A DNA stretch of 64,000 nucleotides, from the NCBI RefSeq assembly GCF_002795805.1, contig NZ_CP018799.1:2287001-2351000 (forward strand), written 5' to 3'. Numbering within the stretch: the first letter of the stretch is position 1; every line of letters starts with the position of its first letter. Positions 1 through 64,000 of this stretch are shown here, piece after piece. The notes under the pieces were generated by a model that was not told the DNA's origin, did no database searches, and saw only the letters and a program-made list of their open reading frames with translations. Both the position numbers and the translations under genes were made by a program. Source of the DNA: Mariprofundus aestuarium (GTDB lineage: Bacteria; Pseudomonadota; Zetaproteobacteria; Mariprofundales; Mariprofundaceae).

Positions 1-39
1 CGTTTTGTGCCGCTGACCGGCAAGCATGTGGGGAGGTAG
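1..39 (+). CDS. 3' end of an unidentified upstream gene (partial)
   Basis: The first 39 bases read as an open frame of 12 codons ending RFVPLTGKHVGR and a TAG stop. The frame enters from outside the window. It is too short to identify. It lies on the same strand as the next gene, so the two may share a transcript. It could also be a chance open frame. Confidence 0.3.
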   Translation, partial: RFVPLTGKHVGR

Positions 40-129
40 CAGATTTTTTTATTCGCTGCTATGCTAAGAGCTGGCTATGGAAGCTGTGGAGGGGGCAGGA
101 GCAAAGCATCCCCTGTTTGTGAAGTAGTA

Positions 130-918
130 ATGAAAAGAAAAAAAGAATCTGCAATTATTGCCCTGCTTGCCAAACCCTGGTGGGTAAGTGGCCTGCTTGC
201 AGCTGGCGCACTCCTTATCCCTTATATCGTGAAATTTATTTTTCCGTCTGGCTCGACCCAGTCGGGTATCGCCTTCAAAAATAATATCGTCACTGGGGCC
301 GAACTGCTCTCACTCCTCCTCGCAGGGGGGCTGCTGATCATTGCGCTCTATGTACTTGCAAAAGAGCTGTTTGCGAAAAAACCACAAACCAGCGCGACTT
401 CACGGCGTCAATCGGTAACCGCAAAAGAAGCTGCTGCCAATGAGACTCCTGTGCAGGTAGCCCCGGCTGCCGATATTCCGGAAAAACCACCTCTAAGCTG
501 GAGCCGTGAATTGCTGCAGTCGCTTAACAAAAATCAATTCAAGACACTATGCGAAGCGCTGTTCAACGATCTGGGACTGCTTGCCCGAAGCAGCGACTGC
601 GGCGCAGATTTCGACCTCTATCCCGGGAGTTCTCCCGAAGATCCTGTTGCCATCGCCAAGTGCAAATCCAGTACATATCCGGTTAATGCAAGGGATGTAC
701 TTGAATTTTGCGGCATCGTGGATCAGACAGGAATCGGCAAAGCATATTTTGTGACCGCATCATCATTCACCGCTGATGCCCGAAATTTCGCCACTACGTG
801 TGATCTCTCCCTGATCAGCGGCAAGCAGCTACTCAAGTTGATTTCTTCCCGTTCACAGGAGAAGTCTGCAGAACTTCTCAAGCTTGCAACCGCTGATGAG
901 CAGCTGCCTGTGGACTGA
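130..918 (+). CDS. Membrane-anchored Mrr-like restriction endonuclease domain protein
   Basis: A 262-residue protein. I start it at the ATG of MKRKKES, because the longer in-frame extension is Cys/Gly-rich and unlike the rest. Two hydrophobic segments, roughly residues 15-35 and 58-80, would place it in the inner membrane. A Pro/Ala-rich linker follows. The C-terminal ~120 residues resemble the Mrr-type PD-(D/E)xK nuclease fold: an N-terminal helix (SLNKNQFKTLCEALF), a GADFDLY strand and a VAIAKCKS strand matching the D...xCK pattern. Known members cleave DNA or are inactive relatives; the substrate here is unknown. Upstream ribosome-binding sequence is weak. The core motif is recognisable but the exact activity is uncertain. 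Confidence 0.6.
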   Translation: MKRKKESAIIALLAKPWWVSGLLAAGALLIPYIVKFIFPSGSTQSGIAFKNNIVTGAELLSLLLAGGLLIIALYVLAKELFAKKPQTSATSRRQSVTAKEAAANETPVQVAPAADIPEKPPLSWSRELLQSLNKNQFKTLCEALFNDLGLLARSSDCGADFDLYPGSSPEDPVAIAKCKSSTYPVNARDVLEFCGIVDQTGIGKAYFVTASSFTADARNFATTCDLSLISGKQLLKLISSRSQEKSAELLKLATADEQLPVD

Positions 919-980
919 AAAAGGTTACAGGAACAGCATCAGGTTTTGACAGGCTCGAGGTTAAAGAGAGGAAGAAGCAG

Positions 981-1454
981 ATGCGCAAACGGATTATAAC
1001 GCAGGGTATTCAGGAAACCTCGGAGACAGCGTTCAACTGGCTGAATCTGGAAGAGATCGCAGAGGTAGAGATCTCCTCAGAGCAAGAGGGCTTTCCAATC
1101 GAAGCCGCACTGATTGCTGATTCCGGCTCCTGCTGGCAGGCGGCAGATTCCGGAGAGCAGACAATTCGCCTGCTGTTTGATCAGCCGCAGAGCATCCGGG
1201 TAATTCGCCTGCTGTTTCAGGAGCAGCATCAGGAACGTACGCAGGAGTTTGTATTGCGCTGGTCTCCTGATCAGGGAGACAATTTCCATGACATATCCCG
1301 CCAGCAGTACAACTTCAGCTCGCCAGATTCCACGCGTCAGCTTGAAATCTATCATGTTGATCTTGATGGCGTGACCGCCCTTGAGCTGTGCATTATTCCA
1401 AACATCAGTGGCGGCGATACCCGCGCCTCGCTAACCGAGTGGCGCATCGCCTGA
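981..1454 (+). CDS. Discoidin/F5-8C-like beta-sandwich protein, function unknown
   Basis: A 157-residue soluble protein without signal peptide or membrane segment, preceded by a good GAGAGGAAG ribosome-binding sequence. The middle (residues ~50-150) has the rhythm of a galactose-binding-like or discoidin beta-sandwich: RVIRLLF, EFVLRWSPDQGDNFHDISRQ, and a C-terminal TEWRIA strand. Such domains bind sugars or proteins; no ligand can be inferred here. It lies 62 bp after the Mrr-like gene on the same strand and may be co-transcribed. The fold assignment is from pattern alone. Confidence 0.5.
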   Translation: MRKRIITQGIQETSETAFNWLNLEEIAEVEISSEQEGFPIEAALIADSGSCWQAADSGEQTIRLLFDQPQSIRVIRLLFQEQHQERTQEFVLRWSPDQGDNFHDISRQQYNFSSPDSTRQLEIYHVDLDGVTALELCIIPNISGGDTRASLTEWRIA

Positions 1455-1699
1455 GGTTAGCCCACAGGCCAAGGCGTTCACATTGACTTGCCAGCCTGGG
1501 TCATAGCGGATCATCTTTTCTCTGCTATGATAAGATATTGCAATGGATGCACGGAGGAGCAGAAGGAAAAGCGATTAGTGCTGGTTAAAAGCAGCTTCTC
1601 CCTTCTAGTTCGAGTCGAAGCCTGCTCGGAGTACAGCTGAAACTAGGACTCAACAAAGGTGACTGTCTGCCAGTTGAGGTCACTGCCTAAAGTGGTTAT

Positions 1700-2086
1700 T
1701 CAATAACCACCGGATCTTTTTAACATTCGCAGCTGCTCTTTCAGTGCAACGATCTCAGCCATCATACCAAACAACTCAGACGATAGCTCTTGCCTTATTT
1801 TCGTCATGGCCTCATTTGCCTGTTGCGTAACGGCTTCAACATCCTTGGGTGTTGCCGCAGGAGACAGAGTAAGATTCATCTCCAAATTGATACCCTTAAT
1901 ATATTTATCCAGCACTTTCTCAGCTTCGGCACGCATAAACCTGAACGATTCAGCACCATCTGCGCCGATCTCCTTGGCAAGATCCTGAATATAAGCATCA
2001 ACAATTGTTGCTGTTCGTTGTTTGCTTGTTGGAAACTGAATTACTTGCCCCACGCCAATTCTCCTGCTGCCTTGGATAAACATCAC
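1700..2086 (-). CDS. Hypothetical helical protein
   Basis: A 128-residue protein I do not recognise. The C-terminal third (TQQANEAMTKIRQEL through IVALKEQLRMLK) has heptad-like spacing and is probably coiled coil. Ala/Glu-rich helices dominate and no membrane segment is present. It is convergent with the discoidin-like gene and ends inside a 9-bp inverted repeat (GTGGTTATT/AATAACCAC, 1692-1710) that could help terminate transcription. The start is ambiguous: the codons GTG-ATG sit directly on an AAGG sequence. Confidence 0.5.
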   Translation of the reverse strand: MMFIQGSRRIGVGQVIQFPTSKQRTATIVDAYIQDLAKEIGADGAESFRFMRAEAEKVLDKYIKGINLEMNLTLSPAATPKDVEAVTQQANEAMTKIRQELSSELFGMMAEIVALKEQLRMLKRSGGY

Positions 2087-2169
2087 CTTAAGGAAATTCT
2101 ACATATTTATATCGCAGTAGATCGTTTCAGCTTTAGAGACTTTCAGCAGCAAACGGACATCTGGCCAAA

Positions 2170-2206
2170 AAAAACGCCCGGAGGCAGAGCCATCCGGGCG
2201 TTTTTA
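2170..2206 (-). terminator. Rho-independent terminator downstream of leuCD
   Basis: A 10-bp G+C-rich stem (ACGCCCGGA/TCCGGGCGT) is flanked by A8 on one side and T5 on the other. It can therefore terminate both strands, but the longer U-tract falls on the minus strand just after leuD. Confidence 0.85.
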
Positions 2207-2223
2207 TCAGCAGCGTTACTGCC

Positions 2224-2859
2224 TCAGAAGAGCCAGGGGGCTTCCTGGGCGCGTTTAGCTTCGTATGAGCGAATCGCATCTGACTCCTGCAACGTCAGTC
2301 CGATATCATCCAGACCATTAAGCAGGCAATGCTTGCGGAAATCATCCACATCAAAGGCAAAACGCTGGCCCGATGGTGTTGTTACCGTCTGCGCCTGCAA
2401 ATCAACAGTCAGGGCATACCCCTCGCTGGCGTAGGTCTCCTTGAACAACTGGTCGACAATCGCATCATCGAACACGATCGGCAGGATACCGTTCTTGAAA
2501 CAGTTGTTGTAAAAGATATCGGCAAAGCTCGGCGCAATCACACAGGTGAAACCACAATCAAGAATTGCCCACGGTGCATGCTCGCGTGAGGAGCCGCAGC
2601 CGAAGTTCTCGCGTGCCAGCAGAACCTGTGCGCCCTGATAGCGTGGCAGGTTCAGTACGAAATTGGCGCGTTTCGGACGATTCGTGCAATCCATCTCAGG
2701 CTCGCCGCGGTCTTCATAACGCCACTCATCAAAAAGGAACGGGCCGTAACCGGTTCTCTTGATGCTTTTAAGGAACTGCTTGGGAATGATCGCATCGGTA
2801 TCGACATTGGCGCGATCCATCGGAGCGACCAGACCGTTCAGAGTAGTAAATGCCTGCAT
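2224..2859 (-). CDS. leuD: 3-isopropylmalate dehydratase small subunit
   Basis: LeuD pairs with LeuC to isomerise 2-isopropylmalate to 3-isopropylmalate in leucine synthesis (cytoplasm). The 211 residues match the usual ~200. Recognisable family stretches are [12 protein letters not shown] near the N-terminus and [15 protein letters not shown] at ~residue 70, the swivel-domain signature. A strong AAGGAG lies 7 bases before the ATG. The gene is 11 bp downstream of leuC and ends at a strong terminator, so it is the last gene of leuCD. Confidence 0.96.
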
Positions 2860-2870
2860 AGTAATCTCCT

Positions 2871-4274
2871 TTATGACCAGTCACGAATATCGACGAAATG
2901 CCCGGCAATGCCGGCTGCTGCTGCCATGGCAGGGCTGACCAGATGGGTACGCCCACCCATGCCCTGACGGCCTTCAAAGTTGCGGTTGGAGGTGGAAGCA
3001 CAACGCTCTCCCGGCTCCAGCCGGTCGGCATTCATCGCCAGGCACATCGAACAGCCCGGCTCACGCCACTCAAATCCCGCCTCGCGGAAGATGATATCCA
3101 GTCCTTCCGCTTCTGCCTGCTGTTTTACCAGCCCCGATCCCGGAACGGCTAGTGCCAGCTTCACATTCGCAGCCACCTTTCTGCCCTTCACGACAGCTGC
3201 TGCGGCACGGAAATCCTCAATGCGCCCATTGGTGCAGGAGCCGATGAACACCTTATCAATAGTGATCGCTGTAATCGGCGTATTCTCTTTCAACCCCATA
3301 TACTCCAGCGCCCGGCTCCAGCCTTCGCGCTGTACCTCATCCTTCGCTGTTGCAAGGGATGGTACAGATGCGGTGACCGGCAACACCATCTCAGGGCTCG
3401 TACCCCAGCTTACCTGCGGCACGATCTCTGATGTATCGTAAACAAGCTCGGCATCAAACTGGGCATCATCATCAGAGTAGAGCTCTCGCCACATCGCCTC
3501 AGCTTTGCCCCAATCAATGCCATTTGGCGAGTAAGGGCGACCCTTCACATATTCAATCGTGGCATCATCCACCGCCACCATGCCGCAACGCGCGCCAGCT
3601 TCAATCGCCATGTTGCAGAGGCTCATACGCCCCTCCATGGAGAGCGCACGTATCGCCTCACCGGCAAATTCCAGTGCGTAACCGGTACCACCGGCCGTGC
3701 CGATCTTGCCGATAATAAACAGCGCCACATCTTTGCCTGTAATACCCGCTGGCAGTGCACCATTCACGCTGATACGCATCACCTTCGGCTTCTTCTGAAT
3801 CAGGCACTGGGTAGCCAGAACATGCTCCACCTCGGAGGTCCCGATACCCATGGCAATGGAACCAAATGCGCCATGCGTGGAGGTGTGGGAGTCACCACAG
3901 ACCACTGTCATGCCCGGCAGAATAAGCCCCTGCTCCGGCCCCATTACATGCACCACGCCCTGACGGATATCATTCATGCCAAACTCAGTGATGCCGAACT
4001 CTTCACAGTTGGCATCCAGTGCTTCAACCTGTGTACGCGACACAATATCGGTAATACCCAGCGCCCGATCTGTAGTCGGCACATTGTGGTCCGGTGTCGC
4101 CACTGTAGCACTGATCTTCCACGGTTTGCGATTGGTCAGGCGCAGCCCCTCAAAGGCCTGCGGACTGGTTACTTCATGTACCAGATGACGATCAATATAG
4201 AGCAGCATGGAACCATCGTCGTTCTGTTTTACGACGTGTTGCTGCCAGACTTTATCGAATAAGGTTCTACCCAT
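2871..4274 (-). CDS. leuC: 3-isopropylmalate dehydratase large subunit
   Basis: The catalytic aconitase-family subunit, holding a [4Fe-4S] cluster. The start is the ATG of [10 protein letters not shown], preceded by GGAG at six bases; the upstream in-frame ATG is part of that ribosome-binding site. Diagnostic features are [18 protein letters not shown] near the N-terminus, [13 protein letters not shown] at ~residue 130, and the cluster cysteines in FIGSCTNGR and [10 protein letters not shown]. Length (467) is normal. It is divergent from a LysR-type regulator across a 112-bp gap, an arrangement common for LysR targets, so that regulator may control leuCD. Confidence 0.97.
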
Positions 4275-4386
4275 AGCGTACTCCATTAAACCAACTAGAC
4301 GAGTTTATCTCAACCCGAGCTCGACTATAACGTTGACTTCAATCATTTTAAAAGGAAATATTCTCTCACCATACTGAGGTTTTCTC

Positions 4387-5262
4387 ATGCCTGAAAGAAA
4401 GACACCTTCCCTCAATGCACTGCGCGCCTTTGCCGCGGCGGGCAAATGCCTGAATCTGAAAAAGGCCGCCGATGAGCTGTTTGTCACCCCTTCCGCACTA
4501 AGTCACCAGGTTCGCGGACTGGAAGAGACATTGGGCATCAGCCTCTTTCATCGCACCCGGCATGGGTTGGAACTCACTGAATCAGGGCGCTCCATCCTAC
4601 CCGGCATTCGCGCCGCCTTTGACAGCATCGAAGAGACACTCTCCCTGCTTCAACCGAATCACGAACAGCACATCCTCACCGTCAGTATGCTCTCAACATT
4701 TGCCATGCGCTGGTTTATTCCGCGCCTGCCCCGCTTCCAGAAACAGCACCCTGACATCGAGGTGCGCATTTCCACCTCAGTCGATCTCGTCGATTTCAGA
4801 CGTGAGGATATTGATTGCGCCATCCGCTCAGGACAGGGCAACTGGCCCGGGCTGGTTATCGAGCACCTCTTCTCCGAGCAGCTTACTCCGGTATGCAGCC
4901 CGGCCATTAGATTACATTCGCCAGGCGAACTGAAGCAGCAGACTCTGCTGCATGCCCGGCTACGCCCTGATGACTGGCAGGTCTGGCTTCATTCAGCGGG
5001 CATAAGCAAGCTCCAGGCTGTTCATGAGCAGACCTTCGAAACCCGCAACTTTGCCATCGCTGCCGCAATTGAGGGAATAGGTGTCGCTGTAGTCGATCCC
5101 GCACTGGTCTCTGAAGAGATCCTATCGGGCCGCCTGATTCAGCCCTTCGCCCAGTCAATCCCCGGTGAAAACGGCTACCATCTGGTCTACCCTGAAAAGC
5201 ACCGCCCCAACCCGGCCCTCAAGGCTTTCAGGGTCTGGCTGCTTGATGAGGCGCGCAAGTGA
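4387..5262 (+). CDS. LysR-family transcriptional regulator (GcvA-like)
   Basis: A 291-residue LysR-type regulator. The N-terminal winged helix-turn-helix (SLNALRAFAAAGKCLNLKKAA, then TPSALSHQVRGLEE) is followed by a periplasmic-binding-protein-like effector domain (~90-290). The ALSHQVRGLE form is typical of the GcvA/AmpR branch. It is divergent from leuC, so leuCD is its most likely target, though the ligand cannot be read from sequence. The 112-bp shared intergenic region is AT-rich enough to hold both promoters. Confidence 0.9.
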   Translation: MPERKTPSLNALRAFAAAGKCLNLKKAADELFVTPSALSHQVRGLEETLGISLFHRTRHGLELTESGRSILPGIRAAFDSIEETLSLLQPNHEQHILTVSMLSTFAMRWFIPRLPRFQKQHPDIEVRISTSVDLVDFRREDIDCAIRSGQGNWPGLVIEHLFSEQLTPVCSPAIRLHSPGELKQQTLLHARLRPDDWQVWLHSAGISKLQAVHEQTFETRNFAIAAAIEGIGVAVVDPALVSEEILSGRLIQPFAQSIPGENGYHLVYPEKHRPNPALKAFRVWLLDEARK

Positions 5263-5321
5263 CTGGCTGATTCGGACTACTCTCGCTATCCTGCGGGACT
5301 CAATGTTTTTGGAGGGGTGTA

Positions 5322-5891
5322 ATGTCCATCAAATCGGATAAGTGGATTCGCCGAATGGCACAGGAACACGGCATGATTGAGCCGTTTGTCGACGGCCAGG
5401 TTAAACGCAATGAGAGTGGTGAAGGCATCGTCTCCTACGGCCTCTCCTCCTACGGCTATGACGTGCGCTGCTCCGATGAATTCAAGATATTCACCAATAT
5501 TAACTCGGCAATCGTCGATCCAAAGAATTTCGATGCCAATAGCTTTGTCGATGTGAAATCCGATGTCTGCATCATCCCGCCCAACTCATTCGCGCTGGCG
5601 CGCACAATGGAATATATGCGTATCCCGCGCTCGGTACTGACCATCTGCCTCGGAAAATCGACCTACGCCCGCTGCGGCATCATCGTCAACGTCACTCCGC
5701 TGGAGCCTGAGTGGGAGGGCCATGTCACCCTTGAGTTCTCCAACACCACACCGCTTCCCGCCAAGATCTATGCCGGAGAAGGGGTAGCGCAGTTCCTCTT
5801 CCTAGAGTCCGATGAAGAGTGCGAGACCTCCTATAAAGATAAAGCAGGTAAATATCAGGGGCAAACCGGCGTAACCGTACCAAGGCTATAA
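5322..5891 (+). CDS. dcd: dCTP deaminase
   Basis: Deaminates dCTP to dUTP in pyrimidine deoxynucleotide synthesis. The 189 residues match the usual ~190. Visible signatures are the [13 protein letters not shown] stretch, the catalytic glutamate region [13 protein letters not shown], and [12 protein letters not shown] strong GGAGGGG sits four bases before the ATG. It ends 1 bp before metF, suggesting co-transcription. Confidence 0.97.
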
Positions 5892-5892
5892 T

Positions 5893-6768
5893 ATGAAACT
5901 TTCTAAAATCCTCAGCTCGGCCACAAGGCCGCTTTTCTCATGCGAATTTTTCCCACCCAAGACTGATAAGGGTGAGGAGAACCTCTGGAACTGCCTGCGT
6001 GAACTGCAGACTATCAATCCAGCCTACGCCTCTGTCACCTATGGTGCCGGCGGCACCACCCAAGATCGAACCAAAGGCATCGTCACCCGCATCAAGGATC
6101 AAACAGGCCTCTCTCCTGTCGCTCACCTGACCTGCGTAGGTGCCAGCAAAGACCAACTGGCCGAACTGCTTGCTGACTACCGTGCTGCGGGCATCGAAAA
6201 CATCCTGGCACTCAGGGGCGATGCTCCTGAGGGAATGGACCGGTTCAAGGCGGTTGCAGGCGGATTCAGTCATGCCACCGATCTAATTGCCTTCCTGCGC
6301 GAGCAGGGAGACTTCTCCATCGCCTGCGCCACCTATCCAGAGGGACACCCTGAATCGGCTGGCGGCGTAGCTGATGACATCCGCTACTTGAAGATAAAAC
6401 AGGATAACGGTGCGGATTGCGCTATCACACAGTACTTTTTCGATAACGATGCATTTTTCCGTTTCCGCGACGCGTGCAGCAAAGCCGGCGTTACCATGCC
6501 AATCATCCCGGGCATCATGCCGATCGGAAACTTCGATCAGATCGTCCGATTCTCATCCATGTGCGGCACATCCATTCCCACCTGGCTGCATGAGAAGATG
6601 GATCCGATTCGTGGGGACCTTGATGCAGTCGCAGCGCTTGGCATCGAACTAGCCGCCAGTCAGTGCAAGCAACTTCTGGAGAATGACACACCGGGGCTGC
6701 ACTTCTACACACTGAATAAGTCGGCAGCGACGATCGCCATCCACGAACAGATCAGCCATTACCTGTAA
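5893..6768 (+). CDS. metF: 5,10-methylenetetrahydrofolate reductase
   Basis: Reduces methylene-THF to methyl-THF with an FAD cofactor, supplying methyl groups for methionine synthesis. The 291-residue protein has CEFFPPKTDKGEENL at the N-terminus (catalytic Glu), SVTYGAGGTT, HLTCVG, and the LRGDAPEG and PGIMPI stretches of the TIM barrel. It follows dcd by 1 bp and its TAA abuts the ATG of the interrupted transporter gene, so dcd-metF-transporter was probably one operon before the insertion. Confidence 0.97.
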   Translation: MKLSKILSSATRPLFSCEFFPPKTDKGEENLWNCLRELQTINPAYASVTYGAGGTTQDRTKGIVTRIKDQTGLSPVAHLTCVGASKDQLAELLADYRAAGIENILALRGDAPEGMDRFKAVAGGFSHATDLIAFLREQGDFSIACATYPEGHPESAGGVADDIRYLKIKQDNGADCAITQYFFDNDAFFRFRDACSKAGVTMPIIPGIMPIGNFDQIVRFSSMCGTSIPTWLHEKMDPIRGDLDAVAALGIELAASQCKQLLENDTPGLHFYTLNKSAATIAIHEQISHYL

Positions 6769-7115
6769 ATGATCATCTGGCGGCTACTGTCAGAGAAGAT
6801 GGCGCTCTTTACGGTCATCTTCGCCTTGGTCGCCTACCTCTATCCTCCTGCCTTCCTGATCTTCAAGGGAGTTTTCCTCTGGTGCTTTGGTGCCACGATG
6901 TTTGCTCTCGGCCTGGTCCTGAAACCGGAAGAGGCACGAGCCGCCCTCGCCAGACCAGCCAGTATTGCACTGGGCGTTTCAACACAGTTTCTGATCATGC
7001 CGGTACTGGGCTTCACTGCAGCCACGATCGCCGTATGGCAGGGGGCGACACCGGCCATGGCGCTCGGCTTCATCATTGTCGGCTGCGCGCCCGGAGCCAT
7101 GGCCAGCAATGTCAT
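6769..7115 (+). pseudogene. BASS-family transporter, 5' fragment (interrupted by the mobile element)
   Basis: The N-terminal ~115 residues of a bile acid:sodium symporter family membrane transporter. It has four or so membrane segments, FGATMFALGLVLKPEEA, and ends in CAPGAMASNV, where homology stops. The continuing frame into the mobile element adds ~25 unrelated codons before a stop at 7191. The missing part resumes at 24,349 in the same orientation (ITYLAGGAVAFSIA). Joining 1-7115 to 24,351 onward restores one continuous frame across GAMASNV-ITYLAGG. The gene's ATG touches the metF stop codon. The substrate of the transporter cannot be told from sequence. Confidence 0.92.
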
Positions 7116-7131
7116 AACATTCCCATACATT
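7114..7131. repeat. Left attachment site (attL) inverted repeat
   Basis: ATAACATTCCCATACATT, the exact reverse complement of 24,333-24,350. The leading AT (7114-7115) is the likely 2-bp crossover shared with the right end. Homology to the transporter gene stops exactly here. Beyond the repeat, GTAA (7133-7136) continues the symmetry after one mismatch. Confidence 0.88.
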
Positions 7132-7140
7132 TGTAAATGG

Positions 7141-8079
7141 CTAAATGGCAGGGATAGGTTCACTTTCTTTAATTTTCTTCCAACGGCTTAGACCTGCTGC
7201 TGTAAGTATGCACCAGACCGCAAACAAGGCTCCTGCCAACGCTGTTTCAGGTTCGAAATGTTTAAGAGCAAGTGCCACTCCAAGCCCTGCATTCTGCATT
7301 CCTATCTCTATGGCAAGGGTGATTTGATAGCGCCGTTCAAACTTACAGAGTCCTGCAATTATCCACCCTGCCAGATAACCACCAGCATTAAGGATGACTA
7401 CAAGCAGGAAGATAATCCAAGGTGTTTGTTCGATGCGTTCCTGATTGGCTGCTACGGCATAACTACAGATGATGATTATTGCTAACGCAGCGAGGTCTGG
7501 AGCAATGCGCTCATAGTGAACTTGATATTGAGGCAGGCGGTGATGGATAATCATTCCTACTGTAAGCGGCAAGACAACAACAGTCACAATGGTTTGCATC
7601 ATCGGCCAGAATGGAATGTCCATAAACACACCACCTAAAAACTCAACCAGCAAAGGGGTCAGAAGCGGGGATAGTGTTGTGGCAAGCATTGTCATAGCAA
7701 TAGAGAAGGCAACAGCACCGCCCAACAGGTAACAAATTACATTGCTTGCCATCGCTCCTGGCGCGCAGCCGACAATGATGAAGCCCAGCGCCATGGCAGG
7801 TGATACGCCTTGCCAGACGCAGATAGAAGCTGCAGCAAATCCAAGCGCAGGCATAACAGTGAATTGCGCTCCAACACCGATGAAAATTGTTAGTGGTCTT
7901 GATAGTGCTTCTTTGGCTTCCTCTGGTTTCATCACCAGTCCAAGGGCAAACATTGTTGCCCCAAAAAACCAGAGGAAATAATCTTTGAATATCAGAAAGG
8001 CTGGCGGGTAGAAATAGGCTGCGCATGCAGCCACTAAGGTTAATGGTGCAAGATTACGGGAAAGGAGTTGCCAAGGCAT
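7141..8079 (-). CDS. BASS-family transporter, element-borne full-length copy
   Basis: A 312-residue polytopic membrane protein, about nine hydrophobic segments, closely similar along its whole length to the transporter the element interrupts. Shared stretches include PPAFLIFK, FGATMFALGLV, GFIIVGCAPGAMASNV, GGAVAFSIAMTM, IPFWPMMQTI and IEIGMQNAGLGVALALKHFE. DNA differs at many third positions, so it is a diverged homologue and not a recent duplication. The start is set at the ATG of MPWQLLS by alignment with MIIWRLLS of the host gene; a GTG lies five codons upstream. Its stop is only 10 bp from the attL repeat. It is probably a functional replacement for the disrupted gene; substrate unknown. 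Confidence 0.9.
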   Translation of the reverse strand: MPWQLLSRNLAPLTLVAACAAYFYPPAFLIFKDYFLWFFGATMFALGLVMKPEEAKEALSRPLTIFIGVGAQFTVMPALGFAAASICVWQGVSPAMALGFIIVGCAPGAMASNVICYLLGGAVAFSIAMTMLATTLSPLLTPLLVEFLGGVFMDIPFWPMMQTIVTVVVLPLTVGMIIHHRLPQYQVHYERIAPDLAALAIIIICSYAVAANQERIEQTPWIIFLLVVILNAGGYLAGWIIAGLCKFERRYQITLAIEIGMQNAGLGVALALKHFEPETALAGALFAVWCILTAAGLSRWKKIKESEPIPAI

Positions 8080-8377
8080 ATGGATATGCTGCACACGAAT
8101 GCAGCAAGTGCAAATGAACCGTCAGGAATTGCAGCACATTATTCATTACATCATACCGCCCCATGTGCCATATATGCCGAGACTTGGCTGTACTACCGTG
8201 GGCAACTTTATGCTTATTGTATCCTTTATTAAGATTAGTCTGAATTGCAACCTTAAGCTGAAATCAGAACTCAAGCAGCATACCGAATTAAGAGTATTTA
8301 TTGAGAAAGCTGGTCTATTAACGCCATGGACATACCCTTCAAAATAGCCAGACTATTGAAATGAGTTTCACATTTAG

Positions 8378-8424
8378 ACTAAAGCCGTCTATAATTCTGA
8401 CGATATTTAACCTAGAGGTTAAAT
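8378..8424 (+). promoter_or_regulatory. Promoter and palindromic operator of the toxin-antitoxin-chaperone operon
   Basis: A perfect TATAAT (about 8391-8396) lies 17 bases after TTCACA. Between it and the GTG start at 8426 is a perfect 20-bp palindrome (8405-8424, ATTTAACCTA and its complement) that also contains the AGAGG ribosome-binding sequence. Its position is right for autorepression by the antitoxin. The rest of 8080-8425, the gap to the divergent transporter gene, shows no further gene I would support. Confidence 0.6.
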
Positions 8425-8425
8425 C

Positions 8426-8851
8426 GTGAAGCTTCTTGTTGTCGAAAAAGACAACCGAGAAGTCCTCGCCATACTTGAGGATGGAGAACCAACAACGTGT
8501 CCAGTTATAGAGTTTTTAATGTCTCAACCAAAAGATATGGCAAAAAGTGCGAAAGGGTTCAAGGCTCTTTTCGAGAGGTATGCTGCGCATGGTAGGCAAG
8601 GTTTAACTACTCACCTATTTCATGAAGTCGATAAGAATGAAAAGATTTTGGAATTCATTAAAGGTCGTTTACGGATATTTTGTTTTGAAGATGCTGGCGG
8701 GATAGTCATTTTATCGCATGGAGCCGTTAAGAAAGGACAAAAGGTTGACCGCGCCGAAGTAAGCAAGGCAATCAGAAACAAAGCGCTATATCTTGAAGCA
8801 AAGAGTAGTGGCCAGTTAATTAGAGTGAGTGATGGAGAAAAAAATGAGTGA
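8426..8851 (+). CDS. HigB/RelE-family (Gp49-like) toxin
   Basis: A 141-residue protein starting at GTG. Its centre matches the phage-Gp49-like HigB toxin pattern: LEFIKGRLRIFCFE followed by VILSHGAVKKGQKV, the usual beta-strand and basic loop of RelE-fold mRNA interferases. It is longer than a minimal HigB (~100 residues). It overlaps the antitoxin gene by 8 bp in toxin-first order, typical of HigBA. The presence of a SecB-like third gene points to a toxin-antitoxin-chaperone module. mRNA cleavage is inferred from the family. Confidence 0.8.
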   Translation: MKLLVVEKDNREVLAILEDGEPTTCPVIEFLMSQPKDMAKSAKGFKALFERYAAHGRQGLTTHLFHEVDKNEKILEFIKGRLRIFCFEDAGGIVILSHGAVKKGQKVDRAEVSKAIRNKALYLEAKSSGQLIRVSDGEKNE

Positions 8852-9233
8852 TGTATTGGGCTGGTATGATTCGCTTGATGATGACATTGAGTACAAAGCT
8901 GAAGCCAAGAAAATTGATTTTGCATGTGATATCTCTCGGAGAATGAATCAGCTGGGAATGTCTAAATCTGACCTAGCCCACGCTGCATCCACAAGTAACG
9001 CATACATCACAAAGGTTCTCAGAGGTGAGAGTAATCTTACCATCGAAAGCCTCGTCAAGTTTACTGAAGCCGTGGATGGCGATTTGCATATCCACATCTC
9101 ACCAAAAAATGCACATGTTCGTTGGAGTGAGGTTATTACTGGAGGTGCTTATGATAAGAGTGTGGCATCCGTTGCATCTGTTTGGGTTAATAAGACATTA
9201 ACAAATAGCCATGAAGGGCGCTATGAAGCTTGA
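8844..9233 (+). CDS. HigA-like XRE-family antitoxin
   Basis: A 129-residue protein. The start chosen is the ATG of MSDVLGWYD, with GGAG six bases upstream. A helix-turn-helix spans ~residues 30-85 (RMNQLGMSKSDLAHAASTSN, then YITKVLRGESNLTIESLVKF). The C-terminal ~40 residues beyond the HTH could be the chaperone-addiction tail found in TAC antitoxins, which makes the antitoxin depend on the SecB-like chaperone for stability. It probably binds the palindrome at 8405-8424. Confidence 0.85.
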   Translation: MSDVLGWYDSLDDDIEYKAEAKKIDFACDISRRMNQLGMSKSDLAHAASTSNAYITKVLRGESNLTIESLVKFTEAVDGDLHIHISPKNAHVRWSEVITGGAYDKSVASVASVWVNKTLTNSHEGRYEA

Positions 9234-9630
9234 GAACATATTCTTTCCGCATCAGGAGGTTCGCGCACTTCCTACTCATGACATGGAAGGTAACAGGCAT
9301 GGAAGCCGAGTCACTTTGACCAATACCCTTTCAGCCATGCAAGGGCGTGAAGATGCTTTCGGTATTGAAGTAACACTGAGTTTGGATGAAGATAACAGCG
9401 AAAATCCACCTTATATTTTCACCATTTCAGCCTTTGGTATTTTTGTGACCGATAAGAATGTTTCAGAAGTTGAGCAAGAGCTCAAGGCTCAGATGGAACT
9501 AGCCGCAACTCAAATTGTTGTCGGTTCAATTAGAGAAAGGCTATCTAGTATCACATCCCGTGCCCCGTGGGGAGCCTTTACGCTGGGAATTATTCCATTA
9601 GTTGCCCAGCAGCAAGAACAAGAGCAATAA
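9223..9630 (+). CDS. SecB-like chaperone of a toxin-antitoxin-chaperone module
   Basis: A 135-residue protein resembling SecB: an extended N-terminal beta region, YIFTISAFGIFVTD in the middle, and the C-terminal IRERLSSITSRAPWGAFTLGIIPL, which matches the SecB stretch around LTxRxPWPxxxLPPI. In TAC systems a dedicated SecB-like protein folds and protects the antitoxin and links it to protein export. The start is the second ATG (MKLENIFF), overlapping the antitoxin gene by 11 bp. It is divergent enough that secretion work on general preproteins is doubtful. It ends facing hsdR. Confidence 0.78.
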   Translation: MKLENIFFPHQEVRALPTHDMEGNRHGSRVTLTNTLSAMQGREDAFGIEVTLSLDEDNSENPPYIFTISAFGIFVTDKNVSEVEQELKAQMELAATQIVVGSIRERLSSITSRAPWGAFTLGIIPLVAQQQEQEQ

Positions 9631-9659
9631 AGCCCTCAAAAACCCTATTTCAAATCCTG

Positions 9660-12521
9660 CTAGTCAGGCGCATCAATAATAAAAGTTTCAACAAAGCCCA
9701 TGATTTTATCCAAGGCACGTTGAGCCAGTGTCTTACGTTGCAGCAATTTTGGCTTGTTCACCATGGCTGCAACCACTTCATCTCTAAGAGGAGTGATTTC
9801 GGTAAATAGATGCTGATTGATAAGAGTCTCTACTCTTTCGGGATTGAGGTTCTCTTCCTCACAGATAGTGGCAAGAGCAGCCTGTTTTTCTTCATCCCAG
9901 TATTCACTGAAAGCTTCTGGTACTGCATCGGCATGCGTAACTTTAGGTAAATTCTCAAGTATAAATTTCTCAATAAGCTTACGTTTGCTGCGCAAGTGGG
10001 CATCACCAGCAACCAAATCAAGGATGACTTTACGCTGCTTCGTCGCTGTATCGTCATCCTGTCCTTTCAGCTGAGCCAGTAGCTTCATGATATAAGCCAC
10101 ATTGATTTCATCACGATGGATGAGCTCCAGCTCAAAATCTACATCTTCAAGGATAGAGACTTTTTCCTTCTGGGTATTGCTCTTTACCTTGTCATATAAG
10201 TCGAGGTACTTGCTACGGTAATCATTGAATGATTGCTCATTCATAGCCAAATCAGCAAAGCTAAAATCAGCAAAGGTAGTTAGCACATTGCGAAGGCGTA
10301 GCAACTCGCGGAATGCTTTAATAAATAACAACTCATCATCTTCTGTAACCAATGCATCCACACTATCAACAGTCGGAGCTATACCGAGTAGTGTAGAAAA
10401 TGCCTTGTTAAAATGTGTTACATAGTCCTCATACGGAGCCACGATGATGGTCTCTTTGGCATCTTTATTGGAAAACAGGGCAATCGCATCATCCGTAGCC
10501 TTTTTCAGGTTACGAAAACAGACGATATTTCCTTGAGATTTTTTCTCGTTAAGAATGCGGTTGGTTCGTGAATAGGCTTGAAGCAGGCCGTGATGTTTAA
10601 GGTTTTTATCTACATACATGGTGTTGAGTGGAGGGCTATCAAACCCTGTGAGGAACATATTCACCACTAACAGTATATCGACCTCTCTCGCTCTAACTCT
10701 CTTACCAATATCATTGTAATAATTATAGAATGACTGGCTATCTTTAGTGGAGAACTTGGTGCCATACATTTTGTTATAGTCTGCAATGTAAGACTCTAGC
10801 TTATCACGGGTATGCTTGTTGACTGTCCTGCCTTCACTCAACCCATCCAGCGGGTCAATCTCTTCAATTAGTCCATCAGCATCTTTATCATCTTCATTGG
10901 CGGTGTAGCTGAATATAGTGGCAACTCTCAGCTTATGTTCACCAGCCTCTTTCTTGGCTTGAAATAGGTCATAATACTTGGTCAGCACATCTACGCCACT
11001 CACACAGAACATACCCGTGAAATCGCGGCTGTGCGTTTTGCGAGCGTGATTGGCAATGATGTAATCGGTGATTTTTTCCAGTCGATAAGGTGATTCCATC
11101 AGCTCTCTGGTATCCACACCTTCCACTTCGATGTCTATACTATTCTGGCTTCCATCCTTCTGCTTATATCTTCCCACGTATTCGATGGAGAACTTGAGCA
11201 CATTCTCATCACGGATGGCATCGGTAATCACATACTTATGCAGCTGGTCACCAAACAGGTCTTTGGTTGTACGTTTACCATGTTGATTCTTGGCTACGTT
11301 ATCGGCAAATATGGGAGTTCCCGTAAAGCCAAACATCTGGGGCTTATTAAAGAATGCATTGATGCGTTTATGTGTATCACCAAACTGACTACGATGGCAC
11401 TCATCAAATATGAAGATGATGCGCTTATCTTTTAGAGGCTCCATAGCCTTCTGATAACGGCTTTTGCTTATCGCAGTATTTAACTTCTGCAAAGTCGTCA
11501 CTATGAGCTTTGTATCGCCACTGAGCTGGTTTACCAATGCCTTGGTATTGTTTGTTCCATCTACACTGCCTTTAGAAAAGGAGTTAAACTCTTTATTGGT
11601 CTGATAATCGAGGTCTTTGCGGTCAACCACAAACATCACCTTATGCACCTTTGGCAAGTCCATCAGGATTTGAGCAGTCTTAAATGAAGTCAGTGTTTTT
11701 CCAGAACCTGTAGTATGCCAGATATAGCCATTCTTTCGGCTGTGCTTCACCTTCTCAACAATCGCTTCCACCGCATAATATTGATAAGGGCGCAGCACCA
11801 TTAGAATTTTATCAGTCTCGTTGAGCACAATGTATTTGCTCATCATCTTAGAGACTTGGCACTTCTCCAAAAATATTTTGGCAAAGACATCTAAACGTTT
11901 GATTGGGTGGTTATCTTCATCTGCCCAGTAGAATGTCTGCTTAAACGATTGCTTGCGGTTGTTAGCGTAGTATTTGGTATTCACACCATTACTGATGACA
12001 AAGAGTTGTACGTACTGGAATAGTCCATGGCTCGCGCCAAATGAGTGCCGTTGATAGCGGTTGATTTGGTTAAATGCTTCTTTGAGCTCCAGTCCTCGCC
12101 GCTTCAATTCAATTTGCACTAGTGGTAAGCCATTCACCAGTAGTGTTACGTCATAGCGATTTTTGTAGCTGCCCTCGATGGTGACTTGGTTGGTAACCTG
12201 ATATTCATTTTGGCACCACTCATCCTGTTCCATAAAGTTCAGGTAAAAGCTCTCTCCATTGTCACGGGTGAGGCACATCTTGTCCCTGAGGGTTTTCGCC
12301 CTCTCGAACACATTACCCTTATCCAAATGATGTAGGATTTGTTGAAACTCAGCATCGGAAAAAGTTATTTCGTTGTGCTTCTCAAGTTGTGTCTTCAGAT
12401 TCGATTTTAGGGCTGCCTCATCAGGGATGGAAACATAGCTGTAGCCCAGTGTCTCAAGCTGCTCAATTAAGGCATTCTCTAATGCCTGTTCGCTTTGAGG
12501 TACTTTACCAGCTTGGCTCAT
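9660..12521 (-). CDS. hsdR: Type I restriction enzyme, R subunit
   Basis: The 953-residue motor/nuclease subunit. The PD-(D/E)xK nuclease region is near the N-terminus (RYDVTLLVNGLPLVQIELKRRG). Then come superfamily 2 helicase motifs: TTGSGKT (Walker A), IFDECHRSQFG (DEAD-like), and later RTNRI. It translocates DNA and cleaves away from an unmethylated HsdS recognition site. Length and motif order fit the EcoR124-type family. It is the last gene of hsdM-hsdS-hsdR, 9 bp after hsdS. No frameshift is seen, so the system looks intact. Confidence 0.95.
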   Translation of the reverse strand: MSQAGKVPQSEQALENALIEQLETLGYSYVSIPDEAALKSNLKTQLEKHNEITFSDAEFQQILHHLDKGNVFERAKTLRDKMCLTRDNGESFYLNFMEQDEWCQNEYQVTNQVTIEGSYKNRYDVTLLVNGLPLVQIELKRRGLELKEAFNQINRYQRHSFGASHGLFQYVQLFVISNGVNTKYYANNRKQSFKQTFYWADEDNHPIKRLDVFAKIFLEKCQVSKMMSKYIVLNETDKILMVLRPYQYYAVEAIVEKVKHSRKNGYIWHTTGSGKTLTSFKTAQILMDLPKVHKVMFVVDRKDLDYQTNKEFNSFSKGSVDGTNNTKALVNQLSGDTKLIVTTLQKLNTAISKSRYQKAMEPLKDKRIIFIFDECHRSQFGDTHKRINAFFNKPQMFGFTGTPIFADNVAKNQHGKRTTKDLFGDQLHKYVITDAIRDENVLKFSIEYVGRYKQKDGSQNSIDIEVEGVDTRELMESPYRLEKITDYIIANHARKTHSRDFTGMFCVSGVDVLTKYYDLFQAKKEAGEHKLRVATIFSYTANEDDKDADGLIEEIDPLDGLSEGRTVNKHTRDKLESYIADYNKMYGTKFSTKDSQSFYNYYNDIGKRVRAREVDILLVVNMFLTGFDSPPLNTMYVDKNLKHHGLLQAYSRTNRILNEKKSQGNIVCFRNLKKATDDAIALFSNKDAKETIIVAPYEDYVTHFNKAFSTLLGIAPTVDSVDALVTEDDELLFIKAFRELLRLRNVLTTFADFSFADLAMNEQSFNDYRSKYLDLYDKVKSNTQKEKVSILEDVDFELELIHRDEINVAYIMKLLAQLKGQDDDTATKQRKVILDLVAGDAHLRSKRKLIEKFILENLPKVTHADAVPEAFSEYWDEEKQAALATICEEENLNPERVETLINQHLFTEITPLRDEVVAAMVNKPKLLQRKTLAQRALDKIMGFVETFIIDAPD

Positions 12522-12530
12522 GCACTCTCC

Positions 12531-13736
12531 TCATACAAACATCTGCTGGAGCAGACCTTTTTTAAAGCTTTTGGCATGCTCAAGCTGAGAAGCAGCTTGC
12601 TCAATTTTATCATCAATGGAAGTGAGAAAGTCAGCTATTTTTTGTTGTTCAGAAATTGATGCAGGCAATTCAAATCTTATGCCTTTCAAGTCTTTTGTGT
12701 ATAAGTGTTTAACTGTTGTACCTGTCACCAGCCTGATAAATCTATTGGAATAGTGATTAAACATATAACTCAAGCAAATTGAGTTATATCTGTTTGCTGG
12801 CCTAATAATATTTATATCCCCACTTAAGAGCACGTCGCTTTTAACTAGCGCACAAGCTTTACCCAAGCCTTGAGGAGTCACATCTGAACTGGGCATTAAA
12901 ATATCACCTTTCTGACCAACAGTTGCATTATTATCATCGGTCCTAGAGGCAACAGTTTTAATTACTGGTCCATAGATAGTGAAAAGCTGCCCATACAATA
13001 TACAGCTAAATTCACCGTTTTCTTTTATTGCAGACTTTGATAGCCCTTTCCCTCTATGGAATGAGGCCATATCTCCCAGTCGTTTTTCTTCCCAATCTGG
13101 GTATGGACTGCCGTTGTCATCTTTAAAGCGGATTTGTTGGGAAAATATTTGCTGCATCGCGCCTTTTTTGTATTTAGTGAGATATCGCCTCTTTTCTTCA
13201 AGCTGTTCAACGCGCTTATCCACTACAGTTAAAAAATCAGAAATTTTTTGTTGCTCTTCAAATGTAGGAATGAGCAGTTTAATCCTTTTCAACTCATTAA
13301 ATGATAGCACTGTTTGAGATGTACCCACACTGAATTTTCCAATGTAGTGCCTTTTCTTGCGAAAGAGTTCGACAAAAAATTTATTTGCACCACCATCAAA
13401 GCGGAAAACAGGGTAATAGGTGCTGATAATGCCAGTTATACCAAGCATGTTTTCATTAAAATAAAATCTTCTGTCATCACTTCTTGACCGATAAGTAACG
13501 TAGTTTGGAGGAATGACATTGAAACCTAAATTATCTCGCTCAGTAAGTCGGCTATTCTCATAATACTCTTTTTGTCTGATTAACCCTGCTCTTGCTGATG
13601 TAAGCACTTCATACTGGTTATTTACACTGGATTTTTCTCGATACTCATCAATGACAGCTCCAATCCGCTTAATTAACCACTCCCCATTGAACTCAGGAAA
13701 CCTAAGGCTTGGCACTTTGCTCACTTGCTCAGTCAT
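12531..13736 (-). CDS. hsdS: Type I restriction-modification specificity subunit
   Basis: A 401-residue specificity subunit with two target-recognition domains, each followed by a conserved helix: SFNELKRIKLLIPTFEEQQKISDFLTVVDKR and, near the C-terminus, the parallel LPASISEQQKIADFLTSIDDK. These repeated helices act as the molecular ruler separating the two half-sites. The start is the ATG 2 bases after the hsdM stop (TGAATATG), implying translational coupling; a longer in-frame ORF into hsdM is not needed. The recognised DNA sequence cannot be deduced. Confidence 0.94.
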   Translation of the reverse strand: MTEQVSKVPSLRFPEFNGEWLIKRIGAVIDEYREKSSVNNQYEVLTSARAGLIRQKEYYENSRLTERDNLGFNVIPPNYVTYRSRSDDRRFYFNENMLGITGIISTYYPVFRFDGGANKFFVELFRKKRHYIGKFSVGTSQTVLSFNELKRIKLLIPTFEEQQKISDFLTVVDKRVEQLEEKRRYLTKYKKGAMQQIFSQQIRFKDDNGSPYPDWEEKRLGDMASFHRGKGLSKSAIKENGEFSCILYGQLFTIYGPVIKTVASRTDDNNATVGQKGDILMPSSDVTPQGLGKACALVKSDVLLSGDINIIRPANRYNSICLSYMFNHYSNRFIRLVTGTTVKHLYTKDLKGIRFELPASISEQQKIADFLTSIDDKIEQAASQLEHAKSFKKGLLQQMFV

Positions 13737-13738
13737 AT

Positions 13739-15319
13739 TCAAAACGGAGCCTTTATGCCCAGCTGCCCACAAAAATCGGCAATGGTTGTATCAGTGCCTT
13801 TCATATCCTGCTCAAGTTGCTGTAATTGGGTTGCAATGGCATCCAAGTTCACTGGTTCTTCTTCTTCAAAGGTGTCCACATACCTTGGGATATTTAGGTT
13901 GTAATCATTCTCGGCCACTTCTTCGAGACTGGCTACATAGCTGTATTTATCATCAAACTCACGTTTATCATAAGCAGTAATCAGCTTGTCTACATCTTCC
14001 TGTCTTAGATTGTTCTGATTCTTGCCCTTCTCGAAATGGGCTGATGCATCAATAAAAAGAATGTCTTTAGGGCTAGTGCGGCATTTCTTTAACACTAAAA
14101 TACAAGTGGGGATAGATGTGCCATAAAAGACATTGGAAGGCAGGCCAATCACAGCGTCTATCAGGTTACGTTCTTCAATCAGATAACGGCGTATATGTCC
14201 CTCAGCCGCACCACGAAACAGCACACCATGTGGCATTACCACTGCCAGCGTACCATTGTCTGCTAAGTGATGAACCATGTGCTGCACAAAAGCAAAGTCG
14301 GCCTTGGTTTTGGGAGCCAGCTTGCCGTACTGACTAAATCGGTCATCACTCATGTGCAGAGGATTGGCGCTCCAGTGGGAGGAAAAAGGAGGATTAGCAA
14401 CAATCGCTTCAAAACGCGCATCCATACCGTGCTGAGGATGCTCTAGTGTGTCTTCTTGACGAATATCAAACTGCTTATAGTTCACATCGTGCAAAATCAT
14501 ATTCATGCGTGCCAAGTTGTAGGTAGTGCGATTTAGTTCCTGCCCGTAAAAATGAGCAACCTCTTTCACTTCCTTGGCTACACGCAGTAGCAGTGAGCCT
14601 GAGCCACAGGCAGGGTCATACACTGATTTGAGATAACCTTTAGCATGTCCGTTGTCGCGAGTCACCAGCTTGGCGAGAATGGTTGAAACAGTTTGCGGCG
14701 TATAAAACTCGCCTGCTTTTTTGCCTGCGCCGCTGGCAAACTGGCCAATCAGATACTCATAGGCATCGCCCAGCACATCAGCCTTCTTATCGCTAAGATT
14801 GAAGTTAATCTTAGCCAGATGTCCCAGCACCTTGGCAATGAGTTCATTCTTCTGCTTCTCAGTTTTTCCCAGCTTATTGGAGGTGAGGTCCATATCTGAA
14901 AACAAATCATCAAAGTCATCCTGACTTTCTGTACCCATCGTACTTTTTTCGATGTTGTTCAGGGTGGTTTCTAAATCGCCAAGGATAAAGCTGCTGGCAC
15001 CTTCTTCATTAGCATTGCCACGCTTGGCGACATTGCTGAATAACTCTGATGGTTTGAGTGTATAACCCAAGGCCGCAACAGCCTCTTCGGCAACAGCCTC
15101 TACAATTGCCAATCCTTCTTCTGTGTTGTCATCAACCGTTGCATATTCAAGGCCGTCTTCTAAAGAGTTGGCATATATTTCCATCTTTTCAGAGAGGTAT
15201 TTGTAAAAGATAAAGCCCAAAATGTAATCACGGAACTCATCCGCTCCCATCTTACCACGCAATGTGTTAGCAATATTCCATAGCTGCTGTTGCAGCATCC
15301 GCTTTTCTTCTTCAGACAT
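13739..15319 (-). CDS. hsdM: Type I restriction-modification methyltransferase subunit
   Basis: The 526-residue N6-adenine methyltransferase subunit. It has an N-terminal helical domain (QQLWNIANTLRGKMGADEFRDYI), the AdoMet-binding VYDPACGSGSLLL, and the catalytic NPPF (IVANPPFSSHW). GEFYTPQTVS and VVMPHGVLFRG are further family signatures. GGGGAG lies seven bases before the ATG. It is first in the hsdMSR operon. Confidence 0.96.
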   Translation of the reverse strand: MSEEEKRMLQQQLWNIANTLRGKMGADEFRDYILGFIFYKYLSEKMEIYANSLEDGLEYATVDDNTEEGLAIVEAVAEEAVAALGYTLKPSELFSNVAKRGNANEEGASSFILGDLETTLNNIEKSTMGTESQDDFDDLFSDMDLTSNKLGKTEKQKNELIAKVLGHLAKINFNLSDKKADVLGDAYEYLIGQFASGAGKKAGEFYTPQTVSTILAKLVTRDNGHAKGYLKSVYDPACGSGSLLLRVAKEVKEVAHFYGQELNRTTYNLARMNMILHDVNYKQFDIRQEDTLEHPQHGMDARFEAIVANPPFSSHWSANPLHMSDDRFSQYGKLAPKTKADFAFVQHMVHHLADNGTLAVVMPHGVLFRGAAEGHIRRYLIEERNLIDAVIGLPSNVFYGTSIPTCILVLKKCRTSPKDILFIDASAHFEKGKNQNNLRQEDVDKLITAYDKREFDDKYSYVASLEEVAENDYNLNIPRYVDTFEEEEPVNLDAIATQLQQLEQDMKGTDTTIADFCGQLGIKAPF

Positions 15320-15392
15320 GAACTCTCCCCAACTTATTCAAGACAAGACTGTTTCAGATGTCTATCTATAGCAAAGGAAAAAACCATCTCGA

Positions 15393-15734
15393 TTAAGGTA
15401 TCATATCCATTTCATCATCTTGTTGGTTTTCATGCTCTTGTTGTAGCTCGTATAATTTTTCATACAGCTCTTCTTGAACAAGCTCATATATCGCAGTTGC
15501 AATCTGATTTGTAACTGTAGGGCTACCATCAAAGGCTGGCGGCAGTTCATTTTCATGAAGCATCACATCCATGGATGATTGTGCTACTTGGGCTAGTTCA
15601 TATGTATAAATAGGCACGCTTCCATCAGCTATCTCACTCACTAAATCTTCTGGGTAACGCATATCAGGTTCAGCCTTGAAGCGCTCTTCCAGCTCTTCTA
15701 AAGCATCTGCCTTTATCTGTTCAATTGTTGTCAT
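15393..15734 (-). CDS. Small acidic protein, unknown function
   Basis: A 113-residue, strongly acidic, mostly helical protein with no recognised motif. It begins at an ATG with GGAG seven bases upstream and ends in a Gln/Glu/Asp-rich tail (EQENQQDDEM-like). It lies between hsdM and a repeat protein, all on the minus strand and within the mobile element. An antirestriction or accessory role is possible from acidity and place but has no direct support. Confidence 0.55.
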   Translation of the reverse strand: MTTIEQIKADALEELEERFKAEPDMRYPEDLVSEIADGSVPIYTYELAQVAQSSMDVMLHENELPPAFDGSPTVTNQIATAIYELVQEELYEKLYELQQEHENQQDDEMDMIP

Positions 15735-15808
15735 TGCACTTCTCCAACAAGTCTAAGCTTGTCAGTAGATATACAATGCTGTGGCGACTATGCAGAAGCC
15801 TGATTAAA

Positions 15809-16633
15809 TCAGTCCTGCATTATCTGGGTGCGTATTGCATTGGGTACATATTGAAGTGCCCAACCTCTACGTCCTACTGCCTCTTCACACATCTCAATTG
15901 TTTTTAAATTGTCGGGGACATGCTTGAGAAGCATAGCATTCTGAGAAACTGCTTCTTTACAGATAGCAGCCGTTTTGTCTGAGCTTTCCAATTCACAAAA
16001 TAAGTCAGCCCATTTATTAACTGATTCTTTGATATAAAGTTCTCTCCAACCTTCGGGGAAATACTCAATGTGGTCATGGGAATCTAAGAAGAACTCCCCC
16101 TTAGAATTCCTGATTCTTTTAATGTTGGCTTTCACCTCTTTCTCAAAAGCAGCATTCAACACTAGGTCAGTTCTCATATTCTCAGGAACATTATATAGTC
16201 GCCCTCTACCCCTCACATAAGCCGCCCAGACTCTTTCAGTCAACCTATCCTCTGGCACCTCATCAATATAAGTCGCACGTTCACGTATGACAGTCTCATA
16301 AATTTCGTCTGTTTTCTGACTTTCTGGAATATATCGGATATTGAATGGGAATTCCTCGACAGCAGTTAGGCACATGTTTGGTGTCTTTACCTGATTAGGT
16401 AGCTCAGAAAAAATATGCCTACCTTTCCAAATAGCTTCAATGCATATGTTCTCTGTATAGACATCGCTTGGTATATCCAAAGCACTCTTCGGGTCGAAAA
16501 CTACAGCTGCTATACATAAGCGTTGAGCCCAGTCTTTATTTTCCCATATGATTTCAGGCAACTCAGAAAGCTTTAGCTCTCCTTCTTTAATCTGTCTTTC
16601 TAAATATTCAAATTCTTCTATTGATAATGTCAT
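15809..16633 (-). CDS. DUF4116-like helical repeat protein
   Basis: A 274-residue protein made of ~35-residue repeats, each of the form 'VP..-T..-C..A(V/A)', for example NQVKTPNMCLTAVEEFP, PEDRLTERVWAAYVRGRG, PENMRTDLVLNAAFEK, PDNLKTIEMCEEAVGRRG. This resembles DUF4116-type alpha-helical repeats, likely a protein-binding solenoid. The start is the ATG with AAGGAGG five bases upstream; the longer frame is rejected. It is cargo of the element. What it binds is unknown. Confidence 0.65.
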   Translation of the reverse strand: MTLSIEEFEYLERQIKEGELKLSELPEIIWENKDWAQRLCIAAVVFDPKSALDIPSDVYTENICIEAIWKGRHIFSELPNQVKTPNMCLTAVEEFPFNIRYIPESQKTDEIYETVIRERATYIDEVPEDRLTERVWAAYVRGRGRLYNVPENMRTDLVLNAAFEKEVKANIKRIRNSKGEFFLDSHDHIEYFPEGWRELYIKESVNKWADLFCELESSDKTAAICKEAVSQNAMLLKHVPDNLKTIEMCEEAVGRRGWALQYVPNAIRTQIMQD

Positions 16634-16745
16634 ATTATCCTCCTTGATAATACCCCATACCAAATTCAAAACCCAAAAATCAACCCCTAGAGCAACTTTT
16701 TTTGCAGGTTTATTACAAGTGACTAATAAATAAGGGTGATTATTT

Positions 16746-19166
16746 TCATTGGGTAAAGTCTATAGTTGTTTTTTTCTCCTGACTTTGGCTCATAAGCTTA
16801 CTTAGCTCTTCAATTGCCAAGTCACCAAGTGTTTCTTTATCAGCATAGATTCGTGTCTGCTCTTTTGCCCTCGTTAATTGCACGTACCCCAAGTTCTGTG
16901 AGATGAGTTTTCCAGAAGAAAAAATATAGGCGCGAGTTACCGATTGACCTTGGGCTTTGTGTGTTGAAATAGCATAAGCATGTTTAAAATACGCATACTC
17001 ATCTGCATTGACTGAAATCATTTCGCCCGACTCTAACCTTGCCTCGAACTGACTTTCTCTCACATTCATCACAGTAGCTTGCAGGCCGTTTTTCACACCA
17101 AGGCGAATATCATTCTTAGTGAACATTACTCTGTCACCTTCAGCAATGTTTATATCACCATACTCACTATAAAAACTATGCTCAACACCTAGAATACCCG
17201 CCTCACTCAATTTTATACGTGCTAGTTCGTTGAGTTCTCTACATTCCTGATTGGTACTCGCTAAAATAATGCCAGCATCAGTATTCAGTTTCCTATCTCT
17301 ATCCCAATCCGCAATCAGCATATCTTGGCTATCTACAGGGTCATCTAAAATGGCCAACAAACCTCGCTCAGCGTAACTCATCAATGCCTTGGATATTTGA
17401 CCACCTCGGAAATCAGCAACAGCTAACTTGTCTTCGCTACCTTGTTGCCGTCTATTCTCGGACAGCTCAATACAACCAATGTTTTGTTGAAGGTTCCGAA
17501 AAAAACTTAGTCCAATTGCTTCAAGTTGCTGTGTATCACCAACTAGAATTAGCTTTGCGCCATTGGCTTGCTGCATAAGCTTATGGATTAGCCGCGCATC
17601 TGCCGTTCCAGCTTCATCAACAATTAGAACCGTATGCTCATTGAGCTCTTTGAACCCAGCCTCTATATCAATTAGCAACCGATGAATAGTGCCGGATTTA
17701 ATGTTAGAGCCGTCCTGTAGGTTTTGTGCAGCCACCGCAGATAAGGCACAGCCCATAACAGTGTATCCGCTTTTCTGGTATGCCTCTTGCACTGCTCCAA
17801 GGGAGTAACTTTTACCTGAGCCTGCACTCCCCTGAACAGCGATTACACCATCACTTCCACAACAATAATGGAGCATCTGTTCTTGTTCTTTTGATAATGA
17901 GCGCGAAGCAACTGCTTGCTCTAAAGCTTCGGGACTTACTGGATGATGACGATGGCCTTTACGTTCACTAGCATAAGTTTGAATGCCTTGTTCAATCCTC
18001 AAAACTTCATTTGTTGTAAACCGTTGCTCGCCTTTTTCATCAATGCCAAGGTTTACTAGCTCGGCTGACTGCCTTACCTGCCCAACTCGCTGTTCAATAA
18101 TCTCAGCATTACCATCAACAATAGAAGAGAGCGCAATGGATTTGTATAGCTCAATATCATCAAACGTTGATTGCTGCTCTGTGAGTAGCTCCAATGCTTT
18201 TTCGACAGTCCACTTCGGCACTCTGGTTTGAGCCTTAGATTTTCGGATATCCTCTAAAGATACCCCCATATCATTGGCTTCCTTTTGCCATATCTTGAAC
18301 AAGTCATCACGATTGTTTTCAGTTTTATCGCATCGTGTTCCCATCGCTGCCAATTCACGGCGCTTGTGCTGATTAACAGCTCCTTTCAATTTCAGGTTTT
18401 TCTCAGCCTTCAATAGCTCTGAACGCCTAGCTGACCAAGACCGCTTTAGATTCTCCGGCGTTCCAGCGACTTGGAAACCGTTTTTGTCAGGCTCAATAGA
18501 GAAGCCTAATGATTTCAGTGCATGGGCAAGCTCAGCAGAGTGGATAGCTGATGCTGCCAATTGATGCCTGTAGAAATCACATTGGAGCGTCCGCACCACA
18601 CCATCATCACATTTGACCATGTTGGGGATAACAGCATGAGTATGAAGGTGAACTGAAGGTCGGTTCTCATTTTTTGCCTGTCGTGCTGTTGAATGTTCAA
18701 ACGTTGCAGCCACCAGTCTTTTAACTTGAACTCGCTCTTTACCACCACTTCCTGCTCTTGAGTAAGTAGCATGGCTTTGAATGTACTCAATAGCCTTTTC
18801 AACAGCTTGCTGTTGAGCCTGCTGGATAAGCTTGCGTTCCTTTTCATCGGCCAAGGCAAAGAGAATAGAAACATCTTTTCCGCAGTTGAAGGTTAGGTCA
18901 TACGCATGCTTACGCTTAGTAGAGCTACCTTTGACCAGCTTCTTACCACCTTGGTCTTCGCCATTGAACAAGTGATTGAGTGATTTTAGGTCTGGTATTT
19001 TACCCTCAAGTCCAAAGTCAGACACTCCAGTACCAATGAACTTACCTTGTGGTTCACCTTGCTCTGATTCATCCGCTAGATATTTGGCATAATACATTGC
19101 CCCAGTCATTTCTTGCTTGCCTGCTTTTGTACGCTTCATTCCACCAATTTGAGTGATACACAACAT
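16746..19166 (-). CDS. MobF-family conjugative relaxase/helicase (TrwC/TraI-like)
   Basis: An 806-residue relaxase that would nick oriT and carry the strand into the recipient. The N-terminal ~300 residues hold the TrwC relaxase domain: a candidate catalytic tyrosine pair in AMYYAKYL at ~residue 25 and the metal-binding three-His motif HLHTHAVIPN at ~residue 175. The C-terminal half is a RecD-like helicase with GSAGSGKSYSLG (Walker A), LIVDEAGTADA (Walker B) and a final STHKAQGQSVTRAY motif. It is shorter than TrwC (966) or F TraI. Its ATG overlaps the stop of the coupling-protein gene (TAATG). Confidence 0.92.
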   Translation of the reverse strand: MLCITQIGGMKRTKAGKQEMTGAMYYAKYLADESEQGEPQGKFIGTGVSDFGLEGKIPDLKSLNHLFNGEDQGGKKLVKGSSTKRKHAYDLTFNCGKDVSILFALADEKERKLIQQAQQQAVEKAIEYIQSHATYSRAGSGGKERVQVKRLVAATFEHSTARQAKNENRPSVHLHTHAVIPNMVKCDDGVVRTLQCDFYRHQLAASAIHSAELAHALKSLGFSIEPDKNGFQVAGTPENLKRSWSARRSELLKAEKNLKLKGAVNQHKRRELAAMGTRCDKTENNRDDLFKIWQKEANDMGVSLEDIRKSKAQTRVPKWTVEKALELLTEQQSTFDDIELYKSIALSSIVDGNAEIIEQRVGQVRQSAELVNLGIDEKGEQRFTTNEVLRIEQGIQTYASERKGHRHHPVSPEALEQAVASRSLSKEQEQMLHYCCGSDGVIAVQGSAGSGKSYSLGAVQEAYQKSGYTVMGCALSAVAAQNLQDGSNIKSGTIHRLLIDIEAGFKELNEHTVLIVDEAGTADARLIHKLMQQANGAKLILVGDTQQLEAIGLSFFRNLQQNIGCIELSENRRQQGSEDKLAVADFRGGQISKALMSYAERGLLAILDDPVDSQDMLIADWDRDRKLNTDAGIILASTNQECRELNELARIKLSEAGILGVEHSFYSEYGDINIAEGDRVMFTKNDIRLGVKNGLQATVMNVRESQFEARLESGEMISVNADEYAYFKHAYAISTHKAQGQSVTRAYIFSSGKLISQNLGYVQLTRAKEQTRIYADKETLGDLAIEELSKLMSQSQEKKTTIDFTQ

Positions 19167-21034
19167 TAGCTATCACCATCAAGTTCAGGGAAATCATCAA
19201 TATCATCCAAATTCTCGAACTCATCGACTTCACTTACTGGATTGCTGAGCTTTCCTTGCTTTGGAAAGGGCTTTGCTTTGAATGCTCTGGCTTCAATTTC
19301 CTGCTCCATTTCACGTTGTATTGCTGCTGCTTCATTGAGCCATTCAACAGGCTCATCAATTGAGGCCGTGGCCTTAATATCTAAGAAACTCCATTCCAGC
19401 TTTGCGATTGGAAAGCCTGAGATATAGAGCCATGCAGGAACTCTTCCGACTTCTGTTGGGTCAGGTAGATTCATTATTGAGCTATTCATCATTGTCGGCT
19501 CAACTCGTTCATTCCACACAACACTCCAATCCTGTGTTGTGCTCCCATCATCGCTTACAACTTTGGCTCGTTTAATATCAGCACGCACCACTCGGCGGTC
19601 TCCGCCCATATCATTTGCCAATGAAGATGCAGTATCAGCATCTGTTACTCGGCAAATAATTCGAGTCGAAAATTGTGAGAAGATAGTTTGAGCGATGTTT
19701 GCCCCATATCTCTCACGCATCGAACAAAAGTTCTGAATACCACACATGAAGCGGAAGCCTTTTGAGCGTGAAGCAACCAAGCACTCTTCAAACCTTGGTA
19801 TCTTGGGCAAGGTTGCCAACTCATCAATGATTGCCCATATCCTGCGTTCCTTGCTGTCTTTAAGGCTTAGAACTTCACCGAATAGCTGATTGAATATGAT
19901 ACACAGAAGCCAATTCGATACGGCTGAAATCTCAGGGTAATTCCTAAGAATAATAATTCTCTTATCTGGGTTCTCATCTTTCAGCCACTCCCGAACTGAA
20001 AAGCCAGATGATGGATTACCCCAAGCTTTGGCTAGAATATCGAATATCCATGCGCCAGAACGCACAGTGCTCATAACTGAATTTGCACCCTTATCGTCCT
20101 TAGGTTTATCAATTGTATTTGCTGCGCCATGCCCAATAGTTTTCAGTTTCTTTGCGATGGCCTGTCTATCCTGATAGAGCAACTCTGATACATCTTGAAA
20201 GCCCCATTGGTTGGGTTTAGTTGCTATCAAGTATTCCAGTGCACCAGATAATACATCTCTGGCATTATCACCCCATACTGGCTCGGAGGTTTCCTTGATG
20301 ATTGTTTGGGCAAGCTCTCTTGCAAGCAGTGGGTTATGGATGTCCTTAGCGATGTGCCATGCCTCTGAGCGTGAATCAGCAAAGGCAATCAAGGAAGCAT
20401 CATCTCGACCAGCCAGCCATTGAGTCATATCACCCTTATAATCATATATCACAGCCTTATCGCCACGTTCAACAATAGATTGGATAGCATGCAGCATTGA
20501 GGCTGTTTTTCCTGAACCAATTGAACCAAGGTAAAGGAACCCTTTGCTCTCCAACTCATACGGAAGGCGAAATGAGCCACCCTTGCCCTGATAAACTTTA
20601 ATGCCCCGTTTCTTCCAAATGCCTACTTTCTGTTTTAAAGCCTTCACGCCATCGCGTGCTTTCTCAAACACATGAACGCCATCCTTGATATAAAGCCACG
20701 TCATTCTGTCAGGTCGCTTGCCCCACGGCATGATGCTGAAGATTCCCGTCATCAACCCCAGTAGAGAAGCGATAGTGATGTTTACTAGCATTGGATGAAC
20801 TAGCTCTTTTGACTTTAAGATTTGAAGGTAATCAGAAAACGTCTTTTTACCTGATATGATGAGTTCAAAGAAATGAAGGTGCTTTCCTATTGAGTAAAAC
20901 ACAGCCTCATTCCAAAGCAGATAAAATGCTGCCACCGTTACTAGGCTGAAAACCAATATGAATATCTTTGGTAGGTGGTTGTTTCTGATATTGATATATC
21001 GACGTAGCTTTAGCTCTGGGTCATTCATTTTCAT
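19166..21034 (-). CDS. Type IV coupling protein (TraD/TrwB-like)
   Basis: About 622 residues. Two N-terminal membrane segments (around FILVFSLVTVAAFYLLW and IASLLGLMTGIFSIMPW) anchor a cytoplasmic hexameric ATPase with YLGSIGSGKTASML (Walker A, ~residue 190) and RIWAIIDELATLPKIPRFE (Walker B plus the conserved TLPKI loop). It delivers the relaxase-DNA complex to a secretion channel. The start overlaps the preceding ribbon-helix-helix gene by a few codons; two ATGs (21,034 and 21,028) are possible. The order RHH-coupling protein-relaxase is that of trwABC in R388. Confidence 0.92.
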   Translation of the reverse strand: MKMNDPELKLRRYINIRNNHLPKIFILVFSLVTVAAFYLLWNEAVFYSIGKHLHFFELIISGKKTFSDYLQILKSKELVHPMLVNITIASLLGLMTGIFSIMPWGKRPDRMTWLYIKDGVHVFEKARDGVKALKQKVGIWKKRGIKVYQGKGGSFRLPYELESKGFLYLGSIGSGKTASMLHAIQSIVERGDKAVIYDYKGDMTQWLAGRDDASLIAFADSRSEAWHIAKDIHNPLLARELAQTIIKETSEPVWGDNARDVLSGALEYLIATKPNQWGFQDVSELLYQDRQAIAKKLKTIGHGAANTIDKPKDDKGANSVMSTVRSGAWIFDILAKAWGNPSSGFSVREWLKDENPDKRIIILRNYPEISAVSNWLLCIIFNQLFGEVLSLKDSKERRIWAIIDELATLPKIPRFEECLVASRSKGFRFMCGIQNFCSMRERYGANIAQTIFSQFSTRIICRVTDADTASSLANDMGGDRRVVRADIKRAKVVSDDGSTTQDWSVVWNERVEPTMMNSSIMNLPDPTEVGRVPAWLYISGFPIAKLEWSFLDIKATASIDEPVEWLNEAAAIQREMEQEIEARAFKAKPFPKQGKLSNPVSEVDEFENLDDIDDFPELDGDS

Positions 21035-21254
21035 CACCCACAATCTTTTGGATGATAAGGCCATGTGATTTTTTGATGACTTTCTCAAGGTGATTTAGAC
21101 GCTCAAGCGTAGCATCATCTCTTTTTGCTAAGGTGACTTTGTCTCGAACAATTTGTGCCAAGGATTGACCACGTCCATCGGCTTCTGCCTTTAACCAGTC
21201 AAAAGTATTTTCACTGAACATTGTATTTATACGTGTATTTCTTCGTTTTGCCAT
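21021..21254 (-). CDS. Ribbon-helix-helix-like conjugation accessory protein (TrwA-like)
   Basis: A 77-residue protein. RRNTRINTMFSENTFDWLKAEADGRGQSLAQIVRD fits a ribbon-helix-helix DNA-binding domain, followed by a helical, possibly tetramerising tail (ERLNHLEKVIKKSH). The ATG with GGGAGAAG seven bases upstream is preferred over the longer frame. Its position, first before the coupling protein and relaxase and next to the large non-coding gap, matches TrwA, which binds oriT and represses the operon. The function is inferred from fold and place. Confidence 0.7.
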   Translation of the reverse strand: MAKRRNTRINTMFSENTFDWLKAEADGRGQSLAQIVRDKVTLAKRDDATLERLNHLEKVIKKSHGLIIQKIVGDENE

Positions 21255-21685
21255 GATTCTTCTCCCACAATACACCAGATAAGGTGATGTATATGGGTAT
21301 AGGCATTAGAATATGTTCAATGAGGATTATTTTGCATGTATTGCAGTATGTTCACGCAAAGCATCCGATGGGGAGCTACTTTTTTGGCTATTTAATGATT
21401 TATATGACACAACCTTGGTGCGAGGGGTGTTTCAGCATTCATTATACGTGCACATAATATAAAAGCATTCGGGTCCAGTTTCTCGAACTGGTTGGATATA
21501 GAAGGCATCCAGTAAGTTGAAGAACTCATAAATTCTCAGAGAGGAAATCAGAAAGCTTCGACCAAATAGTAAAAGCTATGGATGATTCAATTGAATTCGT
21601 TCAGATTCTGTTTCTTTGCTGTCCTGAAACAAGAGGCCTACCTGTTTAGAGTCAGCATCCAGTATATCTTTAAGAGGTTTTGAGA
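21255..21685. other. Non-coding region, candidate origin of transfer (oriT)
   Basis: About 430 bp without a supported gene, between the divergent accessory-protein gene and a coiled-coil gene. It is AT-rich and holds several inverted repeats: CCAGTT/AACTGG around a 5-nt loop (21,475-21,491), and ATTAT/ATAAT (21,441-21,458). A G-rich segment GGTGCGAGGGGTGT (21,417-21,430) precedes these. oriT of MobF systems usually lies just upstream of the RHH-coupling-relaxase operon. I cannot identify a nick site. Confidence 0.4.
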
Positions 21686-22387
21686 ATGAAAGAAAGTGCT
21701 ATTGAAAAGAGAAATCGACTAAGAGACAAAAAAGAGTTTGCAGCTTTAGAAAAAAAGTTAGAAGAAGCTGAAAAGAGTAAAACTAAAATAGCCCAACTTT
21801 ATGTAAATGAGGGCGCGCTTCGGCTTGAGCAAACAATAAATCTTAAGAATGAAAAAAGAGCTTTAGAAAGAGAAGTGGATGCACTTCGGGAGAAACTAAA
21901 ACCTCATGGGGCAAAAGTTATTGGAGAAAATAGGCTAAAGAATTTAGAAGGGTTTGTAGCAGAAGAAATTCCTACATCGGAAGAATTAGCCGATATTTTG
22001 TTTCATGCCTACGAAGGGTTGGATGGAAGAAATCGCATAGCGGTATTTGGTGTGATTGAACAATGCCCAGTGACTTTTGAAATTGATTTAGATGATTACA
22101 GAGAGGAACTAACTATTACTCCATTTTGGAGTGATTCAGATATTTTCAGAACACAAGACAGTGCTAAAAAACTTGTTACTGAAGCAATTAAAATCGCTCT
22201 CGATAAATGTTTTATGGATGCATTCAATCGGCCTATAGATTGCTCGAAACTTTTAGAGACTCCCGAAGGTAGGATTGAATATTGGAAATTTTTAAACGAA
22301 ACTAATAACAGGGAATTGTGGAACGCTTCTTTAAAGAAGCTCGAAGAAGCTTGTGAAAGTGATGAGGAGTTTCAAAAAATAACCTAG
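21686..22387 (+). CDS. Coiled-coil protein, unknown function
   Basis: A 233-residue protein. Residues 1-80 form a long charged helix with heptad repeats (EKKLEEAEKSKTKIAQLY; ALEREVDALREKLK), almost certainly coiled coil. The remainder is a mixed alpha/beta domain without a known motif. An AAGAGG lies nine bases before the ATG; an in-frame TTG two codons earlier is less likely. Only this gene and the toxin module run rightward inside the element. Lys/Glu-rich with A/T-rich codons. Confidence 0.6.
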   Translation: MKESAIEKRNRLRDKKEFAALEKKLEEAEKSKTKIAQLYVNEGALRLEQTINLKNEKRALEREVDALREKLKPHGAKVIGENRLKNLEGFVAEEIPTSEELADILFHAYEGLDGRNRIAVFGVIEQCPVTFEIDLDDYREELTITPFWSDSDIFRTQDSAKKLVTEAIKIALDKCFMDAFNRPIDCSKLLETPEGRIEYWKFLNETNNRELWNASLKKLEEACESDEEFQKIT

Positions 22388-22588
22388 GTTGAAATGTGCA
22401 AAATAAATCTCTACCGATTTAGCCAATTCGCTTTCCAACTCAGACACCGATTCGCCGTAAGTAGTTAACCTCAGAACAACTGTACATTGGATGTGTGGGA
22501 GCTCAACTGCAAAGTTGAATTCCATTGAGCACACTGTGCGAAAAGGACTTATATCAAGCCAAGAATAAGTCCCATAGGACGTTTCCAC
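22331..22588 (-). CDS. Small protein translationally coupled to the serine recombinase
   Basis: An 85-residue open frame whose GTG start directly follows the TGA of the recombinase (TGAGTG), so ribosomes could pass from one gene to the other. It contains a plausible globular sequence (CSMEFNFAVELPHIQC; YGESVSELESELAKSVEI) and no known motif. It overlaps the convergent coiled-coil gene by 57 bp. Small genes coupled to large serine recombinases are sometimes directionality factors; that is only a guess here. Confidence 0.4.
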   Translation of the reverse strand: METSYGTYSWLDISPFRTVCSMEFNFAVELPHIQCTVVLRLTTYGESVSELESELAKSVEIYFAHFNLGYFLKLLITFTSFFELL

Positions 22589-24292
22589 TCAAGTCCAATG
22601 CTTCCATTCATTTTCATCATCCTCTTCAGGATTAAACCAAAGGTCTAAACCCTCACCTCTCTCCTTCATAGCTAGAGCTCGCGCCTTCACTTTCTCCAAT
22701 CGAGCAGCGCTTTCTTCCTCGCTGCTAAACCGCTGGCTACTGATTCCTTCGAATATGTTGGTCATGATGGTTCTTGATAAGCCCTCAGACTCTTTGCGTA
22801 CTAAGCTAAATTCTTGGTCGCCAATAATCATTTTGATGTCGTCGCATCCAAACGTAAATCTCAAATCATTATCTCTAGCCCATTTGTTAATCTTTGTACG
22901 AATTAAATATAACTGCTGACCTTCATAATCTCTTAGCTTTCTGAAGGATTCAGATATATTCCTTATCGCCTCTTCCTTTGCCCCAAAATTTCCAAGACGT
23001 GTTTTAAGAGACTCAATTTCTTCATTGGTTGATTTCTGTTGCTTGAGTGCTTTCACATACCTTTCTTTAGCGTCTGGTAATAAGTCATTATCTACCGAGG
23101 TAAATAGCTCTGCATACCTGCTAACTGATTGGTTGATTTCGCTTAGCTTGGCTTCACAAGCTGCAATAGTGCCCTCAATTTTTGTCTTATCTTTATTATC
23201 ACTGAGAGGTTCAAACCAATTTGATTTCTTACTAAGTTCTACGAGAGCTGCAATTTCAAACGTCTTGTAATCATATCTAGTAGCATTATTACAATCTGCT
23301 CCCATATAATTTTTGTTGCACATTAATTGGGGAGTCCACAGGGAGCTTATATAACGATAAGTGTCACCACAGTTGGTGCATTTGCACATGCCTGTGAACA
23401 AATTCGAGAAAGTCTTCCCCTTTCTGCCTGAACTTCCACTTAACCTTTTTTTTGTTTCAGCCTGTGCCCTATAAAATGTCCCCTCATCCATCACCCTAGG
23501 GTAGTAGTCCTGAATTGGTTTCCCAATTGGTTCACCTTTATGCTTTGGCTGGTACTCACCTAATAGCGCTCTGTTCTTAATTAAATCTCTGATGTATGTC
23601 GCGTGCCATATATTTCCAGATGTAAAAGGTTGTATGCCGTCTTCATTAAAAGTCTTGGCAATTTTTCTTTGTCCTATGCCATCGATACTTAGCTCAAATA
23701 TCTTTTTAATTATCTCGGCTCTTTCTTCTATGAGAATAAACCCTGACATCTCATCGTTAACAATTAACCAATTGGGACACTTTCTTGTCATTGGTTTTTT
23801 CTGCTCAAGTGCCAACTTTCTTTTATTATCCCAAGCAGCTTTACCACGGATTGATTTTATCTCTGATTCTTGGTGTGAACGACTCATTGTCATCAGGCTG
23901 AACATCAGTTGCCCAATGTCGTTAATACTTTTATCAGTATAGTGTTGACCATCAGTCAGGGTGACAATTTCAACACCGCTAGAAAGAATGTCTGTAAATA
24001 ACGAGAGCGTCTTTAAAACAGCCTGCCTCGATAATCGGTCTAGGCTTTCAATGATTAAGATTGAACCTTTTTCAACCTGCTTGGATTTAACAAGTTCAAT
24101 GAATTTCTTTAATGCGCCTTCTGTAGCATTTTCTCCGGTGTAGGCGGAAACTCCAATATCTTGTAAACTCTCATCAAGCTCAAGATTATGCTGCTTGGCG
24201 TATGCTCTGGAGGCTTCTAGCTGTCTTCTAAGTGAATCACCTTTAAGCTGAACGGCACTTGAAAACCGTATATATGAATATGCTTTCTTCAT
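22589..24292 (-). CDS. Large serine recombinase (element integrase)
   Basis: A 567-residue recombinase, starting at the ATG of MKKAYSYIRFSS with GGGAG six bases upstream. Domains: N-terminal resolvase fold (YSYIRFSSAVQ with the catalytic serine, ~residues 5-15; ESLDRLSRQAV at ~85); a recombinase domain (IIKKIFELSIDGIGQRKIAKTFNEDG-like stretch, ~200-300); a zinc ribbon (CKCTNCG ... CNKNYMGADCN); and a coiled-coil segment (~370-450). It cuts attP and attB with 2-bp staggers and joins them. The gene begins 40 bp from the right-end repeat, the usual integrase-att arrangement. Confidence 0.95.
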   Translation of the reverse strand: MKKAYSYIRFSSAVQLKGDSLRRQLEASRAYAKQHNLELDESLQDIGVSAYTGENATEGALKKFIELVKSKQVEKGSILIIESLDRLSRQAVLKTLSLFTDILSSGVEIVTLTDGQHYTDKSINDIGQLMFSLMTMSRSHQESEIKSIRGKAAWDNKRKLALEQKKPMTRKCPNWLIVNDEMSGFILIEERAEIIKKIFELSIDGIGQRKIAKTFNEDGIQPFTSGNIWHATYIRDLIKNRALLGEYQPKHKGEPIGKPIQDYYPRVMDEGTFYRAQAETKKRLSGSSGRKGKTFSNLFTGMCKCTNCGDTYRYISSLWTPQLMCNKNYMGADCNNATRYDYKTFEIAALVELSKKSNWFEPLSDNKDKTKIEGTIAACEAKLSEINQSVSRYAELFTSVDNDLLPDAKERYVKALKQQKSTNEEIESLKTRLGNFGAKEEAIRNISESFRKLRDYEGQQLYLIRTKINKWARDNDLRFTFGCDDIKMIIGDQEFSLVRKESEGLSRTIMTNIFEGISSQRFSSEEESAARLEKVKARALAMKERGEGLDLWFNPEEDDENEWKHWT

Positions 24293-24332
24293 TAACAACT
24301 CCCGACAAGTGTGAAAGCTTAACAAGCTTACC

Positions 24333-24350
24333 AATGTATGGGAATGTTAT
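24333..24350. repeat. Right attachment site (attR) inverted repeat
   Basis: AATGTATGGGAATGTTAT, exact reverse complement of 7114-7131. The final AT (24,349-24,350) is the shared crossover candidate; transporter homology restarts with ITYLAGG. Joining the two element ends around AT would give a perfect 34-bp palindrome. Flanking GGTAA (on the complement) extends it with one mismatch. Confidence 0.88.
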
Positions 24351-24945
24351 CACCTACCTTGCCGGCGGTGCCGTCGCCTTCTCCATTGCCATGACCATGG
24401 TCGCCACCACGCTATCACCACTGCTCACACCGACACTCGTCGAACTGCTTGGCAGCGCCTACATGGAGATCCCGTTCTGGCCGATGATGCAGACCATCCT
24501 GCTCACTGTCGTGCTGCCACTGGCGCTGGGCATGATGCTGCGCACACAACTGGGCAGCAGAATCAAACAGGCTGAGGCCATCGCCCCGGGCATTGCATCG
24601 ATCGCCATTATTATCATCTGTGGATATGCCGTGGCAGGCAACCACGATCGCATCAGCGACACGCCTGTTATCGTAGTGTTGCTGGTAATACTTCTGAATG
24701 GGCTCGGTTACCTTCTCGGCTGGCTGGCCGCCAGGCTGTTTCGCTTTGAACGCAGCTACCGCATCACGCTCAGCATCGAGATCGGCATGCAGAATGCAGG
24801 ACTGGGTGTCGCTCTGGCACTAAAACACTTTGAGGCCGAGACTGCGCTTCCCGGCGCACTTTTCGCCGTCTGGTGCATTGTTACCGCAGCCGGCATGACA
24901 CGCTGGTTGCACAGAAGCAGAGCAGAGATACCCGCTGCCATCTGA
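24349..24945 (+). pseudogene. BASS-family transporter, 3' fragment (interrupted by the mobile element)
   Basis: The C-terminal ~198 residues of the transporter begun at 6769, with YLAGGAVAFSIAMTMV, IPFWPMMQTILLTVVLPLALG and IEIGMQNAGLGVALALKHFE. An ATG at 24,334, inside the element's terminal repeat, is in frame and could start a truncated product, but such a fragment lacks the first four or so membrane segments and would not be a working transporter. Confidence 0.9.
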
Positions 24946-24963
24946 ATTCAGAAGCGCTGTTAT

Positions 24964-26424
24964 TTATGTGAAATCGAAGTCAGGTGTAACCTCAAGGCAG
25001 GCATCGACAATAGCCGGATCGTAGCGCTTGCCCCGCCCCTCCCTGATCTCGGTCTGTGCCTCTTCGAGCCCCAGTGCAGGACGGTAAGGACGGTGCGAGG
25101 TGATCGCCTCCACCACATCAGCCACAGCAATAATCTTCGCCTCAATCAGAATATCATCGCCGACAAGCCCATTCGGATAACCAGTGCCATCGAGTCGTTC
25201 ATGATGCTGGTGCACCATCTCGGCTATCGGCCATGGGAAGTCGATCTCCTTGAGAATATCGAATCCGAGTGAGGAGTGGGCCTTGATGATCTCATACTCG
25301 GCAGCTGTCAGCCTTGATGGCTTGGAAAGAATCTCCGCAGGCACGGATATCTTGCCGATATCATGAATCATCGCTCCGAAATGGACGCCATCAATCGTCG
25401 CCTGCTCTAAATCGAGCTTCTCCGCAATCGCAACCGCAAGCTTTGAAACCCGGCGCTGATGACCGGCTGTGTAGGGATCACGTGCCTCCACAAACTTTGC
25501 AACCGCCCCGATAAAGCTTTCAAGGTTCTTGCGCAGCTGATTCTCCAGCCCCTTGCGCTGAGTGACATCACGGATGATGATGCTGTGAAAGACCTCATCC
25601 TTCTCCTTCCAGCTTGAGTGGGAGAGCTCTGCAGGAAACAGCGAGCCATCTTTACGCCGAAGCCCCAACTCCACATATTGCCCCATCACCTTTGCCGCAT
25701 CAGACTCAAAAAAGCCCAGCAGCCCCCTCTCGTCAATCAGCTGCATATGTTCCGGCAAGATGATCGAAATAGATTTTTTGAGCACCTCATCCTGGCTGTA
25801 TTGAAAACAGGATTCTGCTGCCCGGTTCCAGTAACAGACCTCATCCTTCGCATTGGCAATGATAATAGCATCGGTTGCCGAGTCGGTCAGGGAGTTGAAG
25901 CGCAGCAGAAGATCCTTAAAGGTCTGGCGCTCCTCATGCAGCATATCGACCATGCCGGTGAGTTTCTCCAGCATCGTCGTGTTATAGATCCCCTGCAGAT
26001 CGGGGTGTGGCTCTTCTTCAGCAGACCGAACAGGTGCAGCAGCCCCCTTCGGCATCTCCTCCCCCAGAACTGAACTGACAAGCTCCAGAACCTCATCAAA
26101 ACCGACCGGCTTGCGAATAAAGCGGGCAACCTCCAGCGCATCCTCGAGCCTCTTCTGGTCCTTTTCATGGAAGTAGCCGCTGCAGAAAATCACCGGAACA
26201 TGCTGCAGCTTAGGATTGGATCGCAGCTTATTGCAAAGTGTAAAACCATCCATCTCGGGCATCAGAAGGTCGGTGAAGATTATATCAGGGGTATTCTTCT
26301 GCGCAGCCTCCAGCGCCTCGAAGCCATTTTTCGCTGCATCAGCCTCATAACCCTCTTCGGTAAACACATCTACCAGAGAGTTGAGCCATTCGACATTATC
26401 ATCGACAACCAGAATACGGGACAT
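24964..26424 (-). CDS. Response regulator with REC, PAS and HD-GYP domains
   Basis: 486 residues. REC domain ~1-120 with the phospho-acceptor in IFTDLLMPEMDG and a KPVGFDE lysine. A PAS domain ~180-300 (DAIIIANAKDEVCYWNRAAE; IIRDVTQRK). HD-GYP domain ~305-486 with AGHQRRVSKLAVAIAEKL, MIHDIGKISVP and HHERLDGTGYP, the signatures of active c-di-GMP phosphodiesterases. It should lower c-di-GMP in response to a partner kinase, not encoded nearby. It is 37 bp after citrate synthase on the same strand. Confidence 0.93.
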   Translation of the reverse strand: MSRILVVDDNVEWLNSLVDVFTEEGYEADAAKNGFEALEAAQKNTPDIIFTDLLMPEMDGFTLCNKLRSNPKLQHVPVIFCSGYFHEKDQKRLEDALEVARFIRKPVGFDEVLELVSSVLGEEMPKGAAAPVRSAEEEPHPDLQGIYNTTMLEKLTGMVDMLHEERQTFKDLLLRFNSLTDSATDAIIIANAKDEVCYWNRAAESCFQYSQDEVLKKSISIILPEHMQLIDERGLLGFFESDAAKVMGQYVELGLRRKDGSLFPAELSHSSWKEKDEVFHSIIIRDVTQRKGLENQLRKNLESFIGAVAKFVEARDPYTAGHQRRVSKLAVAIAEKLDLEQATIDGVHFGAMIHDIGKISVPAEILSKPSRLTAAEYEIIKAHSSLGFDILKEIDFPWPIAEMVHQHHERLDGTGYPNGLVGDDILIEAKIIAVADVVEAITSHRPYRPALGLEEAQTEIREGRGKRYDPAIVDACLEVTPDFDFT

Positions 26425-26461
26425 GATCTAATTATAGGTGCTAAAAGGGACTTCAGCCACC

Positions 26462-27634
26462 CTAACGTTCCTCGACCGGAACGTAGGACTGGCCATATTT
26501 ACCGGTATAGATCTGGGATGGACGATAGATACGTCCTTGGCCAAGCTGCTCCTTCCAGTGAGCCAGCCAGCCGGAGACACGGGCAATCGCAAAGATCGGG
26601 GTAAACAGGTCGGTCGGGATGCCCATCTTGCGATAGACAATGCCGGAATAGAAGTCGACATTCGGGCAGACACCCTTCGCCCCCAATGTACTTCTGGAGA
26701 GCTTCTCAATCTGACGGGCTATCTCGTAGGTAGTATCGACACCGACCTTCTCGGTTAGTTCAACATAGAGTTTCTGCAGCAATGTGGCACGGGGATCCTT
26801 GGTTTTATAAACCCGGTGGCCCAGCCCCGCAAATTTCTCTCGCTTGGCCAGCTTCCTGTTAAAGTAGTCCTCAACATTGTCGACCGAACCGATCTCATCA
26901 AGCATATGCAGCACATCTTCATTGGCGCCACCATGCAGAGGGCCGGAGAGAGCACCGATAGCGGCACTGATTGAGGTGTAGGGGTCGGCATGGGTGGAGG
27001 CGGTTACCAGCGCGGAAAAGGTACTGGCATTCATCTCATGTTCAGCATGCACAATAAAGGCCACATCAAGAATGCGTTCTGTCAGCGGGTAGGGCTCATC
27101 ACCTGTTAGCATGTAATAAAAGTTAGCTGCATGTGAAAGGTCGTCACGTGGCGCAATCGGATCATCACCGTGACGCATACGAGCATGGGCAGCCACCAGC
27201 GTAGGCATCTTGGAGATCAGGTTGACGCAGACACTATCGATAGTCTCTTTGTCCAACTCACCCTCAAGGTTTGTCGGGAACGGATAGAACATACCCAGAG
27301 CCGCCACGGTCGCCTGCAGGCTATCCATCGGGTGCGCCGACTCGGGGAAACATTTCATCATATCGCGGATACGGAATTTAATACGCCGATGATGTTTCAG
27401 TTTTTCATCAAATGCCTTCAGCTCTTTAGCGGTCGGAAGCTCGCCGTAGAGCAGCAGATAGGAGCTCTCTTCAAAGGAGGATTTTTCAGCCAGCTGCTCA
27501 ATATCGATACCGCGATACTCAAGATAACCTTTCTTCCCATCCACGTATGAAACGGCTGACTCGGCCACTGGAATGCCTGCAAGACCTGGCGAAAAACATG
27601 CGATTGAATCTTCTGCGTTCTGACTGTCTACCAT
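26462..27634 (-). CDS. gltA: Citrate synthase
   Basis: A 390-residue citrate synthase condensing acetyl-CoA with oxaloacetate. Catalytic residues are visible: His in PLHGGANEDVL, His in FAGLGHRVYKTKDPRA, Asp in CPNVDFYSGIVY. The N-terminal YRGIDIEQLAEKSSFEE and the length fit the shorter bacterial/archaeal-type subgroup (dimeric in known members) and not the ~427-residue E. coli type. 2-methylcitrate synthase shares these motifs, but no prp genes are near. A GTG one codon before the ATG is also possible as start. Confidence 0.92.
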   Translation of the reverse strand: MVDSQNAEDSIACFSPGLAGIPVAESAVSYVDGKKGYLEYRGIDIEQLAEKSSFEESSYLLLYGELPTAKELKAFDEKLKHHRRIKFRIRDMMKCFPESAHPMDSLQATVAALGMFYPFPTNLEGELDKETIDSVCVNLISKMPTLVAAHARMRHGDDPIAPRDDLSHAANFYYMLTGDEPYPLTERILDVAFIVHAEHEMNASTFSALVTASTHADPYTSISAAIGALSGPLHGGANEDVLHMLDEIGSVDNVEDYFNRKLAKREKFAGLGHRVYKTKDPRATLLQKLYVELTEKVGVDTTYEIARQIEKLSRSTLGAKGVCPNVDFYSGIVYRKMGIPTDLFTPIFAIARVSGWLAHWKEQLGQGRIYRPSQIYTGKYGQSYVPVEER

Positions 27635-27752
27635 CACTCAAATCACTCCAACGATGCAAATAAATCCGGATAAATTTTTCTCCGGCGAATAAAGAGTCAG
27701 AAAGATAACAAAATGAACAGATAATTTCTCGCCCTCATTTTCTTGCGCGGCT

Positions 27753-28652
27753 TCAGCCGCGACCCAGAGGGTGACTGTGATTGACCACATCATGCAAACG
27801 GGCGCGTGTCACATGGGTGTAGATCTCTGTTGTCGTCACATTGGCATGCCCCAGCAGCATCTGCACCGCACGCAGATCAGCCCCGTGATTAAGCAGGTGG
27901 GTGGCAAATGCATGGCGTATGGTGTGCGGTGACGGCAACGGTGCTATCCCCGCCTGAGCTGCATACAATTTCAGGCGAAGCCAGAAATTCTGGCGTGTCA
28001 TCGCCTTGCCGCCACGCCCGGCGAACAGATAGGGACCAGAGCTCTCTCTGGGGCGAACTGCCAGCCATGCCTGCAGCCAGCTGGCTGCCTCGGCGCCGAA
28101 TGGCACCAACCGCTCCTTATCTCCCTTGCCGATGACCCGCACCAGCCCTCCAGCCAGATCGACCTGAGAGAGGCGCAACGCCACCAGCTCACTGACCCGC
28201 AGTCCCGTGGCATAGAGTATCTCCAGCATGGTGCGATCACGCAGACCTGTAGGTGTGTCTGTGTCCGGCGCATTGATCAGCGCCTCCACACTTTGCTCGC
28301 TGATCAGCTTCGGCAAAGGTCGGCTTTTACGCACCTTAGGCAGATGGCGAGCCGGATGATCTTCCCTCAGCCCCTGGTCCTGCAGGTAGGCATACCAGGT
28401 GGAAAGCGCACTGCGACGGCGCTGAATGGTGCTCTCCTTCAGCCCGTTTTGGCGCAGGGATGCAAGGTAGTGCAGGACCTCCTGCTGATCAGCATCGGTC
28501 AGTGAGCTTTTTGCAGTCTGAAAAAAGAGCTCGGCATGCAACAGGTCGGAGCGGTAGGACTCAGTCGTTTTCGGAGACCAGCCACGCAGCATCGCCAGTC
28601 GCTGCAGCAGGCCGGTAATCTTCTCTTCATTCTTCAGTTGCGCATCGGACAT
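27753..28652 (-). CDS. xerD: Tyrosine recombinase XerD
   Basis: A 299-residue site-specific recombinase acting at dif to resolve chromosome dimers. Catalytic residues are seen in order: Arg in ATGLRVSELVAL, Lys in GKGDKERLVPFG, His-x-x-Arg in HTIRHAFATHLLNHGADLR, His in LLGHANVTTTEIYTH with the nucleophile Tyr. It lacks features of an integrative-element integrase and sits alone, consistent with a core gene. XerC versus XerD cannot be fully settled; the LLGHANVTTTEIYTHV form favours XerD. Confidence 0.88.
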   Translation of the reverse strand: MSDAQLKNEEKITGLLQRLAMLRGWSPKTTESYRSDLLHAELFFQTAKSSLTDADQQEVLHYLASLRQNGLKESTIQRRRSALSTWYAYLQDQGLREDHPARHLPKVRKSRPLPKLISEQSVEALINAPDTDTPTGLRDRTMLEILYATGLRVSELVALRLSQVDLAGGLVRVIGKGDKERLVPFGAEAASWLQAWLAVRPRESSGPYLFAGRGGKAMTRQNFWLRLKLYAAQAGIAPLPSPHTIRHAFATHLLNHGADLRAVQMLLGHANVTTTEIYTHVTRARLHDVVNHSHPLGRG

Positions 28653-28754
28653 GTGCATACCCTAAAGAGTGAGAGGTCGATTGGCGATTCAGACAGTGGC
28701 AATAGCTGGTGGCCCATCATCTATTCGCATCATACAGGGAGTCATCGCAGAGAC

Positions 28755-28772
28755 GGCTAACTTCTGTTAGCC
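28755..28772. other. Short hairpin
   Basis: A perfect 7-bp stem, GGCTAAC/GTTAGCC, with a TTCT loop, between xerD and the tRNA-Leu terminator. No U-tract follows. It may be an RNA processing or weak termination signal. Confidence 0.4.
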
Positions 28773-28796
28773 TCCGCGGGTCGAACGGTGGAAATG

Positions 28797-28830
28797 AAAA
28801 AAGGCCCATTGCTAACGCAACGGGCCTTTT
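28797..28830 (-). terminator. Terminator downstream of tRNA-Leu(CAG)
   Basis: A G+C-rich stem (GGCCCATTGC/GCAACGGGCC, one A-C mismatch, TAAC loop) flanked by A6 and TTTT. The minus-strand U-tract suits termination of the tRNA-Leu transcript before xerD. Confidence 0.75.
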
Positions 28831-28879
28831 CTATTATCTGTCAGGTTCTTTCTCATATATTGAGAGAAGACCTAACGCG

Positions 28880-28910
28880 CTGATTTGAATATTATCAATA
28901 TTCAAATCAG
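28880..28910 (-). other. Long perfect hairpin immediately after tRNA-Leu(CAG)
   Basis: A perfect 14-bp stem (CTGATTTGAATATT and complement) with a 3-nt loop, six bases beyond the tRNA CCA end. No U-tract follows. On the tRNA strand it is followed by CGTTAGG (28,877-28,871), the same order found after tRNA-Leu(TAA). Confidence 0.65.
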
Positions 28911-28915
28911 CTTGT

Positions 28916-29002
28916 TGGTACCGAGGACTGGAATCGAACCAGCACTTCCATAAGGAAACTAGCACCTGAAGCTAGCGCGTCTACCAATTCCGCCACCTCG
29001 GC
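28916..29002 (-). tRNA. tRNA-Leu (anticodon CAG)
   Basis: 87 nt with encoded CCA. Acceptor GCCGAGG pairs with CCTCGGT (G-U at the end), discriminator A. The anticodon stem-loop CTAGC-TTCAGGT-GCTAG gives CAG, and a long variable arm typical of Leu tRNA is present. T-arm GGTTCGATTCC. Confidence 0.95.
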
Positions 29003-29061
29003 TTAAAGCCCTCTTGCAGCACAGCTGCGAGAGGCGCGCAATCATAGGATGGAGCAACATA

Positions 29062-31278
29062 GTGTCAAGAAAGAAAAACAGTTCGCTGGAAAGTTTTAAA
29101 TGGCCGGGTACACCTGCCAAGCGCAGTAACGATGAGCGCAGCAGTGCAAAGGGCAGCGACAACAAACGCCCTTCGCGCAACAGTAGTGAAGAGAGCAGAG
29201 GCGACAGACGCCCTGCCCGCAGCGGTTCAAAGAAGCCTACCAGTAAACCTTCACCGTACGGCAAACCCAGTAGTGGCGATGAGACCCGTAGTAATAAGCG
29301 TTCGCCGCACAACAAACGCCGTGATGAACGACCCGCAGGAAAAGGCAGCGCCCGCTCCAAACCCTCACACAAAGATTCGAAGACCTACACAGGCAAGGTA
29401 TCCGCTCACCCGGATGGCTTCGGCTTTGTAGATGTCGCAGGACTTGAGAAGGGGCTGTTCCTGCCGCGCGAAGAGATGCGCGAGCTGATGCATGGCGACA
29501 CAGTCGAAGTCCGCACCGTATTCAGTCGAGGTCGTGAATCGGCAGAACTGGTTCGTATTATCGAACATGCGCCGACCACACTGGCCGGCCAGTTTGTGAT
29601 CAAGGGTGGTGTTGGCATAGTACAACCCCGCTCCCGCAAAATGCCGCAGACCATTCTGATCAAACGCGGTGACGCCAATGGCGCACGCGATGGTGACTGG
29701 GTTCGCATCGAGATCACCCGCGGTCCCGGCCACCTGACCGGCAGGGTGCTGGAAATACTGGGTAACAACCTCGCACCTTCTGCCCTGATCGATCTGATTG
29801 TCGCTGAACAGCAGCTTTCAGAAACATTCCCGGCTGAAGTTACGGCTGCGGCAGATAAGTTCTCCGATAGTGTCAGCAAAGAAGGTATCAAAGGCCGAAA
29901 AGACCTCAGGAAGCTTCCGTTTGTCACTATTGATGGCGAAGATGCCCGCGATTTTGATGATGCCATCTGTGTATTGCCACGTGGTGAAGGGTTCGAGGCA
30001 TGGGTTGCGATTGCAGATGTGGCCCAATATGTACTGCCTAACTCTCCACTTGATGTGGAGGCACTTGCGCGCGGCAACTCCTTCTACTTCCCCGATCGCG
30101 TTATTCCGATGCTACCGGAGAAGCTCTCCAACGGCCTCTGTTCGCTCAACCCGAATGTTGCCCGCCTGGCGATGACGGCACGCATGCGCTTTGATGCCAA
30201 CGGCACACGCCGTTCCACGCATGTGTATGAATCGGTAATACACTCCCAGGCCCGTCTCACCTACACTCAGGCCGCCCGGTGGCTCGAAGATAAGGATGAA
30301 GCAGCTATCGAATGTGAGATCGCCCGCAATATGCTCGATGATGCGGCACGACTGTTTCACAAGCTGGAGAAGAAACGGGCCCAGCGCGGCGCGCTCGATC
30401 TCGACATGCCTGAGGTACGCGCCACACTTGAAAATGACGTGGTTACAGATTTGCGGGAAACACCTCGCAATATCGCCCATCGCCTGATCGAGGAGATGAT
30501 GCTGGCCGCCAATACCGCCATTGCCGAATATATGGAGGCGCACAACTGCGACCTGCTCTACCGCGTGCATGCGCCACCTGAGCGTCAGGCTATCGAAACA
30601 CTCAATGAGTTCCTCGATCCATTCGGCATGTTCGTTAATCTGCCCAAGGTCAAGGCAGAAGATGCCAATGTCCGCCCGGGAAGCGTGCAGCGGGTACTGG
30701 AACAGTCCGAAGGAAAACCCTTCGCACATGTACTTCACCGCCTTGTGCTGCGCTCACTGCAGCGGGCCGAGTATACACCGAACAATGTGGGCCACTTCGG
30801 CCTGGCTTACAAATCCTACACCCACTTCACCAGCCCAATCCGCCGCTATGCAGACCTGATTGTGCATCGCCGCCTTAAAGCACTGATTCGTGGCATTGAT
30901 CCTAACAAGGTGCAGCACAAGAATACGCTGGTTGCCATCGGTGAGCACACATCGATACAGGAGCGCATTCAGCAGCGTGCCGAGTGGGATACGCGGGCGA
31001 TGCTGGCAGCACTGTTCCATAAGAAGGATGAAGGTAAAACCATGCCGGCCCGTATTGCCGGGCTGACTTCACGACGCATTTTTTTCGAACTGGAGCCAAC
31101 CATGGCCGAAGGCGGACTCTCTGTGGATGATCTTCCGGGATCATTTGTGCTTGATGAGACAGGCCACCGTCTTGTTGCCCGTCGCGGTGGCGCTTCCTAC
31201 CACCTTGGTGATCAGCTTGAAGTGGTGATTGATACCGTCGATCCGGTACGCGGCGTGATCAACGTACGCCTGGCATAA
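29062..31278 (+). CDS. rnr: Ribonuclease R
   Basis: A 738-residue 3'-5' exoribonuclease for structured RNA. The GTG start has GGAG seven bases upstream; a longer TTG start would run close to the tRNA and is rejected. Residues ~15-110 form an unusual Ser/Arg/Lys-rich low-complexity head in place of the usual HTH/CSD1 region. Next a cold-shock domain (GKVSAHPDGFGFVDV), the RNB catalytic domain (TIDGEDARDFDDAICV; YFPDRVIPMLPEKLSNGLCSL; SPIRRYADLIVHR) and a C-terminal S1 domain (MPARIAGLTSRRIFFEL). The classic basic C-terminal tail is missing; the basic head may replace it. Confidence 0.95.
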   Translation: MSRKKNSSLESFKWPGTPAKRSNDERSSAKGSDNKRPSRNSSEESRGDRRPARSGSKKPTSKPSPYGKPSSGDETRSNKRSPHNKRRDERPAGKGSARSKPSHKDSKTYTGKVSAHPDGFGFVDVAGLEKGLFLPREEMRELMHGDTVEVRTVFSRGRESAELVRIIEHAPTTLAGQFVIKGGVGIVQPRSRKMPQTILIKRGDANGARDGDWVRIEITRGPGHLTGRVLEILGNNLAPSALIDLIVAEQQLSETFPAEVTAAADKFSDSVSKEGIKGRKDLRKLPFVTIDGEDARDFDDAICVLPRGEGFEAWVAIADVAQYVLPNSPLDVEALARGNSFYFPDRVIPMLPEKLSNGLCSLNPNVARLAMTARMRFDANGTRRSTHVYESVIHSQARLTYTQAARWLEDKDEAAIECEIARNMLDDAARLFHKLEKKRAQRGALDLDMPEVRATLENDVVTDLRETPRNIAHRLIEEMMLAANTAIAEYMEAHNCDLLYRVHAPPERQAIETLNEFLDPFGMFVNLPKVKAEDANVRPGSVQRVLEQSEGKPFAHVLHRLVLRSLQRAEYTPNNVGHFGLAYKSYTHFTSPIRRYADLIVHRRLKALIRGIDPNKVQHKNTLVAIGEHTSIQERIQQRAEWDTRAMLAALFHKKDEGKTMPARIAGLTSRRIFFELEPTMAEGGLSVDDLPGSFVLDETGHRLVARRGGASYHLGDQLEVVIDTVDPVRGVINVRLA

Positions 31279-31285
31279 CAGCAAT

Positions 31286-31320
31286 GCATATGAGCCCTGT
31301 AAATTAGAGGGCTCATATGC
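31286..31320 (+). terminator. Hairpin after rnr
   Basis: A perfect 13-bp stem (GCATATGAGCCCT and complement) with a 9-nt loop, 7 bp after the rnr stop. There is no U-tract, so it may protect the mRNA 3' end instead of terminating by itself. Confidence 0.55.
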
Positions 31321-31379
31321 GAATCCTGCTGTTGCGCAATCGTCATTCTTAGGCAGGATTCCTGCCGCTTGATTCCAAT

Positions 31380-31466
31380 GCCGGGATGGTGGAACTGGTA
31401 GACACAAGGGACTTAAAATCCCTCGGTAGAAATACTGTACGGGTTCGACTCCCGTTCCCGGTACCA
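31380..31466 (+). tRNA. tRNA-Leu (anticodon TAA)
   Basis: 87 nt with encoded CCA. Acceptor GCCGGGA/TCCCGGT, anticodon arm AGGGA-CTTAAAA-TCCCT (TAA), long variable arm, T-arm GGGTTCGACTCCC. Confidence 0.95.
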
Positions 31467-31469
31467 GTA

Positions 31470-31501
31470 AGCACTTTAGAATTAATAATTCTAAAAGTGC
31501 T
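31470..31501 (+). other. Hairpin immediately after tRNA-Leu(TAA)
   Basis: AGCACTTTAGAATT pairs with AATTCTAAAAGTGCT (one bulged base), loop AAT, three bases beyond the tRNA CCA. It is followed directly by CGTTAGG, mirroring the layout after tRNA-Leu(CAG). Confidence 0.6.
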
Positions 31502-31590
31502 CGTTAGGAAGAGGCGATTCATCGCCTCTATCTTCACCAGACTCCAGCATTGATGCGTTAGGCAGAGATGATTAATCATCTCTATCTTGC
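31502..31590 (+). repeat. Two direct copies of a CGTTAGG-hairpin unit
   Basis: Copies begin at 31,502 and 31,556, 54 bp apart. Each is CGTTAGG, A/C, AGAG-NN-GAT-TN-ATC-NN-CTCT, then ATCTT. The hairpins (31,510-31,529 and 31,564-31,583) differ by GC/GC versus AT/AT at paired positions, so both stems are perfectly kept. Confidence 0.7.
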
Positions 31591-31647
31591 CTCCCCCGAC
31601 ATCCTATCCAGCACCCATTATTCCTGATCCCTGCAAAGGAGCGCCAG

Positions 31648-31827
31648 ATGTTCATCAAAACAGATAAAAAGACCCTTGAAGAAGAGGTCATCAGCAGCGA
31701 AGAGATGGTCAGCGTATTGGAAGACGACCTGCGCAACTCCGATGATGTCGATGAAGTATTAACTGAGATTGTGATAGGCGTGTATGAACACAGCAACGCA
31801 TTCGCCACCTATAAATACAGAGCGTAA
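31648..31827 (+). CDS. Small acidic protein, unknown function
   Basis: A 59-residue open frame, too short for many gene finders, with AGGAG seven bases before its ATG. It is rich in Glu/Asp/Val (TLEEEVISSEEM; DDLRNSDDVDEVLTEIV) and ends in aromatic residues (FATYKYRA). No motif is recognised. It lies alone between the tRNA-Leu tail and a convergent diguanylate cyclase gene. Start signal and composition support it as real. Confidence 0.55.
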   Translation: MFIKTDKKTLEEEVISSEEMVSVLEDDLRNSDDVDEVLTEIVIGVYEHSNAFATYKYRA

Positions 31828-31842
31828 AGCCCGCTCTCTGGC

Positions 31843-33102
31843 CTAATAGGGTTCCATGCTCTTATCATAAAAGCGGAAGTGGTTTTTACCGCCTTTTTTA
31901 GCTGAATACATCGCGGTATCCGCCTGATTGATAAGAGGCTCCATATCCGTATGGTCATCAGGGAACATTGAAACGCCAATGCTTCCTCCGATGTTGCATT
32001 GCTCACCATTGAGCGTGAACGGCAGCGAAAGCGATGCGATGATCTTATTGGCAATCACGGCTACATTGTCCTGGTTTTTCACATCACAGAGAACCAAGGC
32101 ATATTCATCACCACCAAAACGGGCGACAGTATCGCCTTCGCGCACAGCTTCCAGCAACCGGACACCCACCTCTTTAAGCAGGATATCCCCGGCAACATGG
32201 CCAAGCGTATCATTAACCCCTTTAAAGCCATCCAGATCAAGAAACAGCACTGCCAGCCTGTTGTCGCGCCTTTTGGCATGGGCCAGGGCATTTTTAACGC
32301 GATCGAAAAAGAGTGTCCTGTTCGGCAACCCCGTCACAACATCGAAATGAGCCAGCTTCTGGATCGCCGCTTCGTTCTTTTTGCGCTCGGAGATATCACT
32401 CACAATGCCAACGAAGAAATGTTCCTCTCCGGCAATCATATCATTCACAGAAAGGGAGATGGGAAAGGTGCGTCCGCTCTTGTGCATGGCCGTGACTTCC
32501 CTTTCAATGCCAACAACACGGGCCACTTTGCTACTCATATAGCGCTGCATATAACCATCATGCGCACCCCTATCCGGCTCGGGCATCAGCATGCTGATAT
32601 TTTTCTCAACAACCTCTGCATGCGTGAAACCAAAAATCGTCTCCGCAGCCGGATTGAATGTTTTGATTATCCCCTGTGTATCGATAAGAATAATCCCTTC
32701 CATCGCATGCTTGACAATGGACTCCGTCAGCACCTGACTTTTTTGAAGCGCATCACGCGCATCGTTCACCTGATCGATCATTTTCCATATCAAGTGCGCT
32801 TCAAAACCGCCGATGATGCTACTTGGGCCAATGATGCCTGCAGCCAGCTCCGAAACAGCTTCATCATGCGTCAAGTTGAATGCCGTACATGGCTTGCAGG
32901 TGTTTAAAGCATATTCGGGATCAGAAAAAACGGGGATATTTAATGTTTCGGCCCACCTTAAAGCCGGAGCGTCAGGATTTGAATCCACGACACCAACGAC
33001 ATGGAACAGCTCTTCGTTCTTAAGCAGCTCAACAAATGCCAGGCCACCACGGCCACCACCAATAATTAAGACCGGTTGCGATTCAGAACTTTTCATCCCC
33101 AT
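31843..33102 (-). CDS. Diguanylate cyclase with N-terminal Rossmann-like and PAS domains
   Basis: 419 residues. The first ~110 resemble a nucleotide-binding Rossmann fold (VLIIGGGRGGLAFVELL, then VVGVVDSNPDAPALRWAE). A PAS domain (~130-250; EGIILIDTQGIIKTFNPAAE) follows, then a GGDEF domain with intact active site RFGGDEY and, five residues earlier, the REGD product-inhibition I-site. It should make c-di-GMP. No membrane segment: cytoplasmic. The Rossmann-like head could sense NAD(P)H or a related ligand; that is inference. GGGAGG lies four bases before the chosen start; a second ATG is two codons on. Confidence 0.9.
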   Translation of the reverse strand: MGMKSSESQPVLIIGGGRGGLAFVELLKNEELFHVVGVVDSNPDAPALRWAETLNIPVFSDPEYALNTCKPCTAFNLTHDEAVSELAAGIIGPSSIIGGFEAHLIWKMIDQVNDARDALQKSQVLTESIVKHAMEGIILIDTQGIIKTFNPAAETIFGFTHAEVVEKNISMLMPEPDRGAHDGYMQRYMSSKVARVVGIEREVTAMHKSGRTFPISLSVNDMIAGEEHFFVGIVSDISERKKNEAAIQKLAHFDVVTGLPNRTLFFDRVKNALAHAKRRDNRLAVLFLDLDGFKGVNDTLGHVAGDILLKEVGVRLLEAVREGDTVARFGGDEYALVLCDVKNQDNVAVIANKIIASLSLPFTLNGEQCNIGGSIGVSMFPDDHTDMEPLINQADTAMYSAKKGGKNHFRFYDKSMEPY

Positions 33103-33170
33103 GTACCCTCCCAGATCAAATAGCGGGCACCTAAAGTAGGAGTCTTTCCAGTTTCGTCAAGTCTCGCGGC

Positions 33171-34661
33171 TCAGGCAGATTCAGTCATGGCCGGCGTGTA
33201 GTAATGGAAACAACTCTCTTTTGTCTGCTTGGAAACATACATGGCAGCGTCCGCATGCTGGATCAAACCTTCAAAGTCATCTGAATCATCAGGGTAAATA
33301 CTGATCCCAATGCTACAGCCAACACTATATTCAGCTCCATTTAATTCGATAGGCTGCTGCAATTCGTCCATGATCTTGTTGGCAACAAGCTCAATACCTT
33401 CGGCATCAACTACATCCATCAGGGTGATGGTAAATTCATCCCCCCCGTAACGGGCAACCAGGTCAATCTCCCGTAAACAGCCCCTCATGCGCCTTGCAAC
33501 TTCGCGCAGCACTTCATCGCCGGCCGCATGGCCCTGAGTATCATTAATGTTTTTGAAGCGATCCAGGTCAACAAACATGACGGCAAGCTTTGTATTGTGT
33601 CGCTGCGCCTGGGCAACAGCCACTTCCAGCCGGTCAATAAACATATAACGATTGGAAAGGCCGGTAAGCGTGTCTCTGTGGGCAAGGTGCTCAAGCTCTT
33701 TTTCAGCAAGCTTTCGACGGCGAATTTCTTCCCTCAGCACAACGGCTTGCTGCTCAAGGCGTTCGGCATGGCCTTTGATTTCGGAATGGATGCGCGCATT
33801 CTCAAGCGCAAAGCCAACCTCCTGAATCAGGATGGTGGCCAGGTCGACATCCACCTGCTGAAAGTGTTCACCGTTTTCCTTGTCAGCCAGATTGAGGACG
33901 GCGATCAATTTTTCGCCGGCACGTACAGGCAGCGACAAAAATGATGGGGAACCATATCTCGGATTATTCTTTTTCCTGATGCGCATGTCTGTTTCGATAT
34001 CATTGACCAGCAGCGGTTCTGTTTCAGCCTCTATGACATGGCGGGCCACAGAGTCCTTTATCGAGATCGTCGCTCCGGCAATGGTGTCATTGCCGACGCC
34101 TCTGGAGCCAACAATATAAAAGTTTTCACCGTCCTCTTGAAGGAGAAAAACGGAGCCTATCCTGGCTTTATTGATCTGCATGGCTTTATCAAGCAGCACG
34201 TTGAGCAGCACATTCATATCCAGGTTGGAGCTCGCCTCCTCAGCAAGCTCCTTGATAAGCAGCAGCTCAAGCGCCCTGCGCTGCAGGTCGTTGCCATTTT
34301 TCTGATATTTCTCCAGCAATGTTCCAAAGCTGTCCGCAATGCCGCGTAGCTCATAAACGCCCTGAATCTCTTTCAACTCTTCCGACAGATGCTCTGACCC
34401 TTTCATCATCGCTGATGAAAGGGTGGATAGATGCGAAAAGACACTTTGCATCAGGGCCAGGACACCCAGAATAACAATAAACGAGAAGAGATACGGAACA
34501 ATGTATTTAGCTTGCAGAAGCTCGGTAAAAGAGGAGAGGCTGCTTAATATATAGAGAAAGACCGCGGTTGGGGTAAGCAGAAGCAACAAGGAAAAAACAC
34601 GGAACTGATAATTTAGCCGCTTGTCTCCGATGCTGTATCTCTTCGTCCACCTATCGACCAA
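33171..34661 (-). CDS. Membrane-bound GAF-GGDEF diguanylate cyclase
   Basis: 496 residues. Two N-terminal membrane segments (VFSLLLLLTPTAVFLYIL; YLFSFIVILGVLALM), a helical linker, a GAF domain (~150-290; IGSVFLLQEDGENFYIVG, LPVRAGEKLIAVLNLADK), a short coiled coil, then GGDEF with RYGGDEF and the I-site REID five residues before it. It should synthesise c-di-GMP with feedback inhibition. It is divergent from the DUF190 gene; a CRP-like palindrome lies between them. Confidence 0.92.
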   Translation of the reverse strand: MVDRWTKRYSIGDKRLNYQFRVFSLLLLLTPTAVFLYILSSLSSFTELLQAKYIVPYLFSFIVILGVLALMQSVFSHLSTLSSAMMKGSEHLSEELKEIQGVYELRGIADSFGTLLEKYQKNGNDLQRRALELLLIKELAEEASSNLDMNVLLNVLLDKAMQINKARIGSVFLLQEDGENFYIVGSRGVGNDTIAGATISIKDSVARHVIEAETEPLLVNDIETDMRIRKKNNPRYGSPSFLSLPVRAGEKLIAVLNLADKENGEHFQQVDVDLATILIQEVGFALENARIHSEIKGHAERLEQQAVVLREEIRRRKLAEKELEHLAHRDTLTGLSNRYMFIDRLEVAVAQAQRHNTKLAVMFVDLDRFKNINDTQGHAAGDEVLREVARRMRGCLREIDLVARYGGDEFTITLMDVVDAEGIELVANKIMDELQQPIELNGAEYSVGCSIGISIYPDDSDDFEGLIQHADAAMYVSKQTKESCFHYYTPAMTESA

Positions 34662-34724
34662 CCAGTTTCTCCTCTTCTTATTCCATTACAACGTTTATAC
34701 TTATGGTTCTTTCAGACATATCAA

Positions 34725-34738
34725 GTGATAAAAATCAC
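34725..34738. promoter_or_regulatory. CRP/FNR-like operator
   Basis: GTGATAAAAATCAC is a perfect palindrome matching the CRP core GTGA-N6-TCAC and also the FNR-like TGAT-N4-ATCA. It lies in the 258-bp gap between the divergent GAF-GGDEF gene and the DUF190-Crp/Fnr pair. The Crp/Fnr protein encoded at 35,227 has SRETISR in its recognition helix, which keeps the Arg-Glu-Arg residues CRP uses to read GTGA. Confidence 0.55.
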
Positions 34739-34919
34739 ATGAAATAGAAAAGAGGCTAAGCTCCTCTCTTCAGTCCAGCAGGTATTGATAGGGACACAGA
34801 CTCAATCACCCCCATGCAATAGCCAGCTACTGAGGCAGTGGTAAAGATACCCACTGACCTCCCTCTTGTAAGCCGAAAGAACATCCTACAGACTACTTCG
34901 CGGAAGAGGAGGCAATCAC

Positions 34920-35252
34920 GTGACTGAAGGCCTGTGCCTACGTATCTATCTAACTGAATCGTCCAGAATTGACGGTAAGCCGGCTACGGTAGCCATCCTA
35001 GAGCTGTGCAAGCAGTCAGGGCTTTGCGGCGTTTCAGTACTGCGCGGCATTGAGGGCATGGGCGAACATGGCGTTCACTCGGTCTCGTTTCTCTCACTAT
35101 CCAGTGACCTCCCTATTCTTGTTGAAGCCATTGATACTACTGAACGGATCAGCCAGGCACTTGAACAGATGAAGCCACACCTAGGACAGTGTCTGGTCGC
35201 AACCTGGCCGGTATCACTGATGCGCTATGGAGATGATGATGGAAATGATTGA
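34920..35252 (+). CDS. DUF190 family (PII-like) protein
   Basis: A 110-residue protein starting at GTG with GAGGAGG seven bases upstream. It has LRIYLTESSRIDGKP at the N-terminus and LCGVSVLRGIEGMGEHG in the middle, the DUF190 signature; members adopt a PII-like ferredoxin fold. Role uncertain; some sit beside fluoride exporters, none here. It overlaps the regulator gene by 26 bp, so the two are co-expressed. Confidence 0.85.
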   Translation: MTEGLCLRIYLTESSRIDGKPATVAILELCKQSGLCGVSVLRGIEGMGEHGVHSVSFLSLSSDLPILVEAIDTTERISQALEQMKPHLGQCLVATWPVSLMRYGDDDGND

Positions 35253-35928
35253 TATGCTAAAAAAGGTACCGCTCTTTTCCGAGCTTGATGGGAATGAACT
35301 GAAGGCAATCGCCTCACTCGCAAACAGCCTCGATATCCCGAAGAAAAACATCGTCTTCCAGGAGTTTGATCTTGGCGATTCGATGTATGTAATACTAAAT
35401 GGTGAGGTCAAGGTATCCACCTACTCAGCTGATGGCCGTGAGGTGGTTCTGGCCCTGCTCGGTGTCGGCTCCTTCTTCGGAGAGCTCTCCCTGCTGGATG
35501 CAGAGCCGCGTTCTGCCACGGTCACGACCATGATTGACTCCAAGCTTGCCCATATCCGCAGGCGCGATCTGGTGCCACTTCTGCTGGAACAGCCGGCAAT
35601 CACCCTGAAAATCCTCAGTGAAACCGCATCACGTCTTCGTCGCACCAGCCGGGTTCTTGAGCGCATCAGCAGTATGGATGTGCCGCACCGCCTCTACGCT
35701 TATCTGGTTGATCACTGCCAGCGCTTCAGCCAGCAGGATAATGACGGCCTCTATTCAACCCTCCTGCCCACGCATCAGCTGCTTGCCGATCAACTCTCCA
35801 CCAGCCGTGAAACCATTTCCCGTGCCATCAGTCAGCTAAAGAAGGATGGTATTCTGGTTCAGGGTGATGCTCGCGGAAAAATGCGTGTGGACGTTGACGC
35901 GCTTGAGGATCGACTGGACGATTTTTAG
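35227..35928 (+). CDS. Crp/Fnr-family transcriptional regulator
   Basis: 233 residues: a cyclic-nucleotide-binding-like beta-barrel (~20-130; GDSMYVILNGEVKVS, FFGELSLLDAEPRSATV) and a C-terminal winged HTH (LADQLSTSRETISRAISQLKKDG). There is no N-terminal cysteine cluster, so it is not an oxygen-sensing FNR. GELSLLDAEPRSATV resembles the CRP phosphate-binding cassette, so a cyclic nucleotide is a plausible ligand. Several in-frame ATGs cluster at the start; the third has GGAG six bases upstream. Confidence 0.9.
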   Translation: MEMMMEMIDMLKKVPLFSELDGNELKAIASLANSLDIPKKNIVFQEFDLGDSMYVILNGEVKVSTYSADGREVVLALLGVGSFFGELSLLDAEPRSATVTTMIDSKLAHIRRRDLVPLLLEQPAITLKILSETASRLRRTSRVLERISSMDVPHRLYAYLVDHCQRFSQQDNDGLYSTLLPTHQLLADQLSTSRETISRAISQLKKDGILVQGDARGKMRVDVDALEDRLDDF

Positions 35929-35936
35929 GCCTCCGA

Positions 35937-36785
35937 CTACAGGGAGAGCCGCACCTGTAAACCACTCTTCGATTCAATTCTTCCAGCCATCCGCTTCATC
36001 CAGTTAGCATCCAGTGGTTTCAGATGTACCGCCGCCTCCTGCTGTGAAGGGCGCGCCAGACCGTAAAGCAGCACACCGCGAACATCCACTCCATCCCTCT
36101 TAAGCCCAGAAATGAAATCAATATAGCTGTTTATTTCCACTTCAGAAGGCGGCTGATCATCCCATGCCATCAGGCATGTCTGAATCCAGCTCGGACAGAG
36201 TGCGGCTACTGCCTCCACCTGTGAACGCAGCCGCACAGCATCAAGCTTTACGCCATTGATACGCAGGATACTCCCCTCACTGACGGCATCGACCTTGATC
36301 CACACCTCGCCATGGAACTCAGCCATCAGCTTTAGGCCGTGCTGAACATGCTGCTTGTGCACATAGGATCCGTTACTGATCAAGCGCAGTGGAATGCTGA
36401 GTTGGAAAGCCTGCATGACATCGACAACAACTTCGATCACACGGTCAAATGCCCTGCAGCTGGTCGGCTCGCCATTGCCGGAAATCGCAATATCACAAAG
36501 GTTGCGGCTCTCTTCCGGCACGCGGGATGCCATAAAATCACCGTTGAGAATATCATCCAGCAACGTCTGCAGTTCAGACCGCAGCAGCGCCAGATCAATC
36601 TCTGGAGCCACACCGCGCTTCAAGTCCGGCACCTGACAGTAGGCGCAGCGCCAGTTGCAGGCATTGTTAGGATTCAGGTTGATGCCAACCGAGACGCCGC
36701 CTGCCCGGCGCGAGACCACTGGGTAAACATAGGTCATACCGGCTGCATCCCGGTCATGGTTACTGGTGTTCAATTGATTGTTCAC
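35937..36785 (-). CDS. Radical SAM protein, function unknown
   Basis: About 282 residues with the radical SAM cluster motif in NACNWRCAYCQVP (CxxxCxxC) at ~residue 45 and the glycine-rich DIAISGNGEPTSC. It shares the general pattern of the wybutosine-type/MoaA-like radical SAM proteins, but the substrate is unclear. I start it at the GTG two bases after the bioA stop; the open frame extends 38 codons into bioA, which I reject. An ATG at 36,737 is an alternative. Coupled to bioA but no biotin role is evident. Confidence 0.75.
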   Translation of the reverse strand: MNNQLNTSNHDRDAAGMTYVYPVVSRRAGGVSVGINLNPNNACNWRCAYCQVPDLKRGVAPEIDLALLRSELQTLLDDILNGDFMASRVPEESRNLCDIAISGNGEPTSCRAFDRVIEVVVDVMQAFQLSIPLRLISNGSYVHKQHVQHGLKLMAEFHGEVWIKVDAVSEGSILRINGVKLDAVRLRSQVEAVAALCPSWIQTCLMAWDDQPPSEVEINSYIDFISGLKRDGVDVRGVLLYGLARPSQQEAAVHLKPLDANWMKRMAGRIESKSGLQVRLSL

Positions 36786-36787
36786 AG

Positions 36788-38071
36788 TTAAGCAGTTGCG
36801 CAGACAGATCGCATCGCAGCCGTAACACGACTGAGCTGCCCTGGTGAAATCACATAGGGCGGCATCGTATAGATCAGCTTTCCAAACGGGCGCAACCACA
36901 CCCCCTGATCGATAAGCAGCTCCTGCACCCGGGTTACATCAACAGCGCTCTTCATCTCAATCACGCCGATCGCCCCTTTAATACGCAGATCGGCCACCGA
37001 TGAGAGGCTCCGGCACGGAGAAAGCTCCTCCTCCAGTTGGGCCTCGATAGCAGCAACGCGCTGCTGCCAGGGCGATGCAAGCAGCAGCTCGAGACTGGCC
37101 AGCGCCACGGCACAGGCCAGCGGGTTAGCCATAAAGGTCGGGCCATGCATCAGTACGCCGGAACCATCAGCATGAATACCTTCACACACCTCAGCCGAGC
37201 AGAGTGTTGCAGCCAGACTCATATAACCGCCGGTCAAAGCCTTGCCAATGCACATGATATCGGGCTCGATGGCTGCCTGCTCACAGGCAAACATCGTGCC
37301 GGTACGTCCGAAGCCTGTAGCGATCTCATCCACAATCAGCAGCAGATCATATTCATCGCATAAAACGCGTACCTGCCGCAGAAACTCGGGCGCATACATG
37401 CGCATGCCACCCGCACCCTGAACAATCGGCTCAAGAATCACGGCGGCCAATTCATGGTGGTGCGTCTTTATTCTGGATTTGAGCGAGGCGATCTGTGAAT
37501 CATCCCATTGGTCATCACTTCTGGCCGTCGGGGCATCTGCAAAGAGCTGTTTGGCCAGCACACCGGCAAACAGGTGATGCATACCGGATACAGGGTCGCA
37601 GACACTCATCGCGCCGAAGGTGTCACCATGGTAACCGGAGCGTATGGTCAACAGCCTCTGTTTTTCAGGCCTCCCTCTGGCCTGCCAGTATTGCAGAGCC
37701 ATCTTCATCGCCACCTCGACCGATACCGATCCGGAATCGGAAAAAAAGAGGTGATTCATGTTCTGCGGAGCAATCTCGAGCAATCGCCTGGCAAGATTAG
37801 CTGCGGGCCCGTGGGTCAGGCCGCCAAACATTACATGCGACATATCTTTAAGCTGCCGCTCTATTGCCTCATTGAGCTCCGGCACGTTATAGCCATGGAT
37901 TGCACTCCACCACGAGGCCATGCCATCGATAACGCGACGCCCATCCTCAAATTCAAGCTCGACACCTTCTGCCCGCTTTACCGGGTAGACGGGGGCAGGA
38001 TTCTGCATCGAGGCATAGGGGTGCCAGACATGCCGGCGTTCAAATGCCAACCAGCTCTCTTCTCCACTCAT
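36788..38071 (-). CDS. bioA: Adenosylmethionine-8-amino-7-oxononanoate aminotransferase
   Basis: A 427-residue class III aminotransferase making 7,8-diaminopelargonate in biotin synthesis, with AdoMet as amino donor. Key features: RHVWHPYASMQNP at the N-terminus (specific to BioA), SGSVSVEVAMKMALQYW, VDEIATGFGRTG, and the PLP lysine in CIGKALTGGYMSLAATL. Its start overlaps holA by 4 bp (ATGA). No other bio genes are in the window. Confidence 0.96.
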   Translation of the reverse strand: MSGEESWLAFERRHVWHPYASMQNPAPVYPVKRAEGVELEFEDGRRVIDGMASWWSAIHGYNVPELNEAIERQLKDMSHVMFGGLTHGPAANLARRLLEIAPQNMNHLFFSDSGSVSVEVAMKMALQYWQARGRPEKQRLLTIRSGYHGDTFGAMSVCDPVSGMHHLFAGVLAKQLFADAPTARSDDQWDDSQIASLKSRIKTHHHELAAVILEPIVQGAGGMRMYAPEFLRQVRVLCDEYDLLLIVDEIATGFGRTGTMFACEQAAIEPDIMCIGKALTGGYMSLAATLCSAEVCEGIHADGSGVLMHGPTFMANPLACAVALASLELLLASPWQQRVAAIEAQLEEELSPCRSLSSVADLRIKGAIGVIEMKSAVDVTRVQELLIDQGVWLRPFGKLIYTMPPYVISPGQLSRVTAAMRSVCATA

Positions 38072-39057
38072 GCCTGTAGTCGCTCGCTTCCGATCAGGTC
38101 GAGGGTCAACCGCTCAATCACCACAGGGCGATCTTCAATCGTCGCACCCTTGACCAGCTTCTCCGCCTCGATAATCCGCTTCACAGCAAGTGCCAGCTCA
38201 CTGCCCTTCCAAGCCCGTGACTCATCACCGACTTTACGGCGGGCATCGCCGAACACCTTGGCCGCCTGCAGTGCATTGCGGTCATTCTGCGACTGAAACC
38301 AGCGATACATCAGTAGCTGCTGCATACGCGTCCCCAGCCAGGAGATCATCTGCACCTCAGCCGCCTGCTGCTCTTTCAGCAGCCGCCGCACCAGCGTCAG
38401 GGCAACCGGATTGCGCATCGCCACAGCATGGCACCACGCCTCCAGCGCTCCCGGCGCACGTTCTCCGAGCAGTTCAGCAACAACATCAAGCCCAATCTCG
38501 TTTCCGGCTCCGTTATCATACCAGCCAAGGCGCTCAATCATCTGCCTTGCTGCCAATCGCATGCCGCAGAGACACTCACTCATCCAGAGCACAGCATCAG
38601 GTGTCACATTAAGGCCACTCTTTCTGATCTCACCCTCAAGCCAGCGTGCAAACGCAGCTTCATCGGGTTTGCTGAATTCGCATTCGGCGATCACCTGCTC
38701 GGCTTTCATCTTTTTATTCAGAGCTTTTTTCCAGTCGATGCCCGGCGCACATACAATCAACCGGTTGCCCTCGGCAACGGAGGTTGCAAGCTTCAAAAGG
38801 TGGTCGCTCTGCTTGGGGTTGGCTGATTGCGCATTACGCACCAGCGCAAAACAGATTGATGGGCCGAACAGCCCCTGATTGCGGGATTCCTGCTCCACCC
38901 TTGCCAGCTCATTGATATCAACACGGATGCGCAGCGCATCGGCAGCCCCTTCAGCAAGCAGCGCTTCAGCCGCTTCAAAGATCGCATCCTCATCCTCTCC
39001 GTGAAGATAGTAGGAGCTGAACTCCACCGGCAACAGTCGGGAAGCGTTCAATCGCAT
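38068..39057 (-). CDS. holA: DNA polymerase III subunit delta
   Basis: A 329-residue clamp-loader delta subunit that opens the sliding clamp. The N-terminal domain has YYLHGEDEDAIFEAAEALL, and the middle LIVCAPGIDWKKALNKKMK. Order leuS-lptE-holA is conserved in many Proteobacteria, which strongly supports the call for this poorly conserved family. GAGG lies nine bases before the ATG. Confidence 0.92.
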   Translation of the reverse strand: MRLNASRLLPVEFSSYYLHGEDEDAIFEAAEALLAEGAADALRIRVDINELARVEQESRNQGLFGPSICFALVRNAQSANPKQSDHLLKLATSVAEGNRLIVCAPGIDWKKALNKKMKAEQVIAECEFSKPDEAAFARWLEGEIRKSGLNVTPDAVLWMSECLCGMRLAARQMIERLGWYDNGAGNEIGLDVVAELLGERAPGALEAWCHAVAMRNPVALTLVRRLLKEQQAAEVQMISWLGTRMQQLLMYRWFQSQNDRNALQAAKVFGDARRKVGDESRAWKGSELALAVKRIIEAEKLVKGATIEDRPVVIERLTLDLIGSERLQA

Positions 39058-39094
39058 ATCGATTTACCTCGGGGAGAGAGCCAGAATGGTCCCA

Positions 39095-39604
39095 TTAGAA
39101 GCCGGAACGCAAACGTCCCAGCGCATCCTGAATCCACTGTTTGCGCAGATCCTCAAGCAGCCTTTCACGCGAGGCCTCGATACTTGTCGGGCCACCAGCC
39201 ACATAGACATCACCCTGGCTCTTAATGAGTCCGCTCTGCCAGGTGTTCTTTCCATCACGCTCAACCATCAGAGAGCCGGACAAAACCATGCGGTACTGGG
39301 TTACCACACCGGCCACATCATAGGCTGATGGGGTAAAGACCAGCGGAGAGATAGTCACGCGCAGATTTGCATGCGCCTTTGAATCAATGACATCCTGCGA
39401 CTCAATCAATGCATATCGAGCAGAGGTCAGTCGCTGTCTGATAGCCGCCTTCAACTGGGCATCAGAGCTGCGAATAGTCAGCGTCACCGTTTTCACATCG
39501 GTGGGAATCGCCCCCTCACCATCGCCATGCCCAACCAGATGATAGCCACAGCCACTCAGCAGCAGTGCAATTGCCATCACTCCGGAAAACAGCAGCAGCC
39601 TCAT
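39095..39604 (-). CDS. lptE: LPS-assembly lipoprotein LptE
   Basis: A 169-residue outer-membrane lipoprotein that plugs LptD in LPS export. A signal peptide with lipobox LLSGC (Cys18) is followed by GYHLVG, the LptE hallmark. Its ATG overlaps the leuS stop by 4 bp. The presence of lptE indicates an LPS-bearing outer membrane. Confidence 0.9.
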   Translation of the reverse strand: MRLLLFSGVMAIALLLSGCGYHLVGHGDGEGAIPTDVKTVTLTIRSSDAQLKAAIRQRLTSARYALIESQDVIDSKAHANLRVTISPLVFTPSAYDVAGVVTQYRMVLSGSLMVERDGKNTWQSGLIKSQGDVYVAGGPTSIEASRERLLEDLRKQWIQDALGRLRSGF

Positions 39605-42072
39605 GCCGGCTTCACCACGATATTGAGCAGACGCCCCGGAACCAGAATGATTTTGACAACCTGCATACCTTCAAGCCACTTGTTGATTGATGGCTCGGCC
39701 TTGGCCGCAGCCATTGCACCATCTTGATCAACATCCTTGGCCACGGTAATTTCGCCACGTCGCTTACCCTGAACCTGTACTGCCAGCGTGATCTCGTTCT
39801 GCTCAAGTGCTGCCTCATCCACCTTAGGCCACTGGCTTACCACTGCCATCTCACCCATGCCAATTCGCTCGCCGATTTCGCAGGCAAAATGCGGCACGAA
39901 TGGCGCCAGCATTGTTGCCAGAACTTCTATACCCTCGCGACAGGCAGCACTGCCACTTGCCCCTTTCGGCTCAAATGCGTGCAGTGCGTTGGATAGCTCC
40001 ATCAGCGCAGCAATCGCCACATTAAAGGCGAAACCATGTTCAAAGGCATAGGTGACACGCTGAATGGTTGAGTGGATGGTAAAGCGCAGTGCTTTCACCG
40101 TAGCTGCATCTTCATCGCCATCAGTCGGTGATTCGAGTTTCTCAAGAAGTTTCCAGACGCGCTTGAGGAAGCGGTGCCCACCCTCTACACCGGCATCATT
40201 CCACTCCAGCTCTTTCTCCGGTGGTGCTGCAAACAGGGTAAACAGGCGTGCGGTATCGGCTCCGAAGCGCTCAATAATCGCCTTGGGGTCAACCGTATTA
40301 CCCTTGGACTTAGACATCTTGGTACCATCTTTGAGTACCATGCCCTGGGTCAGCAGGTTCTTAAATGGCTCATCGCCACCCTGCTCCGAGGTGAACAGCC
40401 CCGCATCACGCATCAGCTTGTGATAAAAACGGGCATAAAGAAGGTGCAGCACAGCATGCTCCACACCACCGATATACTGATCCACAGGCGCCCATCGACT
40501 GATCGCACCACCATCAACCATGGCTGCATCACTGCGCGGAGAGGTATAGCGGCTCATGTACCAGGAGGACTCCATGAAGGTGTCGAAGGTATCAAGTTCA
40601 CGCTCAGCCGCTTTGCCGCATTTCGGGCAGTCGGCATGTTTGAATGCCTCACACTCAGTCAGTGGAGATGCGCCACCGGTAGGCTGAAGATCGGTCGGCA
40701 ACTCAACCGGCAGCTGATCATCCGGAACGGGAACCGCCCCGCAATCATCGCAGTGTATCACAGGGATCGGTGCACCCCAGTAGCGCTGACGGGAGACCAG
40801 CCAGTCGCGTAGACGATACTGAACCCGTTCACTGCCCTTGCCCTGTTCGCTCAACCACTCGGTAATCACCTGCTTCGCCGCAACTGAATCGAGACCATCA
40901 AACTGACCGGAATTGATCAGGGTGCCCGCTTCGGTAAAGGCAGCCGATTCAATATCCCAGTCGCCCTCTGCCGGCGCAATCACCTGCTTAATCGGAAGGT
41001 CATACTTTTTAGCAAACTCAAAATCACGAACATCATGCCCAGGCACGCTCATCACTGCACCCGTGCCGTAACCCATCAACACGAAGTTGGCGACCCAGAT
41101 CGGCACCGATGCTCCGGTAACCGGATGCACGGCATTAAAGCCGGTCGCCATTCCCTTCTTTTCCATCGTCTCAATATCAGCTTCTTTGGTGGAGATCTTG
41201 CTGCATTCATCAATAAATGCGGCCAGGTCAACATGGCTTTCCGCCGCCTTCTGCGCCAGTGGGTGCGCTGCAGCCACAGCCATATAACTTACACCCATCA
41301 GGGTATCAGGACGGGTGGTAAAGATATCCAGTGTTTCATCGGAGCCTTCGAGGCGGAATGAGACCTCAGCACCGCTGGATTTTCCAATCCAATTGCGCTG
41401 CATGCCAACCACCTTTTCAGGCCAGCCGGTAAGTTTATCGAGATCGGCCAGCAGCTCCTCGGCATAATCGGTAATGCGGATAAACCACTGCTTCAAATTC
41501 TTTTTAATTACCGGCGTATCGCAGCGCCAGCATACACCGTCCACCACTTGCTCATTGGCCAGCACAGTATGGCACGGATCACACCAGTTCACTTCGGCAT
41601 TGGCCTGGTATGCCAACCCCTTCTCCATCAACTTGGTGAACAGCCACTGTTCCCAGCGGTAATATTCAGGCCTGCAGGTCGCAATCTCGCGCGACCAGTC
41701 ATAGGAGAGGCCGAGTCTTTTGAGCTGGGTACGCATCTGATCAATGTTGGCATAGGTCCACTCAGCCGGTGGACGATGGTGTTTGATAGCCGCATTTTCA
41801 GCTGGCAGGCCGAAAGCATCCCAACCGATAGGGTGCAGCACGTTGAAACCCTGCATGCGCTTGTAGCGCGCCACGGCATCACCAAGGCAGTAGTTGCGCA
41901 CATGGCCCATGTGCAGATTGCCGGAGGGGTAAGGGAACATCACCAGACAGTAGTAGCTCTCACGCGTATCTGCCGGATCATCGGAGGCACTGTCGATATC
42001 AGCATCGATCCACCTCTGCTGCCATTTTGCTTCAATACCCTCTGCTTCGTAACGCTCTGACACCTGCAACAA
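39601..42072 (-). CDS. leuS: Leucyl-tRNA synthetase
   Basis: 823 residues, normal length. HIGH-type motif in PYPSGNLHMGHVRNY (~residue 50), editing-domain stretch TTRPDTLMGVSYMAVA with the conserved Thr-rich pocket, zinc-ribbon-like CDDCGAVPVP and CPKCGKAAE, KMSKS in TKMSKSKGNTVDP. First gene of leuS-lptE-holA-bioA-radical SAM. Confidence 0.98.
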   Translation of the reverse strand: MLQVSERYEAEGIEAKWQQRWIDADIDSASDDPADTRESYYCLVMFPYPSGNLHMGHVRNYCLGDAVARYKRMQGFNVLHPIGWDAFGLPAENAAIKHHRPPAEWTYANIDQMRTQLKRLGLSYDWSREIATCRPEYYRWEQWLFTKLMEKGLAYQANAEVNWCDPCHTVLANEQVVDGVCWRCDTPVIKKNLKQWFIRITDYAEELLADLDKLTGWPEKVVGMQRNWIGKSSGAEVSFRLEGSDETLDIFTTRPDTLMGVSYMAVAAAHPLAQKAAESHVDLAAFIDECSKISTKEADIETMEKKGMATGFNAVHPVTGASVPIWVANFVLMGYGTGAVMSVPGHDVRDFEFAKKYDLPIKQVIAPAEGDWDIESAAFTEAGTLINSGQFDGLDSVAAKQVITEWLSEQGKGSERVQYRLRDWLVSRQRYWGAPIPVIHCDDCGAVPVPDDQLPVELPTDLQPTGGASPLTECEAFKHADCPKCGKAAERELDTFDTFMESSWYMSRYTSPRSDAAMVDGGAISRWAPVDQYIGGVEHAVLHLLYARFYHKLMRDAGLFTSEQGGDEPFKNLLTQGMVLKDGTKMSKSKGNTVDPKAIIERFGADTARLFTLFAAPPEKELEWNDAGVEGGHRFLKRVWKLLEKLESPTDGDEDAATVKALRFTIHSTIQRVTYAFEHGFAFNVAIAALMELSNALHAFEPKGASGSAACREGIEVLATMLAPFVPHFACEIGERIGMGEMAVVSQWPKVDEAALEQNEITLAVQVQGKRRGEITVAKDVDQDGAMAAAKAEPSINKWLEGMQVVKIILVPGRLLNIVVKPA

Positions 42073-42137
42073 CTCCCGAAAAACTCTTCTGATCTATGTA
42101 AAATGAAATGCGGATGATGATGGTATCGCCCCATAAT

Positions 42138-42171
42138 GAAAAGAGGCAGTCCCATCGGAACTGCCTCTTTA
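42138..42171 (-). terminator. Terminator after rpoH
   Basis: AAAGAGGCAGT pairs with ACTGCCTCTTT around a TCCCATCGGA-type loop. It lies between the rpoH-type gene and leuS on the minus strand; flanking A/T runs are short. Confidence 0.75.
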
Positions 42172-42199
42172 AATCACAAACAGGAAGCAAACGTCATTT

Positions 42200-43054
42200 T
42201 TAGTCGGCAACAGCCTCTTTAAGCTTTTTCATGGCCCGCGCTTCAAGCTGGCGCACCCGCTCAATGGAAACACCAAACTCCTCGGAGAGATCTTTCAGTG
42301 TAGCAGGATCTTCAGCGATATGACGACGCTCGACTATCAGGCGATCACGATCGGAAAGTTGGTCCATTGCAGAGTAGAGCGCTGTTTTCCGGTGATCCTC
42401 CCAGTTGGACTGGGTGACAATCTCTTCAGGCGTAGCGCAATTGGAAGGTAGCGAATGAACCAGCGCATCGCCCTCCTCAAATTCGGCATCGAGTGAGACA
42501 TCGCGCTGCAAAAATGCGTTGGCGGCCTCCTGATACTCGGCCCCGTTGAGTCCGAAATCAGCACCCACCTCATCAGCCTTGCTGCCATCAAGTGCGGCAA
42601 TCGCGTTCTTGGCCTTCTGCAGCCCTGCAAATATGCGACGCTGCAGCTTGTTGGTGCCAAGCTTCACAATACTCCATGAACGCAGAATATAATCGTGAAT
42701 AGAGGCGCGCACCCACCATGATGCATAGGTCATCAGGCGGAAGCCTTTGTCAGGATCGAAGCGTTTTACCGCATGCATCAGACCCAGCGTACCCTCCTGA
42801 ATCAGGTCCATCTCAGGCAGGCCGAAGTGACGGTATTCGCGCGCAATCGCGGCCACACCACCCACATTTGCAACCACCAACTGACGTGCAGCCTCACGAT
42901 CCCCGTTCTCATGCCACATCCGGGCCAAACGGTTCTCCTCCTCACGATCAAGACGCTCCACTTTACGCACATCACGGGAAAAAAGAGCCAGACTTGTCAA
43001 CTCACCTGTTGCTGCTACCACCTGAAAACGACCTCCAAATCGGTTTATTGTCAC
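42200..43054 (-). CDS. rpoH: RpoH-type (sigma-32) alternative sigma factor
   Basis: 284 residues. Region 2 (EMDLIQEGTLGLMHAVKRFDPDKGFRLMTYASWWVRASI) and region 4 (LKDLSEEFGVSIERVRQLEARAMKKLK) are complete. The TNKLQRRIFAGLQKAKNAI stretch after region 2.4 corresponds to the RpoH box. It directs RNA polymerase to heat-shock-type promoters. Start is a GTG with weak AAGAAG. Assigned to the sigma-32 branch by the RpoH-box-like segment; stationary-phase sigma is less likely. Confidence 0.88.
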   Translation of the reverse strand: MTINRFGGRFQVVAATGELTSLALFSRDVRKVERLDREEENRLARMWHENGDREAARQLVVANVGGVAAIAREYRHFGLPEMDLIQEGTLGLMHAVKRFDPDKGFRLMTYASWWVRASIHDYILRSWSIVKLGTNKLQRRIFAGLQKAKNAIAALDGSKADEVGADFGLNGAEYQEAANAFLQRDVSLDAEFEEGDALVHSLPSNCATPEEIVTQSNWEDHRKTALYSAMDQLSDRDRLIVERRHIAEDPATLKDLSEEFGVSIERVRQLEARAMKKLKEAVAD

Positions 43055-43120
43055 CCAAACTTCTTTAGCACTCAGAATGCAAGAGTGCCAATTTAATAAT
43101 TAAGACAGGGTTAAGCAAGC

Positions 43121-45686
<2,566 letters not shown>

Positions 45687-45712
45687 AATAAACACCTCAG
45701 AACATCCATGTA

Positions 45713-45970
45713 TCAGACTGCCTCACATATTCCGGCCAGAGCAGATTTCAGCTCATCTTCACTGACCCGGTGCTTGAAAATCACCTTGCCAGCCAGCATC
45801 AGCACCGGCACATCCAGACCGAAACGGACAAGCAGTGTCTTGTCACGATCGACATCTACAGGCTCCCAACTGCAGAGCCCCGCCGCCACGGCTGCATCAA
45901 GCACAACCTTGGCATCATCGCAGAGACAGCACTCTCTCCGGGTCATCAACTGGATATGAGGCAAACTCAT
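45713..45970 (-). CDS. Glutaredoxin-like (DUF836) protein
   Basis: 85 residues. RRECCLCDDAKVVLDAA carries the CxxC active site at ~residues 15-18, followed by DVDRDKTLLVRFGLDVPVLML, the cis-Pro strand of a thioredoxin fold. Cytoplasmic redox protein of unknown partner. It is 9 bp downstream of the degP-like gene. Confidence 0.85.
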   Translation of the reverse strand: MSLPHIQLMTRRECCLCDDAKVVLDAAVAAGLCSWEPVDVDRDKTLLVRFGLDVPVLMLAGKVIFKHRVSEDELKSALAGICEAV

Positions 45971-45979
45971 GGCTTAAAA

Positions 45980-47386
45980 TCAATCACTCTTTTTCGGCAG
46001 TTTCACCAGTGCAAAGACCTGATCTCCACTGCGATCCATCATCACACGCAGCACATCGCCATGTTTAAACTGACCGATCAATTTGGAGAAGCCGGCCATG
46101 TCGGAAACATCCTTGCCGTTGATGCGATAGATCACATCACCACGCTGAATGCCGGCATTAGCCGCAGGCATCCCCTGCTGCACCTGCTGCACGACAACAC
46201 CTGTCTTTACACGGGTACGCAGGCGCGCAGCCAGATCGGGCGAGAGATTCTCTGCTATCACACCCAAGCGAACCTTGGACTTGTCAACTTGCTGAGCACC
46301 GTTATGCGCCACCTGCTCATCCGGCATCGCTTCAACGGTGACAGTCAGGCTCTTGTTCTTGCCGTCGCGAACAATATCGAGTTTCACCTTGTCACCCGGT
46401 GTATGGCGGGCCACGCGGATAGGAAGATCGTGAGCCTTATGAATCGTCTCGCCATCAATCGCAACAATCACATCACCGGCACGGATGCCTGCCTTATCAG
46501 CAGCCGAGCCTGCTTCAACCTGCGGCACAAGTGCACCTTCGCGACTCTTCAGTCCAAGTGCATTCATGGTCTCTTTGTCCACATCGGTGATATGCACCCC
46601 GAGACGGGCACGCGTAACATGGCCCTTCTCACGCAGCTCATCAAGAATCGGGCGGGCCAGGTTAATCGGAATTGCAAAACCGATACCGTTATTGCCACCG
46701 CTGCGCGAGTAGATGGCAGTATTGATGCCGACCACTTCGCCTTTGATATTAAACAGCGGACCACCTGAATTTCCGGGGTTGATCGCCGCATCGGTCTGAA
46801 TGAAATCATCATATGGGCCAGAACCGATCACGCGGCCCTTGGCTGAAACAATGCCTGCTGTCACAGTCTGAGAAAGGCCAAATGGGTTGCCAATCGCCAC
46901 CACCCAGTCGCCAACCCTTAGTCCATCGGAGTTGCCGATTTTCACGGTCTTGAGCTTCTTGCCTTTCACCTTCAAAAGCGCCACATCCAGCTTTGGATCA
47001 GTGCCGATAACCTTGGCCTGCAGCTCGGTACCGTCGCGCATCTTGACGACAACCTCATCCGCGCCATCAACAACATGATTATTGGTCACCACATAACCGT
47101 CGGCTGAAATGACAAAACCTGTGCCCAGAGAGTGTTTCTCCTGCTGTTGCTGCGGCATATTGCGGAAGAAGTCGTTAAAACCTTCAAAAGGAGAGCCTTG
47201 CGGAAATCCGAATCCCGGGGGCAACCCCTGCGGCCCCTGCTTGATATGTTGAGTGGTGCTGATGTTTACAACTGCATCTGCCTGCTCAGCCGCAAGATCG
47301 GCAAAACTTTCTGGCATCGCCTGTGCGGGAAGCGCCCATGTAATGGCTATGATTAACATCGGAATCAGTGGTTTGAAATAGTGCAA
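45980..47386 (-). CDS. DegP/HtrA-family periplasmic serine protease
   Basis: 468 residues. I start it at TTG: AAGGAG lies seven bases before it and a clean signal peptide (LIPMLIIAITWALPAQA) follows; the longer frame upstream is rejected. Catalytic triad His in VTNNHVVDG, Asp in DPKLDVALLKV, Ser in NPGNSGGPLFN. Two PDZ domains (~280-360 and ~385-465). It degrades or refolds misfolded envelope proteins. The gene follows rseC closely, so an envelope-stress link is likely. Confidence 0.94.
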   Translation of the reverse strand: MHYFKPLIPMLIIAITWALPAQAMPESFADLAAEQADAVVNISTTQHIKQGPQGLPPGFGFPQGSPFEGFNDFFRNMPQQQQEKHSLGTGFVISADGYVVTNNHVVDGADEVVVKMRDGTELQAKVIGTDPKLDVALLKVKGKKLKTVKIGNSDGLRVGDWVVAIGNPFGLSQTVTAGIVSAKGRVIGSGPYDDFIQTDAAINPGNSGGPLFNIKGEVVGINTAIYSRSGGNNGIGFAIPINLARPILDELREKGHVTRARLGVHITDVDKETMNALGLKSREGALVPQVEAGSAADKAGIRAGDVIVAIDGETIHKAHDLPIRVARHTPGDKVKLDIVRDGKNKSLTVTVEAMPDEQVAHNGAQQVDKSKVRLGVIAENLSPDLAARLRTRVKTGVVVQQVQQGMPAANAGIQRGDVIYRINGKDVSDMAGFSKLIGQFKHGDVLRVMMDRSGDQVFALVKLPKKSD

Positions 47387-47462
47387 GCTTGTACTCCTTT
47401 GAAAATAGTCAGGGCGCTTTTTAAGCCCCCTAGATGAATAAAAGATGAAATTTAACCCCTGG

Positions 47463-47939
47463 TCATTCGGAAGCTGAAATCGGCTTGATCGGAATAAGGC
47501 ATTTTCCGTGGCTGACGATGCGTAGCATGCGAACATCCAGGGCCTCTTCCATACCGCTCTTGCGGCTTAGCAGTAACAGGTAAGTGGCCGGCACGGATAA
47601 CAGCGCGGCCAGGGCCGCCAGCAGTTCAGGCGCAGGCCACGCCATTGCGGCCGCAAGCCATGCAACTGAAGCGCCTGTTACTACAAAAACAAACATCGGA
47701 AGCGCATAAATGCGAAATGCCACCTTAAGCAGGAGACCGTCCGGAACCTCAAGCAATACCTCATCCCCGACCTTCGCCCCGATTGTGTTTTTCACAGAGA
47801 GCTCGACCAGGCGTTCGCGCCATGAACCCATGGTTGAACATGAGGCTTTACCGGCACAATCACCACAGGCGGATGCGCGCCGACCACTTACTCTCGCCTG
47901 CTCACCATCGGCTTCAATCACTGTAACCTGCTGCTCCAA
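47463..47939 (-). CDS. rseC: RseC/MucC-family protein
   Basis: 158 residues, start TTG with AGGAG five bases upstream. A Cys-rich N-terminal part (ACGDCAGKASC) is followed by two membrane segments (ALPMFVFVVTGASVAWLAAAM; LLAALAALLSVPATYLLLL). RseC relatives act in sigma-E envelope-stress control and SoxR reduction. It is 76 bp upstream of degP on the same strand and divergent from nadB. The same rseC-degP order occurs at sigma-E loci. Confidence 0.82.
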   Translation of the reverse strand: MEQQVTVIEADGEQARVSGRRASACGDCAGKASCSTMGSWRERLVELSVKNTIGAKVGDEVLLEVPDGLLLKVAFRIYALPMFVFVVTGASVAWLAAAMAWPAPELLAALAALLSVPATYLLLLSRKSGMEEALDVRMLRIVSHGKCLIPIKPISASE

Positions 47940-48080
47940 TAGAACTCCTGTTTTGGCGCTTTCGCGCCTATGGCCAAACATGGCGAATGCGCATCTTATA
48001 CCAATCCGTTCATTGATAGCCATCCCCTGCTGGATGAATTCTTTACCCCTGACACTAAATCCAGAGTAGTGTTGCCCTCC

Positions 48081-49670
48081 ATGAGCAGCAGCAAAAAACG
48101 CCTGAAGGCGGACTACTTGATCATCGGCAGCGGAGCCGCCGGGCTGCTGGCGGCACGTCGCCTTGCCGAGCATGGTAGCGTGATTATCGTCAACAAGGAC
48201 AGCTTCCAGGACTCCAGCACGTGGTATGCTCAGGGTGGCATTGCCGGTGTTCTCTCCGACAGCGACTCAGTGGCATCGCATGTGCAGGACACATTGGCTG
48301 CTGGCGGTGGCCTATGCCACCCCGAGGTCGTGCAGACCGTCGTTGAACGGGGCCGTGCAATCATCGATGACCTGATCGCCATCGGCACCCGTTTCGACCA
48401 GACCAATGGAGAACTGCACCTGACGCAGGAGGGTGGGCACAGCAGCCGCCGCATCGCTCATGCCCAGGATGCAACCGGCCGCGCAATCGGAGAGGCGCTG
48501 CTCTCTAAGGTCGCGCCGCATCCGAACATCCGCAGGCTTGAACAGCATACGGCAATCGACCTGATCACAACACTGCGCATCGGCCACGGCACCATAAACC
48601 GCTGTCTTGGCGCCTATGTTCTGGCTCCAGAAGGCCATGTTCTGACCATTGAGGCAGGCCACACAATTCTGGCCACAGGTGGCGCTGGCAAGGTCTACCT
48701 CTACACCTCCAATCCGCATGCAGCCTCCGGCGATGGTATCGCCATGGCCTGGCGAGCCGGGGCACCAGTTATGAATCTTGAATTCATCCAGTTTCACCCC
48801 ACCTGTCTGTTTCACCGTCAGGGCTCGAATATGCTGCTCTCCGAGGCACTACGCGGTGAAGGGGCGCACCTTGTCGACAGCCAGGGGAGACGCTTTATGT
48901 TCGATTACGATGAGCGCGGCGAAATGGCGCCGCGTGATGTCGTGGCCCGTGCTATTGACTATGAGATTAAGAAACAGGGTGCCGACTGCATGTACCTGGA
49001 TGCCCGGCCGATAGGACGCAGCCAGCTCTTGGATCACTTCCCCAATATTCACGAGCGCCTGCTGGAGCTGGGCCTTGATATCACTTCACAGCCTATTCCG
49101 ATTGTTCCGGCAGCTCACTATATCTGTGGCGGCATCAAAGCTGAGGTTAACGGCAGAACGGAGATCAATGCCCTCTATGCCATTGGAGAAACAGCCTGCA
49201 CGGGGCTGCACGGGGCCAACCGGTTAGCCAGCAATTCACTACTGGAGTGCCTGGTGATGGCCGATTGCTGTGCCACTGACATCATCAACTCCGAGGTTCC
49301 ACCGCCACCACCGATCCCGACATGGGACGATTCCGGCATCGTACCTGAGACCGAACGCATCCAGATCAAACAGAACTGGGATGAGATTCGCGCCATGATG
49401 TCGCACTATGTTGGCATTGTTCGCTCGGATGAGCGGTTGCGCCGGGCCAAACGGCGACTGCACGTTATTCGCGAGGAGATCGCCAGCTACTACTGGAAAC
49501 ATCCGGTCAATCAGGACCTGCTGGAGCTGCGTAACCTTGAACTGATCGCCGAGCTGATCATCACCAGTGCCCAGCAACGACTCGAATCGCGCGGCCTTCA
49601 CTACTCAACCGATCACACCAAAACCGATGCTGTCGGGAAAGATACAATCCTGTGGCCGAATACCCTGTAA
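48081..49670 (+). CDS. nadB: L-aspartate oxidase
   Basis: A 529-residue FAD enzyme oxidising aspartate to iminoaspartate for NAD synthesis. DYLIIGSGAAGLLAARRLAE at the N-terminus binds FAD; STWYAQGGIAGV, EFIQFHPTCLF, and GLHGANRLASNSLLECLV are family signatures. The start chosen gives a normal short lead before the FAD motif; an ATG at 47,970 would add 37 residues. Ribosome-binding sequence is weak. Confidence 0.96.
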   Translation: MSSSKKRLKADYLIIGSGAAGLLAARRLAEHGSVIIVNKDSFQDSSTWYAQGGIAGVLSDSDSVASHVQDTLAAGGGLCHPEVVQTVVERGRAIIDDLIAIGTRFDQTNGELHLTQEGGHSSRRIAHAQDATGRAIGEALLSKVAPHPNIRRLEQHTAIDLITTLRIGHGTINRCLGAYVLAPEGHVLTIEAGHTILATGGAGKVYLYTSNPHAASGDGIAMAWRAGAPVMNLEFIQFHPTCLFHRQGSNMLLSEALRGEGAHLVDSQGRRFMFDYDERGEMAPRDVVARAIDYEIKKQGADCMYLDARPIGRSQLLDHFPNIHERLLELGLDITSQPIPIVPAAHYICGGIKAEVNGRTEINALYAIGETACTGLHGANRLASNSLLECLVMADCCATDIINSEVPPPPPIPTWDDSGIVPETERIQIKQNWDEIRAMMSHYVGIVRSDERLRRAKRRLHVIREEIASYYWKHPVNQDLLELRNLELIAELIITSAQQRLESRGLHYSTDHTKTDAVGKDTILWPNTL

Positions 49671-49945
49671 AAGAATCATCTCTGCTGGCCCGGATTCATG
49701 GCCGCGTACAGGGGGTCAGCTTCCGCTACTACACCCAGAGCCAAGCTGTTCGCTTAGGACTCAGAGGCTGGGTGCGCAATATGCCGGACGGAAGTGTTGA
49801 GGCCTGTTTCGCAGGCAATGAGGCCCAGATAACCATGATGAAGCAGTGGCTGCAACAGGGGCCGAGCTATGCCAGTGTTGAGCATGTGGAGTTTTCACCC
49901 ACCACACTGCCGGAGAGGTGTAGCGGCTTCTCTATTCGATACTGA
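49652..49945 (+). CDS. Acylphosphatase
   Basis: A 97-residue enzyme with the catalytic Arg in RIHGRVQGVSFRYYTQ and Asn in GWVRNMPDGSVEACFAG. It hydrolyses acyl-phosphates. The GTG start overlaps nadB by 19 bp. Confidence 0.95.
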   Translation: MAEYPVKESSLLARIHGRVQGVSFRYYTQSQAVRLGLRGWVRNMPDGSVEACFAGNEAQITMMKQWLQQGPSYASVEHVEFSPTTLPERCSGFSIRY

Positions 49946-49964
49946 CAGGAAACAGGGGTTCGTA

Positions 49965-50975
49965 ATGCCATTTACTGCCAAACAGAATTTTGAGCATGAA
50001 CAGGAAACCTGCACAGGCATCCTGCTGACCAATCTTGGTACACCCGATGCACCGACCAAAGCCGCAGTGCGCACCTACCTGAAGGAGTTCCTCTGGGATC
50101 CACGCGTCGTCGAGCAACCGCGCTGGTTATGGTGGCTGATCCTCAACGGCATCATCCTCAACACCCGCCCGGCCAGGTCAGCAGCACTTTATGCCAAGGT
50201 GTGGAGCGATGAGGGCTCGCCGCTGCTGGCTACCGGCAAGCGCCAGCGTGAAAAGCTGGAGAGCGCACTGCAGGAGCAGATCGAACAGCCTGTGCATGTA
50301 GAACTGGCCATGCGATACGGCAACCCATCGATCCGAAAGGGTCTTGAGGCTTTGCGTGAGAAGAACTGCACCCGTTTCATAGTACTGCCGCTCTACCCTC
50401 AATACTCTGCGACCACCTCCGGCTCCACCTTTGATGCGGTTGCTGATGTGCTGAAAAGCTGGCGTCGCGTACCGCAACTGCAATTTATCGGGGCCTACCA
50501 CGACGCCCCTGCCTATATCGAGGCGCTGGCAGAGAGTGTTCGCAACCACTGGCAACAACATGGTCAGGCAGAGCGACTGCTCCTCTCCTACCACGGCATT
50601 CCCGAATCCTACTTCAACAACGGTGACCCCTACCCCTGCCACTGCCGCAAGACCACCCGACTGCTGCGGGAAGCACTGGGACTGGATGAAACCCGGTTGC
50701 AGATGTCGTTCCAGTCCCGCTTCGGAAAAGAGCCATGGGTTCAGCCCTATACAGATGAAACACTGGAGACGTGGGGCAGAGAAGGGGTTGAGAGCGTGGA
50801 TGTGATCTGCCCCGGCTTCCCCGCCGACTGCCTAGAGACCATTGAGGAGATCGGCATGGAAAACCGCGATATTTTCCTCGAGGCTGGCGGCAAAACCTAT
50901 CGCTATATCCCGGCACTAAACGACAGCGAGCCCCATATACGGGCTCTGACACAGGTGGTTCTGGAGCACCTCTAA
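49965..50975 (+). CDS. hemH: Ferrochelatase
   Basis: A 336-residue enzyme inserting Fe2+ into protoporphyrin IX. GILLTNLGTPDAPTKAAVR begins the fold; LLSYHGIPESYFNNGDPYPCHC carries the metal-binding His, and VDVICPGFPADCLETIEEI the Glu. The ATG of MPFTAKQ with AGGGG six bases upstream is preferred to a longer frame overlapping the acylphosphatase gene. Confidence 0.97.
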   Translation: MPFTAKQNFEHEQETCTGILLTNLGTPDAPTKAAVRTYLKEFLWDPRVVEQPRWLWWLILNGIILNTRPARSAALYAKVWSDEGSPLLATGKRQREKLESALQEQIEQPVHVELAMRYGNPSIRKGLEALREKNCTRFIVLPLYPQYSATTSGSTFDAVADVLKSWRRVPQLQFIGAYHDAPAYIEALAESVRNHWQQHGQAERLLLSYHGIPESYFNNGDPYPCHCRKTTRLLREALGLDETRLQMSFQSRFGKEPWVQPYTDETLETWGREGVESVDVICPGFPADCLETIEEIGMENRDIFLEAGGKTYRYIPALNDSEPHIRALTQVVLEHL

Positions 50976-51212
50976 AACTCAAATCAACTCATTCCAATGT
51001 TGCTGAATTGTCATTCAGGCCACCCATGTCCTTCACTCTTCGGGCGCAACACGTGCAAGCCACAAGGCTGCTATCGCGTAGCCGGACTGCCACTGCTTAC
51101 TCCTGATGATTTGTCCCCTGCGGGGAATCATACACGGCCCGAAAACAATCACCCTGCAAATTCCGCTTGAGTCGGGCTTTCGGCTGCGTATGATTCGCCG
51201 CGTTAAGTATTA

Positions 51213-51288
51213 GCCGGCATAGCTCAGCTGGTAGAGCAGCTGATTTGTAATCAGCAGGCCACGGGTTCGACTCCTGTTGCCGGCTCCA
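51213..51288 (+). tRNA. tRNA-Thr (anticodon TGT)
   Basis: 76 nt with encoded CCA. Acceptor GCCGGCA/TGCCGGC, D-arm AGCTCAGCTGGTAGAGC, anticodon arm CTGAT-TTGTAAT-CAG giving TGT, T-arm CGGGTTCGACTCCTG. Confidence 0.93.
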
Positions 51289-51316
51289 GTTCAATAACAT
51301 TGCACAAACAAAGAAG

Positions 51317-51341
51317 GGGGAGCCATTCGGCTCCCCTTTTT
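51317..51341 (+). terminator. Terminator of tRNA-Thr
   Basis: A perfect 8-bp stem GGGGAGCC/GGCTCCCC with ATTC loop, followed by TTTTT. Confidence 0.88.
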
Positions 51342-51449
51342 CGTACTCCTCCGAAAACCCCTCCTTACAACCAATCGCAGATCGAGTTGCCCATAGCTAT
51401 ATCCAGGTGGCAGGCGTACTGTGTATTCGATTAATCAGGAGCGCACAAT

Positions 51450-51572
51450 ATGGGCAAAGAACAGAAGAGCGGCAGAGAAGGCAAAAAGGAAGCGTCGAAG
51501 ACACCAAAGGAAAAGAAGGCTGCCAAAGCTGCAAAGAAGGCTGCATCGAAAAGCGTCTTAGCATCCAACTGA
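51450..51572 (+). CDS. Lys/Ala-rich 40-residue basic protein
   Basis: An open frame of 40 codons with AGGAG eight bases before its ATG and a strong terminator 18 bp after its stop, standing between two terminators. Composition is about one-third Lys and one-quarter Ala (KEKKAAKAAKKAASKS), resembling histone H1-like or nucleic-acid-binding tails. No family is assigned. Confidence 0.5.
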   Translation: MGKEQKSGREGKKEASKTPKEKKAAKAAKKAASKSVLASN

Positions 51573-51590
51573 ATATCGCAGAACTTATAA

Positions 51591-51620
51591 AAAAGGGGAG
51601 CCAATCGGCTCCCCTTTTTT
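51591..51620. terminator. Bidirectional terminator
   Basis: GGGGAGCC/GGCTCCCC with AATC loop, AAAA before and TTTTTT after. It serves the 40-residue gene on the plus strand and the PC4-like gene on the minus strand. Nearly identical to 51,317-51,341. Confidence 0.85.
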
Positions 51621-51652
51621 CATCTGCACTGGCAACTTGCCAGCTTAAAGCT

Positions 51653-51937
51653 CTATGCTTTCTCTTCAATCCAGCCCTGCAACGCTTCGATGATCTGCTT
51701 GGCCTGTTTGGCGTTGGTGATGTTGAATTTCGAGCGCGGAGTATATTCACCGTTACGCTTCTGGAAGCGGCGAATGGTGAACTTGTCCTCACCGTAGGCT
51801 TCGTTTGCACTTTCCCAGTTCACATACCGGAACATGATGGTGGTCCATGCACCTTTACTGAGGATCACCTTGTCCAGCTGCTTGGTGGTCAGGATACCGC
51901 CTTCTTCGTAATCAATGCTTAAATCGTCAGGTGTCAT
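51653..51937 (-). CDS. PC4/p15-like putative nucleic-acid-binding protein
   Basis: 94 residues. ILSKGAWTTIMFRYVNW, FTIRRFQKRNGEYTPRSKFNI and QAKQIIEALQGW resemble bacterial members of the transcriptional coactivator p15/PC4 family, which bind single-stranded DNA through a curved beta-sheet. Role in the cell unknown. It ends at a shared terminator. The family is assigned by pattern. Confidence 0.65.
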   Translation of the reverse strand: MTPDDLSIDYEEGGILTTKQLDKVILSKGAWTTIMFRYVNWESANEAYGEDKFTIRRFQKRNGEYTPRSKFNITNAKQAKQIIEALQGWIEEKA

Positions 51938-51964
51938 AAGGTCCTCTTGGTTGAAATGAGCTCA

Positions 51965-52000
51965 TAAAAAAGGCGCAGCCTATCGGCTCACCCCTTTTTT
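51965..52000. terminator. Terminator between two minus-strand genes
   Basis: An imperfect stem (AGGCGCAGCC/GGCTCACCCCT) around TATC, flanked by A6 and T6. It most likely ends the 52,067-52,759 transcript. Loop and GCC-ATC-GGC centre resemble the two terminators upstream. Confidence 0.7.
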
Positions 52001-52066
52001 GCACTACCTCCCGCCATCGCCAGCCTCAGCTTAACACTCTTCCGGCCTTAATGAGTAAAGACCGGC

Positions 52067-52759
52067 TCAAGCCCATATGTGGGTTTCCTGCGTGAGGTCA
52101 TCGACAATCATCTGCTGTTTGTACTGACCGATGGCTGCCAGCATCTGCCTGTGTTCCCGCTGCGATGCAGACCGGGCCACCTCAGCGACAGCCTGCGCTA
52201 CAGGTGCAGCTCTTGTTTCCTGAACATTGGTCAATTCCGGCACACTCAAAGCTGCATCAACCTTCCGGAGATCTGGTGACTGGATTCCAACCGGGTGCAT
52301 CAAAGCAACGGAGGGCGAATTTACGGTAGCCGCCTGAGTCCCAGACCCAGAGTTCGCTTCAGTTGCCGATTGCGCAAGTTCGAGTACATGGTCGCCGACA
52401 TCCTTGCCTGTCGTGCGGCTAGAAAAAACATTGGCCACTGCCGATGCCAGACCGGAAATCCAGCTGCCAAGCACACCGCCGAAGATGGCTCCACCAACCA
52501 TTCTCGGACCATCACCTATCTCATCACCGGTCAACTTGCGGTAAATTGTCGAGACCACCGGCAGATGTTGTAGCGGATTGATCATATCGATGAAGTCGCG
52601 AAAGCTGAACTTGTCTGACTCCCATAGCCCGGAGGGCTTGTCGCTCTCTTTTGGTGGAGCAAGCTGCTGCACAGGCACTGATTTTGGCAGCACCTGCTTA
52701 CCCTTTAAGGGCGTGGACGCCACTGGTGGCGCGAAGGCGATACTCGACACAGCTTGCAT
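52067..52759 (-). CDS. Conserved hypothetical protein with glycine-rich hydrophobic centre
   Basis: A 230-residue protein. The centre reads DFIDMINPLQHLPVVSTIYR, then GDGPRMVGGAIFGGVLGSWISGLASAVANVF, a glycine-rich, possibly membrane-inserting segment. Flanking regions are Pro/Ala/Ser-rich and probably disordered. I recall similar unnamed proteins with the NPLQHLPVVSTIYR stretch but no function. Confidence 0.6.
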   Translation of the reverse strand: MQAVSSIAFAPPVASTPLKGKQVLPKSVPVQQLAPPKESDKPSGLWESDKFSFRDFIDMINPLQHLPVVSTIYRKLTGDEIGDGPRMVGGAIFGGVLGSWISGLASAVANVFSSRTTGKDVGDHVLELAQSATEANSGSGTQAATVNSPSVALMHPVGIQSPDLRKVDAALSVPELTNVQETRAAPVAQAVAEVARSASQREHRQMLAAIGQYKQQMIVDDLTQETHIWA

Positions 52760-53004
52760 ACAGAGACCAAAGCAAGCTGAAGGCCAGTGTCAATATCCTT
52801 TTATTTCAACAGGTTATCACACTGGAGGTTTAGCCTTCCGGAAAAAAACTCCCCTTCACCGGCAAATATCACTTCTTACATATTGATTCTGAAGTGAAGT
52901 TATAAGAGGGGCTAGCCCAGAGTTATTATGACCAAAACATTGCCTTGAGGAACCAAGGACGCCGCTTGACACGAAACAACTCCGTCATAACATGGCGCAC
53001 CCTT

Positions 53005-53091
53005 GCCGGGGTGGTGAAATTGGTAGACACGCAGCGTTGAGGTCGCTGTGGAGTAAAATCCATGCTGGTTCGAGTCCAGTCCCCGGTACCA
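53005..53091 (+). tRNA. tRNA-Leu (anticodon GAG)
   Basis: 87 nt with encoded CCA. Acceptor GCCGGGG/CCCCGGT, anticodon arm CAGCG-TTGAGGT-CGCTG giving GAG, long variable arm, T-arm TGGTTCGAGTCCA. Confidence 0.95.
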
Positions 53092-53096
53092 TTAAT

Positions 53097-53129
53097 AAAA
53101 CCCGTAGCCTTTATGGCTGCGGGTTTTTT
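53097..53129 (+). terminator. Terminator of tRNA-Leu(GAG)
   Basis: AAACCCGTAGCC pairs with GGCTGCGGGTTT around TTTAT, followed by a T-run of six. Confidence 0.85.
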
Positions 53130-53384
53130 CTTTTCCACACACACGTATGGATATTTTTTTGCACTACTGATATCAGAGAAAAAAGGCTGCTAAACTGTTT
53201 GGATAGAATTACATGCTATCCAAACAGTCAGCATATTAGTTATTGTCGGCTTGCAGTAGCTCTCTTCCAGTCACTATATGGGAAAAGGAAGAGCTGTATC
53301 CGGAGGATACACCCATCATCTAAGCCCTACATGGATGCGACGGATTCACTACAGTACACTTTGCAAACCCTCAAGGAGAAGCCA

Positions 53385-53945
53385 ATGCTTAAAGTAAAAA
53401 GAAATATGATGTTGATGCTGATGTCGCTGGCCATGCCGCTGGGAGTTCATGCAGGAGAGATCAGCACTGATGTGATTTATCCGAAAGAGTCTGCTGCAAT
53501 CGCCACTGGTTCAGGCGAAGTCGCCCTCTGGGTCGAGGATGCCAGAAAGAGCAAACTGTTCGGCCGTGCAGTTGACGGTGAATATCTTGTGCCGGCTTCC
53601 GATGTTGCTGCATCCCTGTATGCCCATATGGTCACGAGCCTGAAAGCTGCCGGTTATCAGCTGGTTCCCTACAGCGCAGAGATCGCCAACGGCATGCTGG
53701 TGCGTATCCAGTCGATTGAATACACCGCCACTCGGGAAATGATCAAAAGCACTGTGGCGGCAAAAGTCGTGCTCGAATCAAAAATGAATCATTCCACCAC
53801 GACCCACTCCTATCGCGCCGCGGTTGAAGATCAGTTTGCCCTGAGTCCGTCTTCAAAAGAAAATGGTGAGACTATCGGTCTTGCTCTTGCTACCGCTGCA
53901 AGCTCCTTACTCGCCGACTTTAAACTGTCTGATTCAGCCCACTAA
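53385..53945 (+). CDS. Secreted protein, YajG-like
   Basis: 186 residues. The ATG (MLKVKRNMML) has AAGGAG six bases upstream; the longer open frame runs back over the tRNA and is rejected. A Sec signal peptide (MLMLMSLAMPLGVHAG) without a lipobox cysteine is followed by a domain whose layout (ALWVEDARKSKLFGR; LYAHMVTSLKAAGYQLV; ATAASSLLADFKL) recalls E. coli YajG. Probably periplasmic. The resemblance is weak and no function is known. The 250 bp between it and the tRNA terminator show nothing I can name. Confidence 0.6.
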   Translation: MLKVKRNMMLMLMSLAMPLGVHAGEISTDVIYPKESAAIATGSGEVALWVEDARKSKLFGRAVDGEYLVPASDVAASLYAHMVTSLKAAGYQLVPYSAEIANGMLVRIQSIEYTATREMIKSTVAAKVVLESKMNHSTTTHSYRAAVEDQFALSPSSKENGETIGLALATAASSLLADFKLSDSAH

Positions 53946-53960
53946 CCTCAGTTAGAGTAA

Positions 53961-53990
53961 CCTCTCTCCGACATCGCCATCGGAGAGAGG
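53961..53990 (+). terminator. Hairpin after the YajG-like gene
   Basis: A perfect 11-bp stem CCTCTCTCCGA/TCGGAGAGAGG with 8-nt loop, 16 bp after the stop codon. It has no U-tract, so intrinsic termination is uncertain. The remaining gap to 54,278 holds nothing I recognise. Confidence 0.55.
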
Positions 53991-54278
53991 TCGAGTGCCA
54001 GCTTAGACCGAAGGGTAAAGCTCATGAGCGACAAACCCGGGAACCATTAGAAATGAGATGATCTTAATCGGTTAACGAGCGGCCGAGCGGCCTCCTTCCG
54101 GCAATCACTTCAACAAACTCGAGAGAGACAGGAGCCCTTTGAGCAGGCCACAAATTAGTGGGGCACATAGCCGAATAGCGAAATGTGTTCAGATTGCTGT
54201 TTGAGGCAAAGCAAAAGGAGCCGCGATTGCTCGCGACCCCTCTGCTCATTGTAGCAGACGATGCTGCCTAGTTACTTA

Positions 54279-55619
54279 CTAATTGGCCGGAATTGGCGGT
54301 GCAACCAGCACGATATCAATACGCCTGTTCTGACTGCGAGCCTCGGCTTTTTCGTTGTTAGCGATTGGACGCTCTTCACCGAAGCCCACTGAAGTAATGG
54401 TGCGGTTATTTTCAGCAAAGCGGGCATCGAGGTACTCTTTCACAGTCACGGCACGACGCTCGGACAGGGCCTGATTGTAATCATCATTACCCACCGAGTC
54501 GGTATGGCCTTCCACGCGCACGACACGGTCTCCGAACAGATCAATCGCTTTACTGGCCACTTCCAGCAGGTCATAGGAGGTAGCCGGAATAATCGCACTG
54601 CCGCTTGGGAAGTTCATTGCTTTCATGCGGATGATCACATCAGCATCGGTGGTCAGGAACAGCTCCACCTGCGTAGGATCAAACAGCTTGGCTAGCTTGG
54701 CGATTTTCGCTTCGGCATCCCGTTTCTGCTGCAGCTTGAAGCGTGCCAGACCGAGGCTTGTGCGGGTATCATCAAGCTCGGCAAGGCTGGCCTTCAAGCT
54801 GTTGACTTGCCCGGTTAGCTGTCCGATGGCATCAGTGATTAACGTGACACGTTCTTCGTGGGATTTTGCGCCGGCCAGATTGACATTCAGGGTCTTGGCA
54901 ATGGCAGCCATGTCATTGTCGCGGCTATAGAACCAAGCTTCAGCAGTTTCCGGTTTGGTTCTTACCAGACTGCCGAGCTGTCCGATCTCCTGAGATGTCC
55001 GGGCCATTTCTAAGCTCTTTCTGCTATCGTTATACAGCTGCCCGCGTGCAGCAGGATTGCTGTTAACAAGGCGCTCCACTTTCTTCATGCCATCGGTGGC
55101 ACTGGCAAAGCTTCGCGGTGCATAGACATTGCCTTTCTCTTTGCGGGAGTCCGACAGTGCTTTGGCAATCGGGCGGGTCAATTGCTCTCGAGCTGCGACC
55201 ACTTCAGCCTGATAGGTAAGTAGCTTGGCATTGTCAGCCTCTTTTTTTGCACGGCGCATGTCGCCGGCCTCCACAGCCGCCACAACTTGGCCAAAAGCCT
55301 CTTCGGCGCGTTCAGCAAGGTCTTTACGCACATCAATGGCACCAGAAACATGCATACGGTCACGTGATTCAATCAGCTGCGGAAATGTACGACTCATGAC
55401 CAAGCTGTTGGAGATGGCCTGCTGGGCCAGCACATTGGCCTTGTCGGTCCAGCGCTGGGTATAGGCCTCTTTGGCCGCCTTATAGGCGCTGGGTGACAAC
55501 TCCTGGGCACGGACTGCTTCAGCCTCCTGCAGAAGAGCATTGGCTTCAGCCGACGAGGCAATAGCCGGCAACATCAGCATGGCGGTAATGAACAGGCCAC
55601 GGATAATAATTTTTTGCAT
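54279..55619 (-). CDS. OmpA-domain protein with N-terminal DUF4398-like helical region
   Basis: 446 residues. A signal peptide (FITAMLMLPAIASSAEA) precedes ~270 residues of Ala/Glu/Lys-rich helix with tandem EA...A.A.AY patterns like DUF4398, and then an OmpA/MotB peptidoglycan-binding domain (VVRVEGHTDSVGNDDYNQALSERRA; QNRRIDIVL). No lipobox. It probably spans periplasm and peptidoglycan. GGAGAA precedes the ATG by seven bases. The product may be abundant. Confidence 0.88.
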   Translation of the reverse strand: MQKIIIRGLFITAMLMLPAIASSAEANALLQEAEAVRAQELSPSAYKAAKEAYTQRWTDKANVLAQQAISNSLVMSRTFPQLIESRDRMHVSGAIDVRKDLAERAEEAFGQVVAAVEAGDMRRAKKEADNAKLLTYQAEVVAAREQLTRPIAKALSDSRKEKGNVYAPRSFASATDGMKKVERLVNSNPAARGQLYNDSRKSLEMARTSQEIGQLGSLVRTKPETAEAWFYSRDNDMAAIAKTLNVNLAGAKSHEERVTLITDAIGQLTGQVNSLKASLAELDDTRTSLGLARFKLQQKRDAEAKIAKLAKLFDPTQVELFLTTDADVIIRMKAMNFPSGSAIIPATSYDLLEVASKAIDLFGDRVVRVEGHTDSVGNDDYNQALSERRAVTVKEYLDARFAENNRTITSVGFGEERPIANNEKAEARSQNRRIDIVLVAPPIPAN

Positions 55620-55854
55620 ATGGTTCTCCTTTTAGGACGTTATGCTCCATATGGCTGAGTATAGCTGAAAAAAGTCACAATATTTGTTAACAGGATGTGT
55701 TGTGACTTTTTGCGTCAGGTACACGTCAGAATCAACATGTGAAACCTGAGCCACAACTGCAAGTATTCTGTGCGATGCTGGAACTCGTTATACGAAAGGA
55801 TGGGGCTTCCATAAAGACTAGATCCAGCCAAAGAAAGCTCATCCTCAACTGGCG

Positions 55855-55890
55855 AAAAAAGAATGGGCAATGATTGCTCATTGCCCATTC
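55855..55890 (-). terminator. Strong minus-strand terminator with no gene before it
   Basis: A perfect 13-bp stem GAATGGGCAATGA/TCATTGCCCATTC with TTGC loop, and A6 at its left, which is U6 on the minus strand. No minus-strand gene lies between here and the window end, only plus-strand transposon genes. It likely belongs to a host gene now pushed beyond the transposon. Confidence 0.75.
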
Positions 55891-55945
55891 TGTTATCTAA
55901 ATTGGAAGTGAGGTTGTATCACGCGACAACAGATGTCTGTGCCGC

Positions 55946-56033
55946 CACATTAATTGATGAGATTATAAAATCCATATAAATAAACAATCCTCTAAATATC
56001 TCATTATTTCACACTAATAAATAATGAGATATT
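55946..56033. repeat. Candidate TnsB-binding repeats in the transposon end
   Basis: A CAC-ATTAATTGATGAGATTAT-like sequence (55,946-55,967) recurs as CACTAATAAATAATGAGATATT (56,012-56,033). An inverted copy lies at 55,995-56,009, giving a perfect 15-bp inverted repeat (AATATCTCATTATTT and complement) with a 9-nt spacer. Multiple such sites are expected in Tn7-type ends. They also overlap the tnsA promoter region, so TnsB could autoregulate. Confidence 0.5.
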
Positions 56034-56080
56034 GTTCTGATTTGTTGCATAATCTAGGATTATTTGCTATTAATAATTCC

Positions 56081-56722
56081 ATGGGAAACCCTGTTAGAAA
56101 GATCCCCCATCGAACTCGCGGCGTTCGAGGCTACTTTTTCAGTTTGAAAAATAATCGTAGAGTAGATTATGAGTCGCTGAATGAGCAGAGCTTGATGAAA
56201 GTATTGGAGACAGACCCTTATATTCTTTCGTACTGTGAGCAACCACTAAAAATAGAATTTAAATGGGGAGGCCGCCCATACTCATATACTCCAGATATTC
56301 TATCTACAAACGTATCCTCACAATCCACCCTTTATGAAGTGAAGCCCGAAGAAGTGTTAAAGAAGGATGATGGCAGGCTTGCTGTAAAGTTTGATGCTGC
56401 AAAAGAGTATTGCTTGGAGCGAGGGTGGACATTTAAGATCGTGACGGAAGCCGTGCGTAAAAGCCCTGAGTACCAGCGGGCGGATTTATTATGGCCGCAC
56501 TTAATGAATCCAAACATTGATGAAAACCATGCAGAGACGATTTTTCGAAGGGTAAGTGATGCTGGCGTGCTAAGGCTTGCCGACCTTGTTGAAAAAGATG
56601 GCTGGGCTGACCCCAGTTATTGCGCGTTGCTTCATCTGATTGGTAAAGGTTGGTTGGTTGAAAGCTCTTCCGGCATTTTTGAGCCAAGTACGCATATTAG
56701 GGTGTTCACAGATCATGGCTAA
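56081..56722 (+). CDS. tnsA: TnsA-like transposon endonuclease
   Basis: 213 residues, cutting the 5' ends of the transposon during cut-and-paste movement. The nuclease centre reads YSYTPDILS then TLYEVKPEEVL, matching the D...ExK active site, with an upstream Glu in SLNEQSLMKVLE. The start chosen is the ATG of MGNPVRKIPHRTRG, as TniQ-type TnsA proteins often begin with PxRKIP; an ATG at 56,024 falls within the inverted repeat. A winged-helix-like C-terminus (RVSDAGVLRLADLVEKDG) would contact TnsC. It overlaps tnsB by 8 bp. Confidence 0.9.
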   Translation: MGNPVRKIPHRTRGVRGYFFSLKNNRRVDYESLNEQSLMKVLETDPYILSYCEQPLKIEFKWGGRPYSYTPDILSTNVSSQSTLYEVKPEEVLKKDDGRLAVKFDAAKEYCLERGWTFKIVTEAVRKSPEYQRADLLWPHLMNPNIDENHAETIFRRVSDAGVLRLADLVEKDGWADPSYCALLHLIGKGWLVESSSGIFEPSTHIRVFTDHG

Positions 56723-58565
56723 TAAAAAACCAACCTGGTTAAAAATGGGAATGAGCCTTTGGGTTCATGGAACAAAATTTAAAGTAATTGATTGTAGCAA
56801 TCCTAAAAATACTATTTTAGAGACGGAGCTAGGTAGTCGTTCGGCCCATAATGTTGTAGCACTGTTTTCATCCGGACATGTTAAATTAACAGATGCCAAG
56901 CAGAACGACACATTGCGCATTGCTGAATTATCAGTTTCAAGTGATGAGCTGGAACGGGCGAATGCTATTGCCAAAGATTTTGATAATTTACCCCATGAGT
57001 ATGGCAAACTTGGCCTCGCCATGGCTGATTTAGAGGCAAAGTATAAAGTGAACCGCTCTACACTAGCTCGCTGGAAGAGAGATTATCTGGCTGAAGGCGT
57101 GCCTGGCTTGTTTCGGCAATTTGAAAAAAAAGGTGGCCCAGGAAAAAAACGTTTAGACCCAACAACTGAAGCAATGATTCAGGCTGATATTAAAGAGCTT
57201 TATCTTGTCCGAACACCTAAAAGCATAGATGAAACAATTCGCCTTATTCGTAGCCATTTTGCCGCAGAAAACATTCGCCCTCCAAGCGTTGGAACTATCC
57301 GCAATCGAATAAGAGCTCTGTCGGAGAATGAGGTGCTAAAAGCGCAAAAGGGAAGTACTGTTGCTAGAGATCAATTACATGTTTCTCAGGATGAACACAG
57401 GGCATCTCGGCCACTGCAAGAAGTGCAAATTGATCACACCCCCATTGATCTTCAACTTTTATCAAGTGAGCTACGGCAACTAATTGGTAAGGCCCATATT
57501 ACGCTTATTCAAGATGTGTATAGCAGAGTTATTCTTGGGTTATATATTGGGTTAGAGCATCCATCGTTCCTTAGCGTCGCTAATGCGTTACGTGAGGCTA
57601 TCTTTACAAAAGAGAGTGTACTTGCGCAGTTTGAATTAAGTGATGATGCATGGCCGACATATGGTTTGATGGAAATGCTGCACAGTGATAATGCTGTTGA
57701 ATTTGATGGGCGACAAATGGATCACTTCTGTGCAGTGAATCGTGTAGAAAAACAATTCCGCCCAATTGGTCATAAAGAGTATGGCGGACATATAGAGAGT
57801 AGCATTAAAGCTGTTGTTAAGCACATACACTCACTACCCGGAACTACATTTTCTAATATTCGTGAGCGTGGGGATTATGATTCAGAAGGTAATGCTCAGA
57901 TCGATCTACAAGAGTTAAGAAGAATAATTTATCGCTGGGTAGTGAATAATTATAATCGCAAAGAGCGCGATGAATTGGGAGGTTTATCTCCATTACAAAT
58001 GTGGCAAAAGGCGTTGGATGAAGGCTGGCACCCAAGGATGCCAACCAGCTATGATGATTTTCGTTTCTCTCTTCTTCCTTATGAGGAAAGGCGGATTACC
58101 CGTCATGGCATTAGCCTTCTTGGTTTCAAATATAGTGCCCCATGCTTAAGGCATTGGAGGGCCAGGGAAAAGCCTCGCGAGAGAAAAAAATACCGTATTT
58201 ACTATGATCCGCTTGATATGCGTCGAGCAGACTTTGTCCATCCCGATGGTAGTGGCGTTAGTAAAATTGCATTGATAAGCCTATCCAGTGAGGGCCCGAT
58301 TTCCCTCGTAGAATTAAAATCGGCTAAAATAAGATCCTCACGTTACCCTGAGGCGACACCAGATTTGCACCTCGCTCATCAAGAGGAAAAAACCATACTT
58401 CAAGAGGCAGCCAAGAAAAATAAAAAAGCGCGTAAAATACTTGAGCAAAGAGCTGATTCAAAATCGCGTGCTCAGGCTGATGGTTCTCATAAAGGAAATG
58501 GATTTGGTTCTGGAATTGATTATTCACGATTGCCTGACTGGGCAAACACAGTTGATGAATCATGA
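56715..58565 (+). CDS. tnsB: TnsB-like DDE transposase
   Basis: 616 residues. N-terminal HTH domains (MADLEAKYKVNRSTLARWKRDYLAEG) bind the transposon ends. The DDE core has Asp in VQIDHTPIDLQLL, Asp in MLHSDNAVEFDG, and Glu in YGGHIESSIKAV. C-terminal Mu-type beta-barrel (LLGFKYSAPCL) and a basic tail (AAKKNKKARKILEQ) follow. It joins 3' ends to target DNA. Start codon overlaps the tnsA stop. Confidence 0.93.
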   Translation: MANKKPTWLKMGMSLWVHGTKFKVIDCSNPKNTILETELGSRSAHNVVALFSSGHVKLTDAKQNDTLRIAELSVSSDELERANAIAKDFDNLPHEYGKLGLAMADLEAKYKVNRSTLARWKRDYLAEGVPGLFRQFEKKGGPGKKRLDPTTEAMIQADIKELYLVRTPKSIDETIRLIRSHFAAENIRPPSVGTIRNRIRALSENEVLKAQKGSTVARDQLHVSQDEHRASRPLQEVQIDHTPIDLQLLSSELRQLIGKAHITLIQDVYSRVILGLYIGLEHPSFLSVANALREAIFTKESVLAQFELSDDAWPTYGLMEMLHSDNAVEFDGRQMDHFCAVNRVEKQFRPIGHKEYGGHIESSIKAVVKHIHSLPGTTFSNIRERGDYDSEGNAQIDLQELRRIIYRWVVNNYNRKERDELGGLSPLQMWQKALDEGWHPRMPTSYDDFRFSLLPYEERRITRHGISLLGFKYSAPCLRHWRAREKPRERKKYRIYYDPLDMRRADFVHPDGSGVSKIALISLSSEGPISLVELKSAKIRSSRYPEATPDLHLAHQEEKTILQEAAKKNKKARKILEQRADSKSRAQADGSHKGNGFGSGIDYSRLPDWANTVDES

Positions 58566-59368
58566 TTGAACATGATGGTCTGCTGCGGATACAACAGGTT
58601 CAGGAAGAAAGGTGGCAGCCTCATCCATATGCAGTCAGAGTGCTGGAAGAGCTTGAGCTTGTGTACCTGCAACCGAAAATTTCTGGGGCACCTATAGGCC
58701 GTTCTATCATCGGATGTTCTGGTGCAGGCAAGACGACAATTCTCAAGCATTTTGTCGAAGAACACCGGCTACATGAGAGCTCATGTCCTCCTCTTTTTAT
58801 TAACACCCCTCCAGGACCAAATCTAAATTCTTTACTAACCATGATTCTTGAAGAGGTAAATGATTTCAAACCGACTGCAAGAACCGCATCAGAAAAGCTG
58901 AATCGAACACTTCGTATTTTGGGTGAAATCAAGCCACCGATGATTATTTTTGATGAAGCCCAAAATCTGGCAGAAGGTACGGATAAACAGTCACGGAATT
59001 GTGTTAATGCTATTAAAACGATTAGTAATAACTTGGGGATTCCAACCATTATGGCAGGAACCGGCGCTTTGATTCCGGTGATTAATTATGACGACCAGTA
59101 TGTGCGACGCTGGCGACCGGTTAAGTTGGAAGTTTATCCAGAATGTCAGGAATTTGTTGATTTGGTTAATGCTCTGGTCGCTAATATTCCTCTGAAGAAA
59201 CAGGAAGGCTTTCTTGCCCCTACTGCCTATCAAAAACTCCATAAATACAGTCAAGGTGTAATTGGACTGCTTAAAGAGGTGTTGATCAATGCTACGGCTG
59301 AAGCAATACGAGATGGGTCTGAACGCCTGACTATTAAACACATTCGACCAATTATGGAAATTGATTGA
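58562..59368 (+). CDS. tnsC: TnsC/TniB-like AAA+ transposition regulator
   Basis: 268 residues with IIGCSGAGKTTILKHF (Walker A, ~residue 50), MIIFDEAQNLAEG (Walker B, ~residue 130) and MAGTGALIPVI sensor region. Known members form filaments on DNA and link target selection to the transposase. It is short compared with Tn7 TnsC (555), closer to TniB of Tn5053-type elements. Its ATG overlaps the tnsB stop. Confidence 0.92.
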   Translation: MIEHDGLLRIQQVQEERWQPHPYAVRVLEELELVYLQPKISGAPIGRSIIGCSGAGKTTILKHFVEEHRLHESSCPPLFINTPPGPNLNSLLTMILEEVNDFKPTARTASEKLNRTLRILGEIKPPMIIFDEAQNLAEGTDKQSRNCVNAIKTISNNLGIPTIMAGTGALIPVINYDDQYVRRWRPVKLEVYPECQEFVDLVNALVANIPLKKQEGFLAPTAYQKLHKYSQGVIGLLKEVLINATAEAIRDGSERLTIKHIRPIMEID

Positions 59369-59377
59369 TGTAACCTC

Positions 59378-60412
59378 ATGACTTTGGCTGTTCATCTTGC
59401 ACCGTTACCAGACGAACTGTTGAGCTCTTGGGTGCATCGCACATGTCATGCCAATGCCACTTCACTGTACTCTTTGCTGTGGCATCATGGTTTAAAGTGC
59501 CATGCACAAGTCGACTTGGATCAATGTAAAAACAGAAAACTTTTACTTTGGCTGGCCAGAGAATTAAAGCATCCAGAAGGGGTTCGTGGGGTTCGTGATA
59601 TGAGTCTCCTACCCGTTTTAGAAATAGAAAAAGGATTTCCGCACCGGAGTTGGATTCGTGGTATCGACAGGCGGGCTTTTAAATGGAGAGCTTTTCGATA
59701 CTGCCCTGTATGTTTATCGGAAGATGAACGCCCCTATTTTCGCCAGCATTGGCGATTGGATTGGTACGAAGTTTGCCACCATCATCAAATGCAAATGTTC
59801 AATGCGTGTCCTTTTTGTGGACATCCGCTGATTTTGCACCGTGTGCGATGGCACAGACCACATCTTGCTCATTGCTACTCATGTTATGCTGATTTGAGAA
59901 ACACACCGAACATGGCCGCCATACTTGATCTAAGCTCGATGAAAGCTATAGAGGGTCTAATTCTGATAATTAATCATCACGATAAAAAAACGTATGCGGC
60001 GGTTCATTTTGTTGAAGCATTTCTTGACCAGTGGATTCGCCTAGAAGGTATAGATTCATTTGCGGCAGAAATGGATAAATTTGGATATACATTAAATGAT
60101 GACGCCTACAAACGGCTTCCTTTGCTCATGAGAGCAGTTACTGCGTATCGCTTATGGCATGAAAAACGAAAGTTGCTAAAGAGCTTGTCCACTGCAAATC
60201 AAAATTATTTTAATCTTGCCGTTCGAAGTTTCGGATGTCCCAAGCCAATGGAGCCTTTTTTTAAGGCACTACATCATCCCATTGAGATAAATAAAGGGAT
60301 TATACTGTGCGCCATCCAGGAGATTGAGGCGACTGGCAGAGAAGCAACCGTTAAAAGGATAAGCAAGAAGCTCGGCTGCTCTCCAGGTCGTATTGATGAT
60401 TGGCTTTCATGA
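59378..60412 (+). CDS. tniQ: TniQ-family target-selection protein
   Basis: 344 residues. The N-terminal TniQ domain has PLPDELLSSWVHRTCHAN; zinc-finger cysteines/histidines lie in YCPVCLSEDE, VCHHHQMQMFNACPFCGHPL and AHCYSCYADLR. The C-terminus has a helical region with an HTH (TVKRISKKLGCSPGRIDDW). TniQ/TnsD proteins read the target site. Its length is between TniQ (~400) and a short type; target not determinable. Confidence 0.9.
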   Translation: MTLAVHLAPLPDELLSSWVHRTCHANATSLYSLLWHHGLKCHAQVDLDQCKNRKLLLWLARELKHPEGVRGVRDMSLLPVLEIEKGFPHRSWIRGIDRRAFKWRAFRYCPVCLSEDERPYFRQHWRLDWYEVCHHHQMQMFNACPFCGHPLILHRVRWHRPHLAHCYSCYADLRNTPNMAAILDLSSMKAIEGLILIINHHDKKTYAAVHFVEAFLDQWIRLEGIDSFAAEMDKFGYTLNDDAYKRLPLLMRAVTAYRLWHEKRKLLKSLSTANQNYFNLAVRSFGCPKPMEPFFKALHHPIEINKGIILCAIQEIEATGREATVKRISKKLGCSPGRIDDWLS

Positions 60413-60498
60413 ATACTGAAAAGGTAATGTGCGAAATACACCCCAGAATAATTTCAAAATGGTTTTGCCATGCTTATTAATTGTTTGATGGTTCAGAT

Positions 60499-60504
60499 TA
60501 TAAT
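60499..60504 (+). promoter_or_regulatory. Possible -10 of the GTPase-system operon
   Basis: A perfect TATAAT lies ~40 bp before the first GTPase-system gene in the 130-bp gap after tniQ. No convincing -35 is spaced correctly. It suggests a separate promoter for the cargo operon. Confidence 0.35.
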
Positions 60505-60542
60505 ATATAGTTTATCTTTAGCAGAACAACATGGGGTATATT

Positions 60543-61805
60543 ATGGCTTATCCAATTCTTCAAGCATTTCTCGATAATCAATTCATCAAAACTGATGACC
60601 CTGAGCATATTGGATACTTAAAGAAGTCCTCGACAGCAGTTCTACGACAGTTGCAGCAAAAAAAGAATAGGCCCAAGGTAATTACCTACACATTAGCTGC
60701 TCTCGACCCCACCATTTCTGACGATGAACCTATCGTTGGTGATGTCGAAACTTTGATCATAAAAAATTGGCCTGCTTTTAGAAATAGTGTGGTTAAAACT
60801 AAAGATACCCCCATTGCCTATGTCCGAGCAGTTATCCTCGAAGCATTAAGTAAACTTAGCCATGATGAAGAGATGGCAGCCATTATTTGGCATACAGGCA
60901 GAAATATAATCAGCTATTACAAATTGGCGGGACAGAAAGAGGTGTTGGTCAGTTTTTTGCTGGATATTGGAAATAGAGTAGAAGAAACCGCCCGTAGTAA
61001 TTGGGGTGCCCATGAGAGTATTCAATCCGTGGATATCAAATCAACTCTTCCGACAGTAAAATCTGTAACTGTGAACAAAGACTCATTAGAAAAGCACTTA
61101 ATGGCAGCATCTGCTCAAGCAAGTGTTGGTGGAGAAAATCCACAGTGGGCAAGCAATAATGCAGCTATCTGGCCCACTTTTTTCTCGGAGAGAGCTGCAG
61201 AGGGTATTTCTAAAGGGATAAATGCAGCCCTGTCCATACAAAACGAATCAATTGCATCAATTTCTAGCTCTATTCAAACTACTCTTGAAGTAAACTTAGA
61301 ACAAATGTCCTCTTCCATATTGAAAAGTTCCCTTTCTCTTAATAAACGTAGTGATTTACTATGGTGGAAGCAGGCGCTCTACTCACAAAGGTTAGACTCT
61401 AGTTATCGTAGCTTAGCCCCGCTTTCTATGAGCACTGCAATGGCTATTGACTTGGCTGATAATGTTCCCCCAATTCATCCAAAAAGTGTTGATTTTTTCC
61501 TTAAAGAGACATTGCGAGATGTGCTCGGCGAAAAACTAGAACAAAAAGTTTCTTTAGCTGAGTTGTTGGGGAAACTGCAATCCTTTTCTGAAAGTGAAAA
61601 ATTGTTATTAGAAGGTTTCTGTGATGCAGGAGAAAGCCGAAAACCTTTTGGTGTTAGCTTGGCAAGTCTCCTAAAGGGGGCAACAAGCTCTGATGAATTT
61701 TTCAAATATACTGGCATAGATAAGAATGCAGAAATCTCTTTAGCCGATTTCACCGTGTGGCTATTTCATGATCTCGAAGCAAATGCTCTTGCTCAGGCAA
61801 AATAA
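60543..61805 (+). CDS. All-helical GTPase-associated system (GASH-like) protein
   Basis: 420 residues, nearly all helical. The C-terminal half (DLLWWKQALYSQRLDSSYRSLAP, MSTAMAIDLADNVPPIHPKSVDFFLKETL) matches my memory of the GTPase-associated system all-helical protein family. The N-terminal half carries YPILQAFLDN and a Ser/Thr-rich linker. GGGG precedes the ATG by six bases. Known only by comparative genomics; it is thought to be an adaptor or regulator with neighbouring GTPases. Confidence 0.72.
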   Translation: MAYPILQAFLDNQFIKTDDPEHIGYLKKSSTAVLRQLQQKKNRPKVITYTLAALDPTISDDEPIVGDVETLIIKNWPAFRNSVVKTKDTPIAYVRAVILEALSKLSHDEEMAAIIWHTGRNIISYYKLAGQKEVLVSFLLDIGNRVEETARSNWGAHESIQSVDIKSTLPTVKSVTVNKDSLEKHLMAASAQASVGGENPQWASNNAAIWPTFFSERAAEGISKGINAALSIQNESIASISSSIQTTLEVNLEQMSSSILKSSLSLNKRSDLLWWKQALYSQRLDSSYRSLAPLSMSTAMAIDLADNVPPIHPKSVDFFLKETLRDVLGEKLEQKVSLAELLGKLQSFSESEKLLLEGFCDAGESRKPFGVSLASLLKGATSSDEFFKYTGIDKNAEISLADFTVWLFHDLEANALAQAK

Positions 61806-61810
61806 AAAAG

Positions 61811-62791
61811 ATGAGACAAAAATGCAGTAAACCAAATTGCTCTGCTCCTAGAGGTATGTGTATTGAGCATGGTAACAATGATCACCCAATGTGTGAGCAT
61901 TGGAGTGGGCCTCAGTCGAATCAAGTAGTTGCTGAACAAAAGAAATCTAACAACAAAACACAGCAACTACCTTGGACAGGAGAGCCTTTTCAACCAGCTG
62001 ATATTGCGATTGTCAGCCAACGATCTACCCCTTTGATTATAGGTATGGTTGGGAGTCCTGATGCAGGAAAAACATCCTACCTTGGTATGCTTTATACCCT
62101 TCTTTTTAATGGCATCAAATTAGAGCGTTGGTCATTCGCTGGTAGCTGTACACTTGCTGCATGGGAAACGCTGGCCCAATGCTTGCAAATAAAACCTGGT
62201 GGCCTTGTTAAGTTTGCTCCTCCAACACCATCTAACCCTGACTATTACAGTCTATTCCATCTATCTCTAAAAAAAGGAAAGCTGTTCAGAGATGTGCTTT
62301 TTGCAGACTCTTCAGGAGAAGTGTTCAATCTCTGGTCTGAGAACACCCAAGATTCGAATGCAGGGAATGCTCGCTGGATCTATGAAAAATCTAGTGCTTT
62401 TGTTTTTATGGTCGATTGCGTGGCTTTAATAGAGAAAAGGGGGGCTGCAAAGAGTGAAATCATTCAAATGGCTGAACAACTAGCAGCTAACTTGAAGGGA
62501 CGCCCAGTAGCTGTGGTTTGGTCCAAAGCTGATAGAATCTATGAAGTCCGAGAGAATATTAAAAGTGCTCTAGATGAAGATTTAACTCTGATCTTTGGTA
62601 ACTCAAAAGTTTTCGAAGTTAGTAATTTCTCTAAGTCTGATCCCGACACCCTATGCCACAAAAACAACCTTGAAGTTACTGAATACTTGTTGGAGGAATT
62701 AAACAAGCCAAGGGCCATTAATTTGATACCGCAAATTGAAAGTTCAGGTGATTTGTTTTTTAACTATAGAGGTTCTTATGTCAGTGAATGA
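61811..62791 (+). CDS. P-loop GTPase with Cys-rich N-terminus
   Basis: 326 residues. The N-terminal 30 residues hold Cys/His pairs (KCSKPNCSAPRGMCIEHG, PMCEHW), possibly a zinc site. Then a TRAFAC-like GTPase core: GMVGSPDAGKTSYLG (G1), FADSSGEV (G3) and VWSKADRI (G4, S-K-x-D). Likely a GTP switch of the conflict system. Starts 5 bp after the GASH-like gene; ribosome-binding sequence weak. Confidence 0.78.
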   Translation: MRQKCSKPNCSAPRGMCIEHGNNDHPMCEHWSGPQSNQVVAEQKKSNNKTQQLPWTGEPFQPADIAIVSQRSTPLIIGMVGSPDAGKTSYLGMLYTLLFNGIKLERWSFAGSCTLAAWETLAQCLQIKPGGLVKFAPPTPSNPDYYSLFHLSLKKGKLFRDVLFADSSGEVFNLWSENTQDSNAGNARWIYEKSSAFVFMVDCVALIEKRGAAKSEIIQMAEQLAANLKGRPVAVVWSKADRIYEVRENIKSALDEDLTLIFGNSKVFEVSNFSKSDPDTLCHKNNLEVTEYLLEELNKPRAINLIPQIESSGDLFFNYRGSYVSE

Positions 62792-63608
62792 TTCAATACT
62801 AATCATTGGTCACCCAAGTTCTGGAAAAACCACTTTTATTGCTCAGTTTCTCACTAGGGTTAAGAAAAGGAAAAGCAGCATAAGCCTTATCAAAGCCCCT
62901 GAGAACATAAAAGCTGTTGCAGATGCGGTAAAAAAACTTTCTAACGGAGAAGCGCCAACAGCAACCCCAGCAGGTGAAAATGAAGAACTAGTTTTATCCA
63001 TCCAGGTCGGTGAGAAAAGCATCGACTTAGTTTGCCCTGATTATGGGGGTGAACAGGTCAGTGACATGACTGAATTGATGACCATTGATGATCATTGGAA
63101 AAAACTACTGAATAACAGTGACCGATGGGTATTATTCATTCGTGCTCATACCATTATGCCTAGGTATGACTTAAGTAGAAATAGTTATGAAAAAATAGAT
63201 AACGAAAAACATACATCCTTAAGAAGCCCCGGATTATCTGAACAAAGCAAGTTTATTGAATTGCTTCAATCAATGCTGCATATTAAAAATATAGGTCTGA
63301 AGCATCCAATTTCCATGCCTACAATATCAATTGTTCTTACATGTTGGGATGAGTTAGAAACAAATGAAACCCCTGCCCAGGTTTTGCAAGACAAACTACC
63401 CATGCTGCTCCATTTTGTTGAAACTGTATGGGAAAAGGATTCTTTTGAGATATTTGGGCTATCAGCACAAGAGTTTCCATTGAATACAATTGAAGCAAAA
63501 GACAAATATCTGGATGATCTACCTGAAAGCTTTGGTTACGTGGTAGATCAGAATGGAGCAAAGGATAAAGATATCACCAAACTTGTTGCGGCCACCCTTA
63601 ACCTCTAA
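62778..63608 (+). CDS. Second P-loop GTPase (double-GTPase type)
   Basis: 276 residues, start ATG of MSVNDSILII with AGAGG five bases upstream, overlapping the previous gene by 14 bp. G1 is ILIIGHPSSGKTTFIAQFL, G3 is VCPDYGGEQV, the G4 position reads LTCWDEL (NKxD replaced), and GLSAQE fits G5. Cytosolic. A pair of distinct GTPases in one operon is typical of the predicted double-GTPase conflict systems. Confidence 0.78.
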   Translation: MSVNDSILIIGHPSSGKTTFIAQFLTRVKKRKSSISLIKAPENIKAVADAVKKLSNGEAPTATPAGENEELVLSIQVGEKSIDLVCPDYGGEQVSDMTELMTIDDHWKKLLNNSDRWVLFIRAHTIMPRYDLSRNSYEKIDNEKHTSLRSPGLSEQSKFIELLQSMLHIKNIGLKHPISMPTISIVLTCWDELETNETPAQVLQDKLPMLLHFVETVWEKDSFEIFGLSAQEFPLNTIEAKDKYLDDLPESFGYVVDQNGAKDKDITKLVAATLNL

Positions 63609-64000
63609 TGATCATTCATCAGGCAATCTATGGGGATAAGTCAGGAGCTTATGCCCTACTTAAAACAAGCTTAACGGATACCGCCGCTGCAAAGCGAATA
63701 TGCAATGTTACCGATTTGTTAGATCGACCTTCAAATGGGCATTTAGCTCAACCTGTGTTTCGAGGGTTCAGTTTTGATAACCTTTATATTTTTGTTAAAT
63801 CATTTCCAGATAACGACCCCACTGTTAGGAACGGTCGAGTATTATCACATACATTAATTGTTAGCCAAGATGATCTACACCGACTAAATGATTTAGAAAA
63901 ACTGTTTTCTCATTTCATGCCCGAATTAGATAAAGCCTTTGAACCAATGCCCATAGAAATTGATGATGCCCCCCCCAATAGGATTAAAACTATTGATCAT
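63608..64000 (+). CDS. GTPase-associated protein 1 (GAP1)-like, N-terminal part
   Basis: 131 codons run off the window end. The start overlaps the previous stop (TAATG). The pattern IHQAIYGDKSGAYALL, RGFSFDNLYIFVKSFPDND and NGRVLSHTLIVSQDDL matches the N-terminal domain of GTPase-associated protein 1, as found next to GASH proteins and double GTPases. The full protein is probably several hundred residues longer. Confidence 0.7.
   Translation, partial: MIIHQAIYGDKSGAYALLKTSLTDTAAAKRICNVTDLLDRPSNGHLAQPVFRGFSFDNLYIFVKSFPDNDPTVRNGRVLSHTLIVSQDDLHRLNDLEKLFSHFMPELDKAFEPMPIEIDDAPPNRIKTIDH

What the first reader, a model, noticed from the sequence alone, without database searches (positions are those of the whole stretch)
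55891..64000. Tn7-like transposon carrying a multi-gene double-GTPase conflict system
Directly behind tniQ is an operon: GASH-like helical protein, Cys-rich-headed GTPase, second GTPase and a GAP1-like protein, with overlapping starts. Comparative genomics has predicted such GTPase-associated sets to be counter-invader systems, but to my knowledge their mechanism is not established. Its place as first cargo in a targeting transposon supports a defence role. An effector gene likely follows outside the window.
Basis: partly seen in the sequence, partly recalled or inferred. Interest (0 to 1): 0.86.

Follow-up and report, generated by a model that had tools for sequence, protein, structure and literature searches.

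The report
GTPase defence operon inside a transposon
A 26.8-kb jumping gene (a Tn7-like transposon) inserted beside a ribonucleotide-reductase gene carries a complete five-gene set with two paired GTPase switches and a nucleotide-cleaving enzyme that very probably kills or stalls the cell when a virus or other invader is sensed; the kind of set was predicted in 2020 but I found no experimental test of it, and here it is intact and easy to test.

Summary
Window 55938 to window-equivalent 82740 is a 26,803-bp Tn7-like transposon (tnsA, tnsB, tnsC/tniB, tniQ; matching end repeats; 5-bp duplication ATGTC) inserted just past the stop of a gene beside B12-dependent ribonucleotide reductase. A sister transposon sits at the same site in a relative, with different (phosphorothioation-type) defence cargo. 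Directly behind tniQ is a textbook GAP1-N1 double-GTPase system: GASH, zinc-ribbon DO-GTPase2, DO-GTPase1, GAP1. PNP and GAP1 each end in an EAD1 domain, the only two in the genome. In related loci the core order is conserved 77/77. PNP is either separate (30/30 with EAD1 on both partners) or fused to GAP1 (9/9 without EAD1). Four other Tn7-like lineages lie beside the same system. Best reading: GTPase-gated, GAP1-delivered nucleosidase for abortive-infection-type defence. The kind was described by Kaur et al. 2020; no experimental test was found in the library. New member of a known kind; the recurrent Tn7 link and the fusion/EAD1 rule are the new parts.

The parts
55933..55937 (.). left copy of 5-bp target-site duplication ATGTC
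   Evidence: read directly; identical ATGTC at L003:9741-9745 behind the right end, outside the window
55938..56035 (.). transposon left end (TGTGCCGCCAC...) with TnsB-site-like repeats (ATATCTCATTATT / AATAAATAATGAGATAT); the right end (...GGCACAGCACA) finishes outside the window at L003:9740 = contig 2369740
   Evidence: 17-bp exact match between the ends; homology to the sister element in G024 starts exactly at (C)TGTGCCG
56024..56722 (+). tnsA
   Evidence: Pfam Tn7_TnsA-like_N 3.1e-16; ORF coordinates
56715..58565 (+). tnsB (DDE transposase)
   Evidence: Mu-transpos_C 1e-6; NCBIfam IS481/IS3 transposase core
58562..59368 (+). tnsC/tniB ATPase
   Evidence: TniB 1.6e-35
59378..60412 (+). tniQ1 (target selector); a second TniQ lies at the right end outside the window (L003:8728-9579, minus strand)
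   Evidence: TniQ 1.8e-19; second TniQ 1.2e-11
60531..61805 (+). GASH (all-helical protein of the GTPase system)
   Evidence: PF19994 4.6e-58; confident AF2 model, pLDDT 90.5, no PDB fold match
61811..62791 (+). DO-GTPase2 with N-terminal zinc-ribbon-like Cys motif
   Evidence: PF19993 2.1e-51; P-loop, DxxGE and [TS]KxD motifs
62778..63608 (+). DO-GTPase1
   Evidence: PF19975 3.7e-72; P-loop, DYGGE and CWDE motifs
63608..64000 (+). GAP1, first 131 of 837 aa; continues to window-equivalent 66121 (L002:10608-13121): GAP1-N1 domain, alpha-solenoid, C-terminal EAD1. It is followed outside the window by the effector gene PNP-EAD1, 345 aa (L002:13118-14155, window-equivalent 66118-67155)
   Evidence: GAP1-N1 1.6e-19, EAD1 1.3e-5; PNP_UDP_1 1.7e-23, EAD1 4.7e-6; AF2 of GAP1 pLDDT 91.1; PNP catalytic residues conserved

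Best explanation
It is a complete GAP1-N1-type double-GTPase conflict system carried as the first cargo of an intact-looking Tn7-like transposon. Two GTPases (one with a zinc ribbon) form the switch. GAP1, a solenoid protein whose N-terminal domain co-evolves with the GTPases and whose middle is the fastest-evolving part, senses or relays an invader signal. Its C-terminal EAD1 holds the PNP effector through a like-with-like EAD1 contact. On triggering, the PNP enzyme is assembled or unlocked and cleaves the base from a purine nucleotide or nucleoside (ATP is the likeliest, by analogy with Detocs/CBASS PNP effectors), emptying the pool and stopping infection at the cost of the cell. Shown here: gene content, order, domains, catalytic residues, transposon ends, attachment site, effector swapping, fusion/EAD1 rule. 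Inferred: EAD1-EAD1 binding, trigger, substrate, defence outcome.
For: Pfam identities. Core order GASH-GTPase2-GTPase1-GAP1 in 77/77 loci that have all four. EAD1 occurs in this genome only on GAP1 and PNP, adjacent genes. Across loci PNP is separate with EAD1 on both partners (30/30) or fused to GAP1 without EAD1 (9/9; Fisher 4.7e-9, not corrected for relatedness). Catalytic E/E/D of the nucleosidase fold conserved in 31-32 of 32 (alignments). Effector slot swaps to caspase-EAD1 or metallophosphoesterase. GAP1-M/C most variable, 21-24% identity. Sister transposon at the same attachment site carries a cysteine desulfurase, DUF4007 and DndC-like PAPS-reductase set. One plasmid copy adjoins RADAR; a Leptospira phage carries the whole GASH-to-PNP set. 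Rare and foreign here: 1 of 78 genomes of the class, 3 of 398 of the phylum; element G+C 41.6% against 51-54% in flanks. Kaur et al. 2020 (PMC7159879) describe this architecture including PNPase effectors and EAD1 coupling; PNP effectors cleaving ATP: PMC11249213.
Against: No phenotype, enzyme assay or interaction is known for this or any GAP1-N1 system found in the library searched. GASH has no structural relative in the PDB, so its role is open. EAD1 matches are only slightly above the curated cut-off. The PNP domain is close to MTA/SAH nucleosidases, so ATP as substrate is unproven. The two nuclease-motif ORFs behind PNP could belong to the system or be a separate one.
Confidence: 0.78

Rival explanations
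1. Same system, but the PNP enzyme makes or removes a signal (for example releases a base or acts on a modified nucleotide) that alerts another effector, instead of killing the cell by depleting a pool.
For: Kaur et al. suggest PNPase domains may generate a second messenger. Two nuclease-motif genes lie directly behind PNP and could be the responders.
Against: Those two genes are not found at other GASH loci. PNP is interchangeable with caspase in the same slot, which fits a terminal effector better than a messenger synthase. Known PNP defence effectors deplete ATP.
Confidence: 0.15
2. The GTPase cassette is not defence but part of the transposon's own machinery (target choice, immunity to re-insertion, or control of transposition).
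For: Placed directly behind tniQ and on the same strand; also near Tn7-type genes in four other loci.
Against: 75 of 80 related loci show neither tnsC nor tniQ within the fetched flanks. The sister element at the same site has near-identical TnsC (96%) but no GTPase genes. Plasmid and phage copies exist.
Confidence: 0.04
3. A housekeeping or signalling operon (GTPase-controlled nucleoside salvage) picked up by a transposon.
For: PNP domain resembles MTA/SAH nucleosidase and futalosine hydrolase.
Against: Absent from nearly all relatives; the enzyme is replaced by a caspase-EAD1 protein in about half of the systems; EAD1 domains; mobile-element setting.
Confidence: 0.03

Closest known systems
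GAP1-N1 double-GTPase (DO-GTPase) conflict systems, Kaur, Burroughs, Iyer and Aravind 2020 eLife (PMC7159879)
   Same: GASH, two DO-GTPases (one with zinc ribbon), GAP1-N1 protein with C-terminal EAD1, PNPase effector with EAD1 in the same operon.
   Different: Carried by a Tn7-like transposon at a defined attachment site, a link the passages I read of that paper do not mention; the Tn7 cargo survey (PMC8649781) has no match for GTPase, effector-associated domain or caspase in its main text.
Detocs and CBASS PNP effectors (ATP nucleosidases; PMC11249213, PMC9966839)
   Same: PNP_UDP_1-type effector; PADLOC 'Effector PN-superfamily' model matches at 4.1e-18.
   Different: No sensor kinase/receiver partner and no cyclic-nucleotide synthase in the operon; control is by GTPases and GAP1 through EAD1.
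Tn7-like transposons with TnsABC-TniQ and a TnsE coded far from the tns operon (Tn6022-like arrangement, PMC10293859)
   Same: TnsA, TnsB, TnsC/TniB, TniQ in one operon; sister elements carry a TnsE-type gene at the opposite end.
   Different: Here a second TniQ stands where the sisters have TnsE; attachment site is the TSCPD gene beside B12-dependent ribonucleotide reductase; that paper's main text has no match for nrdJ or 'ribonucleo'.

Membership tests
GAP1-N1 double-GTPase system | two DO-GTPases, one with N-terminal zinc ribbon, with intact GTPase motifs | tested here: met
   PF19993 and PF19975; motifs in alignments
GAP1-N1 double-GTPase system | GAP1 protein with N1-type N-terminal domain coded downstream of the GTPases | tested here: met
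   PF20012 1.6e-19, gene overlaps GTPase1 stop
GAP1-N1 double-GTPase system | GASH protein in the operon | tested here: met
   PF19994 4.6e-58
GAP1-N1 double-GTPase system | effector coupled to GAP1 by fusion, EAD1 pair or GAAD | tested here: met
   EAD1 on GAP1 and PNP, above curated cut-off on both; only two EAD1 in the genome
GAP1-N1 double-GTPase system | protects against invaders | not testable with these tools
   no phenotype data found
Tn7-like transposon | TnsA, TnsB, TnsC and TniQ genes | tested here: met
Tn7-like transposon | TGT...ACA ends with repeated TnsB-type sites and 5-bp target duplication | tested here: met
   ends confirmed by the sister element
Tn7-like transposon | insertion just past the 3' end of a conserved gene (attachment site) | tested here: met
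   right end lies a few bases past the stop of the TSCPD gene; same site used by G024 and G021 elements; gene followed by a terminator without insertion in most relatives
Tn7-like transposon | able to transpose | not testable with these tools
   genes intact; no assay
Detocs-type system | PNP effector plus two-component sensor kinase/receiver pair in the operon | tested here: not met
   PNP present but no kinase/receiver in the operon; GTPase genes instead
PNP ATP-nucleosidase effectors | cleaves ATP to adenine and ribose-5'-triphosphate | not testable with these tools
   only fold-level catalytic residues checked

The most novel reading that the evidence does not exclude
GAP1-N1 GTPase systems are a recurrent specialised cargo of Tn7-like transposons, captured independently by at least five transposon lineages, and act for the transposon: a GTPase-gated nucleosidase that removes cells taken over by competing phages or plasmids, so that the transposon's attachment site becomes an exchange point for defence sets.
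Probability: 0.3. Interest if true: 0.65.

Novelty: new member of a known kind. Interest (0 to 1): 0.52.

Why it matters
GAP1-N1 systems were predicted in 2020 and I found no published test. This copy is compact, intact and bounded, and has an effector with an obvious enzyme assay, so the prediction (GTPase switch, EAD1 docking, nucleotide-cleaving effector) can be tested directly. The finding that EAD1 appears only when PNP and GAP1 are separate polypeptides, and is gone when they are fused, is direct comparative evidence for EAD1 as a docking module. The recurrent presence beside unrelated Tn7-like transposition genes adds a mobility route for these systems.

Tried and rejected
The first alignment for the genome scan was too diverged; a GTPase2 alignment worked. 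PADLOC and NCBIfam have no model for the GTPase core. Foldseek of the GASH and GAP1 models found no significant relative; the weak importin/HEAT matches to GAP1 (E 3e-3 at best, TM-score 0.15) are read only as 'alpha-solenoid'. No sigma-70-like promoter was found between tniQ and GASH. The two ORFs behind PNP were considered as part of the system and set aside: no homologues at other GASH loci. The TniB background list is dominated by weak ATPase matches, so only strong ones were counted. The careful tree did not finish; the quick tree was used.

Full report
WHAT IS THERE. The window is part of a single 2.54-Mb contig, so the stretch beyond 64,000 could be read. The next gene after GAP1, outside the window, is a 345-aa PNP_UDP_1 protein. 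GAP1 and PNP both end in EAD1 domains. The genes overlap by 14, 1 and 4 nt (GTPase2/GTPase1, GTPase1/GAP1, GAP1/PNP), as expected of a translationally coupled operon.

THE TRANSPOSON. The left end begins at 55938 with TGTGCCGCCAC; the right end finishes at window-equivalent 82740 (L003:9740) with GGCACAGCACA; both are flanked by ATGTC, a 5-bp target duplication. The ends share a 17-bp exact repeat and further inverted copies (AATAAATAATGAGATAT; E 7e-6 between the two end regions). The sister element in G024 aligns to the left end exactly from (C)TGTGCCG and to the right end exactly to CAGCACA, an independent check; its own flanks no longer match as a duplication (CCTAC and GTAAG). The element is 26,803 bp and has G+C 41.6% against 51-54% in the flanks.

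THE SITE. The insertion lies a few bases past the stop codon of a TSCPD-domain gene next to B12-dependent ribonucleotide reductase. In most relatives this gene is followed within about 40-60 bp by a hairpin terminator; in this genome the matching hairpin sits on the far side of the element (window 55860-55891), so the element has separated the gene from its terminator. Two relatives carry the same kind of right end at the same place: G024 (TnsA 82%, TnsB 89%, TnsC 96%, TniQ 65% identical) and G021. Cargo differs: G024 has a cysteine desulfurase, DUF4007, DUF6079-like and PAPS-reductase genes (a phosphorothioation-type defence set), a helicase and a GHKL ATPase; G021 has class I ribonucleotide reductase next to its TnsE. 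Both have a TnsE-type gene at the right end where this element has a second TniQ. A TnsE coded far from the tns operon was noted for Tn6022-like elements (PMC10293859). So one transposon family exchanges cargo, including defence cargo, at one site.

THE SYSTEM ELSEWHERE. A scan of 84,980 species genomes with a GTPase2 alignment gave 80 loci; nine plasmid loci and two loci from the phylum search were added. All 77 of the 80 genome loci with all four core genes have them in the same order and strand. Effectors vary: PNP-EAD1, caspase-EAD1, metallophosphoesterase (and annotations). PNP is either a separate EAD1 protein beside a GAP1 with EAD1 (30/30) or fused to GAP1 with no EAD1 (9/9) (Fisher 4.7e-9, not corrected for relatedness; the tree needs at least two changes for the fused state). 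In this genome EAD1 occurs only twice, on GAP1 and PNP. This pattern is what a docking domain that replaces a covalent link would give. A Leptospira phage carries GASH, GTPase2, GTPase1, GAP1-EAD1 and a phosphorylase in the same order beside an integrase; a plasmid copy adjoins RADAR.

TN7 LINK. Besides this element, tnsC plus tniQ genes lie within 10 kb of the system in Gluconacetobacter aggeris (L092), Photobacterium galatheae (L114), Hymenobacter sp. BRD67 (L119, tnsB broken) and Allopusillimonas ginsengisoli (L125, tnsAB fused and, as here, upstream of the system). Where they align, the Tns proteins are only about 23-39% identical to each other, and the five GTPase systems fall in separate parts of the tree, so capture happened several times. 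As a rough background, strong TniB matches (E up to 5e-18) number about 21 in 249 genomes of the phylum, about 0.9 Gb by my estimate from the listed sizes; 1.48 Mb of loci would then hold about 0.03 by chance against 3-4 seen. The genomes compared are not a matched sample and defence genes cluster with mobile elements, so this is an order of magnitude only. For the four other loci transposon ends were not mapped. The Tn7 cargo survey (PMC8649781) has no match for GTPase, effector-associated domain or caspase in its main text.

HOW IT PROBABLY WORKS. Both GTPases keep P-loop and G3 motifs, so they can switch. GAP1 models with high confidence (pLDDT 91) as an N-terminal alpha/beta part, a long alpha-solenoid and a terminal helical EAD1. 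Its middle and C-terminal parts are the most variable of all components (21-24% mean identity against 36-39% for GAP1-N and the GTPases), which suggests the solenoid meets a changing partner. GASH is a confident all-helical model (pLDDT 90.5) with a helix of about 70 residues and no PDB relative. PNP-type effectors in Detocs cleave ATP (PMC11249213). I therefore infer invader sensing by GAP1/GASH, GTP-dependent switching, and release or assembly of an EAD1-held nucleosidase that drains purine nucleotides. The last steps are inference.

VERDICT. The system is a full member of the GAP1-N1 class of Kaur et al. 2020. What is added: exact transposon, attachment site, sister elements, the effector, the fusion/EAD1 rule and the recurrent Tn7 link. 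No experimental test was found in the open-access library searched, which lacks most subscription journals. The organism was not identified by name.

Noticed in passing
L002:14196-14717 and L002:14738-15619 (window-equivalent 67196-68619): Two ORFs directly behind PNP show PD-(x)n-ExK-like nuclease motifs (KPDLLV...AIIEVK; RPDF...FAVESKG); the first matches PADLOC PD-Lambda-3_A at 8.7e-6. Not found at other GASH loci; perhaps a separate defence module.
   Followed up: partly
L043:2-3867 (G021 contig 119): In G021 class I ribonucleotide reductase genes (large and small subunit) lie just inside a TnsE-bearing transposon end that is inserted beside the class II (B12) ribonucleotide reductase operon.
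   Followed up: partly
L041/L042 (G024 contig 1): Sister Tn7-like element at the same attachment site with phosphorothioation-type defence genes and a TnsE at the far end; its flanks no longer show a matching target duplication.
   Followed up: partly
L003:8728-9579: A second, diverged TniQ (25% identical to the sister's first TniQ over 146 aa) stands alone at the right end where sister elements have TnsE: a possible exchange of target selectors.
   Followed up: partly
L003:2054-5092: The transposon also carries a MobA/MobL relaxase and a large serine recombinase, perhaps a mobilisable element nested inside it.
   Followed up: no
L137 (KF114878.1, Leptospira phage LkmZ_Bejolso9): A Leptospira phage genome carries a complete GASH-GTPase-GAP1-phosphorylase set next to an integrase, annotated mostly as hypothetical proteins.
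   Followed up: partly
L056 (NC_011311.1, Aliivibrio salmonicida plasmid pVSAL840): A diverged GTPase set with a metallophosphoesterase effector lies directly beside a RADAR defence system; its GASH gene appears cut by an IS30 insertion.
   Followed up: no
G008:C1:144501-144584: A 28-residue copy of the end of the TSCPD attachment gene lies 1.4 kb downstream of the gene, as if left by an earlier element at the same site.
   Followed up: no
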